A DNA stretch of 64,000 nt, taken from NCBI RefSeq assembly GCF_001693735.1, contig NZ_LWDV01000010.1:132365-196364 (forward strand), read 5' to 3'. This DNA is from Orenia metallireducens (GTDB lineage: Bacteria > Bacillota > Halanaerobiia > Halobacteroidales > Halobacteroidaceae). Numbering within the stretch: position 1 is the first letter of the stretch; every line of letters begins with the position of its first letter. The position numbers and the translations under genes were made by a program. Shown here one piece after another: positions 1-64,000 of the stretch. The notes under the pieces were generated by a model. It ran no database searches. It had not been told where the DNA came from and was given only the letters and a program-made list of their open reading frames with translations.

Positions 1-10
1 CTCTGCATTA

Positions 11-36
11 TAGCTACAGAATTAATTCTGTAGCTA
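11..36 (-). terminator. Perfect 26-bp palindrome after comEC
   Basis: TAGCTACAGAATT is followed directly by its complement, 5 bp beyond the comEC stop codon. It can form a 13-bp hairpin in either transcript. There is no clear U-run on the minus side, so calling it a terminator is an inference from position. Confidence 0.45.
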
Positions 37-40
37 TCTC

Positions 41-2383
41 TTATTTATTTAATAAAAATTTTTGATAGTTATACCTCTGCCCATCAGTCCACAAAGTAAC
101 AGCTCCAGAATAATCTGTTCTTAATACCTTTACTCCTCTTTTGCCAAACCTTTTAATTATCTTCCTACTAGGATGACCATAATTATTCCTACCAACTGAA
201 ATAATCGCTAAAACTGGGTTAACTTTATCAATAAAGCTTATAGAGCTTGAGGTATCACTCCCATGGTGCCCTACCTTTAAAATTATACTGCTCAGATTAG
301 CACCATTGGCTAATAATCTCTCTTCTCCTTCCACTTCTAAATCACCTGTGAATAATACTTTAAATTCTTTATAAATCAGTTTCAAGACCAGAGAGTTATT
401 ATTTGCTGGACTTTCATTGATTAATGGTAACTCTGGACCTAACACCTTAAATTCAACTTGAGAAGCTTTAACATTATCACCTTTAAATAATTTAATGACC
501 TCTATTCTCTTCTTTTTTGCTAACTTGAAGAACTTTTTTGATATCTCATCTTCCTCTAATATTGGTGGATAGAAGATTCTATCAACTCTAACCTCTTTAA
601 TTAATTCAATGATTCCACCTACATGGTCAGCATGAAAATGGGATATAAAGACCATGTCCAAACTTCTAACACCTCTAGACTTTAGATATGCTATAATTTC
701 TCTACCATCTTCTCCACCATCTATTAAAATTCTCTGATGTGATGGAGTTTCTAAATAAATTCCATCACCATTTCCTACAGATAAGATGATTATCTTTAAG
801 CCATTAACATCACTAAAACCTAATTGCACAATTAACATTAGAACAATAATCAAAATAATAAGCTTACCATGTAATTTATAATTCTTGCTATAGGGAATTA
901 AATTAGGTTTTAAAACTTTAACTAAAGAATAAACAATAAGGTAATAAAGGACTATTGTAACTATAGCTTGCTTTCCTACTAATAAGACAGTAACAAAATT
1001 CTCTACTATCATATTAACTATCCTTAAAACCAGAAATAATACTACCCTAATTATAATAGCAAATAATTTAGCAATGATAGTTATCTTAATTAAAGCAAGC
1101 AGAATAAAGAAGACGCCAAGCCATAAAACCAAACTGATTAAAGGCATAATTAGTAAATTACTTAGTACACTTAATAATGAAATTTCATAAAAATAATAAA
1201 TTAATATCGGTAATAATCCCAGTTGTGCTGCTAAAGATCCTGAAATTAAATTATTCAACTTATCATTCTTGAGTGGTAAATAATTAGAGATAATAGGAGT
1301 CAAATAACTAATCGCTACTACCGCTCCAAAGGATAACTGAAAGCTTACTGTAAATAGGCTAAAGGGATTAATCAAGACTATAACAATCCCTACACCAGCT
1401 AATAGATTATAGATATCTACCCTTCTCTCTAAATAATTTCCTAGTAGAACTAAAAAAATTAGTAGCACAGCTCGTAAACTGGGCAGTTGGCAACCTGTGA
1501 TAATTAAGTAGAAGGTTAGAAAAATAAGACTAAATATTAGGTTCAATCTTTTAGAAAACTTTAGCCTGTTTCCGATTAAATAAAGCAGATAACTTATCAA
1601 GCCAATATGAAATCCTGAGATAACTAATAGGTGGCTTAAGCCAAGCTTTCTAAAGTTATCCTCTATTTTATCTGGCAACAAAGATTTATCACCTAAGAGT
1701 AATGCTTCTAGAATATAATTATAAGGTTGAGGAAAATATTCCTCAATTAAAACTGTAATTCTTTGCCTTAAATTAAATAAAGTCCTTATTATAAAATTGG
1801 CTCTATTGGCTATAACTCTAATATCTTCATAACTATTCACCTTTGCAATCCCATAAATCCCCTGTTGTTTTAAGTACTTACGATAGGAGAATCCTCCGGG
1901 GTTGCTTTGAGACTTAGCTAACTCTAGCTTAGTATCAACCTCGATTATATCACCATATCGCAACTTTGGGTCTATCTTGTAAGTAGATAATAATACCTCT
2001 TTATTACTATAAATATCTCTATCAACACCCCTAATATCAGTAAGAAGATACTCCTTTCTATAACCTTTATCCACTATTCTTATAACCTTAGCTACTAGTT
2101 TAACCTTATTGCCTATTATTTCACCTAAGCTATCCTTCTGCCAACTTAACTCTACAGATTGTAGATAAATAAAACCCAATAAGAATATTAAAAAATAGAT
2201 AATAACTTTAACCTTAGCTGACCTCTGCTTCCAAAGATAACTTGCAATAAACACTAAAACGATAGCAAGTCCCTCTAATAGATTTAGAGAAATAATATCT
2301 AATAAGAAATAATTTCCTACAGTCAAACCTAATACCAGTAAAATAAATACTTCAAGCAAGGGACGATTGAGTTTAATAAGCAA
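41..2383 (-). CDS. comEC: ComEC/Rec2 DNA-uptake channel protein
   Basis: This is the inner-membrane channel that moves transforming single-stranded DNA into the cytoplasm. The 780-residue length fits the family. The N-terminal third carries hydrophobic segments and the DUF4131-like soluble domain. A central competence domain follows, rich in membrane segments, with the family motif LLVISGFHIGLIS near residue 255. The C-terminal metallo-beta-lactamase domain has ISHFHADHVGG and VGHHGSD, the metal ligands expected for a nuclease-like domain. The start is a TTG overlapping the end of comEA by 11 bp with only a weak Shine-Dalgarno, which suggests translational coupling. With comEA it forms the standard competence pair after leuS. 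Confidence 0.95.
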   Translation of the reverse strand: MLIKLNRPLLEVFILLVLGLTVGNYFLLDIISLNLLEGLAIVLVFIASYLWKQRSAKVKVIIYFLIFLLGFIYLQSVELSWQKDSLGEIIGNKVKLVAKVIRIVDKGYRKEYLLTDIRGVDRDIYSNKEVLLSTYKIDPKLRYGDIIEVDTKLELAKSQSNPGGFSYRKYLKQQGIYGIAKVNSYEDIRVIANRANFIIRTLFNLRQRITVLIEEYFPQPYNYILEALLLGDKSLLPDKIEDNFRKLGLSHLLVISGFHIGLISYLLYLIGNRLKFSKRLNLIFSLIFLTFYLIITGCQLPSLRAVLLIFLVLLGNYLERRVDIYNLLAGVGIVIVLINPFSLFTVSFQLSFGAVVAISYLTPIISNYLPLKNDKLNNLISGSLAAQLGLLPILIYYFYEISLLSVLSNLLIMPLISLVLWLGVFFILLALIKITIIAKLFAIIIRVVLFLVLRIVNMIVENFVTVLLVGKQAIVTIVLYYLIVYSLVKVLKPNLIPYSKNYKLHGKLIILIIVLMLIVQLGFSDVNGLKIIILSVGNGDGIYLETPSHQRILIDGGEDGREIIAYLKSRGVRSLDMVFISHFHADHVGGIIELIKEVRVDRIFYPPILEEDEISKKFFKLAKKKRIEVIKLFKGDNVKASQVEFKVLGPELPLINESPANNNSLVLKLIYKEFKVLFTGDLEVEGEERLLANGANLSSIILKVGHHGSDTSSSISFIDKVNPVLAIISVGRNNYGHPSRKIIKRFGKRGVKVLRTDYSGAVTLWTDGQRYNYQKFLLNK

Positions 2384-3005
2384 TCTGACTTTTGAGTTTC
2401 TCCAAAGTCTTAGGTCCTATTCCAGGAACGTTAGTTAGTTCTTCTATACTACTAAACCCTCCCTGATTTTGTCGATATTTAATAATCTTCTCAGCCGTCG
2501 AGGGACCTACTCCCTTTAATTGTTGTAATCCTTCTTTATTAGCAGTATTAATATTTACCTTATTAGTAGCTTTGGGAGCTGGTAGGCTAGCAGCTACTTT
2601 AGTAGCATTATTGAAAGGTATAATAATTTTCTCTCCATCCTTAACCTCATCAACTAGATTTATACTATCTAAATTTGCCTCAGCACTAACTCCTCCTGCC
2701 TTCTCTACTAATTGATAGATTCTTTCTCCCACTTGGCATTTATATACTCCTGGATTTTTGACAGCCCCACCTAGCTGTACTATCAAAGCATTAGTTTTTC
2801 TAGGCTCTTCTTTATGATAGCTCCTTTTAGTTTCCACCCTTTCTTCCTTGCTAAGTATTTCTTCTCTTGCAGAACTTCTTTTAATTTGAATAGTATCTTC
2901 AGTATTGAAGCTTCTAGTCTTGAAGAATAATAACAGAGTAGCCAGAATAATCGCAATAATCAACACCAATAGGATATAATCTTCTTTCTTACAAATTCTA
3001 AGCAT
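2373..3005 (-). CDS. comEA: ComEA DNA-receptor protein
   Basis: This is a membrane-anchored receptor that binds double-stranded DNA outside the cell and passes it to ComEC. A single N-terminal membrane anchor (about residues 8-28, rich in Ile and Leu) is followed by a charged linker. Next comes an SLBB domain (VQLGGAVKNPGVYKC) and a C-terminal helix-hairpin-helix pair (NINTANKEGLQQLKGVGPS, then NVPGIGPKTLEKL). I chose the ATG at 3005 over a longer reading because AGGAGGTGA sits just upstream of it. The gene overlaps comEC. Confidence 0.93.
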   Translation of the reverse strand: MLRICKKEDYILLVLIIAIILATLLLFFKTRSFNTEDTIQIKRSSAREEILSKEERVETKRSYHKEEPRKTNALIVQLGGAVKNPGVYKCQVGERIYQLVEKAGGVSAEANLDSINLVDEVKDGEKIIIPFNNATKVAASLPAPKATNKVNINTANKEGLQQLKGVGPSTAEKIIKYRQNQGGFSSIEELTNVPGIGPKTLEKLKSQIAY

Positions 3006-3065
3006 CACTTCACCTCCTGATTGCTTATTGTTGACTGTTAGCAATTTTTTATACCATTTACTATA

Positions 3066-3096
3066 TAAAAAGAGCAACCTCTTACAGTTGCCCTTG
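3066..3096 (-). terminator. Rho-independent terminator upstream of comEA
   Basis: On the minus strand a GGGCAAC...GTTGCTCT stem with a 7-9 base loop is followed by TTTTATA. It lies just before comEA and should stop transcripts arriving from the hypothetical gene and the repeat element upstream. Confidence 0.65.
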
Positions 3097-3127
3097 CAAA
3101 TTGATATATGAATTTAAAGTAAGACTA

Positions 3128-3378
3128 ATAGAGATGATGCGATACTTTCAGACCTCACCCCTTAATCCCCCTACGAGTAATACAGTTCAATTACTCTTCG
3201 TACACAACCAGTCTCTCCTTAACTAACGAGAGGGGAAAATCCTTCTTTTATTGTTCTTCTGCTAAGAATAGGAGAAAGGGAGTAAATCTGCTTTTATTCC
3301 CTCTCCTAAGGTAGGAGAGGATTAGGGTGAGGTCTGAGAGTTTGAATTATAAACAGTACCACAATATACCCATATAAC
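3128..3378. repeat. MITE-like element, CTCACC type, copy 1
   Basis: This non-coding gap holds an element with terminal motifs related to ATATTGCGACA. Inside it is a nested inverted pair, CAGACCTCACCC against GGGTGAGGTCTG, plus arms of the type CTCTCCTA/TAGGAGAG. Its core from AAGGAGAGACTGG to GGTGAGGT is almost identical, on the opposite strand, to the copy at 20588-20870. There is no open reading frame with a ribosome-binding site. Mobility is inferred from the repeat structure. Confidence 0.7.
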
Positions 3379-3410
3379 ATCATATCTAAATTTAACTTTA
3401 GAATTAAATC

Positions 3411-4970
3411 CTATAATTCAAATAACCGCAAAGCATCAGCTATCTCTCGATACTTTTTAGAGATAGTAACACTAGTAACATTATACTTTTGAGCAACCTC
3501 TTCTTGAGTAAGTCCATATCCTCTAAAGTCACTGATAATATACTCAACAGCACCTGCCCAACTCTTCTCTCTACCTCTTATTACATTTACAGACTTCTTA
3601 TAATCTCTCCATAATAATAGAGCTTCATTAATTTCATTTATATCATAAAAATCATTCATAGTCTCTACAAGTAGTTTCTCTACACCATCTTGAGCCTTAA
3701 AACCCTCCTCTTTCTTATATAAATCTATTAAATTCTGTAGTCTCACAATTGCTTCTAACTCCTGAGATTCTTCTCCAAAGCCCTCTACATGCATCTGTAG
3801 TAAATCTAAGAATAAGTTAAGTTGTTGCCTTCCTTTAAAACTACCTAAAAGTTCAAATATATTGTCTCCTTCTAGACTATCATCAAAGTCTATTGGTAGG
3901 GTCTCTAAGATATTTTCTAGCATCTCAACAGGTATAGCATCATCTTTATTTATATTCAAAATCCTTTCTTTATCATAAATAACTGAGAAACTCAGTAACT
4001 TCTTAATTATCTCTTTTCCTTCCTCAAACTTCTCTAAAATATCTGAATGGAATAACATCTTATTATCCTCAATTATAAACCTACCATAAATTCTATAATC
4101 ATGCCCCTCACTGTCAATTGGCTCATCTGAAATCCAAACCAAAAAATCAAGTCCACCTTCTGAAGAGTCATATTCTATACTGGGGTGAGATGATAACCTA
4201 TTTATTACCAGATTTCTGGATTGAACCTTATAAGTTGCTTCGTATAATTTACTAGGATAGTATTCTCCCTCTGGAAAGTTCAATAAATCTTCCTCTATTG
4301 AGTTTTCTATCTCATTCACTAGATAAAAAATCTCTAAACTATTACTTTTAAAAAATCTTTTAAGCAACTCTTCTTTATTAAGATCTAGATCTAAAGACTC
4401 TTGGTAATTGCTAAGTCTGTTATTAACCTCTTTTAAGATTAACTCTCTAGCATCACCAGGTAAAATATTAAAAGGTCCTATTGGCTGATATTTATGCCCT
4501 ATCTTAGCCAACCTAGCAATTATAATATTCCCAACCTGAATAATATCATCATAATCTTTCTCCAAAGTATCCAAAGATAGTAATAATCTTTTCTGAGTAT
4601 AAAAATCATAAAGCATATAAACATTATTATCATTAGCATCTATTATCTGATAAATACTTAAAGATAAGTCCAATAGTTCTTCTAAGATAGCTTCCCCTTC
4701 TTTAGGTAGATCAACTTTTTTCTCTTGCTTAAAAAGTTGAATAACCGTCTTATTATCTCTTATAGGATAATCAAATAAGGCTGTAGTTAAGAAGAAATCA
4801 TGCTCCTCTCTAGATAGCTCTTCTAAGAAGACATAACCAAGCCTTTGAATAAAATTATTAAGTGCTGGTCTCAACTCTTCAGCGTATCCTTCTAGACTGA
4901 AGAAATCCAGTAACTTATCCATTAGAACCATATTAGCATATTCATAACTTCCTTGTGTTTTATCACTCAT
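3411..4970 (-). CDS. Hypothetical protein with C-terminal helix-turn-helix
   Basis: This is a 519-residue, acidic, soluble protein that I cannot assign to a named family. The only recognisable part is the C-terminus (about residues 480-515). It reads like a helix-turn-helix of the sigma-region-4 kind: LTQEEVAQKYNVTSVTISKK. The rest is helical and rich in Leu, Glu and Asp, with no signal peptide or membrane segment. It lies 76 bp after leuS, behind a terminator, so it is probably transcribed separately or by read-through. A DNA-binding role is an inference from the last 40 residues only. Confidence 0.8.
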   Translation of the reverse strand: MSDKTQGSYEYANMVLMDKLLDFFSLEGYAEELRPALNNFIQRLGYVFLEELSREEHDFFLTTALFDYPIRDNKTVIQLFKQEKKVDLPKEGEAILEELLDLSLSIYQIIDANDNNVYMLYDFYTQKRLLLSLDTLEKDYDDIIQVGNIIIARLAKIGHKYQPIGPFNILPGDARELILKEVNNRLSNYQESLDLDLNKEELLKRFFKSNSLEIFYLVNEIENSIEEDLLNFPEGEYYPSKLYEATYKVQSRNLVINRLSSHPSIEYDSSEGGLDFLVWISDEPIDSEGHDYRIYGRFIIEDNKMLFHSDILEKFEEGKEIIKKLLSFSVIYDKERILNINKDDAIPVEMLENILETLPIDFDDSLEGDNIFELLGSFKGRQQLNLFLDLLQMHVEGFGEESQELEAIVRLQNLIDLYKKEEGFKAQDGVEKLLVETMNDFYDINEINEALLLWRDYKKSVNVIRGREKSWAGAVEYIISDFRGYGLTQEEVAQKYNVTSVTISKKYREIADALRLFEL

Positions 4971-5002
4971 CTTATTCTCCCCTTATACTTCTTCATAAAA
5001 AC

Positions 5003-5034
5003 ATGAAAAAGCTTACATCTAACAGATGCAAGCT
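5003..5034 (-). terminator. Terminator after leuS
   Basis: On the minus strand AGCTTGCATCT pairs with AGATGTAAGCT around a short loop and is followed by TTTTCATGTTTTT. It starts 12 bp past the leuS stop codon. Confidence 0.75.
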
Positions 5035-5046
5035 CTAAGAATCATT

Positions 5047-7521
5047 CTACTTTACAACAATATTAACCAATCTCTTAGGAACAACAATTTCTTTAATGAT
5101 TGTCTTATCTTCAAGGTACTCTTGTACCTTCTCTTGCTCCTTAACGATTCCTTTTAGCTCTTCAGGGTCGATATCAGCAGCAACTTCAACCTTATCCCTT
5201 ACCTTACCATTAACTTGGACAACGATTGTGATTTCATCCTTCTTAGTAGCCTCCTCATCATATTCTGGCCAGCTCTGTAGATGGACACTCTCCTTATATC
5301 CTAGCTCTGACCATAACTCTTCAGTCATATGTGGTGCAAAGGGAGCTAATAATAAGATAATAGTCTCTACAACCTCTCTATATAATGAATAATTTATCTC
5401 TTCACTATCTACTTCATTTAAATACTTATAAGTTGCATTAACTAGCTCCATAATTGAACTGATAGCAGTATTGAACTGTTGACGCTCTGCAATATCTACA
5501 GTTACACTCTTAATTGCCACATGTAACTGGCGGTGTAACTCTTTTTCTAACTTATTGTCTAATGAATATTCGTCAGTAGCTACCTTAAGATCATTACTAT
5601 GCTCAGATACCAATCTCCAAACACGATTTAAGAAGCGTTCAGCACCCTCAACTCCCTCGTCACTCCAGTCTAAATCTCTCTCTGGTGGAGCAGCAAATAG
5701 GATAAATAATCTAGCTACATCAGCACCATAGTTCTCTAAAATCTCCATAGGATCAACGATATTCCCTTTAGATTTAGACATCTTAGCACCATCTAATAAG
5801 ACCATACCTTGAGTCAATAAGTTATCAAAAGGCTCTTTATAGTCAACTAACCCTTGGTCACTCATAAATTTCATGAAGAATCTCGCATAAAGCAAGTGTA
5901 AGATTGCATGTTCAATTCCACCAATATACTGGTCTACATTCATCCAGTAATTTGCTCTATCTTTATCAACGATCTTATCAGATAATTCTGGGCAAGTATA
6001 TCTTATATAATACCAAGAAGAATCAACGAAAGTATCCATTGTATCTACTTCTCGCTTAGCAGCTTTACTACACTCTGGACAAGTAGTATTAACAAAGTCT
6101 TCTACATTGGCTAACGGTGATTGACCTTGCCCTGTGAACTCTACATTAGTAGGTAATTCTACTGGTAAATCCTCTGCTGGTACTGGCACAACTCCACAAT
6201 CATCACAATAAACCATTGGAATAGGAGTCCCCCAGTATCTTTGACGAGAGATTAACCAATCTCTTAAACGATAATTAACCTCCTTCTTACCAATACCCTC
6301 TTCTTCTAGATAAGCAACAATCTCAGCAAAGGCTTTTTCAAAGTTCAATCCATTTAAGAAGTCAGAGTTAACAATCTTACCCTTCTCTGTATAAGCTTCA
6401 GTCAAATCTCTTCCATTTAATTCTTCTTCTCCTTGAACTACAACCTTAATCTCTAAATCATACTTCTTAGCAAATTCAAAGTCACGTTGGTCATGAGCAG
6501 GCACTGCCATAATAGCCCCAGTTCCATATCCCATTAATACATAATTTGCAATCATAACTGGAATCTCTTCATCAGTTAGAGGGTTGATAGCTTTAATTCC
6601 TGTATCTACACCCAATTTCTCAGCATCAGATCCAGTTCTCTCTTCTTCATCTTGCTCCTTCATTTTAGCAATAAAGCTCATAACTTCCTCTTCTTTATCA
6701 GTACCAGTTACTAACTTCTTAACCAATGGATGCTCAGGAGCCAATACCATATATGTAGCACCAAAGATAGTATCAGGCCGAGTAGTAAATACCTCTATCT
6801 CTTCATCACTATCCTTTATCTTGAATTTAATTTGAGCACCTTCACTACGACCAATCCAGTTATTCTGCATCGTCTTAACCCGTTCTGGCCAATTCTTCAA
6901 TAATTTATGGTCATTTAATAGCTCTTCTGCATAATCAGTAATCTTAAAGAACCATTGTTCTAAGTCTTTATCTACTACCTCACTATCACAACGTTCACAC
7001 TCTCCATTAACTACCTGCTCATTAGCAAGTACTGTTTGACAGCTTGGACACCAGTTAACATTTGCCTTCTTCTTATAAGCTAGCCCTTCTTTATATAGCT
7101 CTAAGAACAACCATTGAGTCCATTTATAATAGTCAGGATGGCAAGTAGCTACCTCTCTATCCCAATCATAGCTTAAACCTAACATCTTAAACTGCTTTCT
7201 CATATTAGCAATATTATCCCAAGTCCAACTATTAGGATGAATACCATGCTTAATTGCTGCATTCTCAGCAGGAAGTCCAAAGGAGTCCCAGCCCATTGGA
7301 TGCAATACGTTATACCCTTCCATTCTTTTGTACCGAGCAAAAACATCACCTAAAGAATAATTTCTAACATGCCCCATATGTAAATTACCAGATGGATAAG
7401 GAAACATCTCTAAGACATAATACTTAGGTGCTTTAGTAATTTCACTCTTATATAGTTGAGTCTCTTCCCAATTTTGTTGCCATTTTGGCTCAACATTTTT
7501 GTAATCATATCTTCCTTTCAT
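5047..7521 (-). CDS. leuS: Leucyl-tRNA synthetase
   Basis: This class I synthetase charges tRNA-Leu and edits mischarged products in its CP1 domain. The 824 residues match bacterial LeuRS. The HIGH-type signature is HMGH at residues 48-51. The KMSKS signature is MSKSKGN near residue 580. The editing domain has the threonine-rich TTRPDT segment, and a zinc-type CPSC...CERC module is visible near residue 160. The chosen ATG follows AGGAGG; a TTG one codon earlier is less likely. The gene is preceded by a T-box leader with a leucine-type specifier and followed by a terminator. Confidence 0.98.
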
Positions 7522-7633
7522 CAATTCAACCTCCTGTTTTTTAGTTAATAGCGATTTAATAGTTGATATTTAAAAATATTTATATTATGTACTTGATACT
7601 ATTGACTATACAGTCTGATTTTATATTAATACA

Positions 7634-7938
7634 CAAAAAACCCTCACCCCTAATAAAGATAAGCTCTTTAGTAGGGACGAGAGTTCCTCGCGGTACCACC
7701 CTATTTGGTATATTAAAGATTGGTGGAGATAACCGGGCTCGAACCGGTGACCTCTACACTGCCAGTGTAGCGCTCTCCCAACTGAGCTATATCCCCAAAA
7801 CCATATACATACCCACTTTATAGAACAGGATAACGGTTGTCAACCGTATAGACTACTACTACTTCACCTATATGACTCCGAGGCGAGTTCAGTTTATACC
7901 TACTACTCCTCTTCCATGCCATAAAGCAATATTTAACT
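7634..7938 (-). promoter_or_regulatory. T-box riboswitch of leuS, containing a tRNA gene
   Basis: Reading down the minus strand, a GGAAGAGGAGTAGTA motif opens Stem I. GAACTCGCCTCGGAG follows, with CTC as a plausible leucine specifier. Next come AGTAGTCTATACGG and CCGTTATCC, typical linker blocks of long T-boxes. The conserved antiterminator AGGGTGGTACCGCG is at 7690-7703. The intrinsic terminator is CCCTACTAAAG against CTTTATTAGGGG plus TTTTTT, at 7634-7679. Uncharged tRNA-Leu should favour antitermination and raise leuS expression. A full tRNA-Ala gene (7721-7796) lies between the Stem I part and the antiterminator, which is not the usual architecture. Confidence 0.88.
7721..7796 (-). tRNA. 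tRNA-Ala(GGC), nested in the leuS T-box leader
   Basis: This 76-nt cloverleaf has no mismatched stem: acceptor GGGGATA/TATCTCC, D-stem GCTC/GAGC, anticodon stem CTACA/TGTAG with loop CTGGCAG (anticodon GGC), and T-stem ACCGG/CCGGT with loop TTCGAGC. A73 and an encoded CCA are present, and G3 faces U70, the main alanine identity element. The tRNA reads GCC and GCU codons. No promoter is visible between it and the leader promoter at 7945-7973, so it should be cut out of the leuS leader transcript. Confidence 0.96.
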
Positions 7939-7944
7939 ACAATT

Positions 7945-7973
7945 ATTATAGATTAATCAATAATTTTTGTCAA
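7945..7973 (-). promoter_or_regulatory. Sigma-A promoter of the T-box/tRNA-Ala/leuS unit
   Basis: TTGACA (7968-7973) and TATAAT (7945-7950) are separated by exactly 17 bp on the minus strand, a perfect consensus promoter. The predicted transcript start is near 7938, just before the T-box Stem I sequence. Confidence 0.85.
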
Positions 7974-8069
7974 GGGAAAATATTGTTAAGGCTGAGATTT
8001 AGGATAAGTCTAAGCTTGAGCCTAATTAACAGCTAAAACTTATCCTTGATCTTAAACTTAGACTTATAC

Positions 8070-8426
8070 TTACTTCTGCCAAGTAACCTCTGTGGCATCT
8101 CCCCATAATTTCTCTAATTGATAATGATCTCTTTCATCTTTGTGGAAGACATGGACAATAACATCAGCATAATCTAAGACCGCCCATCTCCCTTCATCGA
8201 TACCTTCTTTATTTTTAACATATACCCCTTCAGCTTCAAGGGCATCTTCAACAGAATTGATAATAGCTCTAACTTGTGTATCGGCTGCTCCACTACAGAT
8301 AATAAAGTAATCTGCTAAAATAGAGACTCCTCTCATATCTAAGACCTTAATATCTTCTGCCTTTTTATCATCTGCAGCTTCAGCAACCTTTTTTGCCAAT
8401 TCTTCTGTGTTGATCTCCTTCACCAT
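8070..8426 (-). CDS. rsfS: Ribosomal silencing factor RsfS
   Basis: RsfS binds ribosomal protein L14 on the 50S subunit and blocks joining of the subunits in starved cells. The 118 residues match the family. Family hallmarks are visible: DMRGVSILADYFIICSG in the middle, then GIDEGRWAVLDYADVIVHVF towards the end. The start ATG follows AGGAGG. It lies between the LCP gene and leuS, its usual place in the nadD-yqeK-rsfS-leuS order. Confidence 0.95.
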   Translation of the reverse strand: MVKEINTEELAKKVAEAADDKKAEDIKVLDMRGVSILADYFIICSGAADTQVRAIINSVEDALEAEGVYVKNKEGIDEGRWAVLDYADVIVHVFHKDERDHYQLEKLWGDATEVTWQK

Positions 8427-8480
8427 ATAACCTCCTAATAAATCTATATAATATCCTATATTAAACTATTTATTCTGTAT

Positions 8481-9695
8481 TCAACTCATAATTCCTTGTT
8501 TTGCTCTAATATGGTCTATATCTTGACCTATAATTATCTTAATCTCTGGTTCTTCTCCTACAATTAATTCACTCTTTAGATAATTAGATAAGTCCTCTAG
8601 ATTAGCTAATTGCTCTTGAGGAGCAACAATTGTAGTCTTAGAATAATTAAAACGGTCAGCATTTCCTACCCTCTTAATAAAATAGCCTTGCTTTTCTAAT
8701 AAACCAGCAACATTATTAGCTATTCCTTGTTGACCACTTCCATTTAAAATAACCAATTGTAGCTCTTTATGATTTAAATAAGATTTATCTCTGATTAAAG
8801 TATTAACTAGTACTCTAGTTTCCTCTTTATGGGGTAGCCAGTAGCTGACTCCACCAATATACTTAGGTTCCCCTGGCAACATTACCATTTCAATCTCTTC
8901 TAGACTGAAATTAGGAATAAAAGATGCTAATTTTAACATCTTACTTAGACCTAAGTCAGTCTTAACATTTTGACTAAAATCTTTAACCAATTCTGGAGCC
9001 TTGAGTAAAGTCTTAACATCTAAAATCTTATCTAATGCTGCCTTCAAGAACTTCTGTTGCCTTTCAATTCTACCAAGATCACCTAAAGCATCATGTCTAA
9101 AGCGTACATAAGATAGGGCATCCTCACCATATAACTTTCTCCTTCCGGCTTTCAAATCAATATAGAGATTATCAGCTTGATCTACATAATAAAGATCCTT
9201 CTCTATCTCTATTTCTATACCATCTAAGGTATTGACCATATCTATAAAACCTTGATAATCGACCTGTAAATAATGGTCAATCTTAATTTGTAATAAATCC
9301 TCTATACTTCTCTGAGTCAGCTCTACCCCATCATAAGAATAAGCAGCATTAATCTTATTATAACTATTACGATCTGCTAGCTTTACCCTCGTATCTCTAG
9401 GAATAGAAATAATCCCTACCTTCTGCTCTGATAAATCAATACTAGCAATTATGATAGTATCAGCCCGAGTATGACCTTTATATTTTGAGTCAGAACCCAA
9501 GAGGAGAATATTTAGTTTATTATCATCTAAATCATTCTCCTTTACTATAGGAGTTGAATTACTCTCATTAGACTCTTCTACTTTAGTTGTTCTATTTAAC
9601 ATAAAGCTAAAAGTTAATAGACCTGCCCCTACAACTACCAAACAGATGACTAAAGCCAACAGAACAAATTTTGTCACCTTAGTTTTTAGGGACAT
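8481..9695 (-). CDS. LCP (LytR-CpsA-Psr) family cell-wall glycopolymer transferase
   Basis: LCP proteins attach lipid-linked wall polymers to peptidoglycan outside the membrane. This 404-residue protein has one N-terminal membrane anchor (about 10-32). The LCP catalytic domain follows, with LLLGSDSK, RADTIIIASID, IPRDTRV and YVRFRHDALGDLGRIERQQ, the arginine and aspartate motifs that bind polyprenyl pyrophosphate. The last 90 residues resemble the LytR C-terminal domain (VILNGSGQQGIANNVA). It lies between yqeK and rsfS, a common arrangement in this phylum. The attached polymer cannot be told from sequence. Confidence 0.92.
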   Translation of the reverse strand: MSLKTKVTKFVLLALVICLVVVGAGLLTFSFMLNRTTKVEESNESNSTPIVKENDLDDNKLNILLLGSDSKYKGHTRADTIIIASIDLSEQKVGIISIPRDTRVKLADRNSYNKINAAYSYDGVELTQRSIEDLLQIKIDHYLQVDYQGFIDMVNTLDGIEIEIEKDLYYVDQADNLYIDLKAGRRKLYGEDALSYVRFRHDALGDLGRIERQQKFLKAALDKILDVKTLLKAPELVKDFSQNVKTDLGLSKMLKLASFIPNFSLEEIEMVMLPGEPKYIGGVSYWLPHKEETRVLVNTLIRDKSYLNHKELQLVILNGSGQQGIANNVAGLLEKQGYFIKRVGNADRFNYSKTTIVAPQEQLANLEDLSNYLKSELIVGEEPEIKIIIGQDIDHIRAKQGIMS

Positions 9696-9788
9696 AATCC
9701 CACTTCCTCTCTAATTTTGTCATTAGTTAAGAGTGATTAGAAACTAATCTTAAATTACTTACCAATCACTAATTCTAGTCACCATTTA

Positions 9789-10352
9789 CTAATCACTAAT
9801 TAATGAATTCCTTAATTCAATACTTTGAGGGTGAATAACCCTACCCTCTTCTAAATTATACTTGATTGTATTCTCACAAGCCATCTGTATAGCTTCATCT
9901 AATGACTTACCTTCTATATCTTCTCTTAACTGATTAATTGCTTTACAGTCCCTATTAGGCTCAATATAATCAGCTAAGAATATAATCTTATCTAGAGTGG
10001 TCATATCTTTATGACCTAAAGTATGCAAAGAGATTGCATTTAAAATATCTTCATCATCAATTCCAAACTCCCTTTTGGCAATCTCAGCCCCTACAGGAGC
10101 ATGCAATAAAGCAGGAACCCTTTTACAAATATCATCTATCACTATACCAAACTCCTCTGCTCTTTGCAATAGGAGATTATTGGATATTTTCTTAGCACAA
10201 TCATGTAATAGGGCAGCCCACCTTGCTTTCTCAACATCAACATTATGCTCTTTAGCAAGCTCAATGGCAGTATCTCTGACTCCCAAAGTATGCTTTAACC
10301 TCTTCTCACCAATCATTGTTGATAGTCTTTCTATTGCTTGGTTTTCAGTCAT
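9789..10352 (-). CDS. yqeK: YqeK HD-domain Ap4A hydrolase
   Basis: YqeK hydrolyses diadenosine tetraphosphate symmetrically to ADP. The 187 residues carry the HD-domain metal ligands: H in KHTLGV, HD in LLHDCAKK, H in LLHAPVGA, and the later ADYIEP segment. The ATG follows AAGGAGGG. In most Firmicutes it follows nadD directly. Here a helicase gene and a repeat element separate the two. Confidence 0.94.
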   Translation of the reverse strand: MTENQAIERLSTMIGEKRLKHTLGVRDTAIELAKEHNVDVEKARWAALLHDCAKKISNNLLLQRAEEFGIVIDDICKRVPALLHAPVGAEIAKREFGIDDEDILNAISLHTLGHKDMTTLDKIIFLADYIEPNRDCKAINQLREDIEGKSLDEAIQMACENTIKYNLEEGRVIHPQSIELRNSLISD

Positions 10353-10414
10353 TATTATTCCCTCCTTACAAATCTTTGTCTTATGTAGATAGATATTCTG
10401 CTCATTAAATTTGA

Positions 10415-10740
10415 ATAATATATTTTTCGGTACTTTTTAAAAATAAATAAAATCATCAAAACATCTTTCAGGAAGGCTTACCAGCCTTTTCCCGAGTAAC
10501 TTTTGCCATTGCTGGATAAGTTACCAAAAGATCTAGAAGAAAATTATACCTACGAGTCTAAAAACCAAGACTCTCCGTGGCAAAATCAGCCCACTCACTA
10601 GGCAATCAATATCTATTTAATTTAACAAATATTTGAATCCTAATTCAAATATTATCTTTTTAAAACACTTACTTCGTTCAAACATTAATTTCCTTCGATT
10701 CAAAAACTTTTTAAACTTAACCGTTGTATACTAATTTAGT
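10415..10740. repeat. MITE-like element, stem-loop type, copy A
   Basis: This non-coding block lies between yqeK and the helicase gene. It contains the hairpin CTACGAGTCT...AGACTCTCCGTGG, then CAGCCCACTCACTAGGCAATC, then CTTCGTTCAAACATTAAT. The same blocks occur in the same order in the elements at 17818, 36085 (reverse strand) and 48006. Its outer ends are more decayed than those of the other copies. Confidence 0.65.
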
Positions 10741-10750
10741 TGATATTATA

Positions 10751-10782
10751 ATAAGAAGTTGCCGATTTGGCAACTTCTTATT
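10751..10782 (-). terminator. Hairpin terminator downstream of the helicase gene
   Basis: AAGAAGTTGCC pairs with GGCAACTTCTT around a short loop. The minus-strand tail is TATTATAAT, so termination is plausible but the U-run is poor. It is about 100 bp past the helicase stop codon. Confidence 0.5.
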
Positions 10783-10883
10783 AGGTCTTTATATAATATT
10801 TACAAGTCCAAACTAAAACTTATAATATTTTAAATTCATCACTCGTTACTAGTTACTAGTCACTGGTTACCCATTACTGAACT

Positions 10884-12467
10884 TTATCTTGGGTTAGCTG
10901 GTTCTATATCTATAGTCTTACCTTTAATTGTATTGTTTTTCATAACACTTATAACTTCACTAGCATATTCTCTTGGTACCTCTACAAAAGTGAATCTATC
11001 AAAAATATCAATCAACCCAACCAAATCTCCAGAGATACTAGTTTCTCCAGCAATTGCTCCTAGAATATCAGCTGGGCTAATCTTCTGCTTTTTACCGATA
11101 TTGATAAATAATCTAACCATTCCCGGTTCAGCACCAGTATCACCAAAGTCTTCAATCTCTTCCTCTTCTTTATTATTATCTTTTTCAATTAACAGCTTTA
11201 ATAAGGCTGCTGCTACATCGATTGAAGTATAATCTTCCTCAATTAATTCTTCAATCATCTTAATCTCTTTAGATAACTTTTCCCCCTCTAAGATATTAAA
11301 TACATCCTCTAGAAGAAGTTTCATCTTAATCTCTTCTACATCACTAGCTGATGGTACATGCATTCTCTCTATCTTAGTTTTTGTATATTTTTGTATTCTT
11401 CTTAGCTTATAAACCTCTTTACCTGATACAAAGGTAAAAGCACGACCTGTTCTACCAGCACGACCTGTTCTACCGATTCTATGAACATAATACTCCTCAT
11501 CTTGAGGAAGGTCATAATTAAATACTAACTCTATATCATCAATATCAATACCTCTAGCTGCCACATCAGTAGCCACTAAGATTTCTACAGTACCAGCTTT
11601 AAATTTACTCATAACTTTATCCCTTTGTGGTTGATTAAGACCACCATGTAACCCATCTACAAAGTAACCACGAGCTTGCAATTGAATTACAAGTTCATCA
11701 ACTTGTCTTCTAGTATTACAGAAGATTATAGAGAGTTTAGGATTATAAATATCGATTAAGCGTGTCGTAACTTCTAGTTTGTTTCTGTTCTTAACTTCAA
11801 AGTATCCTTGTTCTATATTTGGTACAGTTAATTTCTTATGTACCACCTTAACTAGTTGAGGATCCTTTTGATATTTCTTTCTTAAATCTAAGATAGGCTT
11901 TGGCATAGTTGCTGAGAAGAATATTGTCTGTCTATCTCCTTCAATACCTTTTAAGATAGTTTCTATATCCTCTCTAAAGCCCATATTCAGCATTTCGTCA
12001 GCTTCATCTAAAATAATCATCTTTAAATCATCTAATTTTAAAGTACGGCGTCTCATATGATCCATAACCCGTCCAGGTGTTCCAATTATAATCTGTACAC
12101 CTTTTTTCAAAGCTTTAATCTGACGATTAATAGACTGCCCGCCATATATCGGTACAATCTTCACCTGTCTTTTATATTTGGCAAGCCTCTTTAACTCTTC
12201 AGCTACTTGAATAGCTAATTCTCTTGTAGGACATAAAATAAGTGATTGTACATTCTTATCATTTTCATCAACATTCTCTAAGGCAGGAATTCCAAAAGCA
12301 GCAGTCTTACCTGTCCCAGTTTGAGCTTGTCCAATTACATCTCTTCCAGATAATATATGCGGAATAGACTGTGTCTGGATTGGAGTAGCTTCTTCAAACC
12401 CCATATCCTCAACTGCTTTTCTTATCTCTTCAGATAAGTTTAACTCATCAAATCTTTTTGTTTCCAT
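10884..12467 (-). CDS. DEAD-box ATP-dependent RNA helicase (CshA/DeaD type)
   Basis: This enzyme unwinds RNA duplexes, probably in ribosome assembly, mRNA decay and cold adaptation. Its 527 residues show every core motif: the Q motif (F-x6-I...GFEEATPIQTQSIP), AQTGTGKT, PTRELA, TPGR, DEAD, SAT, then ARGID and HRIGRTGRAGRTG in the second RecA domain. A linker rich in Glu (about 420-440) leads to a DbpA-type RNA-binding domain (VRLFINIGKKQKISPADILG). The Shine-Dalgarno is weak. The leader is close to 390 nt, as often seen for cold-induced helicases. The gene interrupts the nadD-yqeK order. Confidence 0.96.
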   Translation of the reverse strand: METKRFDELNLSEEIRKAVEDMGFEEATPIQTQSIPHILSGRDVIGQAQTGTGKTAAFGIPALENVDENDKNVQSLILCPTRELAIQVAEELKRLAKYKRQVKIVPIYGGQSINRQIKALKKGVQIIIGTPGRVMDHMRRRTLKLDDLKMIILDEADEMLNMGFREDIETILKGIEGDRQTIFFSATMPKPILDLRKKYQKDPQLVKVVHKKLTVPNIEQGYFEVKNRNKLEVTTRLIDIYNPKLSIIFCNTRRQVDELVIQLQARGYFVDGLHGGLNQPQRDKVMSKFKAGTVEILVATDVAARGIDIDDIELVFNYDLPQDEEYYVHRIGRTGRAGRTGRAFTFVSGKEVYKLRRIQKYTKTKIERMHVPSASDVEEIKMKLLLEDVFNILEGEKLSKEIKMIEELIEEDYTSIDVAAALLKLLIEKDNNKEEEEIEDFGDTGAEPGMVRLFINIGKKQKISPADILGAIAGETSISGDLVGLIDIFDRFTFVEVPREYASEVISVMKNNTIKGKTIDIEPANPR

Positions 12468-12863
12468 ATAATTATTACACTTCCTTTTCTGTTAGTCAGC
12501 TTCCTTATGATATATAATATGTGCATCTGATAATAAATAATTGTATAAATTCAAACTTTTTAGCAACTACCTTACTCATCATCAAGCTCAATTATCTCAG
12601 CTAAATTCATTAAGGAAAACTAAATAGCCAACTACACTATACACTTATACTGCTGACACACACCAAAACTATGTATCAACACATTCAATTTCATAAAATT
12701 TCTATAAGAATAATGCTCTATATGTAGCCTTATTATAAAGTCATATAAAATCTCAAACCTACTTTTATTATGAAATCACCTGAAATAAATAGTGTTTATG
12801 AATTCTACTGAAGCTATATACCAACTTAAAAACCAACTGTTATTATTTTTAACGTTCTCCTTT

Positions 12864-12891
12864 ATCATAACACAAATATAATTTTTTGCAA
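12864..12891 (-). promoter_or_regulatory. Probable promoter of the helicase gene with a long leader
   Basis: TTGCAA and TATGAT are separated by 16 bp on the minus strand. Transcription from about 12857 would give a leader of nearly 390 nt before the start codon. No known riboswitch motif was recognised in 12468-12857. That stretch is AT-rich and without an ORF. Confidence 0.5.
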
Positions 12892-13019
12892 TTAATTTAT
12901 AGGTTCACCAGTAAAATCAACTGTTAGTCTATAATATTTGTGATTAATCCCAGTTACGAGTAACGGGTAACGAGTGACCAGTGAAACACTAATCATTATC
13001 AAATCTCTTCACTCTTTCT

Positions 13020-13069
13020 ACGAGTCCTGTGACTCTTCGTGAAGGAAAAATTCCCGACCGAATTTTTCC
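13020..13069 (-). terminator. Double hairpin downstream of nadD
   Basis: GGAAAAATTC pairs with GAATTTTTCC 14 bp past the nadD stop, giving a hairpin that ends in U residues. A second hairpin of the CTACGAGTC...GACTCTTCGTG type lies next to it. The same two hairpins recur downstream of proA (25930-26047), so they are dispersed units serving as terminators. Confidence 0.6.
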
Positions 13070-13082
13070 TATCCACTAATTA

Positions 13083-13688
13083 CTATTTATATAGATTATG
13101 CTTCTTAATGTACATCTCTACTGTCTCTGGTAATTGATACTTAATGGGTCTACCCTGAATTATTCTCTCTCTGATATCTGTTGAAGAGATTGCTAAACCA
13201 GGAATCTCTAAAGGATGTATACTATTAAGATAAGAATCATAAATATCCTGCCCCAGCTCTGACAAACAATAACCAGGTCGTGTAGCAGCAATAAACTCAG
13301 CCTCTTGTAATAAATCTTCAGGATCTTTCCAAGTAAATATCTCTAAAATTGCATCAGAACCAGTAATAAAGTAGATTTTAGCCTCAGGATATAGCTTTTT
13401 AAACTCTCTTACTGTATCTATTGTGTAAGATAAGCCGACTCTATCAATCTCCATTCTAGATACTCTAAACTTGGGATTACTCATAATAGCCAACATACAC
13501 ATCAGATATCTATCCTCAGCATCGGTAATTCTCTTCTCTACCTTATGTGGGGGATTTCCTGATGGCACAAAGATTACCTCATCCAAATTATATTGATAAG
13601 CAGCACATTCTGCTGTCAATAAATGTCCATTATGAATCGGATCGAAGGTACCACCCATGATTCCAATCACTTTCTGTTTCTTCTCCAT
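13083..13688 (-). CDS. nadD: Nicotinate-nucleotide adenylyltransferase
   Basis: NadD transfers AMP from ATP to nicotinate mononucleotide in NAD synthesis. The 201 residues carry the nucleotidyltransferase signature GGTFDPIHNGHL (residues 12-23), FVPSGNPPHK, the SDAILEIFTWKDPEDLL segment and the closing ISSTDIRERI motif. A GGGAGTG Shine-Dalgarno precedes the ATG. The gene normally heads the yqeK-rsfS operon. Here it is followed by a terminator and then the helicase unit. Confidence 0.96.
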   Translation of the reverse strand: MEKKQKVIGIMGGTFDPIHNGHLLTAECAAYQYNLDEVIFVPSGNPPHKVEKRITDAEDRYLMCMLAIMSNPKFRVSRMEIDRVGLSYTIDTVREFKKLYPEAKIYFITGSDAILEIFTWKDPEDLLQEAEFIAATRPGYCLSELGQDIYDSYLNSIHPLEIPGLAISSTDIRERIIQGRPIKYQLPETVEMYIKKHNLYK

Positions 13689-13855
13689 TACTTCACTCCC
13701 AATCTATATCTAAGAATTAATAAAAATCCGTTAAATAAACTTAAATCAGCATAATACAACTATTATCTTATACTAAGATTCAAATATCCTCAAGGGGATA
13801 ACTTAAATATTTTTAATCGATTTTGGATAAAATTTTAATTAGAGGAGGAAGTAAA

Positions 13856-14383
13856 ATGCTCAAAACTAAGAAAAGAACTTTATCACCTATCGAGCAGGAA
13901 GAGAAGCTATTAAAATTTGAAAGTTTGTACTACCAGATGCCAAAACCAGAGTATATTCCCGATAGATTATACCACTTTATCAATGAGGATAACCAAGCAG
14001 CACTCACAGAAGCTATAGAGATCATTAAGAGAGAAGGCTTAAAGAATGCTAAAAATCCCAGAGATATAACCAATTTTATCGATGATAAGGTACAAAGACC
14101 TTTGGGGATCTACTTTTGGGGTGAGCCTATCAATCAAGATATCCATATAGAAGTAAATATCAATAAATTAAACTTAAATAAATTATATGCTTTTCCCCAC
14201 TTTATCGCTGATAGCATATTACAATTAAATAAAGATTACTCTGTACCAGAAGAATTTTGGGATAAAGTTAGAGAAATTGCAGTGGCTATCCCTTTTGAAA
14301 ATTATCAGGGGCAATTCCAAGCTGAATATATCTATACTGCTGATATCCCCACAAAGCTAATAGAGATAAGAAAGAGCAACTGA
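13856..14383 (+). CDS. Hypothetical protein, possible ADP-ribosyltransferase-like fold
   Basis: This 175-residue plus-strand gene starts at the ATG after AGAGGAGGAAG; a longer reading from 13823 has no such site. The middle reads RLYHFINEDN...IIKREGLK...GIYFWGEP. The end reads QAEYIYTADIPTKLIEI. That order (LYHF near the start, G-x-YF in the middle, E-Y-x3-ADIP at the end) recalls DarT/RES-like ADP-ribosyltransferase proteins, but I see no decisive catalytic set and do not claim the activity. There is no signal peptide or membrane segment. It converges on the lipoprotein gene across a shared hairpin terminator. Confidence 0.8.
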   Translation: MLKTKKRTLSPIEQEEKLLKFESLYYQMPKPEYIPDRLYHFINEDNQAALTEAIEIIKREGLKNAKNPRDITNFIDDKVQRPLGIYFWGEPINQDIHIEVNINKLNLNKLYAFPHFIADSILQLNKDYSVPEEFWDKVREIAVAIPFENYQGQFQAEYIYTADIPTKLIEIRKSN

Positions 14384-14399
14384 TTAATCAGTTGCTCTT
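14372..14399. terminator. Bidirectional terminator between convergent genes
   Basis: AAGAGCAACTGATT is followed by its complement, AATCAGTTGCTCTT, a perfect 28-bp palindrome. It overlaps the stop codons of both flanking convergent genes, so each 3' end forms the hairpin. Confidence 0.8.
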
Positions 14400-16104
14400 A
14401 AAATTCTTCCTCTATAAATAAGTTGTTGAACTTCACTTTAGTTCCCTTAACCCCTAAGATAGATAAGTACTTACTTGTCTGTGTAGAAAAATTAATTTTT
14501 CCTAAATCTTGACCATTTAAATCTATATCCAATTTATTCTCTTTAGCTACAAGTTTAATACTCTTAACTGGCAATAAATTATCAATCTCTTTTTTGTATA
14601 CTTCTTTACCGCTATCACCAAAAATAGTGAATAGTCCCTGTTGAGGATCAACCATTAAAGTATAATTCTCCTCTCCAGAGAATACCAAAGCAAAGGGATA
14701 ATCACTTAATATCTTTAAATCCAATTCTAAATTAAAGTTAGCAAATTTATAATCACATATCTTAACAAAACTAGTATCTTTAAAGGCAATCTGATAGTTT
14801 CCATCTCCTTGTTCAATTATTACACTCTCATCATTTTCTATTTCAAAATAGTTGGGATATTCACCAGCAAAATCTTCCTTGATTACTAATCTATCAACTC
14901 CACTGACAGGTTGCTTATCAGATAAGATATACTCTAATCCCTGAGCAATATTTTCCCTCCAATTACCCCAATCATTCCCATCTAGATTGCTTTCAGCTTT
15001 ATAATGATAGCCTTGCTCTTTCAACTCTTTGACCAATTTAAAGTTATTTATTAGATTCTGTTGATTAGCAAATTCTCCCCAATGTAAATAGAAGCGGATA
15101 TTCTTTTTAGGGTTGTCTACTAATAATCTAATACTTTCCTCAGATAATAAAGGTGATTGCCCAAGGTAACTAGCAACAACTCCATTATCCTCTAAAATAG
15201 TACGAAGAGCCAGCTCTGCAAAGATATCATATCCTATTAAGATTCTCTTACTTATATCATCTATAGTAGGGTATTCTCTATCAAGATGAGTAATTATTCT
15301 TTTAATAAGCAAACTGCTTAAATTATTTTCAGAGGATAAATCCTTAGAATTGATAAATACTCCAATAACTTGATCAATCTTATCTTTAGCAATCATCTTA
15401 TCAAGAGTATTAGTAATACCTCCATATTCCAAATACTTATCTCCACCGATAAAATATAGTACTGGATATTTCTTAGCAGAGTTCTCTTTATAACCTACTG
15501 GTAAATAGATAAGTATCTCTACATCTCCAACTACATCCCTATTAAGAGTACCCTTCTCTAGCTCTACATCATCTCTCCAATACCCCTGGCTGTCATATTT
15601 GGGCATCATTACTTGGCTGTTAAGACCAAATACACTACTTACCACCACATTGTTATTGAGTGGATCATTTTTAAATTCTCCATCTATCACAAATTTATAG
15701 TCAAAACGTGAATCTTCTGGAACTTTAATCTGCAGATAATATAAACTACTATTAGCTAATTGCTCCATCCTTATCTTTTTCCAATCACTTAAATCACTTA
15801 TAAAAGCTATATTATTATCTTTAGAATCTGCTCTATAGACAAAAAGCACATTATTGTCTTGAACTAAAGGAAAATTTCCTACTCCAATTTTCTTTACCAA
15901 TTTATCAATTTCTCTCTCTTTTTTATTAATACTAGATATCTTATCTATCTTACTTTCAAATTCATCAAACTCTTGGAGTAAGTTAAGGTTGCTAAAGCTA
16001 GGACTATTACTTACTACAGCTTTTGAATTACTATCTCCAGATTTACAAGCCACTAATAAAAATGTCAATAATAAAGATAAAAAGAATACTATAACTCTTT
16101 TCAT
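14398..16104 (-). CDS. Lipoprotein with early-set domain and degenerate esterase domain
   Basis: The signal peptide ends in a lipobox (LLVACKSG, Cys20), so this 568-residue protein should be anchored outside the membrane. An immunoglobulin-like early-set/CBM48-type region follows (about 95-190: FISDLSDWKKI, YKFVIDGEFKNDP). Residues about 195-390 have the esterase D/enterochelin-esterase layout (ILIYLPVGY, YPVLYFIGG, LDREYPT). The nucleophile elbow, usually G-x-S-x-G-G, reads GYDIFA here, so the catalytic serine is absent. The last 150 residues look like a beta-sandwich of the LamG/DUF1080 kind. It is probably a binding rather than hydrolytic protein. The start ATG has no Shine-Dalgarno. Confidence 0.85.
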   Translation of the reverse strand: MKRVIVFFLSLLLTFLLVACKSGDSNSKAVVSNSPSFSNLNLLQEFDEFESKIDKISSINKKEREIDKLVKKIGVGNFPLVQDNNVLFVYRADSKDNNIAFISDLSDWKKIRMEQLANSSLYYLQIKVPEDSRFDYKFVIDGEFKNDPLNNNVVVSSVFGLNSQVMMPKYDSQGYWRDDVELEKGTLNRDVVGDVEILIYLPVGYKENSAKKYPVLYFIGGDKYLEYGGITNTLDKMIAKDKIDQVIGVFINSKDLSSENNLSSLLIKRIITHLDREYPTIDDISKRILIGYDIFAELALRTILEDNGVVASYLGQSPLLSEESIRLLVDNPKKNIRFYLHWGEFANQQNLINNFKLVKELKEQGYHYKAESNLDGNDWGNWRENIAQGLEYILSDKQPVSGVDRLVIKEDFAGEYPNYFEIENDESVIIEQGDGNYQIAFKDTSFVKICDYKFANFNLELDLKILSDYPFALVFSGEENYTLMVDPQQGLFTIFGDSGKEVYKKEIDNLLPVKSIKLVAKENKLDIDLNGQDLGKINFSTQTSKYLSILGVKGTKVKFNNLFIEEEF

Positions 16105-16162
16105 TTATTTTTGTCAACTTATATTTAACTAAATCGCTATTCTTTCTCCTATAAGTTGACAT
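16043..16162 (-). CDS. Possible 39-residue upstream ORF overlapping the lipoprotein start
   Basis: A short reading frame starts at an ATG preceded by AGGTAGGTG, the only good Shine-Dalgarno in the leader. It runs out of frame across the lipoprotein start codon and ends 60 bp inside that gene. The peptide begins MSTYRRKNSD and has a hydrophobic end. It may be a regulatory leader peptide or a chance frame. No family is recognised. Confidence 0.35.
   Translation of the reverse strand: MSTYRRKNSDLVKYKLTKINEKSYSILFIFIIDIFISGL
16112..16161. repeat. 12-bp inverted repeat in the lipoprotein leader
   Basis: TGTCAACTTATA (16112-16123) and TATAAGTTGACA (16150-16161) are perfect complements 26 bp apart, immediately upstream of the lipoprotein start. 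As RNA this would be a strong hairpin between the upstream Shine-Dalgarno and the lipoprotein ATG. As DNA it could be an operator. Confidence 0.7.
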
Positions 16163-16179
16163 TTTTCACCTACCTCTCT

Positions 16180-16209
16180 TTTATAATTAGGGCTTATTAT
16201 ATATATCAA
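16180..16209 (-). promoter_or_regulatory. Probable promoter of the lipoprotein gene
   Basis: TTGATA and TATAAA (or TTATAA) lie 17-18 bp apart on the minus strand, placing the transcript start close to the AGGTAGGTG site. The assignment is moderate because the -10 match is ambiguous. Confidence 0.42.
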
Positions 16210-16287
16210 ATAACTATACTAGTGTGAATAATTTTAATTAAAAATCTAATACCATCTTTACTCTTCTTTAAATCCAAAAAATTGATA

Positions 16288-16902
16288 TCATTTATAAACT
16301 TCTGAAATTAAATTTAAATCCTTTAATTCCTCTTTCAAACTTAGAGCATCTTTAAACTCTATAGTTTTAATCCCTAACTCTTCTGCTACCTTTAAGCTCT
16401 CACTATTATTATCAATATAAAGACATTCTTCGCCTCTAACATTAAATTCTTTTAGTGCATACTTATAGATTTCTATATCAGGTTTACAAAATCCTACTTC
16501 ATATGAGTTAATAACTTTATCAAATAATTCAAATAAATCCAACTCCACCAATTTATAATTTAATCGACCAATATCATTAGTAATCAAAGCTATTTTAAAA
16601 TCTTCTTTCAAATTCAAGATTATCTCTCTAACATCTTCCCTAACAACTTCAGCATGATAATATTCATCAACAAACCTTCTTAAATCTTGAATCATTACCT
16701 TATCTATAGCTTTATTAAGATAAAAGATAAATTCCTCTAGAGTCATCTGACCCTTTAATAATAAGAGGTACTCCTCTCCAAATATCTTATTACGTAATTG
16801 AGCCAAATTCCAACCATACTCACTACCATATTTAATCAAGATATCATCAAATTTAGTCTCTGTGACCACACCACCTAAATCAAATAATATTACTTTAATC
16901 AT
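16288..16902 (-). CDS. HAD-superfamily hydrolase
   Basis: This is a 204-residue phosphatase-like protein of HAD subfamily IA. Motif I is ILFDLGGVV, with the nucleophile Asp and the Gly variant at +2. Motif II is ALITND. The motif III Lys lies in FCKPDIEIYKYAL, and motif IV is CLYIDNN. An all-helical cap (about 15-80) lies between motifs I and II. I chose the ATG at 16902, which follows TTGGAGTGG. The substrate cannot be predicted. It stands alone between the lipoprotein gene and a hairpin terminator. Confidence 0.9.
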   Translation of the reverse strand: MIKVILFDLGGVVTETKFDDILIKYGSEYGWNLAQLRNKIFGEEYLLLLKGQMTLEEFIFYLNKAIDKVMIQDLRRFVDEYYHAEVVREDVREIILNLKEDFKIALITNDIGRLNYKLVELDLFELFDKVINSYEVGFCKPDIEIYKYALKEFNVRGEECLYIDNNSESLKVAEELGIKTIEFKDALSLKEELKDLNLISEVYK

Positions 16903-16994
16903 TCTATACCACTCCAAAATAATTTATTCACAAGCTGAATTAAACCAATTGTAATTATATAAATTCTAGATAATAATCCACTATCCTTTAAATA

Positions 16995-17028
16995 AAAAAG
17001 ACTATAGAAGTTTCTATAGTCTTTTTTG
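16995..17028. terminator. Bidirectional hairpin terminator
   Basis: A run of six A residues, GACTATAGAA, a 3-base loop, TTCTATAGTC and then six T residues make a symmetrical terminator. On the minus strand it would end the flavodoxin transcript. Confidence 0.75.
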
Positions 17029-17174
17029 CTCATCTATATTCTTAGTTTACTCAATAATTTGAATTTTAACAATAGAAATAATTTATAAGTAAATATAAAT
17101 TCAAATATAATAATCTATACCTTTATTAAGAACTATAGAAGAATTCAACAATTATAGTAGATACTATAATTAAT

Positions 17175-17633
17175 CTACATCTGGCTACACAGCTGATCTA
17201 AATAAAGGTCACAAGTCTTAATATCCTTAGCTTTAATAGCAGTTTTACCAATAATCTTGTTATCTGATTTAGCTAACATCCTCTCTAATACTTCAAAGAC
17301 TTTTCCTTCACTTCCCCCCATAGTAGCCAATAGGTAAATTTCTTTTCCATTAAAGTTAAACTGATTAACAAAACGGCGTACTGCTGGAGGTATCTTGGCT
17401 GCCCATACAGGGGTAATTAGGCAGATAATATTACTATCACCTTGATGAAAATTAATATCAGATTCTTTATCTCTAAAAGCATAATATCCACCTTTAAACC
17501 ATCCAACTATCCCCTTAAAATCCTCTCCCTTATCTGCAATACGATATAAGTTTGAATCTAGTCTATCAGATAACATCTTAGCTACCTCTTCACAATTGCC
17601 TGTTCTAGAATAATAATAGATATCTACCTTCAT
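17175..17633 (-). CDS. Flavodoxin-domain protein
   Basis: This 152-residue FMN-binding fold begins with the phosphate-loop sequence YYSRTGNCEEVA (residues 7-18). It carries LITPVWAAKIPP, where the Trp usually packs on the flavin, and LLATMGGSEG in the third loop. It is probably a small electron carrier or an NAD(P)H:FMN-type reductase in the cytoplasm. It is monocistronic, with a MITE-like element upstream. The redox partner is unknown. Confidence 0.88.
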   Translation of the reverse strand: MKVDIYYYSRTGNCEEVAKMLSDRLDSNLYRIADKGEDFKGIVGWFKGGYYAFRDKESDINFHQGDSNIICLITPVWAAKIPPAVRRFVNQFNFNGKEIYLLATMGGSEGKVFEVLERMLAKSDNKIIGKTAIKAKDIKTCDLYLDQLCSQM

Positions 17634-17817
17634 AGCTATCTAGCCCCCTTTTTAGCAAGATTAAATAGGCAATAAGCTATTTTAATGTTACGTTAAATAA
17701 ATGAACTTTATTCAACATTTAAGTTAACTTTCTGTTAAATTTAGATATATAATAATTACTTTTAAACTTACTAGGTGGTAGTGACAAGAAACTAATTAAA
17801 GTTTAATATCGATAATG

Positions 17818-18360
17818 GCTGTTAATGCGTATATTGTGACAGTCTTTATTTTTTAAAAAGTAAGCAAAGCTTTCATTGATCTAATTAAAAAAGTTACGGG
17901 AAAGCTTATCAACTTTCACCCCAAGGGTACTTCTTTCAGGGCGTTCCCGTGTTACTTTTGTACCTAAGAGCATCATTCAGGAAGAAATACCGCTTCCTTT
18001 AAAGATCATTGCTACAAAAATAGCCAAACCTACGAGTTTTACCTTAAGGGTTATAAAGCAACCCCTTCGTGGCAAGGGCAGCCCAGTCTAGAAAAAAATA
18101 TCCTACGAGTCTAACCTACGGGTTTAAAAAGCAAACCCTTCGTGGTAAACCCGATCAAGACTCTCCGTGGCAGAGCCCACTCAGCAATCAAAGTGCTTAT
18201 TGTTATTATTAATTAGATTCTTTGATTAAATTTTAACTGAGCTCCAAAATCTCAGCTCAATTCTTGCTTCATTCAAACAGAAATTTTTTCAGTTTAAAAT
18301 CTTTTAATTCTCAATCCTCAATTCTTAAAAATGTCACATTATCTCTATATTATATCAATA
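17818..18360. repeat. MITE-like element, stem-loop type, copy B
   Basis: This is the longest copy, filling most of the 746-bp gap between trkA and the flavodoxin gene. Its left end, GTTAATGCGTATATTGTGAC, resembles the left ends at 36085 and 48006. Its right end, TGTCACATTATCTCTATATT, resembles the reverse of ATAGAGATATTGCGACA. Inside are several nested hairpins of the CTACGAGTCT/AGACTCTCCGTGG and CTACGGGTTT/AAACCCTTCGTGG types. A CACCCCAAGGGTACTTCTT block is shared with copy D. Confidence 0.7.
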
Positions 18361-18379
18361 CCAGTATTAGTACAGAACA

Positions 18380-19048
18380 TTATTTAAGTAAAACCTTAGC
18401 AGCTTTAGTAATATTATCTGATCTGCCCACTAAAAATAATTGGCTTAATTCTTTCACTTTGGTATTTCCATGAGGGATAATCAATCTATCCTCCTGTTGG
18501 TCAAAGATCCCTGAAATTAAGATATGTTCTGGGAAGCCCTTAGTCTTAACAATTTCAGAGATACTCTTACCGTCACACCAAGACCCTTTTGGTACTGTTA
18601 AAACAGATATCTCAGCTTTACCACCACTTAGAGAATAAACCTTTCTTATATCTGGTTGTTCAATATCAAGAACAAACTCTTCTACCAATAAATCCATAAC
18701 CCCAGCAATGGTAGTAGCCCCTGCCAGTTTATAGGCACTCTTATACTCAGGGTCTCTCATTCTAACCATTATCTGCTGTGCATTATAGTTCTTTGCCAAT
18801 AGCGCAAAGGCTAGGTTATCAGCATCATTTCTCATCACTCCAACGGCAATATCACAGCGCTGAATCCCAGATTCCTTAAGGACATTGATATTTGTAGCAT
18901 TACCACAGATGCTGACAGCACCATATTGGGAATAGACCCTCTCACACATCTCTCTATCTAAATCAATTACCACTACATCATGGTTCTCTGTTAACCTCTT
19001 AGTCAAGTTCCTACCAACTACACCTGCACCAGCAATAACAATATACAT
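18380..19048 (-). CDS. trkA: Potassium-uptake regulatory subunit (TrkA/KtrA)
   Basis: This cytoplasmic RCK protein gates the Trk channel through nucleotide binding. At 222 residues it has one RCK-N/RCK-C pair, the KtrA-like form rather than the doubled Gram-negative TrkA. The Rossmann motif IAGAGVVGRNL (residues 5-15) is followed by VVIDLD, whose acidic end suits NAD binding. The C-terminal half matches TrkA-C (AEISVLTVPKGSWCDG, LIIPHGNTKV). It starts 2 bp after the trkH stop, so the two are co-translated. Confidence 0.94.
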   Translation of the reverse strand: MYIVIAGAGVVGRNLTKRLTENHDVVVIDLDREMCERVYSQYGAVSICGNATNINVLKESGIQRCDIAVGVMRNDADNLAFALLAKNYNAQQIMVRMRDPEYKSAYKLAGATTIAGVMDLLVEEFVLDIEQPDIRKVYSLSGGKAEISVLTVPKGSWCDGKSISEIVKTKGFPEHILISGIFDQQEDRLIIPHGNTKVKELSQLFLVGRSDNITKAAKVLLK

Positions 19049-19049
19049 T

Positions 19050-20525
19050 CTAATCCCTCCAAGCTCCTCTATTAAATATTACAAAGATTGGTAATATTTC
19101 TAATCTTCCTGCTAACATACCAATAATATATGTAACCTTTATTACATCTGATAGACTCTGCATCTTAGCCACACTAAAATAAAATGGCCCAATATTCCCC
19201 AAGGCTGAAAAGATACCTGAAAAGGCATTCCAAGGCTCTAAATCTGAGAAGATAGCTGTGATTCCTCCACCAATTACAATTAATAATATCCACCCAAAGA
19301 CCAATGCGACAATTCTAAAGATTTCAGTATCTGGTATTACATTTTCATCTACTACAACTGGTAAAACAGCACGTTCAGGATAATAGACTTTCTTTATCTC
19401 CCTCTTAAATAATTTATTTAAAATTACTACCCTGATTAATTTAATACCACCAGATGTAGAACCAACACAGCCACCAACTAACATTAAAATTAACAACAAT
19501 TGCTTTGCTAAAGCAGGAAAGAAGACTGAATTGATATCTTCAGTAGCATAACCTGTTGTAGTTATAACTGAAATAACTTGAAATAAAGTCTTACGAATCA
19601 CCTCTTCAAACTCTACTAAAGCAAAAGGAAACTCTATATAATGGTCTAAGATGATTAAAGTGCTTACCCCTATAATGATTCCCCAGAAGTACTTCATCTC
19701 AATTCCTTCCCACAATTCACTCAACTTTCCAGTCAATACCTTATAATGTACCAAGAAATTAATTCCACCCAATGCCATAAATAAGATGATAACATACTCT
19801 ATAGCCCTATAATAAGTATAGCCAGCCTGTTTAAAATGGGCTATACTCTGATCATAATTGGAAAAACCTCCAGTTGATAAGGTTGTAAAGGAATGGGTTA
19901 GCGCATCAAAAAAGCTTAAGCCTAAAACTTTTAAGATCACTATCTCTATTAATGTAAATCCTATGTAAATTCCCCATAGAATCTTAATCGTCTTAAAAAT
20001 ATTTGGAACTGGACGAGACATATTTATCTTATGGCTTTCAGCAGTAAATAGCTGGAACAGCCCTGACTGTCCACGAAAAGTAACTACAAGAAAGAAGGTC
20101 AAAAAACCAAGCCCTCCAAACCATTGGATTAAACAGCGCCAAAATAGAATAGACTTTGGCATTTGGCTCAGTCCAGAGAAGACTGTAATTCCAGTGGTGG
20201 TAAACCCACTTACTGTCTCAAATAAAGCATCTATATAAGAGTAATCTAAAGCCAGATAAAAAGGGATTGCTCCTATTATAGAAATCACAATCCATCCTAA
20301 AGCACAGACCAACATACCTGTAGATGGAGAGATCTCATCTTCACGAGATTTAAACCTAGTTAATAATCCCATCACCACAGAGAATATAGCTGGAATCAAA
20401 TAAATCCTAACTAGATCATCTTGATAGATCAAACTGACGATAATCGGAATCAACAGTACTACTCCTAATAATACTAACAAAGAGCCTAAGAGACTTATGA
20501 TTGTCTTTAACTTTGAATTTTTCAA
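19050..20525 (-). CDS. trkH: Potassium-uptake membrane subunit TrkH
   Basis: This is the pore-forming K+ (or Na+-coupled K+) transporter, 491 residues with about ten membrane helices and four selectivity-filter repeats: TVSGFTTTGITVF, SFTTLSTGGFSN, SVITTTGYAT and FSALGNIGP. Potassium import suits a halophile that balances salt with K+, though that habitat is inferred. The start is TTG after GGGAGG. A minimal ATG-TAT-TGA frame sits directly over it, its stop overlapping the TTG. trkA follows. Confidence 0.95.
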   Translation of the reverse strand: MKNSKLKTIISLLGSLLVLLGVVLLIPIIVSLIYQDDLVRIYLIPAIFSVVMGLLTRFKSREDEISPSTGMLVCALGWIVISIIGAIPFYLALDYSYIDALFETVSGFTTTGITVFSGLSQMPKSILFWRCLIQWFGGLGFLTFFLVVTFRGQSGLFQLFTAESHKINMSRPVPNIFKTIKILWGIYIGFTLIEIVILKVLGLSFFDALTHSFTTLSTGGFSNYDQSIAHFKQAGYTYYRAIEYVIILFMALGGINFLVHYKVLTGKLSELWEGIEMKYFWGIIIGVSTLIILDHYIEFPFALVEFEEVIRKTLFQVISVITTTGYATEDINSVFFPALAKQLLLILMLVGGCVGSTSGGIKLIRVVILNKLFKREIKKVYYPERAVLPVVVDENVIPDTEIFRIVALVFGWILLIVIGGGITAIFSDLEPWNAFSGIFSALGNIGPFYFSVAKMQSLSDVIKVTYIIGMLAGRLEILPIFVIFNRGAWRD

Positions 20526-20587
20526 TACATTTTTCCTCCCTTCTTAATATACTTTTAAGCAATTCCACTAATGTACTGATATATAAA

Positions 20588-20870
20588 TTGAGATAATAGA
20601 TAGATATTGCGACACTTTTATTTCAGTGTATAGTTGACAGTGGTTTACATGAAGAGTCATCCAACTTGTAAGGATAGTTAAGTTCAAAACCTCACACCTC
20701 ATCTCCAACCTTTCTCCTACTCTTAGGAGAAGGGAGGCAAACAAAGAAAAAAACTGTTCCCCCTCTCATTATTTAAGGAGAGACTGGTTGTGTACGAAGA
20801 GTAATTGAACTGTATTACTCGTAGGGGGATTAAGGAGTGAGGTTTGAAAGTGTTGTAATATAACTTTAAT
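20588..20870. repeat. MITE-like element, CTCACC type, copy 2
   Basis: It occupies the 422-bp gap between hslO and trkH. The left end ATAGATAGATATTGCGACACTTTT matches the right-end type of the stem-loop elements in reverse. Internally AAACCTCAC...GTGAGGTTTG is inverted. The stretch from AAGGAGAGACTGG to GTGAGGTTTGAAAGT matches the reverse complement of the copy at 3128 almost base for base. Confidence 0.72.
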
Positions 20871-20884
20871 AAGCACTTCCTATA

Positions 20885-20912
20885 TAAAAATAGAGAGGTA
20901 TTACCCTCTCTA
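20885..20912 (-). terminator. Terminator after hslO
   Basis: TAGAGAGG pairs with CCTCTCTA around a 6-base loop on the minus strand and is followed by TTTTTATA. It lies 35 bp past the hslO stop. Confidence 0.75.
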
Positions 20913-20947
20913 CAATTAACTTTAGTATATAAATTTCATGAAAAGAT

Positions 20948-21835
20948 CTAATTCTCCTCTTTACACTTAGCTAGGATTTCTTCTATATCCTCTTCACCAA
21001 ATTGATAGGATTGATTACAGAAGTGGCAACGAATTTCAACCTTCCCTTGCTCCTCTAGAATCTCTTTGATCTCCTCTTCACCTAAACTAGCCGCTAAAGC
21101 AGCAATTCGATCTCGATTACATTTACATTGGAATTTAACATCAGCCTTCTCTAAAACTCTAAATTCAAAACCATCTAATATCTTCTCTAATATCTCCTCT
21201 GGTGTGAGCCCTTCTTCTATTAAAGAGCTTATTGATTTTATCTCTGCTAAGTTCTCTTCTAGTCTACTTATAGTCTCTTCACTGGCATCAGGTAATAACT
21301 GAATTAAAAACCCACCAGCTGCTTTGACTGATAAATCAGTATCAACTAAAACACCTAATCCTACTGCTGAAGGTGTTTGCTCAGATTTAGTGAAGTAATA
21401 AGTTAAATCCTCAGCAATTTCACCAGAAATCAATGGTACACTCCCTGTATAAGGCTCTCTTATCCCTAAATCCTTCTTAATAGTCAAATATCCTTTACCC
21501 ACAGCCTTAGCTACATCTAGCTTTCCTACTTCATTTTTCATAAAATCAATATTAGGATTACTTACATATCCTCTAACTTCACCTTTATAGTTGGCATTAA
21601 CGATGATCCTCTTTAAAGGTCCATCACCTATAATATCTAAACTGATCTCCATCCCTGATTTAACCAAATTACCAACTATTAGTCCTCCAGTTAAAGCTCT
21701 TCCCAAGGCTGCCGTTGCTACAGGTGTAGTCTGATGTGCCTGCTGGGCATCATTAACTGCATCAGTAGACCTTACTGCTACAGCTCTAATCTCCTTATTT
21801 GTTGTCATTGCTCTGATAATATAATCTTGTGTCAT
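20948..21835 (-). CDS. hslO: Hsp33 redox-regulated chaperone
   Basis: This holdase chaperone is switched on by oxidation of a zinc-bound cysteine centre. The 295 residues end with the expected CKC (FQCKCNRDR) and CHFC (IRCHFCNQSY) pairs that bind zinc in the reduced form. The N-terminal domain begins DYIIRAMTTNKEIRA. The start ATG follows GGAGGAG and overlaps the stop of the PHP gene by 4 bp, so the two are co-translated. Confidence 0.95.
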   Translation of the reverse strand: MTQDYIIRAMTTNKEIRAVAVRSTDAVNDAQQAHQTTPVATAALGRALTGGLIVGNLVKSGMEISLDIIGDGPLKRIIVNANYKGEVRGYVSNPNIDFMKNEVGKLDVAKAVGKGYLTIKKDLGIREPYTGSVPLISGEIAEDLTYYFTKSEQTPSAVGLGVLVDTDLSVKAAGGFLIQLLPDASEETISRLEENLAEIKSISSLIEEGLTPEEILEKILDGFEFRVLEKADVKFQCKCNRDRIAALAASLGEEEIKEILEEQGKVEIRCHFCNQSYQFGEEDIEEILAKCKEEN

Positions 21836-22719
21836 TTATTGCTCCTCCTTAGTTCTCTTAATTGCTCTATAATATTATAATCATTGCCTGCTACCCCACC
21901 AAGCTCTATCTTAGGTTTCAAATGACCATGAAAATCACTTCCAGCAGTTGCTAGTAGACCCTTCTTCTCTGCTAAAGCTAACCACTCTGCTACCTCTTCT
22001 TCATTATGGTAAGTACTATAAGATTCAATCCCCTGTAAACCTGCTTCAATCAGGTCATCTATCACATCTTCATCTTCTGGGCTTAATGTAGAACCTGGAT
22101 GAGCCAATACAGCTACACCGCCTATCTCCTTAATTAACTTGATAGTATCCTTAGCAGAAGGCTTCCAACAAGGGATATCAGCAGGCTGTCCTGCTCTAAA
22201 GAAGTCAAGATAAAAATTAAAATAAGGCTGATCACTCTTCTCACCTGTATAATAGGTCTCTAATCTAGGATCTTCCTTACTCTCAGTCTTTGCCAATAAG
22301 ACTTCAGCAATAAATCCGCCTAAAGGTCTATCATTATCTGCTTTCTCTAGTACTTCTTGAGCAGTAATGTTAAAACCCAATTGCTGTAACCGTTCAATTC
22401 TGCCATAAAACTGTTCCTTTTTAGCCTCTTCCATCCCTCCTAATAGTTCATCTATCTTAGGAGAATTATAATCTATATAGTATCCTAAAATATGTAAAAT
22501 ATTATCGCCATAATTTGTATCAAACTCAATTCCAGGAATAATCTCTAAATTATTATCTTCAACTAACTCTAAAGCCTCTGAAATTGCATCAGTCAAATTA
22601 TGATCAGTAATAGAAATTGCTGCCAACCCTCTATCCATTGCCATCTCTATTAGCTCTTGAGGAGTAAGATCAGCATCATCACTATAATTACTGTGCACAT
22701 GTAAGTCTATCTTCTTCAT
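21832..22719 (-). CDS. PHP-domain phosphoesterase (RNase AM/TrpH type)
   Basis: The protein has the PHP metal-site motifs: DLHVHSNYSDDADLTP near the start, ITDHNLTD, GIEFDT, VLAHPGST and a final TAGSDFHGH. At about 295 residues it matches the TrpH/YciV group, whose members act as 5'-nucleotidases or 5'-3' exonucleases on short RNA and 3',5'-bisphosphates. The assignment to that activity is by family only. AAAGGAGG lies just before two adjacent ATG codons; I use the second, 5 bases downstream. It heads the pair with hslO. Confidence 0.9.
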   Translation of the reverse strand: MKKIDLHVHSNYSDDADLTPQELIEMAMDRGLAAISITDHNLTDAISEALELVEDNNLEIIPGIEFDTNYGDNILHILGYYIDYNSPKIDELLGGMEEAKKEQFYGRIERLQQLGFNITAQEVLEKADNDRPLGGFIAEVLLAKTESKEDPRLETYYTGEKSDQPYFNFYLDFFRAGQPADIPCWKPSAKDTIKLIKEIGGVAVLAHPGSTLSPEDEDVIDDLIEAGLQGIESYSTYHNEEEVAEWLALAEKKGLLATAGSDFHGHLKPKIELGGVAGNDYNIIEQLRELRRSNK

Positions 22720-23004
22720 CATTTCCTCCTTTATCATTATACCAACTTCTTTACTAGATTATAGTTTAAACCCCATACATAAATATATCAAATTATTATA
22801 GAAAAAATCAATATTATTAAATAATTATACCATAGAAATATCAATCCTTTAGATTAAATTATGAATAAATTTCTAAAGCTATACCCCCTAATAGTCACTA
22901 TTAAATATACTATAATACAGATTAAACCTAAAATATCAATCAAATTATTTTTTGCTGGATTCTTATAATTGTTGAAAATGATATGAATTTTATGACAATA
23001 TTAT

Positions 23005-23033
23005 TTGACATAAAATAGTAAATTAATTATAAT
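23005..23033 (+). promoter_or_regulatory. Sigma-A promoter of the HD-GYP gene
   Basis: TTGACA (23005-23010) and TATAAT (23028-23033) are separated by 17 bp, a perfect consensus. Transcription would begin near 23040, giving a leader of about 115 nt. The -10 element lies within the left arm of an inverted repeat. Confidence 0.82.
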
Positions 23034-23060
23034 CAATTTGTTGCATAGGTTGATTATAAT
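23026..23060. promoter_or_regulatory. Inverted repeat over the HD-GYP promoter, candidate operator
   Basis: ATTATAATCAA (23026-23036) and TTGATTATAAT (23050-23060) are perfect 11-bp complements with a 13-bp spacer. The left arm covers the -10 box and the repeat spans the expected transcript start, a good position for a repressor site. No candidate regulator is adjacent. Confidence 0.55.
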
Positions 23061-23155
23061 GGTTAGTCAGTAGTTAATCATACTAAACCAATACGAGTAA
23101 TTATACTATTACTGTAAATATACCAACTAATTTAATTTTATTAAGGGGCGAAAAA

Positions 23156-24214
23156 ATGAGAATAGTTAAAACAGAAAATGTAACTTCTAAGATGAAGTTA
23201 GCTAAAGCTATCTATCATCAAGAAAATATATTATTAAATACTAATTGTAAAAATTTATATAAATACAAAGAAAGATTATTAAAACTTGGTATAAGACATC
23301 TATACATAGAGGATAAGATATCAGAAGATATAGAGATTAATAATCTGATCAGTGAAGAGACTAGATTAAAAGGTAAGATTATTATTAAAAAAGTCTTTAG
23401 TGATATCTCTAAGAATCAAAGGATTAATATCGATGAAATTAATAATTTTATTGAAGAACTAACTAAAGAGATATTAAATAGTCAAGAATTATTGGCAAAC
23501 CTTGTAGATATAAAATCTTATGATTCATATACCTTCGATCATTCTGTAAACGTTGCAGCTTTATCATTACTGATTGGTAAATCATTAAATTATAATAAAG
23601 AGCAACTGATTAAATTAGGAGTCGGATCTATCTTACATGATATAGGTAAGATAGCCATCCCCAAGAATATCTTAAATAAAACAACTAAGCTCAATGACCA
23701 TGAGTTTAAAACTATTAAAAAGCATCCCCGCTTAGGATATGAGAATATAAAAGAGCATCATGAGATCAGTCCTATCTCTAGGATTGTGATCTTATCTCAC
23801 CATGAAAAGGTTGATGGGTCTGGCTATCCCAAAGGATTAATTGGAGATGAGATTCATGAATTTGCTAAAATAGTGGCTATTACTGATGTATTTGATGCAC
23901 TTACCAGTGATAGATGCTATAGAAAAAAATGGTCTATAAATAAGACAATTGACTTCTTAATAGCTAATGCTAATAGCCATTTTGATATCAATATTCTTAA
24001 TACATTTATTCAAAAAACTCCTCTCTACCCTAATGGAACCTTAGTCAAATTAAGTAATGGAGCAGTCGCTGTTGTAAAGGAACAAAATAAGAGCTTTCCT
24101 CTAAGACCAATTGTTAAAATAATCAAAGATAGTCTAGGCAATAGATTAAAAGAACCTTATATATTAAATTTGCTAGAGGTTACTAACATCACTATAATAA
24201 ATGAGGATGAATGA
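23156..24214 (+). CDS. HD-GYP domain cyclic-di-GMP phosphodiesterase
   Basis: This is a 352-residue cytoplasmic protein. The N-terminal 110 residues resemble DUF3391, often found before HD-GYP domains. The catalytic domain has SILHDIGKIAIP, HPRLGYENI, ILSHHEKVDGSGYPKGL and ITDVFDALTSDR, so the HD pair and the GYP motif are intact and c-di-GMP hydrolysis is expected. No GGDEF or receiver domain is present. AAGGGGCG precedes the ATG. It is one of only two plus-strand genes here and has its own strong promoter. Confidence 0.93.
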   Translation: MRIVKTENVTSKMKLAKAIYHQENILLNTNCKNLYKYKERLLKLGIRHLYIEDKISEDIEINNLISEETRLKGKIIIKKVFSDISKNQRINIDEINNFIEELTKEILNSQELLANLVDIKSYDSYTFDHSVNVAALSLLIGKSLNYNKEQLIKLGVGSILHDIGKIAIPKNILNKTTKLNDHEFKTIKKHPRLGYENIKEHHEISPISRIVILSHHEKVDGSGYPKGLIGDEIHEFAKIVAITDVFDALTSDRCYRKKWSINKTIDFLIANANSHFDINILNTFIQKTPLYPNGTLVKLSNGAVAVVKEQNKSFPLRPIVKIIKDSLGNRLKEPYILNLLEVTNITIINEDE

Positions 24215-24281
24215 ATTATATTGGTCATTATTTTAAATCCAATCATATTAAATACTAACTAGTATAAATTATAATTTCAAT

Positions 24282-24316
24282 TATTATAGGGGAGTTTTAT
24301 TATACTCCTCTATAAT
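24282..24316. terminator. Hairpin terminator between convergent genes
   Basis: ATTATAGGGGAG pairs with CTCCTCTATAAT with slight mismatch around an AT-rich loop. It lies between the stops of the HD-GYP gene (plus) and mpg (minus) and can serve both. Confidence 0.65.
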
Positions 24317-24319
24317 AAT

Positions 24320-24907
24320 TTATCTTGATACAAAAGGATTTCCTTTGATATAAAAGCGCCATAGTTTCTCCTTATACTCCTCTGCATAATCTATATTAAT
24401 TCGCTTGTCTTTCACTACCTCTAGCTTATAATTAGAGTCTAAAACATAGAGTTTATCACCATAAGTCATATCATAACCATTCAACTTCTTATCTATAGCC
24501 AAAGCTTGGCATAACTTCCCTGGACCATTGGTCAAATCCTCTACCTTCTTACTCTTAATCTGCCTATACTTTCTAATAGTATCTAACCCCTCAATCGGCT
24601 CTACAGCTCTAATTAAAACTGCTTCTGGCTTCCCTACACTAGCGGTGACTATATTCAAACAATTATACATTCCATAAATTAGATAGATATAGGCATTACC
24701 TGCTCTTCCAAACATCACCTCTGTCCTCTTTGTTCTCTTATTCTGATAAGCATGACAAGCTTTATCCTCAGGTCCTATATAGGCTTCAGTCTCTACTATC
24801 TTAGAGATTATCTTCTGACCATCTAGCTCTCTTACTAGCAACTTACCCAGTAAATCTTGAGCTACATTCACTCCATCCCTTTGATAAAAGTCTAATTTAA
24901 GTTTCAA
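24320..24907 (-). CDS. mpg: 3-methyladenine DNA glycosylase (AAG/MPG family)
   Basis: This base-excision repair enzyme removes alkylated purines. The 195 residues contain the family blocks ARD-like QDLLGKLLVR, IVETEAYIGPEDKACH with the catalytic Glu, NAYIYLIYGMYNCLNIVT, VLIRAVEPIEG and LTNGPGKLCQALAI. The start is TTG after GAGGAGGG. It appears monocistronic. Confidence 0.94.
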   Translation of the reverse strand: MKLKLDFYQRDGVNVAQDLLGKLLVRELDGQKIISKIVETEAYIGPEDKACHAYQNKRTKRTEVMFGRAGNAYIYLIYGMYNCLNIVTASVGKPEAVLIRAVEPIEGLDTIRKYRQIKSKKVEDLTNGPGKLCQALAIDKKLNGYDMTYGDKLYVLDSNYKLEVVKDKRINIDYAEEYKEKLWRFYIKGNPFVSR

Positions 24908-25086
24908 AATATCCCTCCTCTTATTTCATAGATTTAACGCATTCTATAATTATAGCCATCCAAATAATTAATATTTTTTTATTTTATCCCATCATAGATG
25001 TAATTATAAACAAGTTAAAATATCCTCATAAAAGAAGAAGGACTAAATTAATAGCCCTTAATATATTTTATATATAAAATATATTA

Positions 25087-25362
25087 TTATCTATTTCTTG
25101 ATAAGTACAATGAAATAAGCCCAACTACAAAAGCAACTATTATCGGTATGCTGATAAAAAACTTATTTAAGTCCCTCCCAACTAAGCTACCTATCCCCCA
25201 CACCTCTACTACTATCTGCTTACTAGCAATATTTAAAATTGCTCCTAATAGTCCAAAAACTACAGCTACAACTATTCTGGCTCCCCAGTTATCAGCCTTT
25301 AAGGTAAAAATAACTGCCAGACTAGCTATTATAGTGGTTATAATGATATTGATAATCCCCAT
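25087..25362 (-). CDS. Small hypothetical membrane protein
   Basis: This 91-residue protein has three predicted membrane segments (about 2-22, 26-46 and 70-88) and a short charged loop between the last two. GGGGGAG precedes the ATG, so translation is likely. No family is recognised and no functional partner adjoins it. Confidence 0.7.
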   Translation of the reverse strand: MGIINIIITTIIASLAVIFTLKADNWGARIVVAVVFGLLGAILNIASKQIVVEVWGIGSLVGRDLNKFFISIPIIVAFVVGLISLYLSRNR

Positions 25363-25477
25363 TTAAGCTCCCCCTTTTAGACTAAGTTATTAACCTCTTA
25401 GCTACTTAAACCCTATTGAACTATTTTTATCTAAAGAATTTAACAGTAAATATATCACTTATCTTCTCTGCCTATCC

Positions 25478-25642
25478 TTAAAATCCTTTAATTAGATAGA
25501 TAACCTTTATTAATCTATTTAAATCCACATACATCTCATCTAACTCCATACTTATTGTGTTTCTATTTCCAAAAGGAGTATGAAACGAGAGGAAAAATTT
25601 GATTACCTCTAAAAAATCAGCTAACCCCTCTTTACTAAACAT
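25478..25642 (-). CDS. Small hypothetical protein, 54 residues
   Basis: A short frame starts at an ATG 7 bases after AAGGAG and ends at a TAA. It begins MFSKEGLADFLEVIKFF and ends IKVIYLIKGF. It is amphipathic rather than clearly membrane-spanning. A central SMELDEMY stretch is faintly like the SxxLDxxI motif of Spo0E-type phosphatases, too weak to name. It is the only coding signal in the gap 25363-26048. The good ribosome-binding site is the main evidence. Confidence 0.5.
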   Translation of the reverse strand: MFSKEGLADFLEVIKFFLSFHTPFGNRNTISMELDEMYVDLNRLIKVIYLIKGF

Positions 25643-25844
25643 ATAATTCTCCTTTCAAATTTAATTTGTAATTCTGCTAGATTCCAAACAATTAATTACC
25701 TATACCTAGATATTCTTATAATCTTATCTAACTAAAATCTCTTATTTCTAATATAAAGCTATCATAAAGGAATTCCATCTATATACTACCATATAAGGTT
25801 TATCTATTTAAAAAATTTACACTTTTACTATTTATATTTTAAAT

Positions 25845-25871
25845 CAAAAAAGAGGAGCCTATCAGCTCCTC
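25845..25871 (-). terminator. Terminator of the proBA transcript
   Basis: GAGGAGC and GCTCCTC pair around a 6-base loop and are followed on the minus strand by TTTTTTGATTT. It lies downstream of proA. Confidence 0.78.
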
Positions 25872-25929
25872 AAAATATAATTATTTATTTGTTACCTGTT
25901 ACTTATCACTCAGCACCTGTTACTGCTTC

Positions 25930-26047
25930 CTACGAGTCTTTTAGACTCTTCGTGAGGAGAAATAAAGTTTCATATTTTTGAGAAACTTTATAATCACGGA
26001 GAGTTTAAATTTAAACTCGAAGGGCAAAAATTCCCAATCGAATTTTT
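25930..26047. repeat. Hairpin cluster after proA, shared with the nadD 3' region
   Basis: It holds CTACGAGTCT...AGACTCTTCGTG, AAAGTTTC...GAAACTTT, GAGTTTAAATTTAAACTC, and AAAAATTC...GAATTTTT. The first and last also occur together at 13020-13069. The last ends 2 bp from the proA stop and probably aids termination. Confidence 0.6.
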
Positions 26048-26048
26048 C

Positions 26049-27302
26049 CTATCTTATCTGACCATCTCCAAAGATGATAAATTTATTGGTAGTCAACTGA
26101 TTGACACCCATTGGTCCACGAGCATGGAGTTTCTGTGTACTGATTCCAATCTCTGCTCCAAGTCCAAACTGACCTCCATCAGTAAACCTAGTAGATGCAT
26201 TGACATAAACAGCAGCAGCATCGATTAAATCTAAGAACTTATGTGCTTTAGTATAGTTTTCTGTAATAATTGCCTCTGAATGCTTAGAGCTATACTTATC
26301 TATATGCTCTAAAGCCTCATCTATATCTTTGACAACTTTTACAGCTAAGATATAATCAAGATACTCTGTCTCCCAGTCCTCTTCTGTAGCTGCTTCTACA
26401 TCAGAAACTATCTCTTGTACCTTAGTACAACCTTTTACTAGAGTATCCTTCTTCTTTAGCTCCTCTACAATCACAGGTAAGAACTCTTCTGCTACCTCTT
26501 GATTAACAAGTAAAGTCTCCATAGAGTTACATACCCCAGGGCGTTGGCATTTAGCATTAATAACTATTCTTTTAGCCATCTCTAAGTCAGCCTCACTATC
26601 AACATATGTATGGCAGTTACCAACACCAGTTTCGATAACTGGGACAGTAGAATTCTTGACTACAGCCTGAATCAGTCCTGCCCCTCCACGAGGAATTAGT
26701 ACATCTAGATATTGATTCAGCTTAAACATTATCTGTACTGCTTCTCTATCGATACTCTCAACCAATTGGACACTTCCCTCAGGTAACCCAGCTTGAACAG
26801 CAGCCTTAGCTAAGGCATTAGTAATAGCCTTATTAGAATTAATAGCGTTAGAACCACCACGCAATAAGACAGCATTACCAGCCTTTAAACAAAGACCTGC
26901 AGCATCAGCAGTTACGTTAGGACGGGCCTCATAGATTATTCCTATAACACCTAAAGGAACTCTTACCTCCCCAATTTTTAGCCCATTAGGGCGCTTTTTC
27001 ATCCCTAAGACTTCACCAATTGGGTCATCAAACTTAGCAACCTCCCTTAAGCCATCAGCCATCCCTTTAATTCTCTCTTCAGTCAATAGTAATCTATCTA
27101 ATAAAGACTCAGGTAGCTCATGCTCACGACCATAATCCATATCCTTCTCATTAGCAGCTAGGATTTCTTTAGTCTGCTTCTCTAACTCATCGGCCATCTC
27201 CAAGAGAGCCTTATTCTTAACCTCAGAACCAATATGAGCCAATTCTTTAGCTGCTTTCTTGGCTTTCTTTGCCTTAGTAACAACCTCTTCTCTTATACTC
27301 AT
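26049..27302 (-). CDS. proA: Gamma-glutamyl phosphate reductase
   Basis: ProA reduces gamma-glutamyl phosphate to glutamate semialdehyde with NADPH in proline synthesis. The 417 residues carry the catalytic-cysteine segment QRPGVCNSMET, the LLRGGSNAINSNKAI cofactor region and IGISTQKLHARGPMG near the end. It follows proB with about 50 bp between, filled by a short degenerate repeat. Proline also serves as a compatible solute, but the role here is not shown by sequence. Confidence 0.96.
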   Translation of the reverse strand: MSIREEVVTKAKKAKKAAKELAHIGSEVKNKALLEMADELEKQTKEILAANEKDMDYGREHELPESLLDRLLLTEERIKGMADGLREVAKFDDPIGEVLGMKKRPNGLKIGEVRVPLGVIGIIYEARPNVTADAAGLCLKAGNAVLLRGGSNAINSNKAITNALAKAAVQAGLPEGSVQLVESIDREAVQIMFKLNQYLDVLIPRGGAGLIQAVVKNSTVPVIETGVGNCHTYVDSEADLEMAKRIVINAKCQRPGVCNSMETLLVNQEVAEEFLPVIVEELKKKDTLVKGCTKVQEIVSDVEAATEEDWETEYLDYILAVKVVKDIDEALEHIDKYSSKHSEAIITENYTKAHKFLDLIDAAAVYVNASTRFTDGGQFGLGAEIGISTQKLHARGPMGVNQLTTNKFIIFGDGQIR

Positions 27303-27353
27303 CTAATCCACCCCTTTTTTATTAGCTAGCAGCTATCAGCTATTAGCCAATAG

Positions 27354-28472
27354 CTAACTCATAAGTACTAAATTATCACGATGAACTACTTCATCATAAT
27401 CTTGGTATCCCAACCTCTCTTTGATTTTACTTGTATGTAGCCCTTTAATCTGTTCAATCTCCCTTTGAGAGTAATTAACTAGACCTCGTGCCAAACTATC
27501 TCCCTCTTGATTAATGATATCTACAACTGCCCCTGCCGAAAAATCTCCTTTGCTATCTAATATACCACAAGGTAATAGACTCTTACCTTTTTCAAGCAAA
27601 GCCTTAACAGCACCTGAGTCTATAACTATCTGTCCTTCTACATCTAAGTTAAAAGCAATCCACTTCTCACGACTAGCTAATTTCTCTTGAGATAAGAATA
27701 ACGTTCCTACCTCTACCCCTTGAGTAATCTGTGATAAGACATTATCCAAACTACCATTGGCTATTATTAAAGGTATCCCTGAACGGGTAGATACCTTAGC
27801 AGCCTTAATCTTAGTAATCATACCTCCAGTGCCTCGTTTAGTTCCTGCATCACCTGCTAGAGCCTCTATCTCATGACTAATATCATCAATCCTACTAAGT
27901 AACTTGGCTGTAGGTTCTTTACGAGGGTCAGCTGTATAGAGACCATCAATATCTGATAGAATGATTAATAAATCTGCATCAATCAAACTGCTTACCAGAG
28001 CAGATAGAGTATCATTATCACCAAATTTAATCTCTTCAACTGCCACTGTATCATTCTCGTTAATAACTGGAATTACTCCATATTGAAGAAGCTGATTTAA
28101 AGTATTTCTTGAATTAAGATATCTCTTACGGTCAGTTAAATCCTTCTGGGTCAATAATACCTGTGCTACCTTCTGACCATATTCACTAAATAGCTTCTGA
28201 TAGGTCTTCATCAATATACCTTGACCTATTGCAGCTAGAGCCTGCTTCTCTGGAATAGTTTGAGGGCGCTCTACTAAATTCAGCTCACCTTGTCCTGCTG
28301 CCACAGCTCCAGAACTAACTAATATAACCTCTTTACCTTGATTCTTTAAATCAACAATCTCTCTAATTAACTTGTCTATTCTTCCTAAATTAAGCTTAGC
28401 ATTTTGATAAGTCAAGCTACTACTTCCAACCTTAATAACAATCCTCTTAGCCTTCCTGATACTTTCACGCAT
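27354..28472 (-). CDS. proB: Glutamate 5-kinase
   Basis: ProB phosphorylates glutamate, the first and feedback-controlled step to proline. The 372 residues comprise an amino-acid kinase domain (IVIKVGSSSL, VSSGAVAAG, VINENDTV, LLIILSDIDGLYTADP, GTGGMITKIKAA) and a C-terminal PUA domain (about 280-360). The ATG at 28472 is chosen since AGGTGAAGG precedes it; an upstream GTG is possible. The gene follows yhbY in the obgE run. Confidence 0.96.
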   Translation of the reverse strand: MRESIRKAKRIVIKVGSSSLTYQNAKLNLGRIDKLIREIVDLKNQGKEVILVSSGAVAAGQGELNLVERPQTIPEKQALAAIGQGILMKTYQKLFSEYGQKVAQVLLTQKDLTDRKRYLNSRNTLNQLLQYGVIPVINENDTVAVEEIKFGDNDTLSALVSSLIDADLLIILSDIDGLYTADPRKEPTAKLLSRIDDISHEIEALAGDAGTKRGTGGMITKIKAAKVSTRSGIPLIIANGSLDNVLSQITQGVEVGTLFLSQEKLASREKWIAFNLDVEGQIVIDSGAVKALLEKGKSLLPCGILDSKGDFSAGAVVDIINQEGDSLARGLVNYSQREIEQIKGLHTSKIKERLGYQDYDEVVHRDNLVLMS

Positions 28473-28554
28473 TACCTTCACCTACTTTATAGTGTACAGT
28501 GTACAATTTACAATTCACAATTGTAATTAAAGATTATTTCTCATCTTATATATT

Positions 28555-28848
28555 TTATTTAGGTAAATTATATTGTTTCTTCTCATTGTTTTCTCTATAA
28601 AGAACAAGTACATTACCTATTGCTTGAATAAACTCTGCATTACAAGCTTCTGCTAATTCCTCAGCAGCCTCTTTAGCACTATATAATGAATTATTCAATA
28701 CTCTAAGTTTAATCAGCTCTCTTGCCTCTAAAGTCTCATCAACCTGTGCAATTACATTTTCAGTAATACCATCTTTACCGATTTGGACTATAGGGTCCAT
28801 ATTATGTGCTTTACCTTTTAAAAAACTACGTTGTTTTCCTGTTAACAA
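28555..28848 (-). CDS. yhbY: YhbY/YqeI CRM-domain RNA-binding protein
   Basis: This small protein binds pre-50S ribosomal particles. The 97 residues form one CRM domain with KAHNMDPIVQIGKDGIT and the typical opening MLTGKQRSFLKG. The start is placed at a TTG after GGGAGTG because homologues begin there. An ATG five codons earlier, which overlaps the obgE stop by one base, is the alternative. It is co-transcribed with obgE. Confidence 0.9.
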   Translation of the reverse strand: MLTGKQRSFLKGKAHNMDPIVQIGKDGITENVIAQVDETLEARELIKLRVLNNSLYSAKEAAEELAEACNAEFIQAIGNVLVLYRENNEKKQYNLPK

Positions 28849-28862
28849 TTTTATCACTCCCA

Positions 28863-30152
28863 TTATTCTGAATATTCAAATTCCCATCCTTCAATCTCAA
28901 TAGTATCTCCTTCTTTAGCTCCAGCCTCTTTTAAAGCATCATCTACTCCCATAGTACGTAAAGTTTTAAGGAAATAATATAAGCCTTCATCAGTAGTAAA
29001 GTCTGCCATAGCTGTTTTACGTTTAATCTCTTTGCCAACAACCCTATAAACACCGTCTTCTTCTACTATCTCAAAAGCATCTTCTACTTCACCAGGCTGA
29101 GGTCCACGGATAATAACCTCTTCCTCTTCTGCAACCTCCTCATTAAAGAAGTCTGGCGCTTCCTTAACCAAAATATCAGCTCGTTTAATCAATTCTTTTA
29201 ATCCTTTACCAGTAGCAGCAGAAATAGGATAAACCTCATAACCTTCTGCTTCTAATACTTCTTTGACCTTAAGGAAATTCTCTTCTGAGTCTGGTAAATC
29301 CATCTTATTAGCAGCTACTATTTGAGACCTCTCCATCAATTTTTCATTGAACTTCTCTAACTCTTGATTGATTCTTCTAAAATCTTCTAAAGGATCTCTT
29401 CCTTCAATTCCCGAAATATCTAAAACATGAATTATCACCTTAGTTCTTTCAATATGGCGTAAGAAGTCATCTCCTAATCCCACACCAGTATGAGCACCTT
29501 CAATCAGTCCAGGGATATCAGCCATAACAAAGGAACTATAATCACCTACTTTGACAACACCTAAATTTGGCTTTAAAGTAGTAAAATGATAAGCAGCAAT
29601 CTTAGGCTTAGCAGCTGATACTTTGGAGATAATAGTCGACTTACCTACACTAGGATATCCCACAAGCCCTACATCAGCTAAGACCTTCAACTCTAGCTTA
29701 ACCTTTCTCTCTTCACCTGGCTCACCATTCTCTGAAAATTTAGGGGCTTGCCTAGTAGAAGTTTTAAACCTAGCATTACCTCTACCACCACGACCACCAT
29801 GAGCAATTACAACCTCTTGATGTTCATGGATTAAATCAGCAATCACCTTCCCAGTATTTACATCAGTTACTGTTGTCCCTGGAGGAACCTTGATAATCAT
29901 ATCTTCAGCATCTTTACCATGCATATTCTTACTTCCACCACGTTCTCCTGAAGAAGCTTCATAGAACTTTCTTTCTCTAAAATGTAATAATGTATTTAAA
30001 CCTTCATCAACGGTAAAGACTACATTACCTCCATTACCACCATCGCCACCACTTGGTCCACCAGTAGCGACATACTTCTCACGGCGAAAGCTACTCATTC
30101 CGTCTCCACCATCGCCACCCTTTACCTCAATTACTACTTCATCTACAAACAT
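28863..30152 (-). CDS. obgE: GTPase Obg
   Basis: Obg is an essential GTPase for late 50S assembly and stress control, and in spore formers for sporulation. The 429 residues show the glycine-rich Obg fold (GGDGGDGMSSFRREKYV), then the G domain (G1 GYPSVGKST, G3 DIPGLIEGAH, G4 NKMD, G5 SAATGKG), then the C-terminal OCT domain (about 345-425). It belongs to the rplU-prp-rpmA-obgE order. Confidence 0.97.
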   Translation of the reverse strand: MFVDEVVIEVKGGDGGDGMSSFRREKYVATGGPSGGDGGNGGNVVFTVDEGLNTLLHFRERKFYEASSGERGGSKNMHGKDAEDMIIKVPPGTTVTDVNTGKVIADLIHEHQEVVIAHGGRGGRGNARFKTSTRQAPKFSENGEPGEERKVKLELKVLADVGLVGYPSVGKSTIISKVSAAKPKIAAYHFTTLKPNLGVVKVGDYSSFVMADIPGLIEGAHTGVGLGDDFLRHIERTKVIIHVLDISGIEGRDPLEDFRRINQELEKFNEKLMERSQIVAANKMDLPDSEENFLKVKEVLEAEGYEVYPISAATGKGLKELIKRADILVKEAPDFFNEEVAEEEEVIIRGPQPGEVEDAFEIVEEDGVYRVVGKEIKRKTAMADFTTDEGLYYFLKTLRTMGVDDALKEAGAKEGDTIEIEGWEFEYSE

Positions 30153-30288
30153 AATTTATCGACCTCCAATAAACAGTTGATAATTGATAATCTATAATAT
30201 ATAGGAAATAATAAAGCTATTACCGACTATGTACTAGAAAAAATCAACTGTTATTAACATTTCCTAAAATAGTTAATCTTATTAAGCA

Positions 30289-30317
30289 ATTATAACATAA
30301 AAGCAGCTTAAGGTTAA
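30289..30317 (-). promoter_or_regulatory. Possible promoter of obgE
   Basis: TATAAT at 30289-30294 and a weak TTAACC -35 with 17-bp spacing lie in the 278-bp gap after rpmA. Since two hairpins end the rpmA transcript, obgE needs its own start. The -35 match is poor. Confidence 0.4.
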
Positions 30318-30347
30318 GCCTCAGTTTAAGATTATTTAAAATCAAGA

Positions 30348-30375
30348 GTAGGGAACAGTCTAGACTGTTCCCTAC
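30348..30375. repeat. Perfect 28-bp palindrome between rpmA and obgE
   Basis: GTAGGGAACAGTCT is followed directly by AGACTGTTCCCTAC. It lies just upstream of the obgE promoter candidate and just downstream of the rpmA terminator. It may be a second terminator or an operator. Confidence 0.7.
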
Positions 30376-30386
30376 ATATTTTTAAA

Positions 30387-30424
30387 TTAAAAAAAGCTCC
30401 CAGTCTAAAACTGGAAGCTTTTTT
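30387..30424 (-). terminator. Terminator after rpmA
   Basis: AAGCTTCCAGT pairs with ACTGGGAGCTT and is followed by TTTTTTAATTT on the minus strand. It starts 10 bp past the rpmA stop. Confidence 0.8.
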
Positions 30425-30430
30425 GTGGAT

Positions 30431-30730
30431 TTATGCCATAGCTTGAACTTGATCTTCAGTATAAACACTTACTTGTTTCTTGTCTCTACCTTTTCTTTCA
30501 AAAGCTACGTATCCATCAACTGTAGAGAATAAAGTATCATCTCCTCCACGACCTACGTTTAGGCCAGGGTGGAATTTAGTTCCACGTTGACGAACAATGA
30601 TGCTACCAGCACTAACGTATTGTCCATCGTGTCTCTTAACTCCAAGTCGCTTAGCAATACTGTCACGACCGTTCTTAGAACTTCCAACTCCTTTTTTCTT
30701 AGCGAAAAGTTGTAAATTCATCTTAATCAT
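30431..30730 (-). CDS. rpmA: Ribosomal protein L27 (bL27)
   Basis: L27 reaches the peptidyl-transferase centre of the 50S subunit. The 99-residue form begins [18 protein letters not shown], the Firmicutes pre-sequence that Prp removes between F9 and A10 before L27 can work. The start at 30730 follows AAGGGGGTGG. It overlaps the prp stop by 8 bp, linking substrate and protease. Confidence 0.97.
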
Positions 30731-31058
30731 TTTTTCCACCCCCTTCAATTATTTTTATATATTCCGAATATTCTTCTTGTATGCCCTTTAAACCAACTAG
30801 CATCGTCTCTAAAATAGCCTTAACCTGTTGGTCTTGGGCTATATCTGATGTCAACTGACAATCTAGCCAGCCGTCTTTAACATCTATATTTATATCAAAA
30901 TCTAAATAGTCTGTCAAACCTAAAACAGCAGTCTGCATAATTGCCGAAATTCCTGCACAGACAATATCTTGTCCATACTCTCCATATTCAGCATGCCCAC
31001 TACCAGCAAAACTAATAATATTATACGACCTATCTCTTTTAATTTCAATGGTAATCAT
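30723..31058 (-). CDS. prp: Ribosomal-processing cysteine protease Prp
   Basis: Prp cleaves the N-terminal extension of L27. The 111 residues contain the catalytic histidine in [16 protein letters not shown] and the catalytic cysteine in the same block, followed by [12 protein letters not shown]. It sits between rplU and rpmA, its invariable place. The presence of the L27 pre-sequence next door confirms the pairing. Confidence 0.95.
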
Positions 31059-31066
31059 TAGTCACC

Positions 31067-31378
31067 TTACGCCTCAATACTCTTAATTTGTACTGCTGTA
31101 TAAGGTTGTCTATGACCATTCTTTTTACGGAAATTGTTTTTAGGCTTATATTTGAAAACGATAACCTTTTTACCTTTTCCTTGAGCAACTACTTCAGCAG
31201 TTACTTTAGCACCTTCTACAGTTGGAGTTCCAACTTTTAAACCATTGTCAGTAGATACCAACTTAACTTGATCAAATTCAACTGTTTCACCAGCTTCATT
31301 ATCTAACTTTTCTACTCTAATTACTTGACCTTCTTCTACTTTATATTGCTTTCCACCTGTTTGGATAATTGCGTACAT
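31067..31378 (-). CDS. rplU: Ribosomal protein L21 (bL21)
   Basis: This is a 50S protein that binds 23S rRNA, 103 residues. It opens [17 protein letters not shown] and ends with the positively charged [17 protein letters not shown] region. The ATG follows AGGAGGTG, so a longer frame starting upstream is rejected. It opens the rplU-prp-rpmA unit and has its own leader and promoter. Confidence 0.97.
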
Positions 31379-31485
31379 TCTGTGCACCTCCTCTACCTCA
31401 GACTCGCCGATCACTAGGTACTCTTTGAGAGTTTTTCAACCCGTATCGTGCGGTTTTGGCAGTGGCTTATATAAACCACTCACGA
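31379..31485 (-). promoter_or_regulatory. L21 leader RNA
   Basis: Just upstream of rplU the RNA contains GTGAGTGGTTTATATAAGCC, AAACCGCACGATACGGGTT and CTAGTGATCGGCGAGTC blocks with clear local pairing. It resembles the ribosomal-protein L21 leader of low-GC Firmicutes, an autoregulatory element. The family call is from memory of that motif. Confidence 0.65.
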
Positions 31486-31491
31486 CTATGA

Positions 31492-31520
31492 ATTCTAACA
31501 TAGAATCTCAAAGATGTCAA
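31492..31520 (-). promoter_or_regulatory. Promoter of rplU-prp-rpmA
   Basis: TTGACA (31515-31520) and TAGAAT (31492-31497) are spaced by 17 bp on the minus strand, just after the rng stop. Transcription would begin near 31485, at the L21 leader. Confidence 0.78.
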
Positions 31521-31551
31521 GATAAATTCAAGGTTAGGTTTAGACTTATTC

Positions 31552-33228
31552 TTAATAGTCAATTACCTTTATTACCTTAGCTATTGCATAAGTCTTCTTA
31601 ACTTCTATAATTTCAACTCTAACCCTCTGCCCCACAAGTGCCCCACCTTCTAAAATATCAATTATATATCCATTAAGCCTAGCAATTCCATCATCTAGAT
31701 TATTCATATGCCGCTCTTCTACTTTAAGGTTTAATCGCTTTCCTGTATTTAAGGGTTTTGCGATAGATTCAATCTCTGAGTTAGAACCAACCTTTAATAT
31801 ATTAGTATCTTCTAGGTGTAACTCTTTGTTTCCCATAATATAGATATCTCTGTGTAGCTCCTTCTCTAACTTCTCTAAATTTTTGCCAGATACTCCAATC
31901 AACCTAGAAGCTATTTTAGGATGAACCTCTAACAATATAGCTTCTGCTCTACTCTGCCAAAATATCTCTTTAATTTGGCGAATAGTCTCTAAAAAGATAG
32001 TATCTTCAGATAAGATAGTCCCTGTTCCCTGACAATAAGGGCATTCTTGTTGTAAAAATTCACCAACCCCCTCCCTTTCATTCTTACGTGTCATCTCTAC
32101 TAAGCCCAATTTGGTCAAACCTAAGATATTACTCTTTGTCTTATCTTTATCTAGCTCTGCCCTTAAGGTATCCAAGATTAACTCTCTATCTTCATCTACT
32201 TTCATATCTATAAAATCAATGATGATGATACCACCAATATCCCTTAATCTCAACTGTTTAGCTATCTCTTTAGCTGCTTCTAAATTGGTCTTAACAACAG
32301 TATCCTCTAAATTATCCTTACCTACATAGCTTCCTGTATTAACATCTATTGCTGTTAAAGCCTCAGTATTATCAATGATGATATATCCGCCACAATTTAA
32401 AGGCACTTTACGCTTTAATAATCCCTTAATCTCCTCTTCAATATTATAATAATCAAAGATAGGCTTAGGATGGTTATAATAATACACTCTGCTCTCCAAT
32501 TCTGGTGAGATATGCTCAAGTATCTTCATCGCTTGGTGATAATCTTTCTTATTATCTATAATCAATTTATCAATTTCAGAAGTAAACTTATCTCTAATTA
32601 CCTGTTTAACAGAGTTAAGACTCTTATAAATTAAAGAAGGTGCTTTATCCTTACTTGCTTCTTCTTCTATTTCTTCCCAAAGATTGAGTAGGAAATTAAG
32701 GTCCTTTTTAAGCTCTTCTTCATCTTTATAGGCTGCCACAGTTCTCACAATTAACCCTTTATCTTCAGGTAGAATCTCATAGGCTATACTCTTTAACCTC
32801 TTTCTTTCAGAATTATTATCAATTCTCCTAGAGACGCCTACATGCCTTTTACTATTCATCAATACAAGATATCTCCCTGCAAGACTTAATTTACAAGTAC
32901 CTCTAGGTCCTTTAGTACCTAAAGCTTCTTTGGTAATCTGTACTAAAATCTCCTGCCCTACTCGAATGACCTCTTCAATTCTAAAGCCCTTCTCTCCTAC
33001 AACAGAAGTCAAGTCTTTAGCATGTAAAAAGACATTCTTTTCCAATCCAATATCTATAAAGGCTGCCTGCATCCCTGGAAGTACACTCTCAACCCTTCCT
33101 TTATAGATATTACCTACTATCTGTTCAGAAAAATCACGCTCATAAATAATCTCTACTAGCTCCCTATTCTCCAAGATAGCAATCCTTGTTTCTAGCCCTA
33201 TATCATTAATAACTATCTCCTTACTCAA
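31552..33228 (-). CDS. rng: Ribonuclease G/E
   Basis: This endoribonuclease acts in rRNA maturation and mRNA decay. About 559 residues: an N-terminal S1 domain (GNIYKGRVESVLPGMQAAFIDIG) and a catalytic domain with TAIDVNTGSYVG and IIIDFIDM carrying the metal-binding aspartates. A zinc-link CPYCQGTG follows. The end reads GQRVRVEIIEVKKTYAIAKV, a TRAM-like tail. The start is set at a TTG 5 bases after GGGAGGTGA. An upstream GTG overlaps that site and is unlikely. Confidence 0.94.
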   Translation of the reverse strand: MSKEIVINDIGLETRIAILENRELVEIIYERDFSEQIVGNIYKGRVESVLPGMQAAFIDIGLEKNVFLHAKDLTSVVGEKGFRIEEVIRVGQEILVQITKEALGTKGPRGTCKLSLAGRYLVLMNSKRHVGVSRRIDNNSERKRLKSIAYEILPEDKGLIVRTVAAYKDEEELKKDLNFLLNLWEEIEEEASKDKAPSLIYKSLNSVKQVIRDKFTSEIDKLIIDNKKDYHQAMKILEHISPELESRVYYYNHPKPIFDYYNIEEEIKGLLKRKVPLNCGGYIIIDNTEALTAIDVNTGSYVGKDNLEDTVVKTNLEAAKEIAKQLRLRDIGGIIIIDFIDMKVDEDRELILDTLRAELDKDKTKSNILGLTKLGLVEMTRKNEREGVGEFLQQECPYCQGTGTILSEDTIFLETIRQIKEIFWQSRAEAILLEVHPKIASRLIGVSGKNLEKLEKELHRDIYIMGNKELHLEDTNILKVGSNSEIESIAKPLNTGKRLNLKVEERHMNNLDDGIARLNGYIIDILEGGALVGQRVRVEIIEVKKTYAIAKVIKVIDY

Positions 33229-33347
33229 CTTCTCACCTCCCGACACACCAGTTTACAGTTTACGGTTAACAGTTGACAGTTAAATTCTAAATCATTAATA
33301 TAAGTTTTTAATCTTTTAACTGTAAACTGTACAATCTTCACTATCCA

Positions 33348-34064
33348 CTATCTTTTCACTGCTTCTATTGGAGTTAAAATCTCACCCTCTCTTTCTATAT
33401 ATAATCCAGAACGGTGAATATTGACCAGTTTTGCAGGTTGAATAAACTCCGAATAATCAGCTAAAGCATCAATCACCTCTTCAGGTCGTAGATTCCCTGA
33501 ACTTCCTGTCTGCACCAACATACTAATCGTTGCTAAATTCTCTTGAACACCTATAACTTCTAGCTTAGATATCATTGGCTTAATATCAAAGACTCTATCC
33601 TTCTTTCTTCTTCTCTTCCTTCTAATCACAATCTCCTGTTGAGATAAAAAATTTGCTACCTCTTCTCTTAATTTATCTATCTTAATCTCTTCAGTCAATT
33701 CTAATCTAGCAAAATAACTTGATTGGCTGACCAATGAGGCTAAAGATTTGCTCTTAGCTACCAGTTGCTCAGCTTCTAGAACTTCAATCCCTTTTGGTAA
33801 AGCCTTATTTAAGCCTTCTTTAAAATCTTGAACTTCCATCTTCTCTTCCATCTCAAAATCAATATATTCACTATCACTAGTCAATCCCACAGCCAAAGCA
33901 GTAGCAAAGGAGATATTAGGGGTAGGATTATATCCTTGAGAATAAGCTATAGGAATATTTGCTCTACGTAATGCTCTATTCATTGTATTTAAAAAATCCA
34001 AATGAGAGATGAATCTTACCTCATCACCCTTTAATACCCTAGCTCTGATTTTACTATTTTCCAC
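33348..34064 (-). CDS. DUF2344 / TIGR03936 radical-SAM-linked protein
   Basis: This protein of about 238 residues has unknown function. Its family is always found next to, or fused to, the TIGR03960 radical SAM protein, and usually beside rng. The hallmark DEVRFISHLDFLNTMNRALRRA and YSQGYNPTPNISFA segments are present. It overlaps the radical SAM gene by 11 bp. The chosen GTG follows GGTGGTGAG; a GTG 12 bases earlier is possible. Confidence 0.9.
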   Translation of the reverse strand: MENSKIRARVLKGDEVRFISHLDFLNTMNRALRRANIPIAYSQGYNPTPNISFATALAVGLTSDSEYIDFEMEEKMEVQDFKEGLNKALPKGIEVLEAEQLVAKSKSLASLVSQSSYFARLELTEEIKIDKLREEVANFLSQQEIVIRRKRRRKKDRVFDIKPMISKLEVIGVQENLATISMLVQTGSSGNLRPEEVIDALADYSEFIQPAKLVNIHRSGLYIEREGEILTPIEAVKR

Positions 34065-35931
34065 TATTCTCACCACCCATTAGTGAGATTCTTGCATCTA
34101 AATTCTTTAAAATCCCACATCCAGTACAGTTATTAAATCTACAATCTGGTGTCAATTCTACATCAATAGCTTTCTGGTACTCTTTTCTTAAATATCTTTT
34201 ATCAACACCTACCTCTAAGTGATCCCAAGGCAATCTTCCTTCTAGATTAAAATTACGATAAACATACTCTTCTAAATTATACCCTAAATCTTCAAAGGCT
34301 TTCTGCCATCGTTGATAGTCAAAGTGCTCACTCCATCCATCAAACTTAGCTCCAATCTCCCAAGCTCTCTCCATAACTTCAGCAACTCTTCTATCACCAC
34401 GAGCAAAGACAGCTTCCATAGTACTTAAGTACGGATCAGTCCACGTAAAGGATAAGTCCTTGCCCCTTAATTCATTTCGGAGTAATTGTTGCTTCTCTTT
34501 AATCTCTTCTAAAGTATTAAATTTAGACCATTGGAATGGAGTATGGGTCTTAGGAACAAAGGTAGACACACTTACACCTACCTTTACCCTCCGTTTATTA
34601 TCAGAATTTCTTCTAATTTCATCACCTAGCTCAGCTACCTTCTTAGCCAAATCAGCAATTCCTCTAATATCCTCTAAGGTTTCAGTAGGTAAACCCATCA
34701 TAAAGTATAATTTAACCCTTCTCCAACCTTCTTTAAAGGCAGCTTCAGTAGTCTTTAGTAAATCCTCTTCATCAATCCCCTTATTGATAACATCCCGTAA
34801 TCTCTGGGTTCCAGCTTCTGGAGCAAAGGTTAATCCTGTCTTTCTGACTGCTTGTAGCTCTTTAGCTAAATCTACCGAAAAAGAATCTACTCTCATTGAA
34901 GGTAAAGCAACACTTACTCTTTGGTTTTTATACTCTTCTAAAAGTTCTTTTGCTAAATCCTCTATCCTACTATAATCACTAGTACTCAACGATGATAGTG
35001 AAATCTCTTCATAACCAGTACTTTCAATCAACTTCCTTGCTAAATCCTTAATTCTTTCATGGCTTCTCTCCCTAACTGGACGATAAATCATACCTGCTTG
35101 GCAGAAACGGCAACCCCTAGTACATCCTCTAGCCACCTCTAAAGTTACCCTATCATGAACAATCCCCATATATGGTAAAATAAATTTCTCAGGATAATAA
35201 GACTCATCTAGATTCTGAATAACCCTCTTTTTCAAAATTTCTGGAGCACCATTACTAGCTTCAAATCTAACTACTTCCCCATCATCATTATAATCTATCT
35301 CATAAAAGCTAGGTACATAGATACCTTCAATTTTTGATAAATTCTTTAATAGCTCTTCTTTAGAAGCACCGCTATCCTTCCAAGCTAAATATTCATCGAC
35401 TACCTCCCCAATAGCAGCTTCAGCCTCTCCTAAAAGTACTACATCTACAAAGGGTGCCAAAGGTTCTGGATTGAAGGCACAAGGACCTCCAACAATAACT
35501 AATGGGAACTCCTTCCCTCTATCTTCACTTCTTAATGGTATTCCTGCTAAATCCAACATATTCAAGATATTTGTATAACTCATCTCATATTGTAGAGTAA
35601 ACCCTAGCATATCAAAATCAGCTACTTTAGCTCTATTCTCTAAGGTAAACAATGGAATATCATTCTCTCTCATCTTCTTCTCCATATCAACCCAAGGTGC
35701 ATAAACCCTCTCAGCTGCTACATCTTCTCTTTCATTTAATAGATGGTATAAAATCTTAATCCCTAAATGGGACATAGCTACCTCATAAACATCAGGGAAA
35801 GCAAGAGCAAACTTGACCTTTACCAGATTTAAGTCTTTCTTGATCATATTTAATTCATTTCCCATATAACGGGTTGGCTTGCTTACTTCTGGTAGAATCT
35901 CTTGTATCTTATTAGCTAAATCAATTGTCAT
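34054..35931 (-). CDS. TIGR03960-family B12-binding-like radical SAM protein
   Basis: It has about 625 residues. An N-terminal cobalamin-binding-like region (VALAFPDVYEVAMSHLG, VVGGPCAFNPEPLAPFVD) precedes the radical SAM barrel with ARGCTRGCRFCQAG, the C-x3-C-x2-C cluster site. A C-terminal region closes with CTGCGIL near residue 610. The family's reaction is not established. Its tight link with DUF2344 and the rng-rplU region suggests RNA or ribosome modification, which is inference. The ATG at 35931 follows AAGGAG. Confidence 0.93.
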   Translation of the reverse strand: MTIDLANKIQEILPEVSKPTRYMGNELNMIKKDLNLVKVKFALAFPDVYEVAMSHLGIKILYHLLNEREDVAAERVYAPWVDMEKKMRENDIPLFTLENRAKVADFDMLGFTLQYEMSYTNILNMLDLAGIPLRSEDRGKEFPLVIVGGPCAFNPEPLAPFVDVVLLGEAEAAIGEVVDEYLAWKDSGASKEELLKNLSKIEGIYVPSFYEIDYNDDGEVVRFEASNGAPEILKKRVIQNLDESYYPEKFILPYMGIVHDRVTLEVARGCTRGCRFCQAGMIYRPVRERSHERIKDLARKLIESTGYEEISLSSLSTSDYSRIEDLAKELLEEYKNQRVSVALPSMRVDSFSVDLAKELQAVRKTGLTFAPEAGTQRLRDVINKGIDEEDLLKTTEAAFKEGWRRVKLYFMMGLPTETLEDIRGIADLAKKVAELGDEIRRNSDNKRRVKVGVSVSTFVPKTHTPFQWSKFNTLEEIKEKQQLLRNELRGKDLSFTWTDPYLSTMEAVFARGDRRVAEVMERAWEIGAKFDGWSEHFDYQRWQKAFEDLGYNLEEYVYRNFNLEGRLPWDHLEVGVDKRYLRKEYQKAIDVELTPDCRFNNCTGCGILKNLDARISLMGGENSGK

Positions 35932-35993
35932 CAATTTCACTCCTTATCTTACAATTATTATCATAAAATTTGACTATATTATAGAATCAATCA

Positions 35994-36028
35994 GAGGGGC
36001 GTAATATAGTAATATACTACGCCCCTTA
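35994..36028. repeat. GC-capped hairpin upstream of the radical SAM gene
   Basis: AGGGGCGTA and TACGCCCCT enclose an AT-rich, partly paired interior. Position suggests termination of transcripts from spoIVFB, but there is no clear U-run, so the role is uncertain. Confidence 0.5.
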
Positions 36029-36084
36029 GATAGCTTTTGATTATTAATTTTTCTTAGTTAAATTTTAAAGTAGATATTATTAGT

Positions 36085-36436
36085 TAATGGGTGTATTGCG
36101 ACATTTTTTGAGTTGACAGTTACGATCTTTAGAAGCGAAAAAAATTAACCTTAAAGGATAAGTTCAACTCAAGCTCAGTAAAAACCAATTACTTCACTAA
36201 ACTTCCTTTATGTTTGAACAAAGCAAGTATTCTAAATGAATAATAGTAATAATACAATCTTTGAATTAGAACTCTAAGATTATTAACTTAAATAAATATC
36301 GATTGCATAGTGAGTGGGCTCTGCAACGAAGGTTTTGTTATTTAAACCCGTAGGAAGTATTCTTGGGCTGCAACCTAAGGATTTTGTCTACTTTTTAAAA
36401 AGTAAAAATGTCGCAATATCTCTCTATTCTATCAAC
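36085..36436. repeat. MITE-like element, stem-loop type, copy C (inverted)
   Basis: Its ends are inverted copies of each other: GTGTATTGCGACATTTTT on the left and AAAAATGTCGCAATATCTC on the right. Read on the minus strand it contains GGTTGCAGCCCAAGAATACTT, CCTACGGGTTT...AAACC-type pairing, GAGCCCACTCACTATGCAATC and CTTTGTTCAAACAT, in the same order as the other copies. It fills the gap between the radical SAM gene and spoIVFB. Confidence 0.72.
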
Positions 36437-36447
36437 TTATAAACAAA

Positions 36448-37314
36448 CTACTTCAACAGATCCTTTATCGGCATCTCTATTCCTTCATTGACTAAAGAGT
36501 TGATAAATTTATCTTCTGTCACTACCCCTAATAACTTCATATCATTATCTACTACCCTAATAGTATGAAAACGGTTAGGTACTAACCTCTCAACAATTTC
36601 CTTTAATGGAGTATCTTCAACTGCAATTAATTGTTGAATATATATAACTCTCTCTTTTAAAAGGTTACCCCTCTTTTTAGCAATATATTGCATGAGAACA
36701 TAAGAAGCATATCTGCCCTCTTTTAAAGTAGCAAAATAGATAAAAAAAGCTATAAAGAGTAGAATAATATTAGCATACCCATAATAAATCCCAATCACAC
36801 CTATAACACCCAAAAATATAGCTATTACTCTACTCAATCTCAATGTATAGTATGTAGCCTCTTTAAAGCCAACCTTATTGGTCAAAAATGCTCTAACTAC
36901 ACGCCCCCCATCTAAAGGTAAAGCAGGAATTAGATTAAATAATCCAATTGTCAGATTAACCTTAATAAAATAAAATCCTGATTTTAAAGGAATAATCTTA
37001 TACCTTAATAAAATTAAAGTTATTCCTGCTAAAACAAGGTTAAAGATAGGACCTGCTAAGGAGATCTTTATCTCACTTTTAGGCTTTAGTTGAATTAAAT
37101 CTCGAAATTTTGCTACCCCCCCAAAGGGTAATAATTCAATCTCATTAACCCTAACCCCTTCTTTTTGAGCCATAAGAGAATGAGCCAATTCGTGTAAAAT
37201 TACAATAATAAAATTTATACTAGCAGTTAAAAATAGTCCTGAAATTGAAAACAAGAATAATATCAGAAGAAATAATATATTTAACTTAAATTTCACACCT
37301 AACATCTTTAACAT
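36448..37314 (-). CDS. spoIVFB: Site-2 protease, SpoIVFB type
   Basis: SpoIVFB is an intramembrane metalloprotease that in Bacillus activates sigma-K in the mother cell. The 288-residue protein has a membrane core with the zinc motif HELAHS (about residue 40), PLDGGRVVRA as third-ligand motif, and a C-terminal CBS region (RFHTIRVVDNDMKLLGVVTEDK). The start at 37314 follows AAGGTGG. No spoIVFA is adjacent. Position after rodA and before rng agrees with the usual gene order. A sporulation role is inferred from the family. Confidence 0.9.
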   Translation of the reverse strand: MLKMLGVKFKLNILFLLILFLFSISGLFLTASINFIIVILHELAHSLMAQKEGVRVNEIELLPFGGVAKFRDLIQLKPKSEIKISLAGPIFNLVLAGITLILLRYKIIPLKSGFYFIKVNLTIGLFNLIPALPLDGGRVVRAFLTNKVGFKEATYYTLRLSRVIAIFLGVIGVIGIYYGYANIILLFIAFFIYFATLKEGRYASYVLMQYIAKKRGNLLKERVIYIQQLIAVEDTPLKEIVERLVPNRFHTIRVVDNDMKLLGVVTEDKFINSLVNEGIEMPIKDLLK

Positions 37315-37380
37315 CCTATTGCCACCTTCTTTCATTAATATAAATATTAGTGGCAATAATCTAATATGTCTATTAAATAG

Positions 37381-37443
37381 AGTGACAAGTAACAGATAAC
37401 AAGTAATAAGCCACTTATCACTCGCTTCTTGTTACTTGTCACT
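37381..37443. repeat. 14-bp inverted repeat within degenerate tandem repeats, after rodA
   Basis: AGTGACAAGTAACA and TGTTACTTGTCACT are exact complements enclosing further AAGTAATAAG and CACTTATCAC copies. The block lies between rodA and spoIVFB. It is the clearest case of a degenerate AGTAACAAGTGAC repeat type present at several gene ends. Confidence 0.7.
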
Positions 37444-37449
37444 ACTTAA

Positions 37450-38577
37450 CTAAAAGAGCATCTTCTTTCTCCTAATATTAACATTCATAATAATAGCAAT
37501 TGCCATTAAATTTGTCAACAAAGAACTACCTCCATAACTAAGAAATGGAAGAGGAATTCCTGTAACAGGCATTATACCAATAGTCATACCCACATTCTCC
37601 AAAATATGGAAAGCAAACATCGATAAGATGCCAACTACCAATAACTGCCCAAATTCATCTTTAGCCTCCATTGCCACCTTTACTCCTCTCCATAAAAGGA
37701 GCAGATATAATAATAAGATTAATAGAGCACCAATAAAACCAAATTCTTCACCTAAGACTGAAAATATAAAGTCAGTATGGCGCTCAGGTAGAAAATTAAG
37801 CTGATTCTGGGTTCCTCCAAAAAGACCTTTTCCTAATAGCCCCCCAGACCCTATAGCAATTTTTGATTGAATCACATTATATCCTGCACCTAAAGGGTCT
37901 AATTGAGGGTTGACTAAAACCAATAATCGATTTAACTGATATTGCTTTAAAGGAATTGGTACCCCCCAATAAATATGAACTGTTATCCAAGCCACTACTG
38001 TACCTATTCCACTTAAAAAAGTTCCTACTAGAAACTTAGCATTAGCTCCAGCTACATATATCATTCCAACAAAGATAGCTATTAATACTAAAGCCGAACC
38101 CAAGTCATTTTGTAATAAAACCAATATAAAAGGGACACCTATATATATCCCTGGAACTATCAATCCTAAAATATAATAAACATTATATTTACCTTTAGCC
38201 AGAACATCAGCCAAGGCAATAATCACAGCTAATTTAGCAGTTTCAGCTGGCTGAAAATTAACTGGACCTAACCTAATCCACCCCTGACCACCTTTTATAG
38301 TACTACCGAAAAATAGTACTGTAAGGAGGATTAAAATGTTTAAAACATAGATAACACTAACGTAATCTCGTAAAATCCTGTAATCAAAGAATAGACTAAT
38401 AATAACCAGAATAATTCCAACTATAGCAGCTATAATCTGTTTCTTCAAAAAAGTATTCTGCAATAGGGGATTATCTGTGATATTAGTAGCACTACCAATA
38501 ATCACTAGACCTGTTATGATTAATAATAGAGTAATTATTGGTATTAAATAGTCAATATTCTTAATTAGCTTCTTAAT
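37450..38577 (-). CDS. rodA: RodA peptidoglycan glycosyltransferase
   Basis: RodA is the SEDS-family polymerase of the elongasome, working with PBP2 (mrdA upstream). Family motifs: GGQGWIRLGPVNFQPAE, PERHTDFIFSVLGEEFG and PFLSYGGSS. From the first canonical codon (GTG at 38505) the product lacks transmembrane helix 1. The frame stays open upstream and encodes KKLIKNIDYLIPII then LLLIITGLVIIGSA, exactly the RodA N-terminus, behind GGGAGGGG. No ATG, GTG or TTG is available between the in-frame stop and 38505, so I place the start at the ATT at 38577 (375 residues). ATA at 38580 is possible. Confidence 0.85.
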   Translation of the reverse strand: MKKLIKNIDYLIPIITLLLIITGLVIIGSATNITDNPLLQNTFLKKQIIAAIVGIILVIISLFFDYRILRDYVSVIYVLNILILLTVLFFGSTIKGGQGWIRLGPVNFQPAETAKLAVIIALADVLAKGKYNVYYILGLIVPGIYIGVPFILVLLQNDLGSALVLIAIFVGMIYVAGANAKFLVGTFLSGIGTVVAWITVHIYWGVPIPLKQYQLNRLLVLVNPQLDPLGAGYNVIQSKIAIGSGGLLGKGLFGGTQNQLNFLPERHTDFIFSVLGEEFGFIGALLILLLYLLLLWRGVKVAMEAKDEFGQLLVVGILSMFAFHILENVGMTIGIMPVTGIPLPFLSYGGSSLLTNLMAIAIIMNVNIRRKKMLF

Positions 38578-38702
38578 TATAATCCCCTCCCTTATTTATT
38601 ATCCTAATTCTATAGCTAATCAATTATAAAATCTTAGTATACCTTTAAATCATTCTCTCTTTTCACTAATAAATTATATAATATTAAATAATATTAGTCC
38701 AC

Positions 38703-38741
38703 CAAAAATTAAGACCAGGTTCAACCTGGTCTTAATTTTTA
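38703..38741. terminator. Terminator between minE and rodA
   Basis: AATTAAGACCAGG and CCTGGTCTTAATT pair around TTCAA, flanked by A and T runs on both sides. It lies about 90 bp after minE and should end the minCDE transcript. Confidence 0.78.
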
Positions 38742-38831
38742 AATCTATTCTTAATAATTGAAAATTAACTAAATAAAGTCGATTTTAAAAATAATGATAA
38801 ATAAATTCTATTAATTATAAAATATTTACCT

Positions 38832-39116
38832 TTATCTCTTCTTTAGTCTTTTAATTGGTATATTTGCAATTAAAGCTACGGAATTATCTTGTCGCTCTAA
38901 ATCCATATCTATTCTCTCATCATCTATATCTAAATATTTAGAGATTACCTCAATTAACTCTTCCTTCATTTCCTCAATTATCTCTGGAGATACCCCTATT
39001 CTATCATGCACTAGCACTAACCTCAACCTTTCTTTAGCTACATCTTTACTAGAAACATCTTCCTTGTTGTTAAAAATCCCTTTCATTATATCTAACAAAC
39101 TTCTTTTCCCTCCCAC
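38832..39116 (-). CDS. minE: Cell-division topological specificity factor MinE
   Basis: MinE stimulates MinD ATPase and limits MinCD to the poles. The 94 residues carry the anti-MinCD helix region (AKERLRLVLVHDRIGVSPE) and the dimer-forming C-terminal half (MDLERQDNSVALIANIPI). Presence of MinE with MinCD points to the oscillating system. The 170-bp gap to minD holds no recognised element. Confidence 0.93.
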   Translation of the reverse strand: MGGKRSLLDIMKGIFNNKEDVSSKDVAKERLRLVLVHDRIGVSPEIIEEMKEELIEVISKYLDIDDERIDMDLERQDNSVALIANIPIKRLKKR

Positions 39117-39286
39117 AACCCTATTTTTAAATTTATTTCATCATCTAGAAAGAATTACAGTTAGCCAAAATCAATACTATATCTGGCTACCAAATAGTCC
39201 TCTACATCAATAAGGTTTCTTTTTAGGGCTTTTATTAAACTAACAGATTTAATAAAACTTCAGACATTATATAACTTTAATCCTTA

Positions 39287-40078
39287 TTATCCTAATCCCA
39301 CTAAGCGCTTTATCTTGTTTAATAATCCCTCTTCTAAATCAATTAACGGAACCTCTTCCCCTTCAATTCTGCGGGTAATGTTCCAGAAGGCTTCTCCTGA
39401 ACGACTATTCTCTGCTAAAACTACTGGCTCACCCTTATTTGTGGATACAACAATCTTCTCATCTTCAGGTACAATCCCCAGTAATTTTATAGCTAAAATT
39501 TCAATCATATCCTCAATATCCATCATATCTCCACGATTTATCATATCTATTCGCACACGATTTATGATCAATTGTGGGTCATGAACGCCTTCTGCCTCTA
39601 ACATCCCAACAATTCTATCTGCATCTCTAACTGCCGAAACCTCTGGAGTAGTTACTACTATTGCTTCATCGGCCCCTGCTATAGCATTTTTAAATCCTTG
39701 CTCAATACCTGCTGGACAATCGATAATAATATAATCAAAATCTTCCCTTAATTGATCAGTCAATTCAATCATCTGTTCAGGAGTAACAGCAGTCTTGTCC
39801 CTAGTTTGGGCAGCAGGCAACAGACATAAGCTACTATACCTCTTATCCTTAATTAAAGCCTGTTCTAATCTACAGTTGCCTTCCACTACATCAACTATAT
39901 CATATACAATTCTATTCTCTAAACCTAATACTACATCTAAATTACGCAACCCTATATCAGCATCTATCAATACAACTTTCTTTCCTAATTTAGCTAAACC
40001 AGTCCCTAGATTGGCAGTTGTTGTAGTCTTTCCAACCCCACCTTTTCCAGAAGTGATAACATAAGCCTTTCCAGCCAT
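39287..40078 (-). CDS. minD: Septum-site determining ATPase MinD
   Basis: MinD is a membrane-binding ParA-type ATPase, 263 residues. It has the deviant Walker A GKGGVGKTTTTAN near residue 10, IDADIGLRNLDV, and DYIIIDCPAG. The end GLLNKIKRLVGLG is an amphipathic helix for membrane binding. The ATG at 40078 follows AAAGGGGG. It lies 14 bp after minC. Confidence 0.97.
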   Translation of the reverse strand: MAGKAYVITSGKGGVGKTTTTANLGTGLAKLGKKVVLIDADIGLRNLDVVLGLENRIVYDIVDVVEGNCRLEQALIKDKRYSSLCLLPAAQTRDKTAVTPEQMIELTDQLREDFDYIIIDCPAGIEQGFKNAIAGADEAIVVTTPEVSAVRDADRIVGMLEAEGVHDPQLIINRVRIDMINRGDMMDIEDMIEILAIKLLGIVPEDEKIVVSTNKGEPVVLAENSRSGEAFWNITRRIEGEEVPLIDLEEGLLNKIKRLVGLG

Positions 40079-40091
40079 CAAAATACCCCCT

Positions 40092-40703
40092 TTACTTTCT
40101 CAAATAGTCAATAATAATATGTTTATCTTTCAAAGAAGCAATCTCTGGAGTGTCAGGAGAATTAGGAGGAATATCAGGAGCACGGGTAATATAATTTGCA
40201 ATCCTAAGCTGAGTAGGCTCTAGTCTAAAGGCTGATATAGTAGCTGATGTATCGCCTTTAGCTCCTGCGTGAGCAATACCCCTAAAATGACCCATGACTA
40301 CTATATCACCTTCTGCTACAATCTCTGCACCAGGATTTACGTCTCCTAAAACTACAATATTGCCTTCAAATCTCACAGTCTGTCCTGAGCGTATTGTACG
40401 TTTAACCAATAGTGTATCTCCCTCTTCCTTGGAGTCTACAAACCTATTATCATTATTGATAAACTCAATCACCGAAATACCCCGTTGTTCTTTGAAAATT
40501 TCTAATAATTCATTCTTCTGCTTAATAGTTAAACCCCTTCTACCCAATTTAATTCTAACCATCATATCATCATCGAAAAAATCCCCGGCTTCGATAAACT
40601 TACTCCTTAATTCATCTTTAATATAATCAAATTCTAATTCATCATTCAAAATTATAATAAGCCCTTCTAAATCACCTTTAAATGTCACTCCTCTATTCAG
40701 CAT
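40092..40703 (-). CDS. minC: Septum-site inhibitor MinC
   Basis: MinC blocks FtsZ polymerisation away from mid-cell. The 203 residues have an N-terminal domain (VTFKGDLEGLIIILND) and the C-terminal beta-helix (RTIRSGQTVRFEGNIVVLGD, NPGAEIVAEGDIVVMG, RGIAHAG). It follows mrdA after 96 bp. Confidence 0.95.
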   Translation of the reverse strand: MLNRGVTFKGDLEGLIIILNDELEFDYIKDELRSKFIEAGDFFDDDMMVRIKLGRRGLTIKQKNELLEIFKEQRGISVIEFINNDNRFVDSKEEGDTLLVKRTIRSGQTVRFEGNIVVLGDVNPGAEIVAEGDIVVMGHFRGIAHAGAKGDTSATISAFRLEPTQLRIANYITRAPDIPPNSPDTPEIASLKDKHIIIDYLRK

Positions 40704-40799
40704 CTTACTTCCTCCTAGATAATCAATGAATCTAAAAATATAATAGTGACCATTAATCTCATATTAGTTGATTATAATAATCCATTGATTTTATATCTC

Positions 40800-42644
40800 T
40801 TATTCAGAGCCTTCATCCTCAGAGATTAATTCTAAATCAAAATACTCCTTAATAATCTCTTTAACTATAGGTAATGTATTACCACTTGAAGTTCCATACT
40901 CGATAAAAACAACGATTGCAATCTCTGGTTTATCAGCAGGTACATACCCAGCAAACCATCCATGATTGGGTCTATCTTGCCCAGTTTGAGCAGTTCCAGT
41001 CTTTCCAGCCACAGTTATAGGTAAATCTTCAAAGGCTCTTCTTGCTGTACCATAAGTAGTAACAGCTTTTATCCCTTTTCGAATTGTCTCCAAAGTATCT
41101 TTGGAAAGAGACATCTCATTTAGTAATTTAGGCTCCAAATCTTTAATCACCTTACCATCCCTATCAACTATCTTATCAGTCAATAAAGGCTGATATATCT
41201 TACCACCATTAGCTACAGCACTGATGAGATTTACCAACTGAATAGGAGATGTTCTTAAGTTTCCTTGTCCGATAGATAAGTTAATACTATATCCTGGATA
41301 CCAAATCTTATCCTCTCTCTTTTTAAAATAACTCTTTCTCCATTCAGGGTCAGGCACTAACCCAGTAGCTTCATTATTTAAGTCTATTCCAGTCTTCTCT
41401 CCTAGACCAAATTCCCTAGCATAATCTTGTAAAAGAGTTTTATCTTTCTTATATAATTGATGTCCTAATTGAAAGAAGACTGGGTTATTAGACCAAGCAA
41501 TAGCCTCTAGAAAATCTAACTTACCTCTACCTACATCAGACCAGTTACGGAAGGTAACCCCACCTGTCTTATAATAACCTGGATCATAAAATTCTGTATC
41601 TGACCTGACCCCCAACTCCTCCATACCTGCTACCCCAGTTACTATCTTAAAAATAGATCCAGAAGGAGCACTAGTAGCAATCGCTCTATTTAATAAAGGT
41701 TTTTTAGGGTCAGTACTCAGCCTTGTCCAATCCTCTTGAGAGATCCCTCCTACAAATAAATTTGGATTATAATCTGGCAAGCTAGCCATAGCCAAGATAC
41801 TACCATCATAAGGATTTGTTACTATTACTGCTCCACCTCTAGGTGGTTCAATAATATCTTCATCCTCCTTAGCCAATTCTGTTAATAAATCAAGCTCTTG
41901 AGCCAATATCCTTTCAACACTCTCTTGTAATTGAGCATCTATATTCAAAACTAAATCATAACCTGCAATAGGTTCTTCTACCCCAAGAGTCCTTATCTTC
42001 TCTCCTATATTATTAACCTCTACAAGCTCTCTTCCTTCTTTTCCTCGAAGATACTCTTCATAAGATAATTCCAGACCTGTCTTACCGATGATATCCCCAA
42101 CATTATAACCCTCTTCTGAAAGGTTCTCTAATTCACTAGCTGAAATCTCCCCTACATATCCTAAAACATGACTAGCCAACTTATCATAAACATACTCTCT
42201 CATTGGAATCTCTTCTAGAATAACACCAGATAACTCACTTTTATTCTCTTCTAACAAGACTAGCTCTTCATGACTTATATTTCTCTTTAATCTAACAGTC
42301 TTTCCCTTTGTTGCTTTATTGACCTTCTCATGGGCTAATTCTATATCTAAACCGATAATTTGGTTTAGTTTCTCCAGAGTATCATCTAAATCTTTAATAT
42401 CTTCTGGAATGATTGAAAGGGTATAAGCCAACTTATTAGAGACCAATACCTTGCCATTTTTATCATAAATCCTTCCTCTAGGAGCACTAATAGACCTAAG
42501 AGAAGTTCTATTTCCTTCTGATAGTTCTTTAAATCTCTGACCTTGATAAATCTGTAGATAATAAAGTCTACCAATTAATAAGAGAAAGATAGCCACTAAT
42601 ATCAGAGTAAAGGGAAATAATCTTTTCTCATTATTATCAATCAA
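40800..42644 (-). CDS. mrdA: Penicillin-binding protein 2 (elongasome transpeptidase)
   Basis: This class B PBP crosslinks side-wall peptidoglycan with RodA. The 614 residues show one N-terminal anchor (about 12-30), a dimerisation domain with RGRIYDKNGKVL, and the transpeptidase motifs SGSIFK (the SxxK serine), SNN and KTGTAQ. The start is TTG after GGAGG and overlaps the mreD stop by 8 bp. Elongation function is inferred from mre/rod neighbours. Confidence 0.95.
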   Translation of the reverse strand: MIDNNEKRLFPFTLILVAIFLLLIGRLYYLQIYQGQRFKELSEGNRTSLRSISAPRGRIYDKNGKVLVSNKLAYTLSIIPEDIKDLDDTLEKLNQIIGLDIELAHEKVNKATKGKTVRLKRNISHEELVLLEENKSELSGVILEEIPMREYVYDKLASHVLGYVGEISASELENLSEEGYNVGDIIGKTGLELSYEEYLRGKEGRELVEVNNIGEKIRTLGVEEPIAGYDLVLNIDAQLQESVERILAQELDLLTELAKEDEDIIEPPRGGAVIVTNPYDGSILAMASLPDYNPNLFVGGISQEDWTRLSTDPKKPLLNRAIATSAPSGSIFKIVTGVAGMEELGVRSDTEFYDPGYYKTGGVTFRNWSDVGRGKLDFLEAIAWSNNPVFFQLGHQLYKKDKTLLQDYAREFGLGEKTGIDLNNEATGLVPDPEWRKSYFKKREDKIWYPGYSINLSIGQGNLRTSPIQLVNLISAVANGGKIYQPLLTDKIVDRDGKVIKDLEPKLLNEMSLSKDTLETIRKGIKAVTTYGTARRAFEDLPITVAGKTGTAQTGQDRPNHGWFAGYVPADKPEIAIVVFIEYGTSSGNTLPIVKEIIKEYFDLELISEDEGSE

Positions 42645-43137
42645 TAAATTTCCTCCTAGCTAAATAATTATTAATTTTATAAATTAATATATTTAAAATT
42701 ACAGATAATATAGAATTATAAATCACCAAAGGAATAATTACAGATCTAAGCACAACTTCAATGGACAACTCTGTTAGAAGATAATCTGTAAAAGAAATTA
42801 TCAATAACTGGTTAATAATAGTAGCTATAGCTACCCCAACAGGAGGTACTATTATATTCTGTGGATAGATATGATCTTTAAGAAATCCAAATAAGTAACC
42901 TACAATCGCTTTACTGATAGCATTAATTCCAAAAAGTCCACCAGAAAACCAATCCTGTAATAAGCCTGTAAAAAAACCTAAAGCCCCTCCTACAGTCTTG
43001 CCACGATAGATAGCTAATAGAGTGATTATAATCAGAAGTAAATCAGGTATTATATTATAAAAAAGACTACAAGGAATAATAGCACTTTGCAAAACAAAAG
43101 CCATAAACACCAAAAGACCATATAATAAATAAACCAT
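42637..43137 (-). CDS. mreD: Rod-shape determining protein MreD
   Basis: This is an integral membrane protein of 166 residues with five or so hydrophobic segments, including IPDLLLIIITLLAIYRG and GFFTGLLQDWFSGGLFG, which are typical of MreD. It shares its first base with the end of mreC and overlaps mrdA, so the genes are translated together. Confidence 0.92.
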   Translation of the reverse strand: MVYLLYGLLVFMAFVLQSAIIPCSLFYNIIPDLLLIIITLLAIYRGKTVGGALGFFTGLLQDWFSGGLFGINAISKAIVGYLFGFLKDHIYPQNIIVPPVGVAIATIINQLLIISFTDYLLTELSIEVVLRSVIIPLVIYNSILSVILNILIYKINNYLARRKFID

Positions 43138-44021
43138 TATTCTCTTTCTCCTTCAAGTTGATGATTAGAATTTAAAGGCTCAAGTAAATCGACCTTAGTA
43201 CTAAAGTCAGTAATAACCAACACCTCTTCTACTTTTCTAACATCTATAAAAGGAGCTATGAGCGCTGACTGGGTTAATCCATAATTATCAGGGCTCACTG
43301 ATATAACTTTTCCTATTGGTAACCCTTTAGGATAGTACTGTGAACCTGATGTAACAATCGTATCACCTATACCGATATCAGCATCCCAAGATAAATTGTT
43401 CATTAGAAGCCTACTCTCTTGAGTTTGCCCCTTGACCACCCCTAAATTACGGGAATCTTTCCTCTGGACAAGCCCTCCTGCTACAAAGTTACCATCATTG
43501 ATCAATAGAATCTGTGCTGTATGCGCAGTAACTTGCTGGGTAATTCCTAGCAAATATCCACCTTTAGCAACTACAGGCATCTTACGCCTAATTCCAGATT
43601 TGCTCCCTCTATCTATAACTAAAATATTAGACCAATTGTCAGCACTATGTCCAATCACCGTCCCACCTACTACTTTATAAGGTGCATACTTTTTAAAATT
43701 TAAGGATTCTCTCAATCTATGATTCTCTAGCATTATCTTTTCTATCTGCCTTAAACTATAATTTAATTTTTCTATCTTGTCCTTTAACTCTTCATTCTCT
43801 TCCTTTACACTCTTATAATCTAAGATTACTCTAAGAGTGCCTTTAGAAAAATCTTGGATACTATTGACTACAACAAATCCTGGTCTCAATAAATCAATAA
43901 CTAGCCCTTCAAATTTATTATAATCCCTATCTCTTCCTACAAGATTAATAAACCTAATCAAGACTACAACAAGGAAAATAATTACTATCTTCTTACGATG
44001 TTCCTTTAAAAACTCTAACAT
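43137..44021 (-). CDS. mreC: Rod-shape determining protein MreC
   Basis: MreC is a single-pass membrane scaffold that links MreB filaments to PBP2. The 294 residues contain one anchor (about 10-26), a coiled coil (about 65-105) and a beta-rich domain (VVGGTVIGHSADNWSN, VTSGSQYYPKGLPIG). The ATG at 44021 follows AAGGTG. About 195 bp with no recognised element separates it from mreB. Confidence 0.94.
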   Translation of the reverse strand: MLEFLKEHRKKIVIIFLVVVLIRFINLVGRDRDYNKFEGLVIDLLRPGFVVVNSIQDFSKGTLRVILDYKSVKEENEELKDKIEKLNYSLRQIEKIMLENHRLRESLNFKKYAPYKVVGGTVIGHSADNWSNILVIDRGSKSGIRRKMPVVAKGGYLLGITQQVTAHTAQILLINDGNFVAGGLVQRKDSRNLGVVKGQTQESRLLMNNLSWDADIGIGDTIVTSGSQYYPKGLPIGKVISVSPDNYGLTQSALIAPFIDVRKVEEVLVITDFSTKVDLLEPLNSNHQLEGERE

Positions 44022-44216
44022 AGCTATCACCTTAATCTCAGATTACTATTTTTTAACTCTTTAAAATCAAATTATTATAAATTATAATGCCATAAATTAG
44101 GTAGCTTAATAGCCACAAGTTATAGTCAGCTAACTTTAAAATAAATTTGATTCTAAAGTTGTAAAACTATAAAACCTGTGGCATTTATATATCATTAATT
44201 AGTTTACTATAATAAT

Positions 44217-45278
44217 CTAGGATAATCTTTTTGGAGTGATTAGTACATTCTTAAGGTTATTTATCTCTTCCAATACTTTACCAGTACCATAAACAACACA
44301 ATCTAAAGGATCATCGGCCAAATAGACAGGCATTCCAGTCTCTTGAGAGATAAGCTGGTCTAAACCATTTAATAATGAACCTCCCCCAGCCATAACAATA
44401 CCTCTATCCATAATATCAGCTGATAATTCTGGCGGAGTATTCTCTAAAGTACTCTTGACCGCTCTAATAATATCATTAACTGGCTCCCTTAAAGCCTGTT
44501 GAATCTCTTCAGCAGTTATTGTTACAGTCTTAGGTAGACCATTAACTAAATCTCTACCTCTAATATCCATTGTATCATCTAAATTTAGCTCTGAATTAGA
44601 CCCTATATAAGCAGAACCTATAGAAATCTTAATCTGTTCAGCAGTTCTCTCTCCAATCATCAAGTTGTATGTATTTTTGATATAATGGACAATTGCATCA
44701 TCAAGCTCATCTCCACCAACTCTGATAGAATCTTTAGTTACAATTCCACCTAGAGAGATTACAGCTACTTCTGTAGTTCCTCCTCCAATATCTACAACCA
44801 TATTACCTGTAGCTTCATGAACAGGAAGACCTGCACCAATTGCTGCAGCCATAGGCTCTTCAATCAAATAAGCTTCTCTAGCACCAGCATGTAAAGAAGC
44901 ATCAATAACTGCACGCTTTTCTACCTCAGTAACACCAGAAGGTACACAAACGATAATCCTTGGTCTAACTAGACGCTTACGTTTATGAGCCTTAGTAATA
45001 AAATACCTTAACATCTTTTCAGTAACTTCAAAATCAGCAATAACACCATCTTTCATCGGTCTAATTGCTACGATATTACCAGGAGTACGTCCAATCATCT
45101 TCTTAGCCTCGTCACCAACAGCCAATACCTCTTCTTTAGAAGTATTTTTTTGAATTGCAACTACAGATGGCTCTCGAATCAATACTCCTTTTCCTCTAAT
45201 ATAAACCAACGTATTAGCAGTTCCTAAATCTATCCCCATATCTCTAGAAAATGGAGCAGTAAAAATATTCATTACCAT
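44217..45278 (-). CDS. mreB: Rod-shape determining protein MreB
   Basis: MreB is the actin homologue that directs side-wall synthesis. The 353 residues have [17 protein letters not shown] near the start, [18 protein letters not shown] in the middle and [12 protein letters not shown] near the end. The start at 45278 is chosen after AAAGGGGA; a second ATG two codons later is possible. It follows radC by 27 bp. Confidence 0.97.
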
Positions 45279-45305
45279 AACTATATCCCCTTTCACAATA
45301 ACTGT

Positions 45306-45995
45306 TTAAAATAAATTTTGAGCCTTTAAACTATTATATTTATCTTTACCAATAATTAAATGGTCTAAAACTTCAATCCCTACCAACTTCCCTACTTTAA
45401 AAAGGCGCTTAGTGACATCTATGTCCTCTAAACTAGGTGTTAAATCTCCACTAGGGTGATTGTGGGCTAAGATTATTGAAGCAGCACTCTTTTTAATCGC
45501 ATAGCGAAAGACCTCTCTTGGATGAACTATAGAACTATTTAAGCTCCCTTTAGAAATCTCACTAATTCCTATAATCTGATTCTTAATATCAAGTACAACA
45601 ACTATGAACTTCTCTTGATGGTCATAGCCTATCTTAGGAATTAATATTTCAGCTACTTCACCTGGCGAATGAACCTTAGTCAAATCTCTTCTTGCAATAT
45701 TTAATTTTTTACTAAGCTCAGCTACAGCCTTTAATTGGGTAGCTTTAGCTAACCCAATTCCTTTAATTTCTTGTAACTCCTCTATACTATACTCTACCAA
45801 ACAATTTATCCCTTCACAAGTGGTTAATAATTTATTAGCCAAATCTAAAGCAGTATTCTCTTGAGAACCTGTTCTTAGTATTAAGGCCAATAACTCAGCT
45901 GTTGATAAACTTTCAGGACCATACTTTACCATCTTCTCTCTAGGTCTCTCTTCAGTAGGCATATCCTTAATTGTTAGATAATTATTGATACTCAA
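45306..45995 (-). CDS. radC: RadC family JAB/MPN-domain protein
   Basis: The 229-residue protein has an N-terminal helix-hairpin-helix region (IEELQEIKGIGLAKATQLKA is the usual place). A JAMM metal site follows, AHNHPSGDLTPSLED. Despite its name the family is not proven to act in repair. The start overlaps the maf stop by 4 bp. Confidence 0.93.
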   Translation of the reverse strand: MSINNYLTIKDMPTEERPREKMVKYGPESLSTAELLALILRTGSQENTALDLANKLLTTCEGINCLVEYSIEELQEIKGIGLAKATQLKAVAELSKKLNIARRDLTKVHSPGEVAEILIPKIGYDHQEKFIVVVLDIKNQIIGISEISKGSLNSSIVHPREVFRYAIKKSAASIILAHNHPSGDLTPSLEDIDVTKRLFKVGKLVGIEVLDHLIIGKDKYNSLKAQNLF

Positions 45996-46564
45996 TTTAA
46001 AACTACCTCTACATTAAGAATTCTTAACATTTCTACAAGCTTAACTAAAGATAAACCAACTACATTATAAAAACAACCATCTATCTTTTTTACAAAGATA
46101 GCACCTTGATCTTGAATACCATAAGCACCTGCCTTATCTAAAGGAGCACCTGTAGAGACATACTCTTTAATCTCTTTTTGACCTAATTCTCTAAAGGTTA
46201 CATCAGTCTTTTCATAATCGGTTATAGCTTCTTCTCCCTTAATTACTGTAATACCTGTTAAGACTTGATGGGTTCTCCCACTCAAATCAGATAACATTTG
46301 AAAAGCCTCCTTATCATCCTTAGGCTTTTCTAAAATTCTATTATTTAAACAAACTATTGTATCTGCTGCAATTACAACTTCTTCTTCATCTGTGGAAACA
46401 GCATTTGCCTTTAAATAAGATAATTTTTTTACTAATTCTTTAGGATTTTCTTCCTTGACTTTGGATTCATCTACATCACTTACCACAACCTTAAATTCAA
46501 GACCTAACTGTTCTAATAAGGATTTTCTTCGCGGTGAACCAGAAGCCAATATAATCTTCTCCAT
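45992..46564 (-). CDS. maf: Maf nucleotide pyrophosphatase
   Basis: Maf hydrolyses non-canonical nucleotides (dTTP/UTP type) and has been tied to septum control. The 190 residues begin IILASGSPRRKSLLEQLG and contain VVIAADTIVCLNN and DKAGAYGIQDQGA. The ATG at 46564 follows GGGGGAA. It stands at its usual place before radC-mreB. Confidence 0.95.
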   Translation of the reverse strand: MEKIILASGSPRRKSLLEQLGLEFKVVVSDVDESKVKEENPKELVKKLSYLKANAVSTDEEEVVIAADTIVCLNNRILEKPKDDKEAFQMLSDLSGRTHQVLTGITVIKGEEAITDYEKTDVTFRELGQKEIKEYVSTGAPLDKAGAYGIQDQGAIFVKKIDGCFYNVVGLSLVKLVEMLRILNVEVVLN

Positions 46565-46614
46565 TATAAATTCCCCCATGATACAGGCTTAAATAGCCTT
46601 CGGTATTTAATTCG

Positions 46615-47145
46615 TTAATTTTTGTCAAATTCCTGCTTATTTATCAAATCAAATTTTAAATATTTTTCTAATTTCAATACAATTATTCCTATAAATACCC
46701 CCGTTGGTAAAGATAAGATTAAAAGATAAGGTAAATAGAATACTATTCTCCAATTTGACATTAGTAGATAAGCCATGATTACTTGTCCTAAATTATGAGA
46801 AGCAGCCCCCCAGACACTGATACCAATTAGACTGAACTTAGAACTATAATAATAGAAAGCACTCATAATTAAGAAGCTAAACATACCTCCTGTCAAACTT
46901 AAAAAGAAACTTGTGGTTAAAAAGGTACCTATCAATAATGATGAGATAACTATTCTCATTAATAGTATCTGTAACCCACTTAAAAATCCATAATTGATTA
47001 ACACTAATAAAGTAATAATATTTGCTAGTCCCAACTTTGCTCCAGGAAAGAGCAAGGTGGTAGGTAGCATAAACTCCAAGATATGGAGCACAATCGCTCC
47101 TGCCACCAATAAGGATAAGATTAACTTGTCTCTAATAGAGTTCAT
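46615..47145 (-). CDS. Gx transporter family protein (Hpre_diP_synt_I)
   Basis: This 176-residue membrane protein has five or six segments. The blocks LFPGAKLGLANIITLLVL and SLTGGMFSFLIMS, plus SVWGAASHNLGQVIMA, mark the family once called heptaprenyl diphosphate synthase component I, now thought to be ECF-type transporter-like. The substrate is unknown. It starts the maf-radC-mreB run. Confidence 0.87.
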   Translation of the reverse strand: MNSIRDKLILSLLVAGAIVLHILEFMLPTTLLFPGAKLGLANIITLLVLINYGFLSGLQILLMRIVISSLLIGTFLTTSFFLSLTGGMFSFLIMSAFYYYSSKFSLIGISVWGAASHNLGQVIMAYLLMSNWRIVFYLPYLLILSLPTGVFIGIIVLKLEKYLKFDLINKQEFDKN

Positions 47146-47214
47146 AAATTAAAACCTTCCTTCAATATTATAACAAGATTATGACTTTTATAAACCAGCT
47201 AATCAAATAAAATA

Positions 47215-47244
47215 ATTATAAAATCCTATAAAAGACATAATCAA
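47215..47244 (-). promoter_or_regulatory. Probable promoter of the Gx-maf-radC-mre run
   Basis: TTGATT (47239-47244) and TATAAT (47215-47220) are spaced by 18 bp on the minus strand, about 70 bp upstream of the first gene. Confidence 0.48.
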
Positions 47245-47339
47245 ATACTATATATCATTATAACATGATTAACTATCAATTGTTATGTTTTTTAAATTAG
47301 GAATAAAATTAAGTTTAAGTTTTAAAATTTAGACTTATT

Positions 47340-47918
47340 TCATTTTAATCTGTTAATAAAATCTTTCTTTACTAATATATTCCCCAACTTATAAGAATTT
47401 AGACATAGTAGAGTAAAGATTATAGAAGGGAGGATAATTTCTCCTTTCATAATTCCTAATACTAACATAACCACTCCCCCATCTAAATTCATAATTACTC
47501 CTAAAGAAAGACCTTCTAAGATCTTCATCTCTCTTAATTCTTTAGATATTAGAGGATAATATATAAGTTTAGAGAAATTGTCATAATTAGATTTATCACC
47601 TAGCATATAAAAACTCTGCCCTTCTCCTGAAACACCCCTCAAAGTTCCTCTCTTATAAGTTACTATATCTTTTAAAATCACCACAGAACATATCAATAAA
47701 GCTATAATAGCAATTGTCTTTGCCAAAATAATAGGCAATAAAATAGCCAATAACTCTCCTATTGCTCCAAAAAGAATTAATGTTACCCAGCCTGATAAAG
47801 AGAGTAGTAATAAGGATATCCCCTTAACTTTGATATTATAAGTTTTATAAATCATTCCATATGAAAAACTATCTAAACTGACAGCCATTGCTAAAATTAA
47901 TAAAGCTATTAAGTACAT
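47340..47918 (-). CDS. ytaF: Sporulation membrane protein YtaF (MntP-like)
   Basis: The 192-residue protein belongs to the DUF204/MntP fold, with two repeats that begin AVSLDSFSYGMIY and LSLGVIMNLDGGVV, each with the acidic residue expected for cation movement. YtaF members are linked with sporulation by family annotation. It stands alone between a MITE-like element and the Gx transporter gene. Confidence 0.88.
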   Translation of the reverse strand: MYLIALLILAMAVSLDSFSYGMIYKTYNIKVKGISLLLLSLSGWVTLILFGAIGELLAILLPIILAKTIAIIALLICSVVILKDIVTYKRGTLRGVSGEGQSFYMLGDKSNYDNFSKLIYYPLISKELREMKILEGLSLGVIMNLDGGVVMLVLGIMKGEIILPSIIFTLLCLNSYKLGNILVKKDFINRLK

Positions 47919-48005
47919 CTTCCTCCCTTCCTTTCTATAATCATCTAAATTTACAATTTAAAAATATAAAATTAAGATAATTAACTCCTTATACAGATAC
48001 TCTTG

Positions 48006-48358
48006 GTTAATAGGTATATTACGATATTTTTTAAAAGCAAACAAACTTTCTTAGGTTGCAGCCCAAGACTAATTTCCACGGGGAGTCCTTGATGCACCCC
48101 AAGAGTACTTCTTCAGACGTAGTGCCTTCAGGGCGAAAAAGTAACCAAACCTACGAGTCTATAGAGCAAGACTCTTGGTGGCAAGCCTACTCACTACGCA
48201 ATCAGAATAATAAGTATTATCAATTATTAAACTCTCTGATTAAAACTTTACTGTACTCTAAATTTTTGCTTCGTTCAAACATTAATCTCCTTCAATTTTA
48301 AAGACCTTAACTGTAAATTCACACAAAAGTATCGCATTATCATTTTTAGTATCAATTT
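48006..48358. repeat. MITE-like element, stem-loop type, copy D
   Basis: Left end GGTTAATAGGTATATTACGAT, right end AAAGTATCGCATTATCATTT. The interior has TTAGGTTGCAGCCCAAGA, CACCCCAAGAGTACTTCTT, CTACGAGTCT...AGACTCTTGGTGG, CCTACTCACTACGCAATC and CTTCGTTCAAACATTAAT, matching copies A, B and C block by block. It lies between rnfB and ytaF. Confidence 0.72.
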
Positions 48359-48431
48359 CAACTAATACAGTAACTAACTATACTATATTCTATTAAGAAG
48401 AACTAATAGTGTGTTAAGATTTTTAAGTTAT

Positions 48432-48465
48432 AAAGAAAAAGAACCAGCTCTTAAGCCGGTTCTTT
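48432..48465 (-). terminator. Terminator of the rnf operon
   Basis: GAACCGGC and GCTGGTTC pair around TTAAGA and are followed by TTTTTCTTT on the minus strand, 6 bp after rnfB. Confidence 0.82.
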
Positions 48466-48470
48466 ACTAT

Positions 48471-49484
48471 TTAAATTTCTTGATATTCAATTGCATCCTT
48501 TGGACAGACTTTAACACACTGTTCACAGTTAATACAGGCTTTAGTATCCAGTTCATGTTTATTACCAGGATCCCCTGTAATAGCATCGACAGGACACTTC
48601 TTAGCACATAAAGTACAACCTACACAGTCCTCAGTAATTACAAGAACCTCTTCCTTTGGCTTTTCAATCTTAATAGTCTCATAAGGTGTCTCTAAGATAG
48701 CATCTGTTGGACAAGCCTGAACACAGGCTCCACAACCAACACAGGTCTCTCCATCGACTACTGGTAGGTTATCTACCATCTCTATTGCATCAACTGGACA
48801 TTTTTTAGCACATAAGGTACAACCGATACATCCTCTCTCACAAGCCTGCTTAACCTCTTTTCCTTTTAAAACACTTTTACATCTAACTACTATATGCTCT
48901 GTATTACTCATTAAAGCGATAATACTTCTTGGACATTCACTAACACACTTTCCACATCCAGTACACTTATCGGTATCAATTATAGGAAGACCATTGTGAT
49001 CCATATACATTGCACCAAAAGCACAGACACTAACACAATCTCCAAAACCTAAACAGCCATACTCACAGGATTTAGAATTAGCTACTCTATTAGCTGCCCT
49101 ACACTTAGGTATCCCTTGATATTCAGCCTGATTAAAGGTTTCAGCCTTACCACCTTGACAGAGAAGTTGAGCAATCTGTCTCTCATTAGAAGCTGAACCA
49201 GCATCAACACCCATAATAGTTGCTACCTGTTCAGCTACATCTGGACCACCAACAGGGCATCCATCACAGACGGTCTCTCCTTTTACTACAGCCTCAGCAA
49301 AGCTAGCACAGCCTGGATAACCACAGGCACCACAGTTAGCCCCTGGTAGAGCCTTCTCTATCTCACCCTTACGTGGGTCTTCTTCTACTTTAAATTTAAC
49401 TGATGAATAAGCCAATCCACCAGCAAATAATGCTCCTAATAATCCCATACTCGGAATTGCATTTCTAAATATCTCAAATTCCAT
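48471..49484 (-). CDS. rnfB: Rnf complex subunit B
   Basis: RnfB is the iron-sulfur subunit that accepts electrons from ferredoxin. The 337 residues have one membrane anchor (about 10-30), the N-terminal cluster site NCGACGYPGC...CDGCP, and then five C-x2-C-x2-C-x3-CP motifs. An extra cysteine group, CEYGCLGFGDCVSVC, precedes them. The segment CxGCTLCAKKCPVDAI occurs twice, a sign of internal duplication. Length fits the clostridial type rather than the short proteobacterial one. Confidence 0.95.
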   Translation of the reverse strand: MEFEIFRNAIPSMGLLGALFAGGLAYSSVKFKVEEDPRKGEIEKALPGANCGACGYPGCASFAEAVVKGETVCDGCPVGGPDVAEQVATIMGVDAGSASNERQIAQLLCQGGKAETFNQAEYQGIPKCRAANRVANSKSCEYGCLGFGDCVSVCAFGAMYMDHNGLPIIDTDKCTGCGKCVSECPRSIIALMSNTEHIVVRCKSVLKGKEVKQACERGCIGCTLCAKKCPVDAIEMVDNLPVVDGETCVGCGACVQACPTDAILETPYETIKIEKPKEEVLVITEDCVGCTLCAKKCPVDAITGDPGNKHELDTKACINCEQCVKVCPKDAIEYQEI

Positions 49485-49501
49485 CTATTCCACCTCCAAT
49501 T

Positions 49502-50095
49502 CTACAATCCTGAAAAGCCCATAAATGCCATAGCCATCAGTCCAGCAATCAATAAAGTAATCGGTGCTCCTTTTAAGGCTTCAGGTACATCAGCAAATTC
49601 TAATCTTTCTCTCATTCCAGCCATTAATACAATCGCTAACGTAAATCCAGCACCTGCTCCTAGTCCAAAAATAGTACTCTCAATAAAATTATAATTATTC
49701 ATTGGAATCATCAATGCCAACCCTAGGATAGCACAGTTAGTAGTAATTAAAGGTAAGAAGATACCTAATGCTTTGTATAATGGTGGACTTACCTTCTTAA
49801 TCACCATCTCAGTCAACTGTACAAATGAAGCAATTACTAGAATAAAAGCCACATATTTTAAATACCCTAACCCTAAAGGAACTAAAATAAAACTATTAAC
49901 AGCCCAAACACAAACAGCTGAAGTAGTCATTACAAAGGTTGTTGCTAGCCCCATACTAAAAGCCGTTGGAACCTCTTTAGAAACTCCTAAGAAAGGACAA
50001 ATACCTAAAAATTGAGATAGGATAAAGTTATTAGTTATTGCCGCTGTCATAAAAATCATTACTAAACTACTAAATAATTCTCCTAAGTCGCCCAT
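49502..50095 (-). CDS. rnfA: Rnf complex subunit A
   Basis: This is an integral membrane subunit of 197 residues with six membrane helices. NNFILSQFLGICPFLGVS near residue 22 and TTNCAILGLAL contain the conserved cysteines thought to hold the intramembrane iron centre between RnfA and RnfE. It follows rnfE and precedes rnfB. Confidence 0.95.
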   Translation of the reverse strand: MGDLGELFSSLVMIFMTAAITNNFILSQFLGICPFLGVSKEVPTAFSMGLATTFVMTTSAVCVWAVNSFILVPLGLGYLKYVAFILVIASFVQLTEMVIKKVSPPLYKALGIFLPLITTNCAILGLALMIPMNNYNFIESTIFGLGAGAGFTLAIVLMAGMRERLEFADVPEALKGAPITLLIAGLMAMAFMGFSGL

Positions 50096-50190
50096 CCCTT
50101 AACCTCCTTTTTACATTTTAACCACTAGCTATTAACGAATTCACCATCTTCTACTAATAGAAATCTTTTTTCTCGTTACCTGTTACTGAA

Positions 50191-50853
50191 CTATACTGTA
50201 TGGCAGCTCTCTCCAGTAGAATCTTGCATATCTACTTTTACGTTAACTGCTCTACTTTTAAAGTAATTCATCACACCTAATACTGTACCCAAAGTCAAAA
50301 AAGCTCCTGCTGGTAAGACCATAATCAACCATGGTTGAAACCCCTCTCCCATTACCTGCATTGCAAGACCTGTTCCTCTAAATACAGTTCCAAAACCGAT
50401 CACCTCACGAATAATTCCTAAGAAGGTCAAAGCCCAAGTAAAGCCAACTCCCATTCCCAATGCATCAGCAATTGTACGGTGAACAGGTTGCTTAGAAGCA
50501 AAGGACTCAGAACGACCTAAGATCAAACAGTTTACTACAATTAATGGAATAAATAACTTCAGTGATTCAGCAATTGCAGGTACATAAGCCTTAGCCGAAT
50601 AGTCAACTATCGTTACAAAGGTAGCAATAATAACAATAAAACTAGGAATTCTAACTTCATCAGGAATCAATTTTTTAACCAATGAGTTTACAATCCCAGA
50701 ACCCAACAATACAAAACTCGTTGCTAAACCCATCGCCAATCCATTAGTTGCTGTATTTGTTACCGCTAAAGTCGGACACATCCCCAACAACATTACAAAA
50801 ACCGGATTCTCTTTCCATAATCCTTTTATAAAATCTTTCCATAAAGTTAGCAC
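50191..50853 (-). CDS. rnfE: Rnf complex subunit E
   Basis: This homologue and partner of RnfA has about 220 residues and six helices. It has NPVFVMLLGMCPTLAVTN and IVVNCLILGR with the matching cysteines. The GTG at 50853 is preferred because GGAGGTGAG lies before it; an ATG 18 bases upstream overlaps that site. It starts directly after the rnfG stop. Confidence 0.93.
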   Translation of the reverse strand: MLTLWKDFIKGLWKENPVFVMLLGMCPTLAVTNTATNGLAMGLATSFVLLGSGIVNSLVKKLIPDEVRIPSFIVIIATFVTIVDYSAKAYVPAIAESLKLFIPLIVVNCLILGRSESFASKQPVHRTIADALGMGVGFTWALTFLGIIREVIGFGTVFRGTGLAMQVMGEGFQPWLIMVLPAGAFLTLGTVLGVMNYFKSRAVNVKVDMQDSTGESCHTV

Positions 50854-50854
50854 A

Positions 50855-51400
50855 TTACTCACCTCCACCATAAGCCTGTTCTACTGTAGCAATAGCATCC
50901 TTTAAGATATTACTTACTGCTTGAGAAGAGATTGTAGCTCCTGCAATAGCATCTACATCCTCTTTAGCTACAAAATTATCGGAGAAAGATTTACCTTGGA
51001 ATTGACCCTTAAACTCTTTCTCAGAGATTCTAGCTCCTAAACCTGGTGTATCTAACTGGTCTAAAACCTTCACTTTCAATAATTTCTTGCTTTCAACATC
51101 CATCCCAATCATCAAGATAATAGTACCCTGAAATCCATTACCTTCATGTTGAAAAGCTACCCCTACAGGGCTTCCTGATTCATCTAAGCCTTGATATAAC
51201 TCTAATCCACCCTTTTCTAACTCTTCATACTTAACCGCTCCTGGTAGAACATCTAAGATAGCCTCTTTCTTCGCTTGAGCAGCATGTTCATTAATCAAAG
51301 GAGTCGTTGCTTGATAGACCAAGCTCAATACTAAAGCCGAAATAATCATAATCGAAGTCAATACAACTATTAGCTTCATATCTATCTTCTCTTTAACCAT
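50855..51400 (-). CDS. rnfG: Rnf complex subunit G
   Basis: This is a membrane-anchored flavoprotein of 181 residues with one N-terminal helix and an FMN-binding domain outside. The covalent FMN site follows the S/T-G-A-T pattern: DAIAGATISSQAV near residue 155. It overlaps the end of rnfD by 8 bp. Confidence 0.94.
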   Translation of the reverse strand: MVKEKIDMKLIVVLTSIMIISALVLSLVYQATTPLINEHAAQAKKEAILDVLPGAVKYEELEKGGLELYQGLDESGSPVGVAFQHEGNGFQGTIILMIGMDVESKKLLKVKVLDQLDTPGLGARISEKEFKGQFQGKSFSDNFVAKEDVDAIAGATISSQAVSNILKDAIATVEQAYGGGE

Positions 51401-52316
51401 TTATCTTCACCTCGCCAAAAGCCCTTGGTAAAGTATACTTATCAATAATTGGTACAAACATATTCATTAATAATATAGAGTATAATACCCCTTCAGGAAG
51501 ACCACCATAAACTCTGATAATTACCAATAAGACCCCACAGCCAATACCAAAGATCCATCTTCCCTTCTTAGTCACAGGAGTAGTTACCATATCAGTAGCC
51601 ATAAAGAATGCTCCTAACATAAGTCCTCCTGCTAAGATATGAAATATAGGTCCACCTTTACCAACAAAGGTAGTTAATAAACCTACTGTTCCTAAATAGC
51701 CTACTGGAACTCTCCAATCAATGTAACCTTTATAAAGAAGGTATAACCCTCCTAAAATAATAGCTGCAGCAGAGGTCTCACCTAAAGAACCTCCAACTCT
51801 ACCTAAGAATAAATCCTTAATTGCAATACCAGCAGGATTCTCTGTACCCAAAGGTGTTGCACTAGATGTTACATCAATCATCTTCCAAGTAGTCATTGCT
51901 ACTGGAAAACTTGCCAATAAGAAGGCTCTCCCTACTAAAGCAGGATTAAAGAAGTTATAGCCTAATCCTCCAAAGACCTGTTTTCCAAGTACAACTGCTA
52001 TGATACTTCCTACTATAGCCATCCAGATTGGTAACTCTGGAGGTAATGTCAAAGCCAATAATAGACCTGTTACTAAAGCACTAAAATCACTGATAGTTAC
52101 TGGTACTCCCCTTAACTTTTGAAATAAAGCTTCTGTGGCAACTGCCGTAATTGAACAAGCTATAATTAACATTAAAGCAGAGCTACCAAAATAGTATATT
52201 GCTGTTAAAGTAGTCGGTAATAAAGCCAATACCACATTAAACATGATGCTAGAAGTACTCTCTTTACTTCTAACATGGGGTCCTGGCGAAACCGTTAATC
52301 GTGTTCTATCACTCAT
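51393..52316 (-). CDS. rnfD: Rnf complex subunit D
   Basis: This integral membrane subunit has about 307 residues. It opens with LTVSPGPHVRSKES and includes FNPALVGRAFLLASFP and the SSATPLG region near residue 160, where FMN is attached in homologues. The ATG at 52316 follows GGAGG. RnfD is thought to form part of the ion path with RnfA and RnfE. Confidence 0.94.
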   Translation of the reverse strand: MSDRTRLTVSPGPHVRSKESTSSIMFNVVLALLPTTLTAIYYFGSSALMLIIACSITAVATEALFQKLRGVPVTISDFSALVTGLLLALTLPPELPIWMAIVGSIIAVVLGKQVFGGLGYNFFNPALVGRAFLLASFPVAMTTWKMIDVTSSATPLGTENPAGIAIKDLFLGRVGGSLGETSAAAIILGGLYLLYKGYIDWRVPVGYLGTVGLLTTFVGKGGPIFHILAGGLMLGAFFMATDMVTTPVTKKGRWIFGIGCGVLLVIIRVYGGLPEGVLYSILLMNMFVPIIDKYTLPRAFGEVKING

Positions 52317-52330
52317 CACTAAGCCTCCAA

Positions 52331-53641
52331 TCATTCGCTTTTTCTTAATTCAGCTTGTAGATTCTCTTTTCCTAATTTAACCCATTGCAAAACCTCAATG
52401 TTAGCCGGACATACATAGGTACAGGAACCACATTCAATACAATCAAAGACATGATAATCCTGTAACTTTAAATTCATATCAGCTTTAGTCAAATTAACTA
52501 GAGCTGTTGGCACTAACTTAGCTGGACATGCATCTACACAACGGGCACACCTAATACAGGGTCCTGCTTGAGGATAAGCTCCAACCTCATCTTTACTTAA
52601 GACTAGAATTCCTGAAGTACCTTTGGTAGCAGGTCTGTCTAAATCACTTTGAGCCTGCCCCATCATCGGACCTCCAAAAATCACCTTGCCTGGAGTTCCT
52701 ACAAATCCACCAGACTCTTCAATCAATTGACTCAATGGCGTACCAATTCTAAAGATTAAGTTCTGGGGCTCATTAACTGCTCCTGTAACTGTAACTGTCC
52801 TTTCAATCAAAGGCATACCTGTCTGAATAGCATCAGTAATTGCTACTGCTGTACCTATATTATTTACAACTACTCCCACATCCAGGGGTAACCCTCCTGA
52901 TGGTACCTCTTTATCTAGTATAGCCTTGATTAACTGTTTTTCTCCACCTTGAGGATACTTAACCTCTAATGGAACAACACTAATCATATCTTCAGCTTTA
53001 ATAGCCTGCTGCATGCTTTCAATTGCATCTGGTTTATTTACCTCAATACCAATATAACCTTTCTTAGCATCAACCATCTTCATCAAAGCCTTCAGCCCAT
53101 AAATCACCTTATCTGCTTGCTCTACCATAGTACGGTGGTCAACAGTCAAATAAGGCTCACATTCAGCCCCATTTAAAATAACCTTATCAACCTTCTTACC
53201 CTCTGGAATAGATACCTTGACATGAGTAGGGAAGGTAGCTCCCCCTAACCCAACAATACCAGCCTCTTTAACAATATCTTTTAATTCTTCAGCAGATAAA
53301 TCCTTTAAATCACCTTTAGCTTTAATTGTTTCATCTTTCCTATCCTCAAAGTCATTTTTGATTCTAACTGCTAAAGAACCATTAACCTTCTCAACAGCTA
53401 AAACCTTTCCTGATACACTTGCATGTATATCAGCAGAGACAAAACCTGTTGCTTGACCAATCTTCTGACCTAAGTTAACTATATCCCCTTTCTTCACAAG
53501 AGGCTTAGCAGGTGCCCCAATGTGCTGTTGAAGAGGAATAATAACTTCTTCAGGTTGACTAGCAAATTTAAAGGCTTTGCCTTCTGTCAACTCTTTATTA
53601 TACTTTGGATGAATCCCCTGTTCAAAAGTTCTAACCTTCAA
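52331..53641 (-). CDS. rnfC: Rnf complex subunit C
   Basis: RnfC is the NADH-facing subunit. The 436 residues start MKVRTFEQGIHPKYNKEL and contain the NADH/FMN-type GLGGATFPTHVK and AECEPYLTVDHR, an SLBB-like region, and two cluster motifs CIRCARCVDACPAK and CIECGSCTYVCPANI. The TTG at 53641 is chosen since AAAGGGGTG lies 8 bases upstream. It is the first gene of rnfCDGEAB. The complex couples reduced ferredoxin and NAD+ to Na+ or H+ export. Confidence 0.95.
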   Translation of the reverse strand: MKVRTFEQGIHPKYNKELTEGKAFKFASQPEEVIIPLQQHIGAPAKPLVKKGDIVNLGQKIGQATGFVSADIHASVSGKVLAVEKVNGSLAVRIKNDFEDRKDETIKAKGDLKDLSAEELKDIVKEAGIVGLGGATFPTHVKVSIPEGKKVDKVILNGAECEPYLTVDHRTMVEQADKVIYGLKALMKMVDAKKGYIGIEVNKPDAIESMQQAIKAEDMISVVPLEVKYPQGGEKQLIKAILDKEVPSGGLPLDVGVVVNNIGTAVAITDAIQTGMPLIERTVTVTGAVNEPQNLIFRIGTPLSQLIEESGGFVGTPGKVIFGGPMMGQAQSDLDRPATKGTSGILVLSKDEVGAYPQAGPCIRCARCVDACPAKLVPTALVNLTKADMNLKLQDYHVFDCIECGSCTYVCPANIEVLQWVKLGKENLQAELRKSE

Positions 53642-53960
53642 CCTTTTCACCCCTTTTTCATAGTACTATTAGATTAGTAGAAGATTTAATACTATTAAGA
53701 AAAACCAAGCTAAGCTTAATATATGTATATAAATTGATTAATTTCATAATACATCACCAAAGTCAACTATCTCTTTACTTATTAGCAAAGATACAATCTA
53801 ATGGCAGTTATGAAATCTTTTTAAATACAATTTTATTAAACTTAGCCTTCTTGCCAAATCTTCCTGTTTTATTTACGAATTTTAACATCAAATCTTCTTT
53901 CACTTAAAATTAATTAATTTTATATTAAATTTTTGTAAAGAAAAATTTTATCATACTCTT

Positions 53961-53989
53961 ATATTACAATTTTAGAATACACAAGTCAA
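53961..53989 (-). promoter_or_regulatory. Promoter of the rnf operon
   Basis: TTGACT (53984-53989) and TAATAT (53961-53966) are spaced by 17 bp on the minus strand. The predicted leader of about 310 nt before rnfC is AT-rich, with no motif I recognise. Confidence 0.68.
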
Positions 53990-54035
53990 GTATTTGGCTT
54001 ATAATTATAATTTTCACAATTTTTTGTGATGTTTC

Positions 54036-54776
54036 TCACATTATTTCGGCATTCCTCCCGTTTACTCCCTTTAAAGCCAATTCTACCTCCTTTACTTTTG
54101 GAGCTTTCATATATAACTTCATACTCCTTTTTATATCCTGAAGATAATGAGCATCAGAGTTACTAATAAATGAATAATTATCAATTGTATTAAATTTATC
54201 AATTACTTTTGAAATCTTAGCCTTTGAAGAGATTTCAAAGATAGCAGCATCTAAATCAGGTGGTATAAATCCTAAATTTGATATAATACTATAATTGGGT
54301 TTATCTACATGAGAGGGAATTGCTATACCACCTATGCTTCTTACTTCTTTTATTACATCATTAATACTTAAAGAAGTTGCTGTTAACAGCAACTTATCTA
54401 CTCTATCCATGTATTCATCACTCTGGTCAGTTAATAATTGTGGACCAAATATCTCTTCGTTATTCTTAAAATCAGGTAAAGAATTATATACCTTCTCTTG
54501 CCAAAGTAGAACCTGATCCAAAGTATCAAATAAACATATTAAATGTATCTCTTCAACAGTCTCTACTTCCATCCCAGGGATAATAGTTAAAGGAGTATCC
54601 TTAGCCAATTCTAAAGCTACTCCAATATTTTCAGCTGAATTATGGTCAGTAATTGCAATCATATCTAAACCTAGTTCTAAAGAGCGATTAATTATATTTT
54701 GTGGAGTCATCAATAAATCTCCACAGGGTGATAAGACACTATGAACATGCAGATCAGCTATAAAAGACCTCATCAT
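54036..54776 (-). CDS. PHP-domain protein of the hydrogenase-like cluster
   Basis: This 246-residue PHP phosphoesterase has FIADLHVHSVLSPCGDLL, IAITDHNSAEN, IIPGMEVET, IPSHVDKP and SFISNSDAHY, so the metal ligands are in place. The substrate is unknown. It is the last gene of a five-gene set with overlapping or touching ends, which suggests joint function with the hydrogenase-like protein. Confidence 0.88.
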   Translation of the reverse strand: MMRSFIADLHVHSVLSPCGDLLMTPQNIINRSLELGLDMIAITDHNSAENIGVALELAKDTPLTIIPGMEVETVEEIHLICLFDTLDQVLLWQEKVYNSLPDFKNNEEIFGPQLLTDQSDEYMDRVDKLLLTATSLSINDVIKEVRSIGGIAIPSHVDKPNYSIISNLGFIPPDLDAAIFEISSKAKISKVIDKFNTIDNYSFISNSDAHYLQDIKRSMKLYMKAPKVKEVELALKGVNGRNAEIM

Positions 54777-55114
54777 TATTCAATCCCTAATTGATATAAT
54801 CTACCTGCCAATTCATAAGTATCTAATTTGCTCCGTAAAATATTTATCCCTAACTCCTTAGCCTTCTTTACAGTATCATCATCAATAGAGAAGTTCTCTG
54901 TCACCAAAATTCCAGAGAGCTCTATTAATTGGGCAATAGCTACTATATTTTGATGTCCTTGAATAGTTAACCACAAATCACCTGCACTACTTCTAGCCAT
55001 TACATTACTCAACAAATCAGAAGCATAACCCCCTGTTACTTCAACCTCTAAATTCCCTTCTACTACAACTTCTAAATTTAATCTATCAACCAACTCTTTA
55101 ATCTTCATCATCAT
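54776..55114 (-). CDS. DRTGG-domain protein, second copy
   Basis: This 112-residue protein consists of one DRTGG-type domain (LVDRLNLEVVVEGNLEVEV, ASDLLSNVMARSSAGDLW), a small alpha/beta fold whose function is unknown. Three ATG codons in a row follow GAGGAGG, so the exact start may lie 3-6 bases later. It overlaps its upstream neighbour by 17 bp and the PHP gene by 1 bp. Compare the sister gene at 56900. Confidence 0.85.
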   Translation of the reverse strand: MMMKIKELVDRLNLEVVVEGNLEVEVTGGYASDLLSNVMARSSAGDLWLTIQGHQNIVAIAQLIELSGILVTENFSIDDDTVKKAKELGINILRSKLDTYELAGRLYQLGIE

Positions 55115-56429
55115 CGTCCTCCTCTTTATTTCTCTTCATCACTGGCGGTAGAGCATGGGCTAAGGTTGCCATCTCATCAGCCAAATCAGCTACCTGTTGG
55201 CGTAAAATAAAGATACAATCGGTCCTACTTGCTAACCCGTTAATAATATCCTCTGCTAAGGTACGGCAATCTGGAGCACCACAAGCAGCACAATCTAGAC
55301 CTGGTAAGATTTCTATCTCCTTCTCTAACCTAGTTAGTTTAGCCATAGCTACAATTAAATCATCATCCAAAGAAGCGATAGACTTCTCTTTAAAAGGATT
55401 TTGTAAATCAAAATCATATTTGTTCAAGTCCTGCTTAATAAGATTGATACCCTTTTTAGTTAGATTATGAATATTAAATTCTGCTAGAAAAGGATTCTTC
55501 ACATTCAATACCCCACCAACACATCCAGGCTGGCAAGCTACCATCTCAAAATATCGAACATGAGCAAGATCGCCCCTATCCAATTCCTCTAAAACACTCA
55601 TCACATTATGAATTCCTGCTACTGAAACGGTATTTATATCTTCTAAAAGATTTGCTTCTCCTCCTCCACTTGCCCAACTAATTCCAAAGTAAGGTATATC
55701 ATAACCATCTATACCGCAGGATTCATCTAAATTATCAACCCTTCTTATCAGCTCATGATAGATTGTGTCTGCTGCTATAGCTCTGTCTAGATAGCTCTTT
55801 TCCATACCCAAGGGATTATTTACAGTGGTCATCTTAGCTGGACAGGGAGTGATAAAGAAGATACCTATCTCCTCATCATCAGCCCCCAACTCTAATTTAA
55901 TAAACTCCCGTGCTCTTTGGGCTATAATCTCTACAGGAGATTTAAAAGGAGCCAAATAACCCAATAATTCTGGATAAAGAAGTTGTATTAATCTAACTAC
56001 AGCTGGGCATGATGAAGAGATCAAAGGTCTATCAGTATCAGTTATATACTCCTTGGTAACTTGAGTTAGGACTTCAGCCCCTAATGCTACATCCCAAATT
56101 TGAAAAAAACCTATATCTTTAAGAGCCAACATTACCTTAGCTGGATTTATATTCTGGGTAAATTGTCCATAAAAACTAGGCGGAACTAAAGCAATAGGAT
56201 ATTTATACCTCTCTAAATCTGCTAAATCATCAGTGGCTGCATACTTAGCATGATATTCACAACTTCTAATACACTCTCCACAATCTATACAGTACTCTTC
56301 CTTTATCTTTGCTTGACCTTGATGAACCCTAATAGCATTTGTAGGACAGTTCTTAACACAATTGGTACAGCCCTTACATTTATCTGGCTTTAATAGCACA
56401 GAATGAATATTACTCACTGGAATCACCAC
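55098..56429 (-). CDS. [FeFe]-hydrogenase-like sensory protein
   Basis: This protein has 443 residues. Two ferredoxin motifs open it (CKGCTNCVKNCP, CIDCGECIRSCEYHA). The hydrogenase large-subunit domain follows with H-cluster segments SSSCPAVV, TPCPAKM and MVACQPGCVGG, and a late cluster site CAACGAPDCRTLAED. The four cluster-binding cysteines appear kept. The proton-relay cysteine of the usual TSCCP is serine here, so hydrogen turnover is doubtful. It resembles the sensory (HydS-like) hydrogenase group. The last residues are a run of Asp and Glu. Confidence 0.88.
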   Translation of the reverse strand: MVIPVSNIHSVLLKPDKCKGCTNCVKNCPTNAIRVHQGQAKIKEEYCIDCGECIRSCEYHAKYAATDDLADLERYKYPIALVPPSFYGQFTQNINPAKVMLALKDIGFFQIWDVALGAEVLTQVTKEYITDTDRPLISSSCPAVVRLIQLLYPELLGYLAPFKSPVEIIAQRAREFIKLELGADDEEIGIFFITPCPAKMTTVNNPLGMEKSYLDRAIAADTIYHELIRRVDNLDESCGIDGYDIPYFGISWASGGGEANLLEDINTVSVAGIHNVMSVLEELDRGDLAHVRYFEMVACQPGCVGGVLNVKNPFLAEFNIHNLTKKGINLIKQDLNKYDFDLQNPFKEKSIASLDDDLIVAMAKLTRLEKEIEILPGLDCAACGAPDCRTLAEDIINGLASRTDCIFILRQQVADLADEMATLAHALPPVMKRNKEEDDDDED

Positions 56430-56868
56430 TCTCTCTAAGATAAATCCTTGCCTCTATCTCAGTACCCTTGCCTACCTCCGTTTCTACATGTAATTCATCA
56501 GAATAGCGCTTAATATTGCAAAGACCCATTCCTGCTCCAAAGCCCATCTCTCTTGCTTTTTGGCTTGCTGTTGAATATCCTGGTTGAAATGCCTTCTCTA
56601 GATCAGCAATCCCAGGACCTTTATCAGAAGCAATGACTCTAATCTCAGAAGGAGTAACATCAGCCTTTAATCTCCCTCCATAGGTATGAATAATGATATT
56701 AATCTCTAATTCATAGGTAGCAATAGCTATTCTTCTGATTGTTTGGGCAGGAATGCCTAACTTATGGAGAAGGCTCTTTAACTTACTAGAAGCCTCCCCT
56801 CCAACAGAGAAATCACCAGCTTCCACTTCACAATTTAAAATAACCTGCCTAATCTCATCTTTTTGCAA
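56410..56868 (-). CDS. Anti-sigma-type HATPase (serine kinase-like)
   Basis: This is a 152-residue ATP-binding domain of the RsbW/SpoIIAB kind. The N box is ATYELEINIIIHTYGG, the G1 box is VIASDKGPGIADL, and GFGAGMGLCNIKRY forms the lid and G2. The start is TTG after GGGGGG. It overlaps the hydrogenase-like gene by 20 bp. Such proteins phosphorylate or sequester partners; here the partner may be a DRTGG protein, which is inference. Confidence 0.9.
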   Translation of the reverse strand: MQKDEIRQVILNCEVEAGDFSVGGEASSKLKSLLHKLGIPAQTIRRIAIATYELEINIIIHTYGGRLKADVTPSEIRVIASDKGPGIADLEKAFQPGYSTASQKAREMGFGAGMGLCNIKRYSDELHVETEVGKGTEIEARIYLRESGDSSE

Positions 56869-56899
56869 ATTAATCCCCCCACGATAGCTTGTCTGATTT

Positions 56900-57256
56900 C
56901 TATTCTAATTTCGCTAACTTCTCCGCTCTCAGTCCAGCAGAGTATAATAAACCACAGGCTTGGTATAATGGCTTATCAGTACTCATCAAAGGAATACCCC
57001 TATCTTTGGCTAGTTTTACCGTCTCTTCTGGTGGTTGCTTGCCCCTTACAAAAACAACCAATGATAAGTCGATCATTTCGGCAGTCCTAATTACCTGGGG
57101 ATTGGTTAAACCTGTCAATAATACAGTATTCTCTTTAGAAAAAGCTAATACATCACTCATCAAATCAGCTCCACATCCACTTAGTAATTCTAAATCCTCA
57201 GATCCTTCGACTATAACTTGAGCAGATAATATCTCTTTAACCTCTTTTAGTTTCAT
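56900..57256 (-). CDS. DRTGG-domain protein, first copy
   Basis: This 118-residue single-domain protein is related to the gene at 54776: LKEVKEILSAQVIVEGSED and GADLMSDVLAFSKENTVLL align with it. It opens the five-gene cluster and follows AAGGAGG with a rather long spacing. DRTGG domains occur in phosphotransacetylase regulators and with CBS pairs. Ligand unknown. Confidence 0.86.
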   Translation of the reverse strand: MKLKEVKEILSAQVIVEGSEDLELLSGCGADLMSDVLAFSKENTVLLTGLTNPQVIRTAEMIDLSLVVFVRGKQPPEETVKLAKDRGIPLMSTDKPLYQACGLLYSAGLRAEKLAKLE

Positions 57257-57602
57257 TACGACTCTTATCCTCCTTATAGGGTCAAACTGAATTTAGTAAG
57301 AAATTTATTATAGATCTTATCAAGCCCAAAATAAAATATTTATAGGCAACCTAATAATAAGATGATAAACTAAAAAAGCCCATTCTCTGCATTATATTAG
57401 TTATATAAATAAACTAGAAGAGAAAGGACAATTAAACCTTCATCAATATAATTATATCACCAATTATATTTAAATTAAATCTTTTCTGTAAAAATCAAGA
57501 AATTGGAATAATAGGATATACCCATTAATCGATATTACTATTTTCCACTATAATTACTAGTATAATTTACATTAATTAGATTATAGTCTTAGAATCCTTC
57601 AC

Positions 57603-57638
57603 AAAAAAGAATTAGACCCACAATCATCGTGGGTCTAA
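57603..57638 (-). terminator. Terminator after the SPOR-domain gene
   Basis: TTAGACCCAC and GTGGGTCTAA pair around a 7-base loop, followed by TTCTTTTTTG on the minus strand. Confidence 0.8.
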
Positions 57639-57641
57639 ACT

Positions 57642-58160
57642 TTAATGTTTAATATAAATTGGAAAACCATAATTTTTAAGTTCTAAACCTAATTCTTCTG
57701 CTGCCTCTTTGGTCCTAAAAGCACCCACTTGTACCCTATAAGGATCTTTACTAGTAATATAGGCAGTAAAGCCCTTACTTTGCAATTCTTTTACTAATCC
57801 TTGGGCATTTATCTGTTTGGCAAAAGCCCCTACCTGTACTACATATAAATCTTGGTTCATATTTTGATTTACAATTGTATCTTCTGCTTCTTCTTCTTCC
57901 TCTTTATCTGCATCATCTTCTTCTACCTTCTCAGCTAAAACTATTTGATTCCGGTTATTGGCTTGATTATCAGCATCTATCTTCTCTTCAGTTACAATCT
58001 GGTCATTAGCTACTGACTTAATCCCCTCTTCAGGAGCTGTCACATAATCTAAGAACCAACTACAAACAAAATATCCAAAAACACTAGCTATAATTGCCAT
58101 AGAGCCTAACATCACTGCTAAGGACATACCTGATTTTAAATTCTTATTATTCCTCTTCAT
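57642..58160 (-). CDS. SPOR-domain membrane protein
   Basis: This 172-residue protein has one membrane anchor (about 14-38), an acidic linker with a run of Glu (about 75-95), and a C-terminal SPOR domain (YVVQVGAFAKQINAQGLVKEL, YRVQVGAFRTKEAAEEL) that binds peptidoglycan lacking stem peptides. A role at the septum or in sporulation or wall turnover is likely. It is monocistronic. Confidence 0.9.
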   Translation of the reverse strand: MKRNNKNLKSGMSLAVMLGSMAIIASVFGYFVCSWFLDYVTAPEEGIKSVANDQIVTEEKIDADNQANNRNQIVLAEKVEEDDADKEEEEEAEDTIVNQNMNQDLYVVQVGAFAKQINAQGLVKELQSKGFTAYITSKDPYRVQVGAFRTKEAAEELGLELKNYGFPIYIKH

Positions 58161-58643
58161 AATTCCTCCCCTTCTCTTCTTACTCTTCTTTTTAAATTTA
58201 ATAAAGAATAAATCCCCTATAATCTTATTTAATATTTACTAACCTAATCCTTTAAATAATTATATAAGTAATTCAATCAACAACTTACTAGAATACTATG
58301 CAAAGAGATCATCATTTATTAATAATCTTCTATATTAAATAACAAAACCATCTCCCAAAATTAATAAAGCTAAACTAGACTTCCAACATATTGAATATCT
58401 ATGATAAACTTCTTAGCTAAGAATCTTTTATTTGATTCTATTTAAGTTATATTTATTTTTCAACCCCTTCATTCTAGTAATATTTACTATATTAAAGATT
58501 TTATACTTAGCTTGCCGATAAATTTTAGTGTTTAAATTGACGACAAATGACAAATAGCTAGAGAATATTAGAAATATTCTCTTATCACTACTCACTCGTT
58601 ATGGTCAATTTACAATTATAAGTTACTTCACTAGTACCAACCA

Positions 58644-58681
58644 TAAAAAAACAAAAAGTAGAGTTGATAAATCAACCCTAC
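58644..58681 (-). terminator. Terminator overlapping the folC stop
   Basis: GTAGGGTTGA and TCAACTCTAC pair around TTTA and are followed by TTTTTGTTTTTTT on the minus strand. Confidence 0.82.
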
Positions 58682-59961
58682 TCTTTCTCCTTAAGTAAGA
58701 AACTTCTAGCTTCTGCTACTGTGTATAATGAACCACTAATTAAGATTAAATCATCTTGCTTAGCTTCAGCCACTGCACTTTCAACTGCCTTCTCCAACTT
58801 CAATTGAGTCTCAATATTTGAATTATACCTCTCTACCTTATCTTTTAAACTTTCAATATCAATTACCCTATTACTACTATTTTGAGTTAAAATCACCTTA
58901 GTAGCTTTAGGTACAATACTAGAAACAATTCCTTCAACATCCTTATCACCTAAAATACTCAATACTAGAAATAAGTTTTGATAATCTAATTTATCAAGTA
59001 CATTTAACAAGGTCTTTGCACCAGCTATATTATGAGCACCATCAAGAATAATCGTCGGATTAGAAAAAAGAACCTCTACTCTACCAGGCCATCTCACCTT
59101 AGAAATTCCTGATTTGATCTCCTCTATAGTAAGAGGATATCTATCTTCTATAGCCTCTATTGCTCCAATAGCAGTAGCTGTATTTAAGACTTGATGTCTA
59201 CCTAATAAAGGTAGTTGCAATTTAGTATAAACTCTTTTACTGCTCTTAAGATCAAATACCTGGCAGGATAAATCACTTCTATGCTCAATCCATTTAAACT
59301 TATTATTAATGTTGATTAATTCTGCATTCTGCTCATTAGCCACTTTAGCAATCTGCTTTTCTACTATATCATCTTCAGTAGCTGTAATTACAACTTGTCC
59401 TTCTTTAATCACACCAGCCTTCTCCCAAGCTATCTTCTCTAAATCATTACCTAAGCGGTCTGTATGATCAAGACTCACATTTGTAATTATGGATACCAGA
59501 CTACTCTTCATAGCATTAGTAGCATCATACCTACCACCTAAGCCAACCTCTAATACTAACAAATCAACCTCTTGTCTATAATAATATAAGAAAGCCAAAG
59601 CAGTTATTACTTCAAAGTATGTAGGAAGCTCTAACTCCCTTGCTACCCTATTAATCACGGGTTTCATCTCTTCTATTAATTCTTCTAAATCTTGATTACT
59701 GATATTAATATTGTTTATTCTAATCCTCTCATTAAACTCAGTAATATGAGGAGAAGTATAAGTACCAACTTTATAACCAGCTTCCTTATAGATAGCTGTC
59801 AAAATCGCTGATGTTGAACCTTTACCATTAGTTCCTGCAACATGAATAATATTTAATTTATCTTGAGGGTTACCTAAATAATCAAGCAATAGCTTTATCC
59901 TATCTAATCCTAATCTAATCCCCCTATTATTTAAACTTTCTAAATATTTTATTCCCTTCAT
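58678..59961 (-). CDS. folC: Dihydrofolate synthase / folylpolyglutamate synthase
   Basis: FolC adds glutamate to dihydropteroate and to folates. The 427 residues have the P-loop HVAGTNGKGSTSAIL (about 40-54), the TSPHITEFNERI folate loop, VLEVGLGGRYDATN, NVSLDHTDRLG and the C-terminal LDGAHNIAGAK. It stands alone; the gap 59962-60240 upstream is AT-rich with no clear signal. Confidence 0.96.
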   Translation of the reverse strand: MKGIKYLESLNNRGIRLGLDRIKLLLDYLGNPQDKLNIIHVAGTNGKGSTSAILTAIYKEAGYKVGTYTSPHITEFNERIRINNINISNQDLEELIEEMKPVINRVARELELPTYFEVITALAFLYYYRQEVDLLVLEVGLGGRYDATNAMKSSLVSIITNVSLDHTDRLGNDLEKIAWEKAGVIKEGQVVITATEDDIVEKQIAKVANEQNAELININNKFKWIEHRSDLSCQVFDLKSSKRVYTKLQLPLLGRHQVLNTATAIGAIEAIEDRYPLTIEEIKSGISKVRWPGRVEVLFSNPTIILDGAHNIAGAKTLLNVLDKLDYQNLFLVLSILGDKDVEGIVSSIVPKATKVILTQNSSNRVIDIESLKDKVERYNSNIETQLKLEKAVESAVAEAKQDDLILISGSLYTVAEARSFLLKEKE

Positions 59962-60240
59962 CTTATCACCTCATCATAATGTTTAAAGCAATTCTCATTC
60001 AAAAGTAACCACTAGCAAGTTAATCTTTAATAATAGATTATTAACTGCTAATTTTGAATTTGATAATACTCCACTACATAATTTTAACTAAAATTAAGCC
60101 AAAATAAAAGAGAAATAAATTTATTTTTATATGATCCTTACTTCTATTTTTCTAATTTGTACTTTGCCACTTATCTAAAAATTTAAAAACACTCTTATGT
60201 TCAATGTTAAATAAAGAAAAAATATATGTTGATGGCAATA

Positions 60241-60280
60241 AAAAAGGTGTAAGGTCTTAATTAAGACCTTACACCTTTTT
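60241..60280. terminator. Perfect hairpin terminator after pyk
   Basis: AAAAAGGTGTAAGGTCTTAA is followed directly by its exact complement, a 40-bp palindrome flanked by A and T runs, 14 bp past the pyk stop. It ends the acc-pfkA-pyk transcript. Confidence 0.88.
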
Positions 60281-60293
60281 TATTCAGACTTTA

Positions 60294-61715
60294 TTATTTA
60301 ACAACTTCTATTTTTAATAAGTTTGTTGTACCTGGTTCAGATACAGGAGTACCTGCTGTAATTACAACTACATCATCTTTCTGAACATATCCAGCTTCTA
60401 CAGCTGCATTCATAGAATCTTTAATCATCTCATCAGTTGAGTCAGTAATATTAGCTAAGATAGGCTTAACTCCCCAAGATAAGATTAGTTGATTAAATAC
60501 TTTTTGATCAGGAGTAACTGCAACAACTGGAGTCTCTGGTCTATATTTAGATACCATTCTAGCAGTATATCCAGATTGAGTAGTAGTAATAATAGCAGAT
60601 GCATTCAACTCATAAGCACTCTTACAAGTAGCATGACTGATAGAATCAGTAATAGTATTTCTTGATTCTAAAGCTTCTCTATCCATTAATCTAGAGTATT
60701 CTAATTGTTTTTCTGTCTCTACAGCAATTCTAGCCATAGTAGCTACAGCTTCAACTGGATAATCTCCAGCAGCAGTTTCACCAGAAAGCATCGTAGCATC
60801 TGTACCATCATAGATAGCATTAGCTACATCACTAGCTTCTGCTCTAGTTGGACGAGGATTCTTTTGCATAGAATCTAACATTTGAGTAGCAGTGATAACA
60901 GGTTTACCTGCTTTATTACATTTTCTAATCATTTCTTTTTGTGCTGCAGGAACATTTTCAGGTGGAATTTCTACACCTAAGTCACCACGAGCAACCATTA
61001 AACCATCAGCTACTTCTAAGATTTCATCAAGATTCTCTACACCCTCTTGATTCTCAATTTTAGGAATAATCTTAATATTAGCATCATGCTTATCTAAAAT
61101 CTCTTTAATTGCTAATACATCAGAAGCCTTACGAACAAAAGAAGCTGCAATAAAGTCTACTCCTTGCTCGATACCAAATTCAATATCAGCTATATCTTTC
61201 TCAGTGATTGCAGGTAAGTTAACAGATACACCTGGTAAGTTAACTCCCTTTCTACCACCTAGCTTACCTCCATTAACTACTTCACAAATAACATCTGTAT
61301 CAGTAGTTTCTTTAACTTTTAATCCAATCAAACCATCATCGATTAAGATTGTATCTCCAGCCTTCATATCTTTAGGTAAATCTTTATATGTAACTGCAGT
61401 TTTAGTTGCATCTCCCAAGATATCTTCTGTAGTCAAAACAAACTCTTGACCTTTTTCTAAAGTAACTTTCTCATTACCAGTCTTTAAAGCACCAGTTCTA
61501 ATTTCAGGTCCTTTTGTATCTAAAAGAATTGCAACTGGTATACCTTTCTCTTTAGATAATTCTCTAATATTTTTGATTCTAGCACCATGCTCCTCAAAAT
61601 CACCATGTGAAAAATTAAGACGTGCTACATTCATCCCTGCATCCATTAATTGAGATAACTTCTCTTTTGATTCACTTGCAGGTCCAATAGTACATACAAT
61701 TTTAGTTCTTCTCAT
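60294..61715 (-). CDS. pyk: Pyruvate kinase
   Basis: Pyruvate kinase makes pyruvate and ATP from phosphoenolpyruvate and ADP. The 473 residues hold the active-site segment [19 protein letters not shown] with the catalytic Lys, [12 protein letters not shown] and [17 protein letters not shown]. It lacks the extra PEP-utiliser domain found at the C-terminus in Bacillus. The start follows GAGGAGTAAGG. It sits about 95 bp after pfkA. Confidence 0.97.
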
Positions 61716-61724
61716 TCCTTACTC

Positions 61725-61833
61725 CTCCTCAAATTGATTTAAATTATATAAATAAAATATTAACTATATTTATAATTCGAAATCAAATCTCTCCTCAAAA
61801 TTGATTTGAATTATATAGATAAAATATTAGCTA
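61725..61833. repeat. Direct repeat of the pfkA tail (copies 61725-61766 and 61791-61833)
   Basis: A segment of about 42 bp beginning CTCCTCAAATTGATTT is present twice, with three or four changes. The right copy includes the pfkA stop codon. The left copy lies just before pyk and supplies its GAGGAG site. A tandem duplication that lengthened the pfkA-pyk junction explains this. Confidence 0.8.
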
Positions 61834-62818
61834 ATTGATATAACTCTTCGTCAAACTCTTTATTACCTTCAATAGCATCTTTAATATCTGAAATTTCAAC
61901 CTTATTATGTATTATTCCAACCATCTTATTGGTCTCTCCAGCTAACAATGCATCAACAGAAGCAGCACCTAGTCTACTTGCTATTAATCTGTCTCTACCA
62001 GTTGGAGCACCACCACGTTGGATATGTCCTAAAATAGAAACTCTAGTTTCAAAACCAGTTCTATCATTAATCTCTTTACCTATAATAAAGGCATTACTTT
62101 GATTAACATCTCTATTAGTAGTAAATTCTTGACCTTCAATCTCTACACCTTCAGCAACTAAGATAATTGCATGAATTTTACCAGCTTCATAGCCAGCTTG
62201 AATATTATTACAAACTTCATCAATATTAAACTTCATCTCTGGTACCAAGATAGCCTCAGCACCACCAGCTAGCCCTGCTGACAATGTTAAGAAACCAGCA
62301 TGTCTTCCCATAGCCTCAATAACAAAAGCTCTTTCATGGGAACTAGCAGTATCGCGAATTTTAGTGATTGCATCAATAATAGTATTCATAGCAGTATCAT
62401 AGCCAATAGAATCATCAGTACAAGCAATATCATTATCGATTGTAGCAGGAACACCAACTGTTTTAATTCCAGTCTCATTAGTTAATAATGTGGCTCCTGT
62501 AAAAGAACCATCACCACCAATAACTATTAAACCTTCAATTCCTTCTTTTCTTAATTGCTCAGCACCTTTTGCTCTTCCTTCTGGAGTTCTAAACTCATCA
62601 CAACGTGCAGAACGTAAAAAAGTTCCACCACGATCGATAATATCACTAACAGAACTCTTATCTAGCTTTACAAAATCACCTTCAATAACACCAGCATAGC
62701 CCCTATTAACACCTACCACTTCTACACCAGCATGAATAGCTTTTCTAACCACTGCTCTAACAGCAGCATTCATGCCTGGTGCATCACCTCCACTAGTTAA
62801 TACACCAATCTTCTTCAT
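61811..62818 (-). CDS. pfkA: ATP-dependent 6-phosphofructokinase
   Basis: This enzyme commits glucose to glycolysis by phosphorylating fructose 6-phosphate. The 335 residues begin IGVLTSGGDAPGMNAAVRA, then VIGGDGSFTGA (the GGDG form typical of the ATP type), PATIDNDIACTDDSIGYDTA and EAMGRHAGFL. An RGGAPTGRDRLIASRLG block binds substrate. It lies between accA and pyk. Confidence 0.97.
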   Translation of the reverse strand: MKKIGVLTSGGDAPGMNAAVRAVVRKAIHAGVEVVGVNRGYAGVIEGDFVKLDKSSVSDIIDRGGTFLRSARCDEFRTPEGRAKGAEQLRKEGIEGLIVIGGDGSFTGATLLTNETGIKTVGVPATIDNDIACTDDSIGYDTAMNTIIDAITKIRDTASSHERAFVIEAMGRHAGFLTLSAGLAGGAEAILVPEMKFNIDEVCNNIQAGYEAGKIHAIILVAEGVEIEGQEFTTNRDVNQSNAFIIGKEINDRTGFETRVSILGHIQRGGAPTGRDRLIASRLGAASVDALLAGETNKMVGIIHNKVEISDIKDAIEGNKEFDEELYQLANILSI

Positions 62819-62849
62819 TATATACTCCCCCTTACTTCTTTAAATTAAT

Positions 62850-63833
62850 CTATAATTCACTTAATATCTTTTGATTATTTTCCTTAATCTGCCCCATATT
62901 TCTGAATTTATTATATCTTTCCTCTAACAACTCTTCAGGGCTTAATTTATCTAATTTATCAATCTCTTTTAGAATTTCATCTCTTAAGAGTTGAGCACTG
63001 AGTTGATAGTCTTTGTGGGCACCTCCAGGAGGTTCAGGAACAATCCCATCAACAATCCCTAATTCCATTAAATCCTTAACAGTAATCTTTAAAGCCTTAG
63101 CAGCAGTCTCCGCTTCTTTAGCATCTTTCCATAAAATTGCAGCACAAGCCTCTGGAGAACATACAGAATAATAGGTATATTCTAACATCAATACTCTATC
63201 TCCTACACCTATACCTAAAGCTCCACCACTACCACCCTCGCCAATAATCACAACGATGATAGGTACTGTAATCCCTGCCATTTCCATCATATTTCTAGCA
63301 ATAGCTTCAGCCTGTCCCCGCTCTTCTGCTCCAACACCTGGATAAGCTCCTGGTGTATTGACTAAAGCAACAATAGGACGATTAAACTTTTCAGCTTGCT
63401 TCATCAACCTTAATGCTTTTCTATACCCTTCTGGATGAGCCATACCAAAGTTTCTTTCAATATTATCCTTAGTCGTCTTTCCTTTTTGATGTCCTATAAT
63501 TGTTACTGGAAGATCTCCAATCATTCCAATTCCACCAATTAATGCTTTATCATCACTAAATTGTCTGTCACCATGTAGTTCGATAAATTCATCACAAACT
63601 AAGTCAATATAGTCTAAAGTCGTAGGTCTTTCTGGATGACGAGCAATTTGTAAAATTTGCCACGGCTCTAACTTAGAGAATATCTCCTCTTGTAGAACTT
63701 GAGCCCTTTTCTTTAAACGCTCTATCTCTTCAGTTAGGTCAATCTCTTTCTCTTCCATAAAACTCTTTAATTCATTGACCTTCTCTTCTAATTCAACAAG
63801 AGGCTTTTCAAAATCCAAGTAATTACTAGGCAT
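62850..63833 (-). CDS. accA: Acetyl-CoA carboxylase carboxyltransferase, alpha subunit
   Basis: AccA, with AccD, moves the carboxyl group from biotin to acetyl-CoA in fatty acid synthesis. The 327 residues have an N-terminal helical region (about 1-50), [30 protein letters not shown] and [18 protein letters not shown]. The ATG at 63833 follows GAGGTG. It overlaps the accD stop by 8 bp. Confidence 0.96.
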
Positions 63834-64000
63834 CTCTTTCACCTCTCATACTACCCATTTCGTGGATATTTAATATTTTTCCTAATGTATTTTTAAGTTC
63901 AGATCTCTTAACTACCTTATCTATCATTCCATACTTTAATAGAAACTCTGCAGTTTGAAACCCTTCTGGTAAGTCACGATTAATTGTCTGTTTAATAACT
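63826..64000 (-). CDS. accD: Acetyl-CoA carboxylase carboxyltransferase, beta subunit (3' end)
   Basis: An open frame enters from the right edge and ends at a TAG overlapping the accA start. Its last 58 residues read [20 protein letters not shown] then [18 protein letters not shown], the conserved AccD C-terminus. The 5' part lies outside the window. The accD-accA overlap fits their joint translation. Confidence 0.88.

Follow-up and report, generated by a model that had tools for sequence, protein, structure and literature searches.

The leuS leader of Orenia metallireducens appears to be a transcriptional, leucine-sensing T-box riboswitch with a functional tRNA-Ala(GGC) gene as an extension of its Stem III, a reading to which we assign a probability of roughly three in four. 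The tRNA lies between the leucine specifier codon CUC and the antiterminator, and the same arrangement is found in many other genomes.

Architecture of the leuS leader

The leader was analysed within a stretch of 64,000 nucleotides (the window); the unit formed by promoter, leader and leuS is on its minus strand and comes after an rsfS-like gene (Table 1). The first-pass annotation, made from the letters of this stretch, had placed a complete tRNA-Ala(GGC) inside the leuS T-box, and ARAGORN, RF00005 and RF00230 all bear this out. The T-box model RF00230 aligns over its full length (model positions 1-219; 86.9 bits, E=1.3e-19) and therefore spans both halves of the leader; a fit to only one half had been named as the finding that would speak against the proposal. 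The alignment confines an insert of 90 nt to the loop of Stem III, which agrees with the proposed location of the tRNA in the loop of a hairpin between Stem I and the antiterminator. The antiterminator motif is also present, but one position away from 7690-7703, where it had been placed, namely at 7689-7702.

The leader, which carries the 90-nt insert and a short Stem I, scores below the curated Rfam gathering cut-off of 93 bits, and a default Rfam scan of the window consequently reports the tRNA and misses the T-box. Of 18 relatives sampled, six have a tRNA-containing leader that scores above this cut-off (93.7-120.9 bits). The discriminator motif of T-boxes (AAGUG, Stem III and the following AA) and the UGGU bulge are both present in the window, and a tRNA-Leu(GAG) with A73 is encoded in the same genome. 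The distal Stem I platform, consisting of the AG bulge and the terminal loop, is absent, since 2 nt replace 53 model positions. Stem I length varies widely between T-boxes and truncated Stem I forms are handled by the T-box database TBDB (PMC7778990); we regard the distal platform as common among T-boxes but not as defining. Stem I is truncated above the specifier loop in the family of the window (7888-7905; also locus L170), and many distant relatives apparently keep a full-length distal Stem I, as judged by eye.

The consensus promoter proposed in the first-pass annotation matches at 12 of 12 positions, and transcription of leader, tRNA and leuS from it as one transcript is the best explanation of the locus. 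A simple terminator scan called no terminator at 7635-7690, where the minimum-energy fold places the hairpin. Three further proposals of the annotation would follow from the anatomy: this terminator should serve both as leuS attenuator and as terminator of the tRNA transcript, RNase P should part the sensor from the antiterminator, and the supply of alanine tRNA should be tied to the leuS promoter. Orthologs of leuS in 12 other genomes of the order share 69-94% identity with the gene in the window.

Two other elements of the window may be mentioned. An ORF of 86 amino acids (7563-7823, plus strand) runs antisense to the tRNA and the T-box; it is of the type of spurious peptide often annotated opposite tRNAs and is probably not a gene. 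A ribosomal protein L21 leader (RF00559, 38.1 bits) is located at 31390-31465 on the minus strand.

Table 1. Features of the leuS leader region in the window
Feature	Position	Strand	Basis
Sigma-70 type promoter, TTGACA-17-TATAAT	7945..7973	-	12/12 consensus; also in sister species
T-box leader (Stem I through antiterminator)	7670..7925	-	RF00230 alignment
Specifier codon CUC (leucine; anticodon GAG)	7885..7887	-	Position in RF00230 alignment
Stem IIA/B pseudoknot element CGGTTGACAACCGTTA	7831..7846	-	RF00230 alignment
RRRNG motif AAGUG, directly 5' of Stem III	7814..7818	-	Sequence; motif per PMC7778990; conserved in relatives
Stem III 5' arm GGUAUGU	7807..7813	-	RF00230 alignment; covariation in relatives
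tRNA-Ala(GGC) with encoded CCA, in Stem III loop	7721..7796	-	ARAGORN; RF00005 66.9 bits
Stem III 3' arm AUAUACC	7707..7713	-	RF00230 alignment; covariation in relatives
Conserved AA directly after Stem III 3' arm	7706-7705	-	RF00230 alignment; relatives
Antiterminator 5' strand AGGGUGGUACCGCG (motif AGGGTGGTACCGCG)	7689..7702	-	RF00230 alignment
T-box bulge UGGU in antiterminator	7698-7695	-	RF00230 alignment
Intrinsic terminator hairpin and T-run (7640-7635)	7635..7690	-	Minimum-energy fold
leuS, leucyl-tRNA synthetase	5047..7521	-	ORF 5047-7524 (TTG start); ATG at 7521

The nested tRNA and its copy number

All 21 cloverleaf pairs of the nested tRNA are standard and the identity pair of alanyl-tRNA synthetase, G3:U70, is present; the minimum-energy fold of the unmodified sequence favours a structure other than the cloverleaf by 2.3 kcal/mol. 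The best reading is that of a working tRNA-Ala gene whose product would read alanine codons. It is the only Ala-GGC copy among the 52 tRNAs found in this genome, a list that is incomplete, as the expected Ala-TGC, Ile, Gln and His are missing from it. A motif search for Ala-GGC in 24 carrier genomes gave one copy in 19, two copies in four Ktedonobacteria and none in one, and within the Halanaerobiales a single copy was found in 12 of 13 genomes. The nested copy is thus usually the sole Ala-GGC gene found in its carriers.

Distribution of the arrangement

We scanned 84,980 species genomes with a pattern that combines a tRNA T-arm and CCA with a T-box antiterminator 5-35 nt further on, and obtained at least 120 matching stretches. 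Among the matches listed, ARAGORN calls a tRNA in 114 (that of the window included), of which 109 are Ala-GGC; the remaining five (Leu, Leu, Ser, Gln, Pro) were set aside as presumed chance matches. This leaves at least 108 further cases besides that of the window, all of them tRNA-Ala(GGC). Since G3:U70 is kept in 109 of 109 nested tRNAs among the matches listed, the tRNA seems to be selected as an alanine tRNA. Likewise, the specifier is CTC in 103 of the 105 listed loci with at least 150 nt upstream (90 by the strict GAA-CTC specifier motif and 13 in relaxed contexts, assigned by eye), which argues for selection on Stem I to sense leucine. Of the remaining two, L109 is without Stem I and L097, labelled Actinomycetota, has the specifier region GAATTTATC instead of CTC, possibly another leucine codon.

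According to the submitter titles, from which the phylum was taken, the 108 loci listed belong to Bacillota (64), Chloroflexota (22), Thermomicrobiota (6), Atribacterota (4), Armatimonadota (3), Coprothermobacterota (2), Actinomycetota (2) and Caldisericota (1); two have no label and two stem from perhaps mislabelled bins (Pseudomonadota and Thermodesulfobacteriota). The arrangement is present in 53 of 63 sampled genomes from the class of a Syntrophomonas genome and in 32 of 400 from the phylum of a Dictyobacter genome, and reversed-pattern controls gave no match in the same 63 and 400 genomes. Wherever the downstream region is readable among the matches listed, leuS is the first or second gene. 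Another ORF comes first in 15 loci (encoding, for instance, an acyl-CoA synthetase, the branched-chain aminotransferase IlvE or a GNAT acetyltransferase); leuS is second in 13 of them, and two stretches end too early. A spread of the module to other operons was therefore rejected, as these 13 of 15 loci rather look like insertions into the operon.

Gains and losses in the Halanaerobiales

The first-pass annotation had pointed to related Halanaerobiales. The nested tRNA is present in six of 13 genomes of this order, and its occurrence across many phyla goes well beyond what had been suggested. The 13 genomes show all possible states: both elements, either of them alone, or neither. The tRNA is nested in the genome of the window (G000) and in G012, G011, G008, G010 and G009; in the last four of these the Stem III loop holds a longer insert (271 nt in G010). 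G006 possesses the T-box without the tRNA, which is located elsewhere in the genome. In G001, G002, G003 and G005, members of a second family, the sensor is lost and promoter, tRNA and a relic terminator are kept before leuS. G004 and G007 have neither T-box nor tRNA but only the relic terminator. As judged from these sequences, the two halves can be lost separately, and the unit of tRNA and terminator can outlive the sensor, as one would predict if tRNA and attenuator remain of use in its absence. Outside this order, locus L109 (Atribacterota) keeps promoter, tRNA-Ala and antiterminator-terminator without Stem I and is a second independent loss of the sensor.

Three relatives (L170 at 1262, L171 at 1153 and 1216, L172 at 1215) have a hairpin spacer of the type GGTGTTAGGTCATCGAGACCGTCACACC, or a variant of it, behind the nested tRNA; the spacer also occurs behind a tRNA-Lys within a cluster of tRNA genes in the genome of the window (G000:C5:116908). 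In L171, the stretch before this hairpin can pair with the CCA end of the tRNA.

The same isoacceptor, hairpin, specifier and operon argue for one origin, and a single event in an ancestral leuS operon probably gave rise to the arrangement. In a quick FastTree phylogeny of LeuS, which has an arbitrary root and long branches, most rows of the Chloroflexota, Thermomicrobiota and Armatimonadota side and most Bacillota rows form distinct groups with support, and each side of the split includes the nested tRNA. This would fit an old single origin, though transfer may have played a part. The arrangement was probably retained since, in most carriers, no tRNA-Ala(GGC) gene other than the nested copy was left.

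Selection on both parts

The two arms of Stem III pair within their own locus in 322 of 450 cells, compared with a mean of 245 and a maximum of 271 when arms are swapped between loci (1000 swaps; loci listed), a strong result that is not to be read as a probability, since the swaps keep the relatedness between loci. Covarying helices are, for instance, GGTAA/TTACC, GACAA/TTGTC, GATAG/CTATC and GATCG/CGATC. The complete succession of RRRNG, helix, helix and AA is found in 73 of the 107 loci listed, versus a mean of 25 and a maximum of 35 after swapping; a simple rule misses RRRNG with anchored Stem III pairing in about one third of the loci, some of which have a longer or shifted Stem III. A longest-helix test without anchors was weak (6.9 versus 6.0 pairs), and the anchored tests were used instead.

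RNase P prefers a U directly before the tRNA. This U at position -1 is present in 88 of the 109 loci listed (81%), as compared to an upstream background of 21%, and in bacterial pre-tRNAs generally it amounts to about 60% (PMC10465520). A leader end of the form pyrimidine-purine-U is strongly enriched before the nested tRNA, and the trailer behind it consists of 73% A+T (loci listed). Both parts, T-box and tRNA, appear from these patterns to be under selection.

Proposed mechanism and alternative explanations

Anatomy, conservation, covariation, copy number and the evolutionary series, all read from sequence, point to the following mechanism. One promoter would give one transcript, and one attenuator would serve leuS and the tRNA. 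Stem I and Stem II would read tRNA-Leu(GAG), and Stem III would still close beside the antiterminator, carrying the tRNA cloverleaf at its tip where a short loop would otherwise be. If tRNA-Leu is charged, the polymerase should stop at the terminator and release a pre-tRNA-Ala with long leader and trailer; if it is uncharged, the polymerase should continue into leuS. In either case, the alanine tRNA would already be transcribed. Since it precedes the attenuator, its supply should track the promoter and not the T-box decision, so that leuS would be under T-box control and the tRNA would not, and promoter strength would set both. RNase P and 3' nucleases would then excise the tRNA and thereby remove the sensor from the leuS mRNA. 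We infer the regulation by leucine, the order and timing of processing and a supply of tRNA that does not depend on what the T-box decides. A further-reaching idea, which we consider rather unlikely, is that the leader ceases to act as a regulator once the tRNA is excised and that this excision shapes the fate of the leuS mRNA, which would link alanine-tRNA production, RNase P and leucine sensing in an ancient composite RNA.

It is even less likely, if still worth considering, that processing acts as part of the switch, in that RNase P cleavage competes with the T-box decision or sets the lifetime of the leuS mRNA. A cut at 7796/7797 would necessarily part the specifier domain from the antiterminator, and endonucleolytic cuts upstream of the terminator are known from the thrS and thrZ leaders of Bacillus subtilis (PMC3997798). 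The enriched leader end would suit this idea too, but tRNA maturation alone would select the same end. Moreover, only about 85 nt separate the end of the tRNA from the T-run, so the polymerase probably decides before RNase P can act.

The nested tRNA might also serve as a ligand or decoy in cis, its ACCA end pairing with the UGGU bulge, so that leuS would be tuned by alanine tRNA or the switch would be biased towards the on state. The complementary ACCA lies about 22 nt upstream of UGGU, A73 occurs together with UGGU in 107 of the 109 loci listed, and the trailer of some relatives within the Halobacteroidaceae can fold into a hairpin that would sequester the CCA. However, UGGU needs no partner in cis, since this genome's tRNA-Leu(GAG) carries A73 as well, and covariation between UGGN and N73 is uninformative on this point because leucine and alanine tRNAs both carry A73. 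In addition, the specifier remains CUC and does not match the GGC anticodon, and UGGA faces A73 in two loci; a search for tRNA-Leu in the genomes with a UGGA bulge gave no clear candidate. We therefore regard this function as very improbable.

We consider it equally improbable that the tRNA has a promoter of its own inside the T-box and that the two units merely overlap. The first-pass annotation had named a separate promoter as a finding against its proposal, and a weak internal match does exist in the window (TTGACA-17-TAAAGT, 7843-7815, 10 of 12 positions). However, both hexamers belong to conserved elements of the T-box (Stem IIA/B and RRRNG), relatives do not retain the second one as judged by eye, and the upstream promoter matches perfectly. 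A separate promoter is not seen in relatives either: the distance between the pseudoknot motif of Stem II and the tRNA is 35 nt or less in 76 of the 90 measurable loci listed. Finally, a chance neighbourhood or an assembly error, which a draft genome of 12 contigs might suggest and which the annotation had also considered, can be dismissed, since a second species of the genus shows the same arrangement in a separate assembly, independent assemblies from many phyla, named isolates included, contain it, and the reversed-pattern control is zero.

Significance and comparison with known systems

Within the open literature searched, we found no description of a tRNA gene inside a T-box, so that any claim of priority is tentative; the main text of the TBDB paper (PMC7778990) does not mention the arrangement. 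We classify it as a T-box variant and not as a new class. If our preferred reading is correct, Stem III of a T-box, which adjoins the aminoacylation-sensing core, can house an entire functional RNA gene, and evolution has kept this form across several phylum labels. Maturation of the tRNA and the decision of the riboswitch would compete on a single molecule, which is testable, and the series of genomes supplies natural deletion mutants of each half. The possession of the only tRNA-Ala(GGC) gene also suggests why such a riboswitch becomes hard to lose. For annotation there is a warning, since calls of T-box and tRNA overlap and one element can drop out.

Like the transcriptional T-boxes of the RF00230 type, for instance those of B. 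subtilis leuS and thrS, the leader has a specifier, Stem II, the IIA/B pseudoknot and the order RRRNG, Stem III, AA. It also shares with them the UGGN antiterminator, the competing terminator and an aminoacyl-tRNA synthetase gene downstream. In contrast to the B. subtilis T-boxes, its Stem III loop contains a complete tRNA gene for another amino acid. Mixed tRNA-mRNA operons are represented by metY-nusA-infB and thrU-tyrU-glyT-thrT-tufB of Escherichia coli; there, too, a tRNA is excised from a transcript that runs on into protein genes, but it stands ahead of these genes and does not belong to the structure of a riboswitch. Two-codon and tandem T-boxes are examples of a T-box architecture elaborated with extra tRNA-related parts. 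Their extra parts sense tRNA, whereas here the extra part is the tRNA itself. The T-box leaders of B. subtilis thrS and thrZ are cut upstream of the terminator by RNase J/Y (PMC3997798), whereas in the leader described here the cuts would be made by RNase P and 3' tRNA processing.
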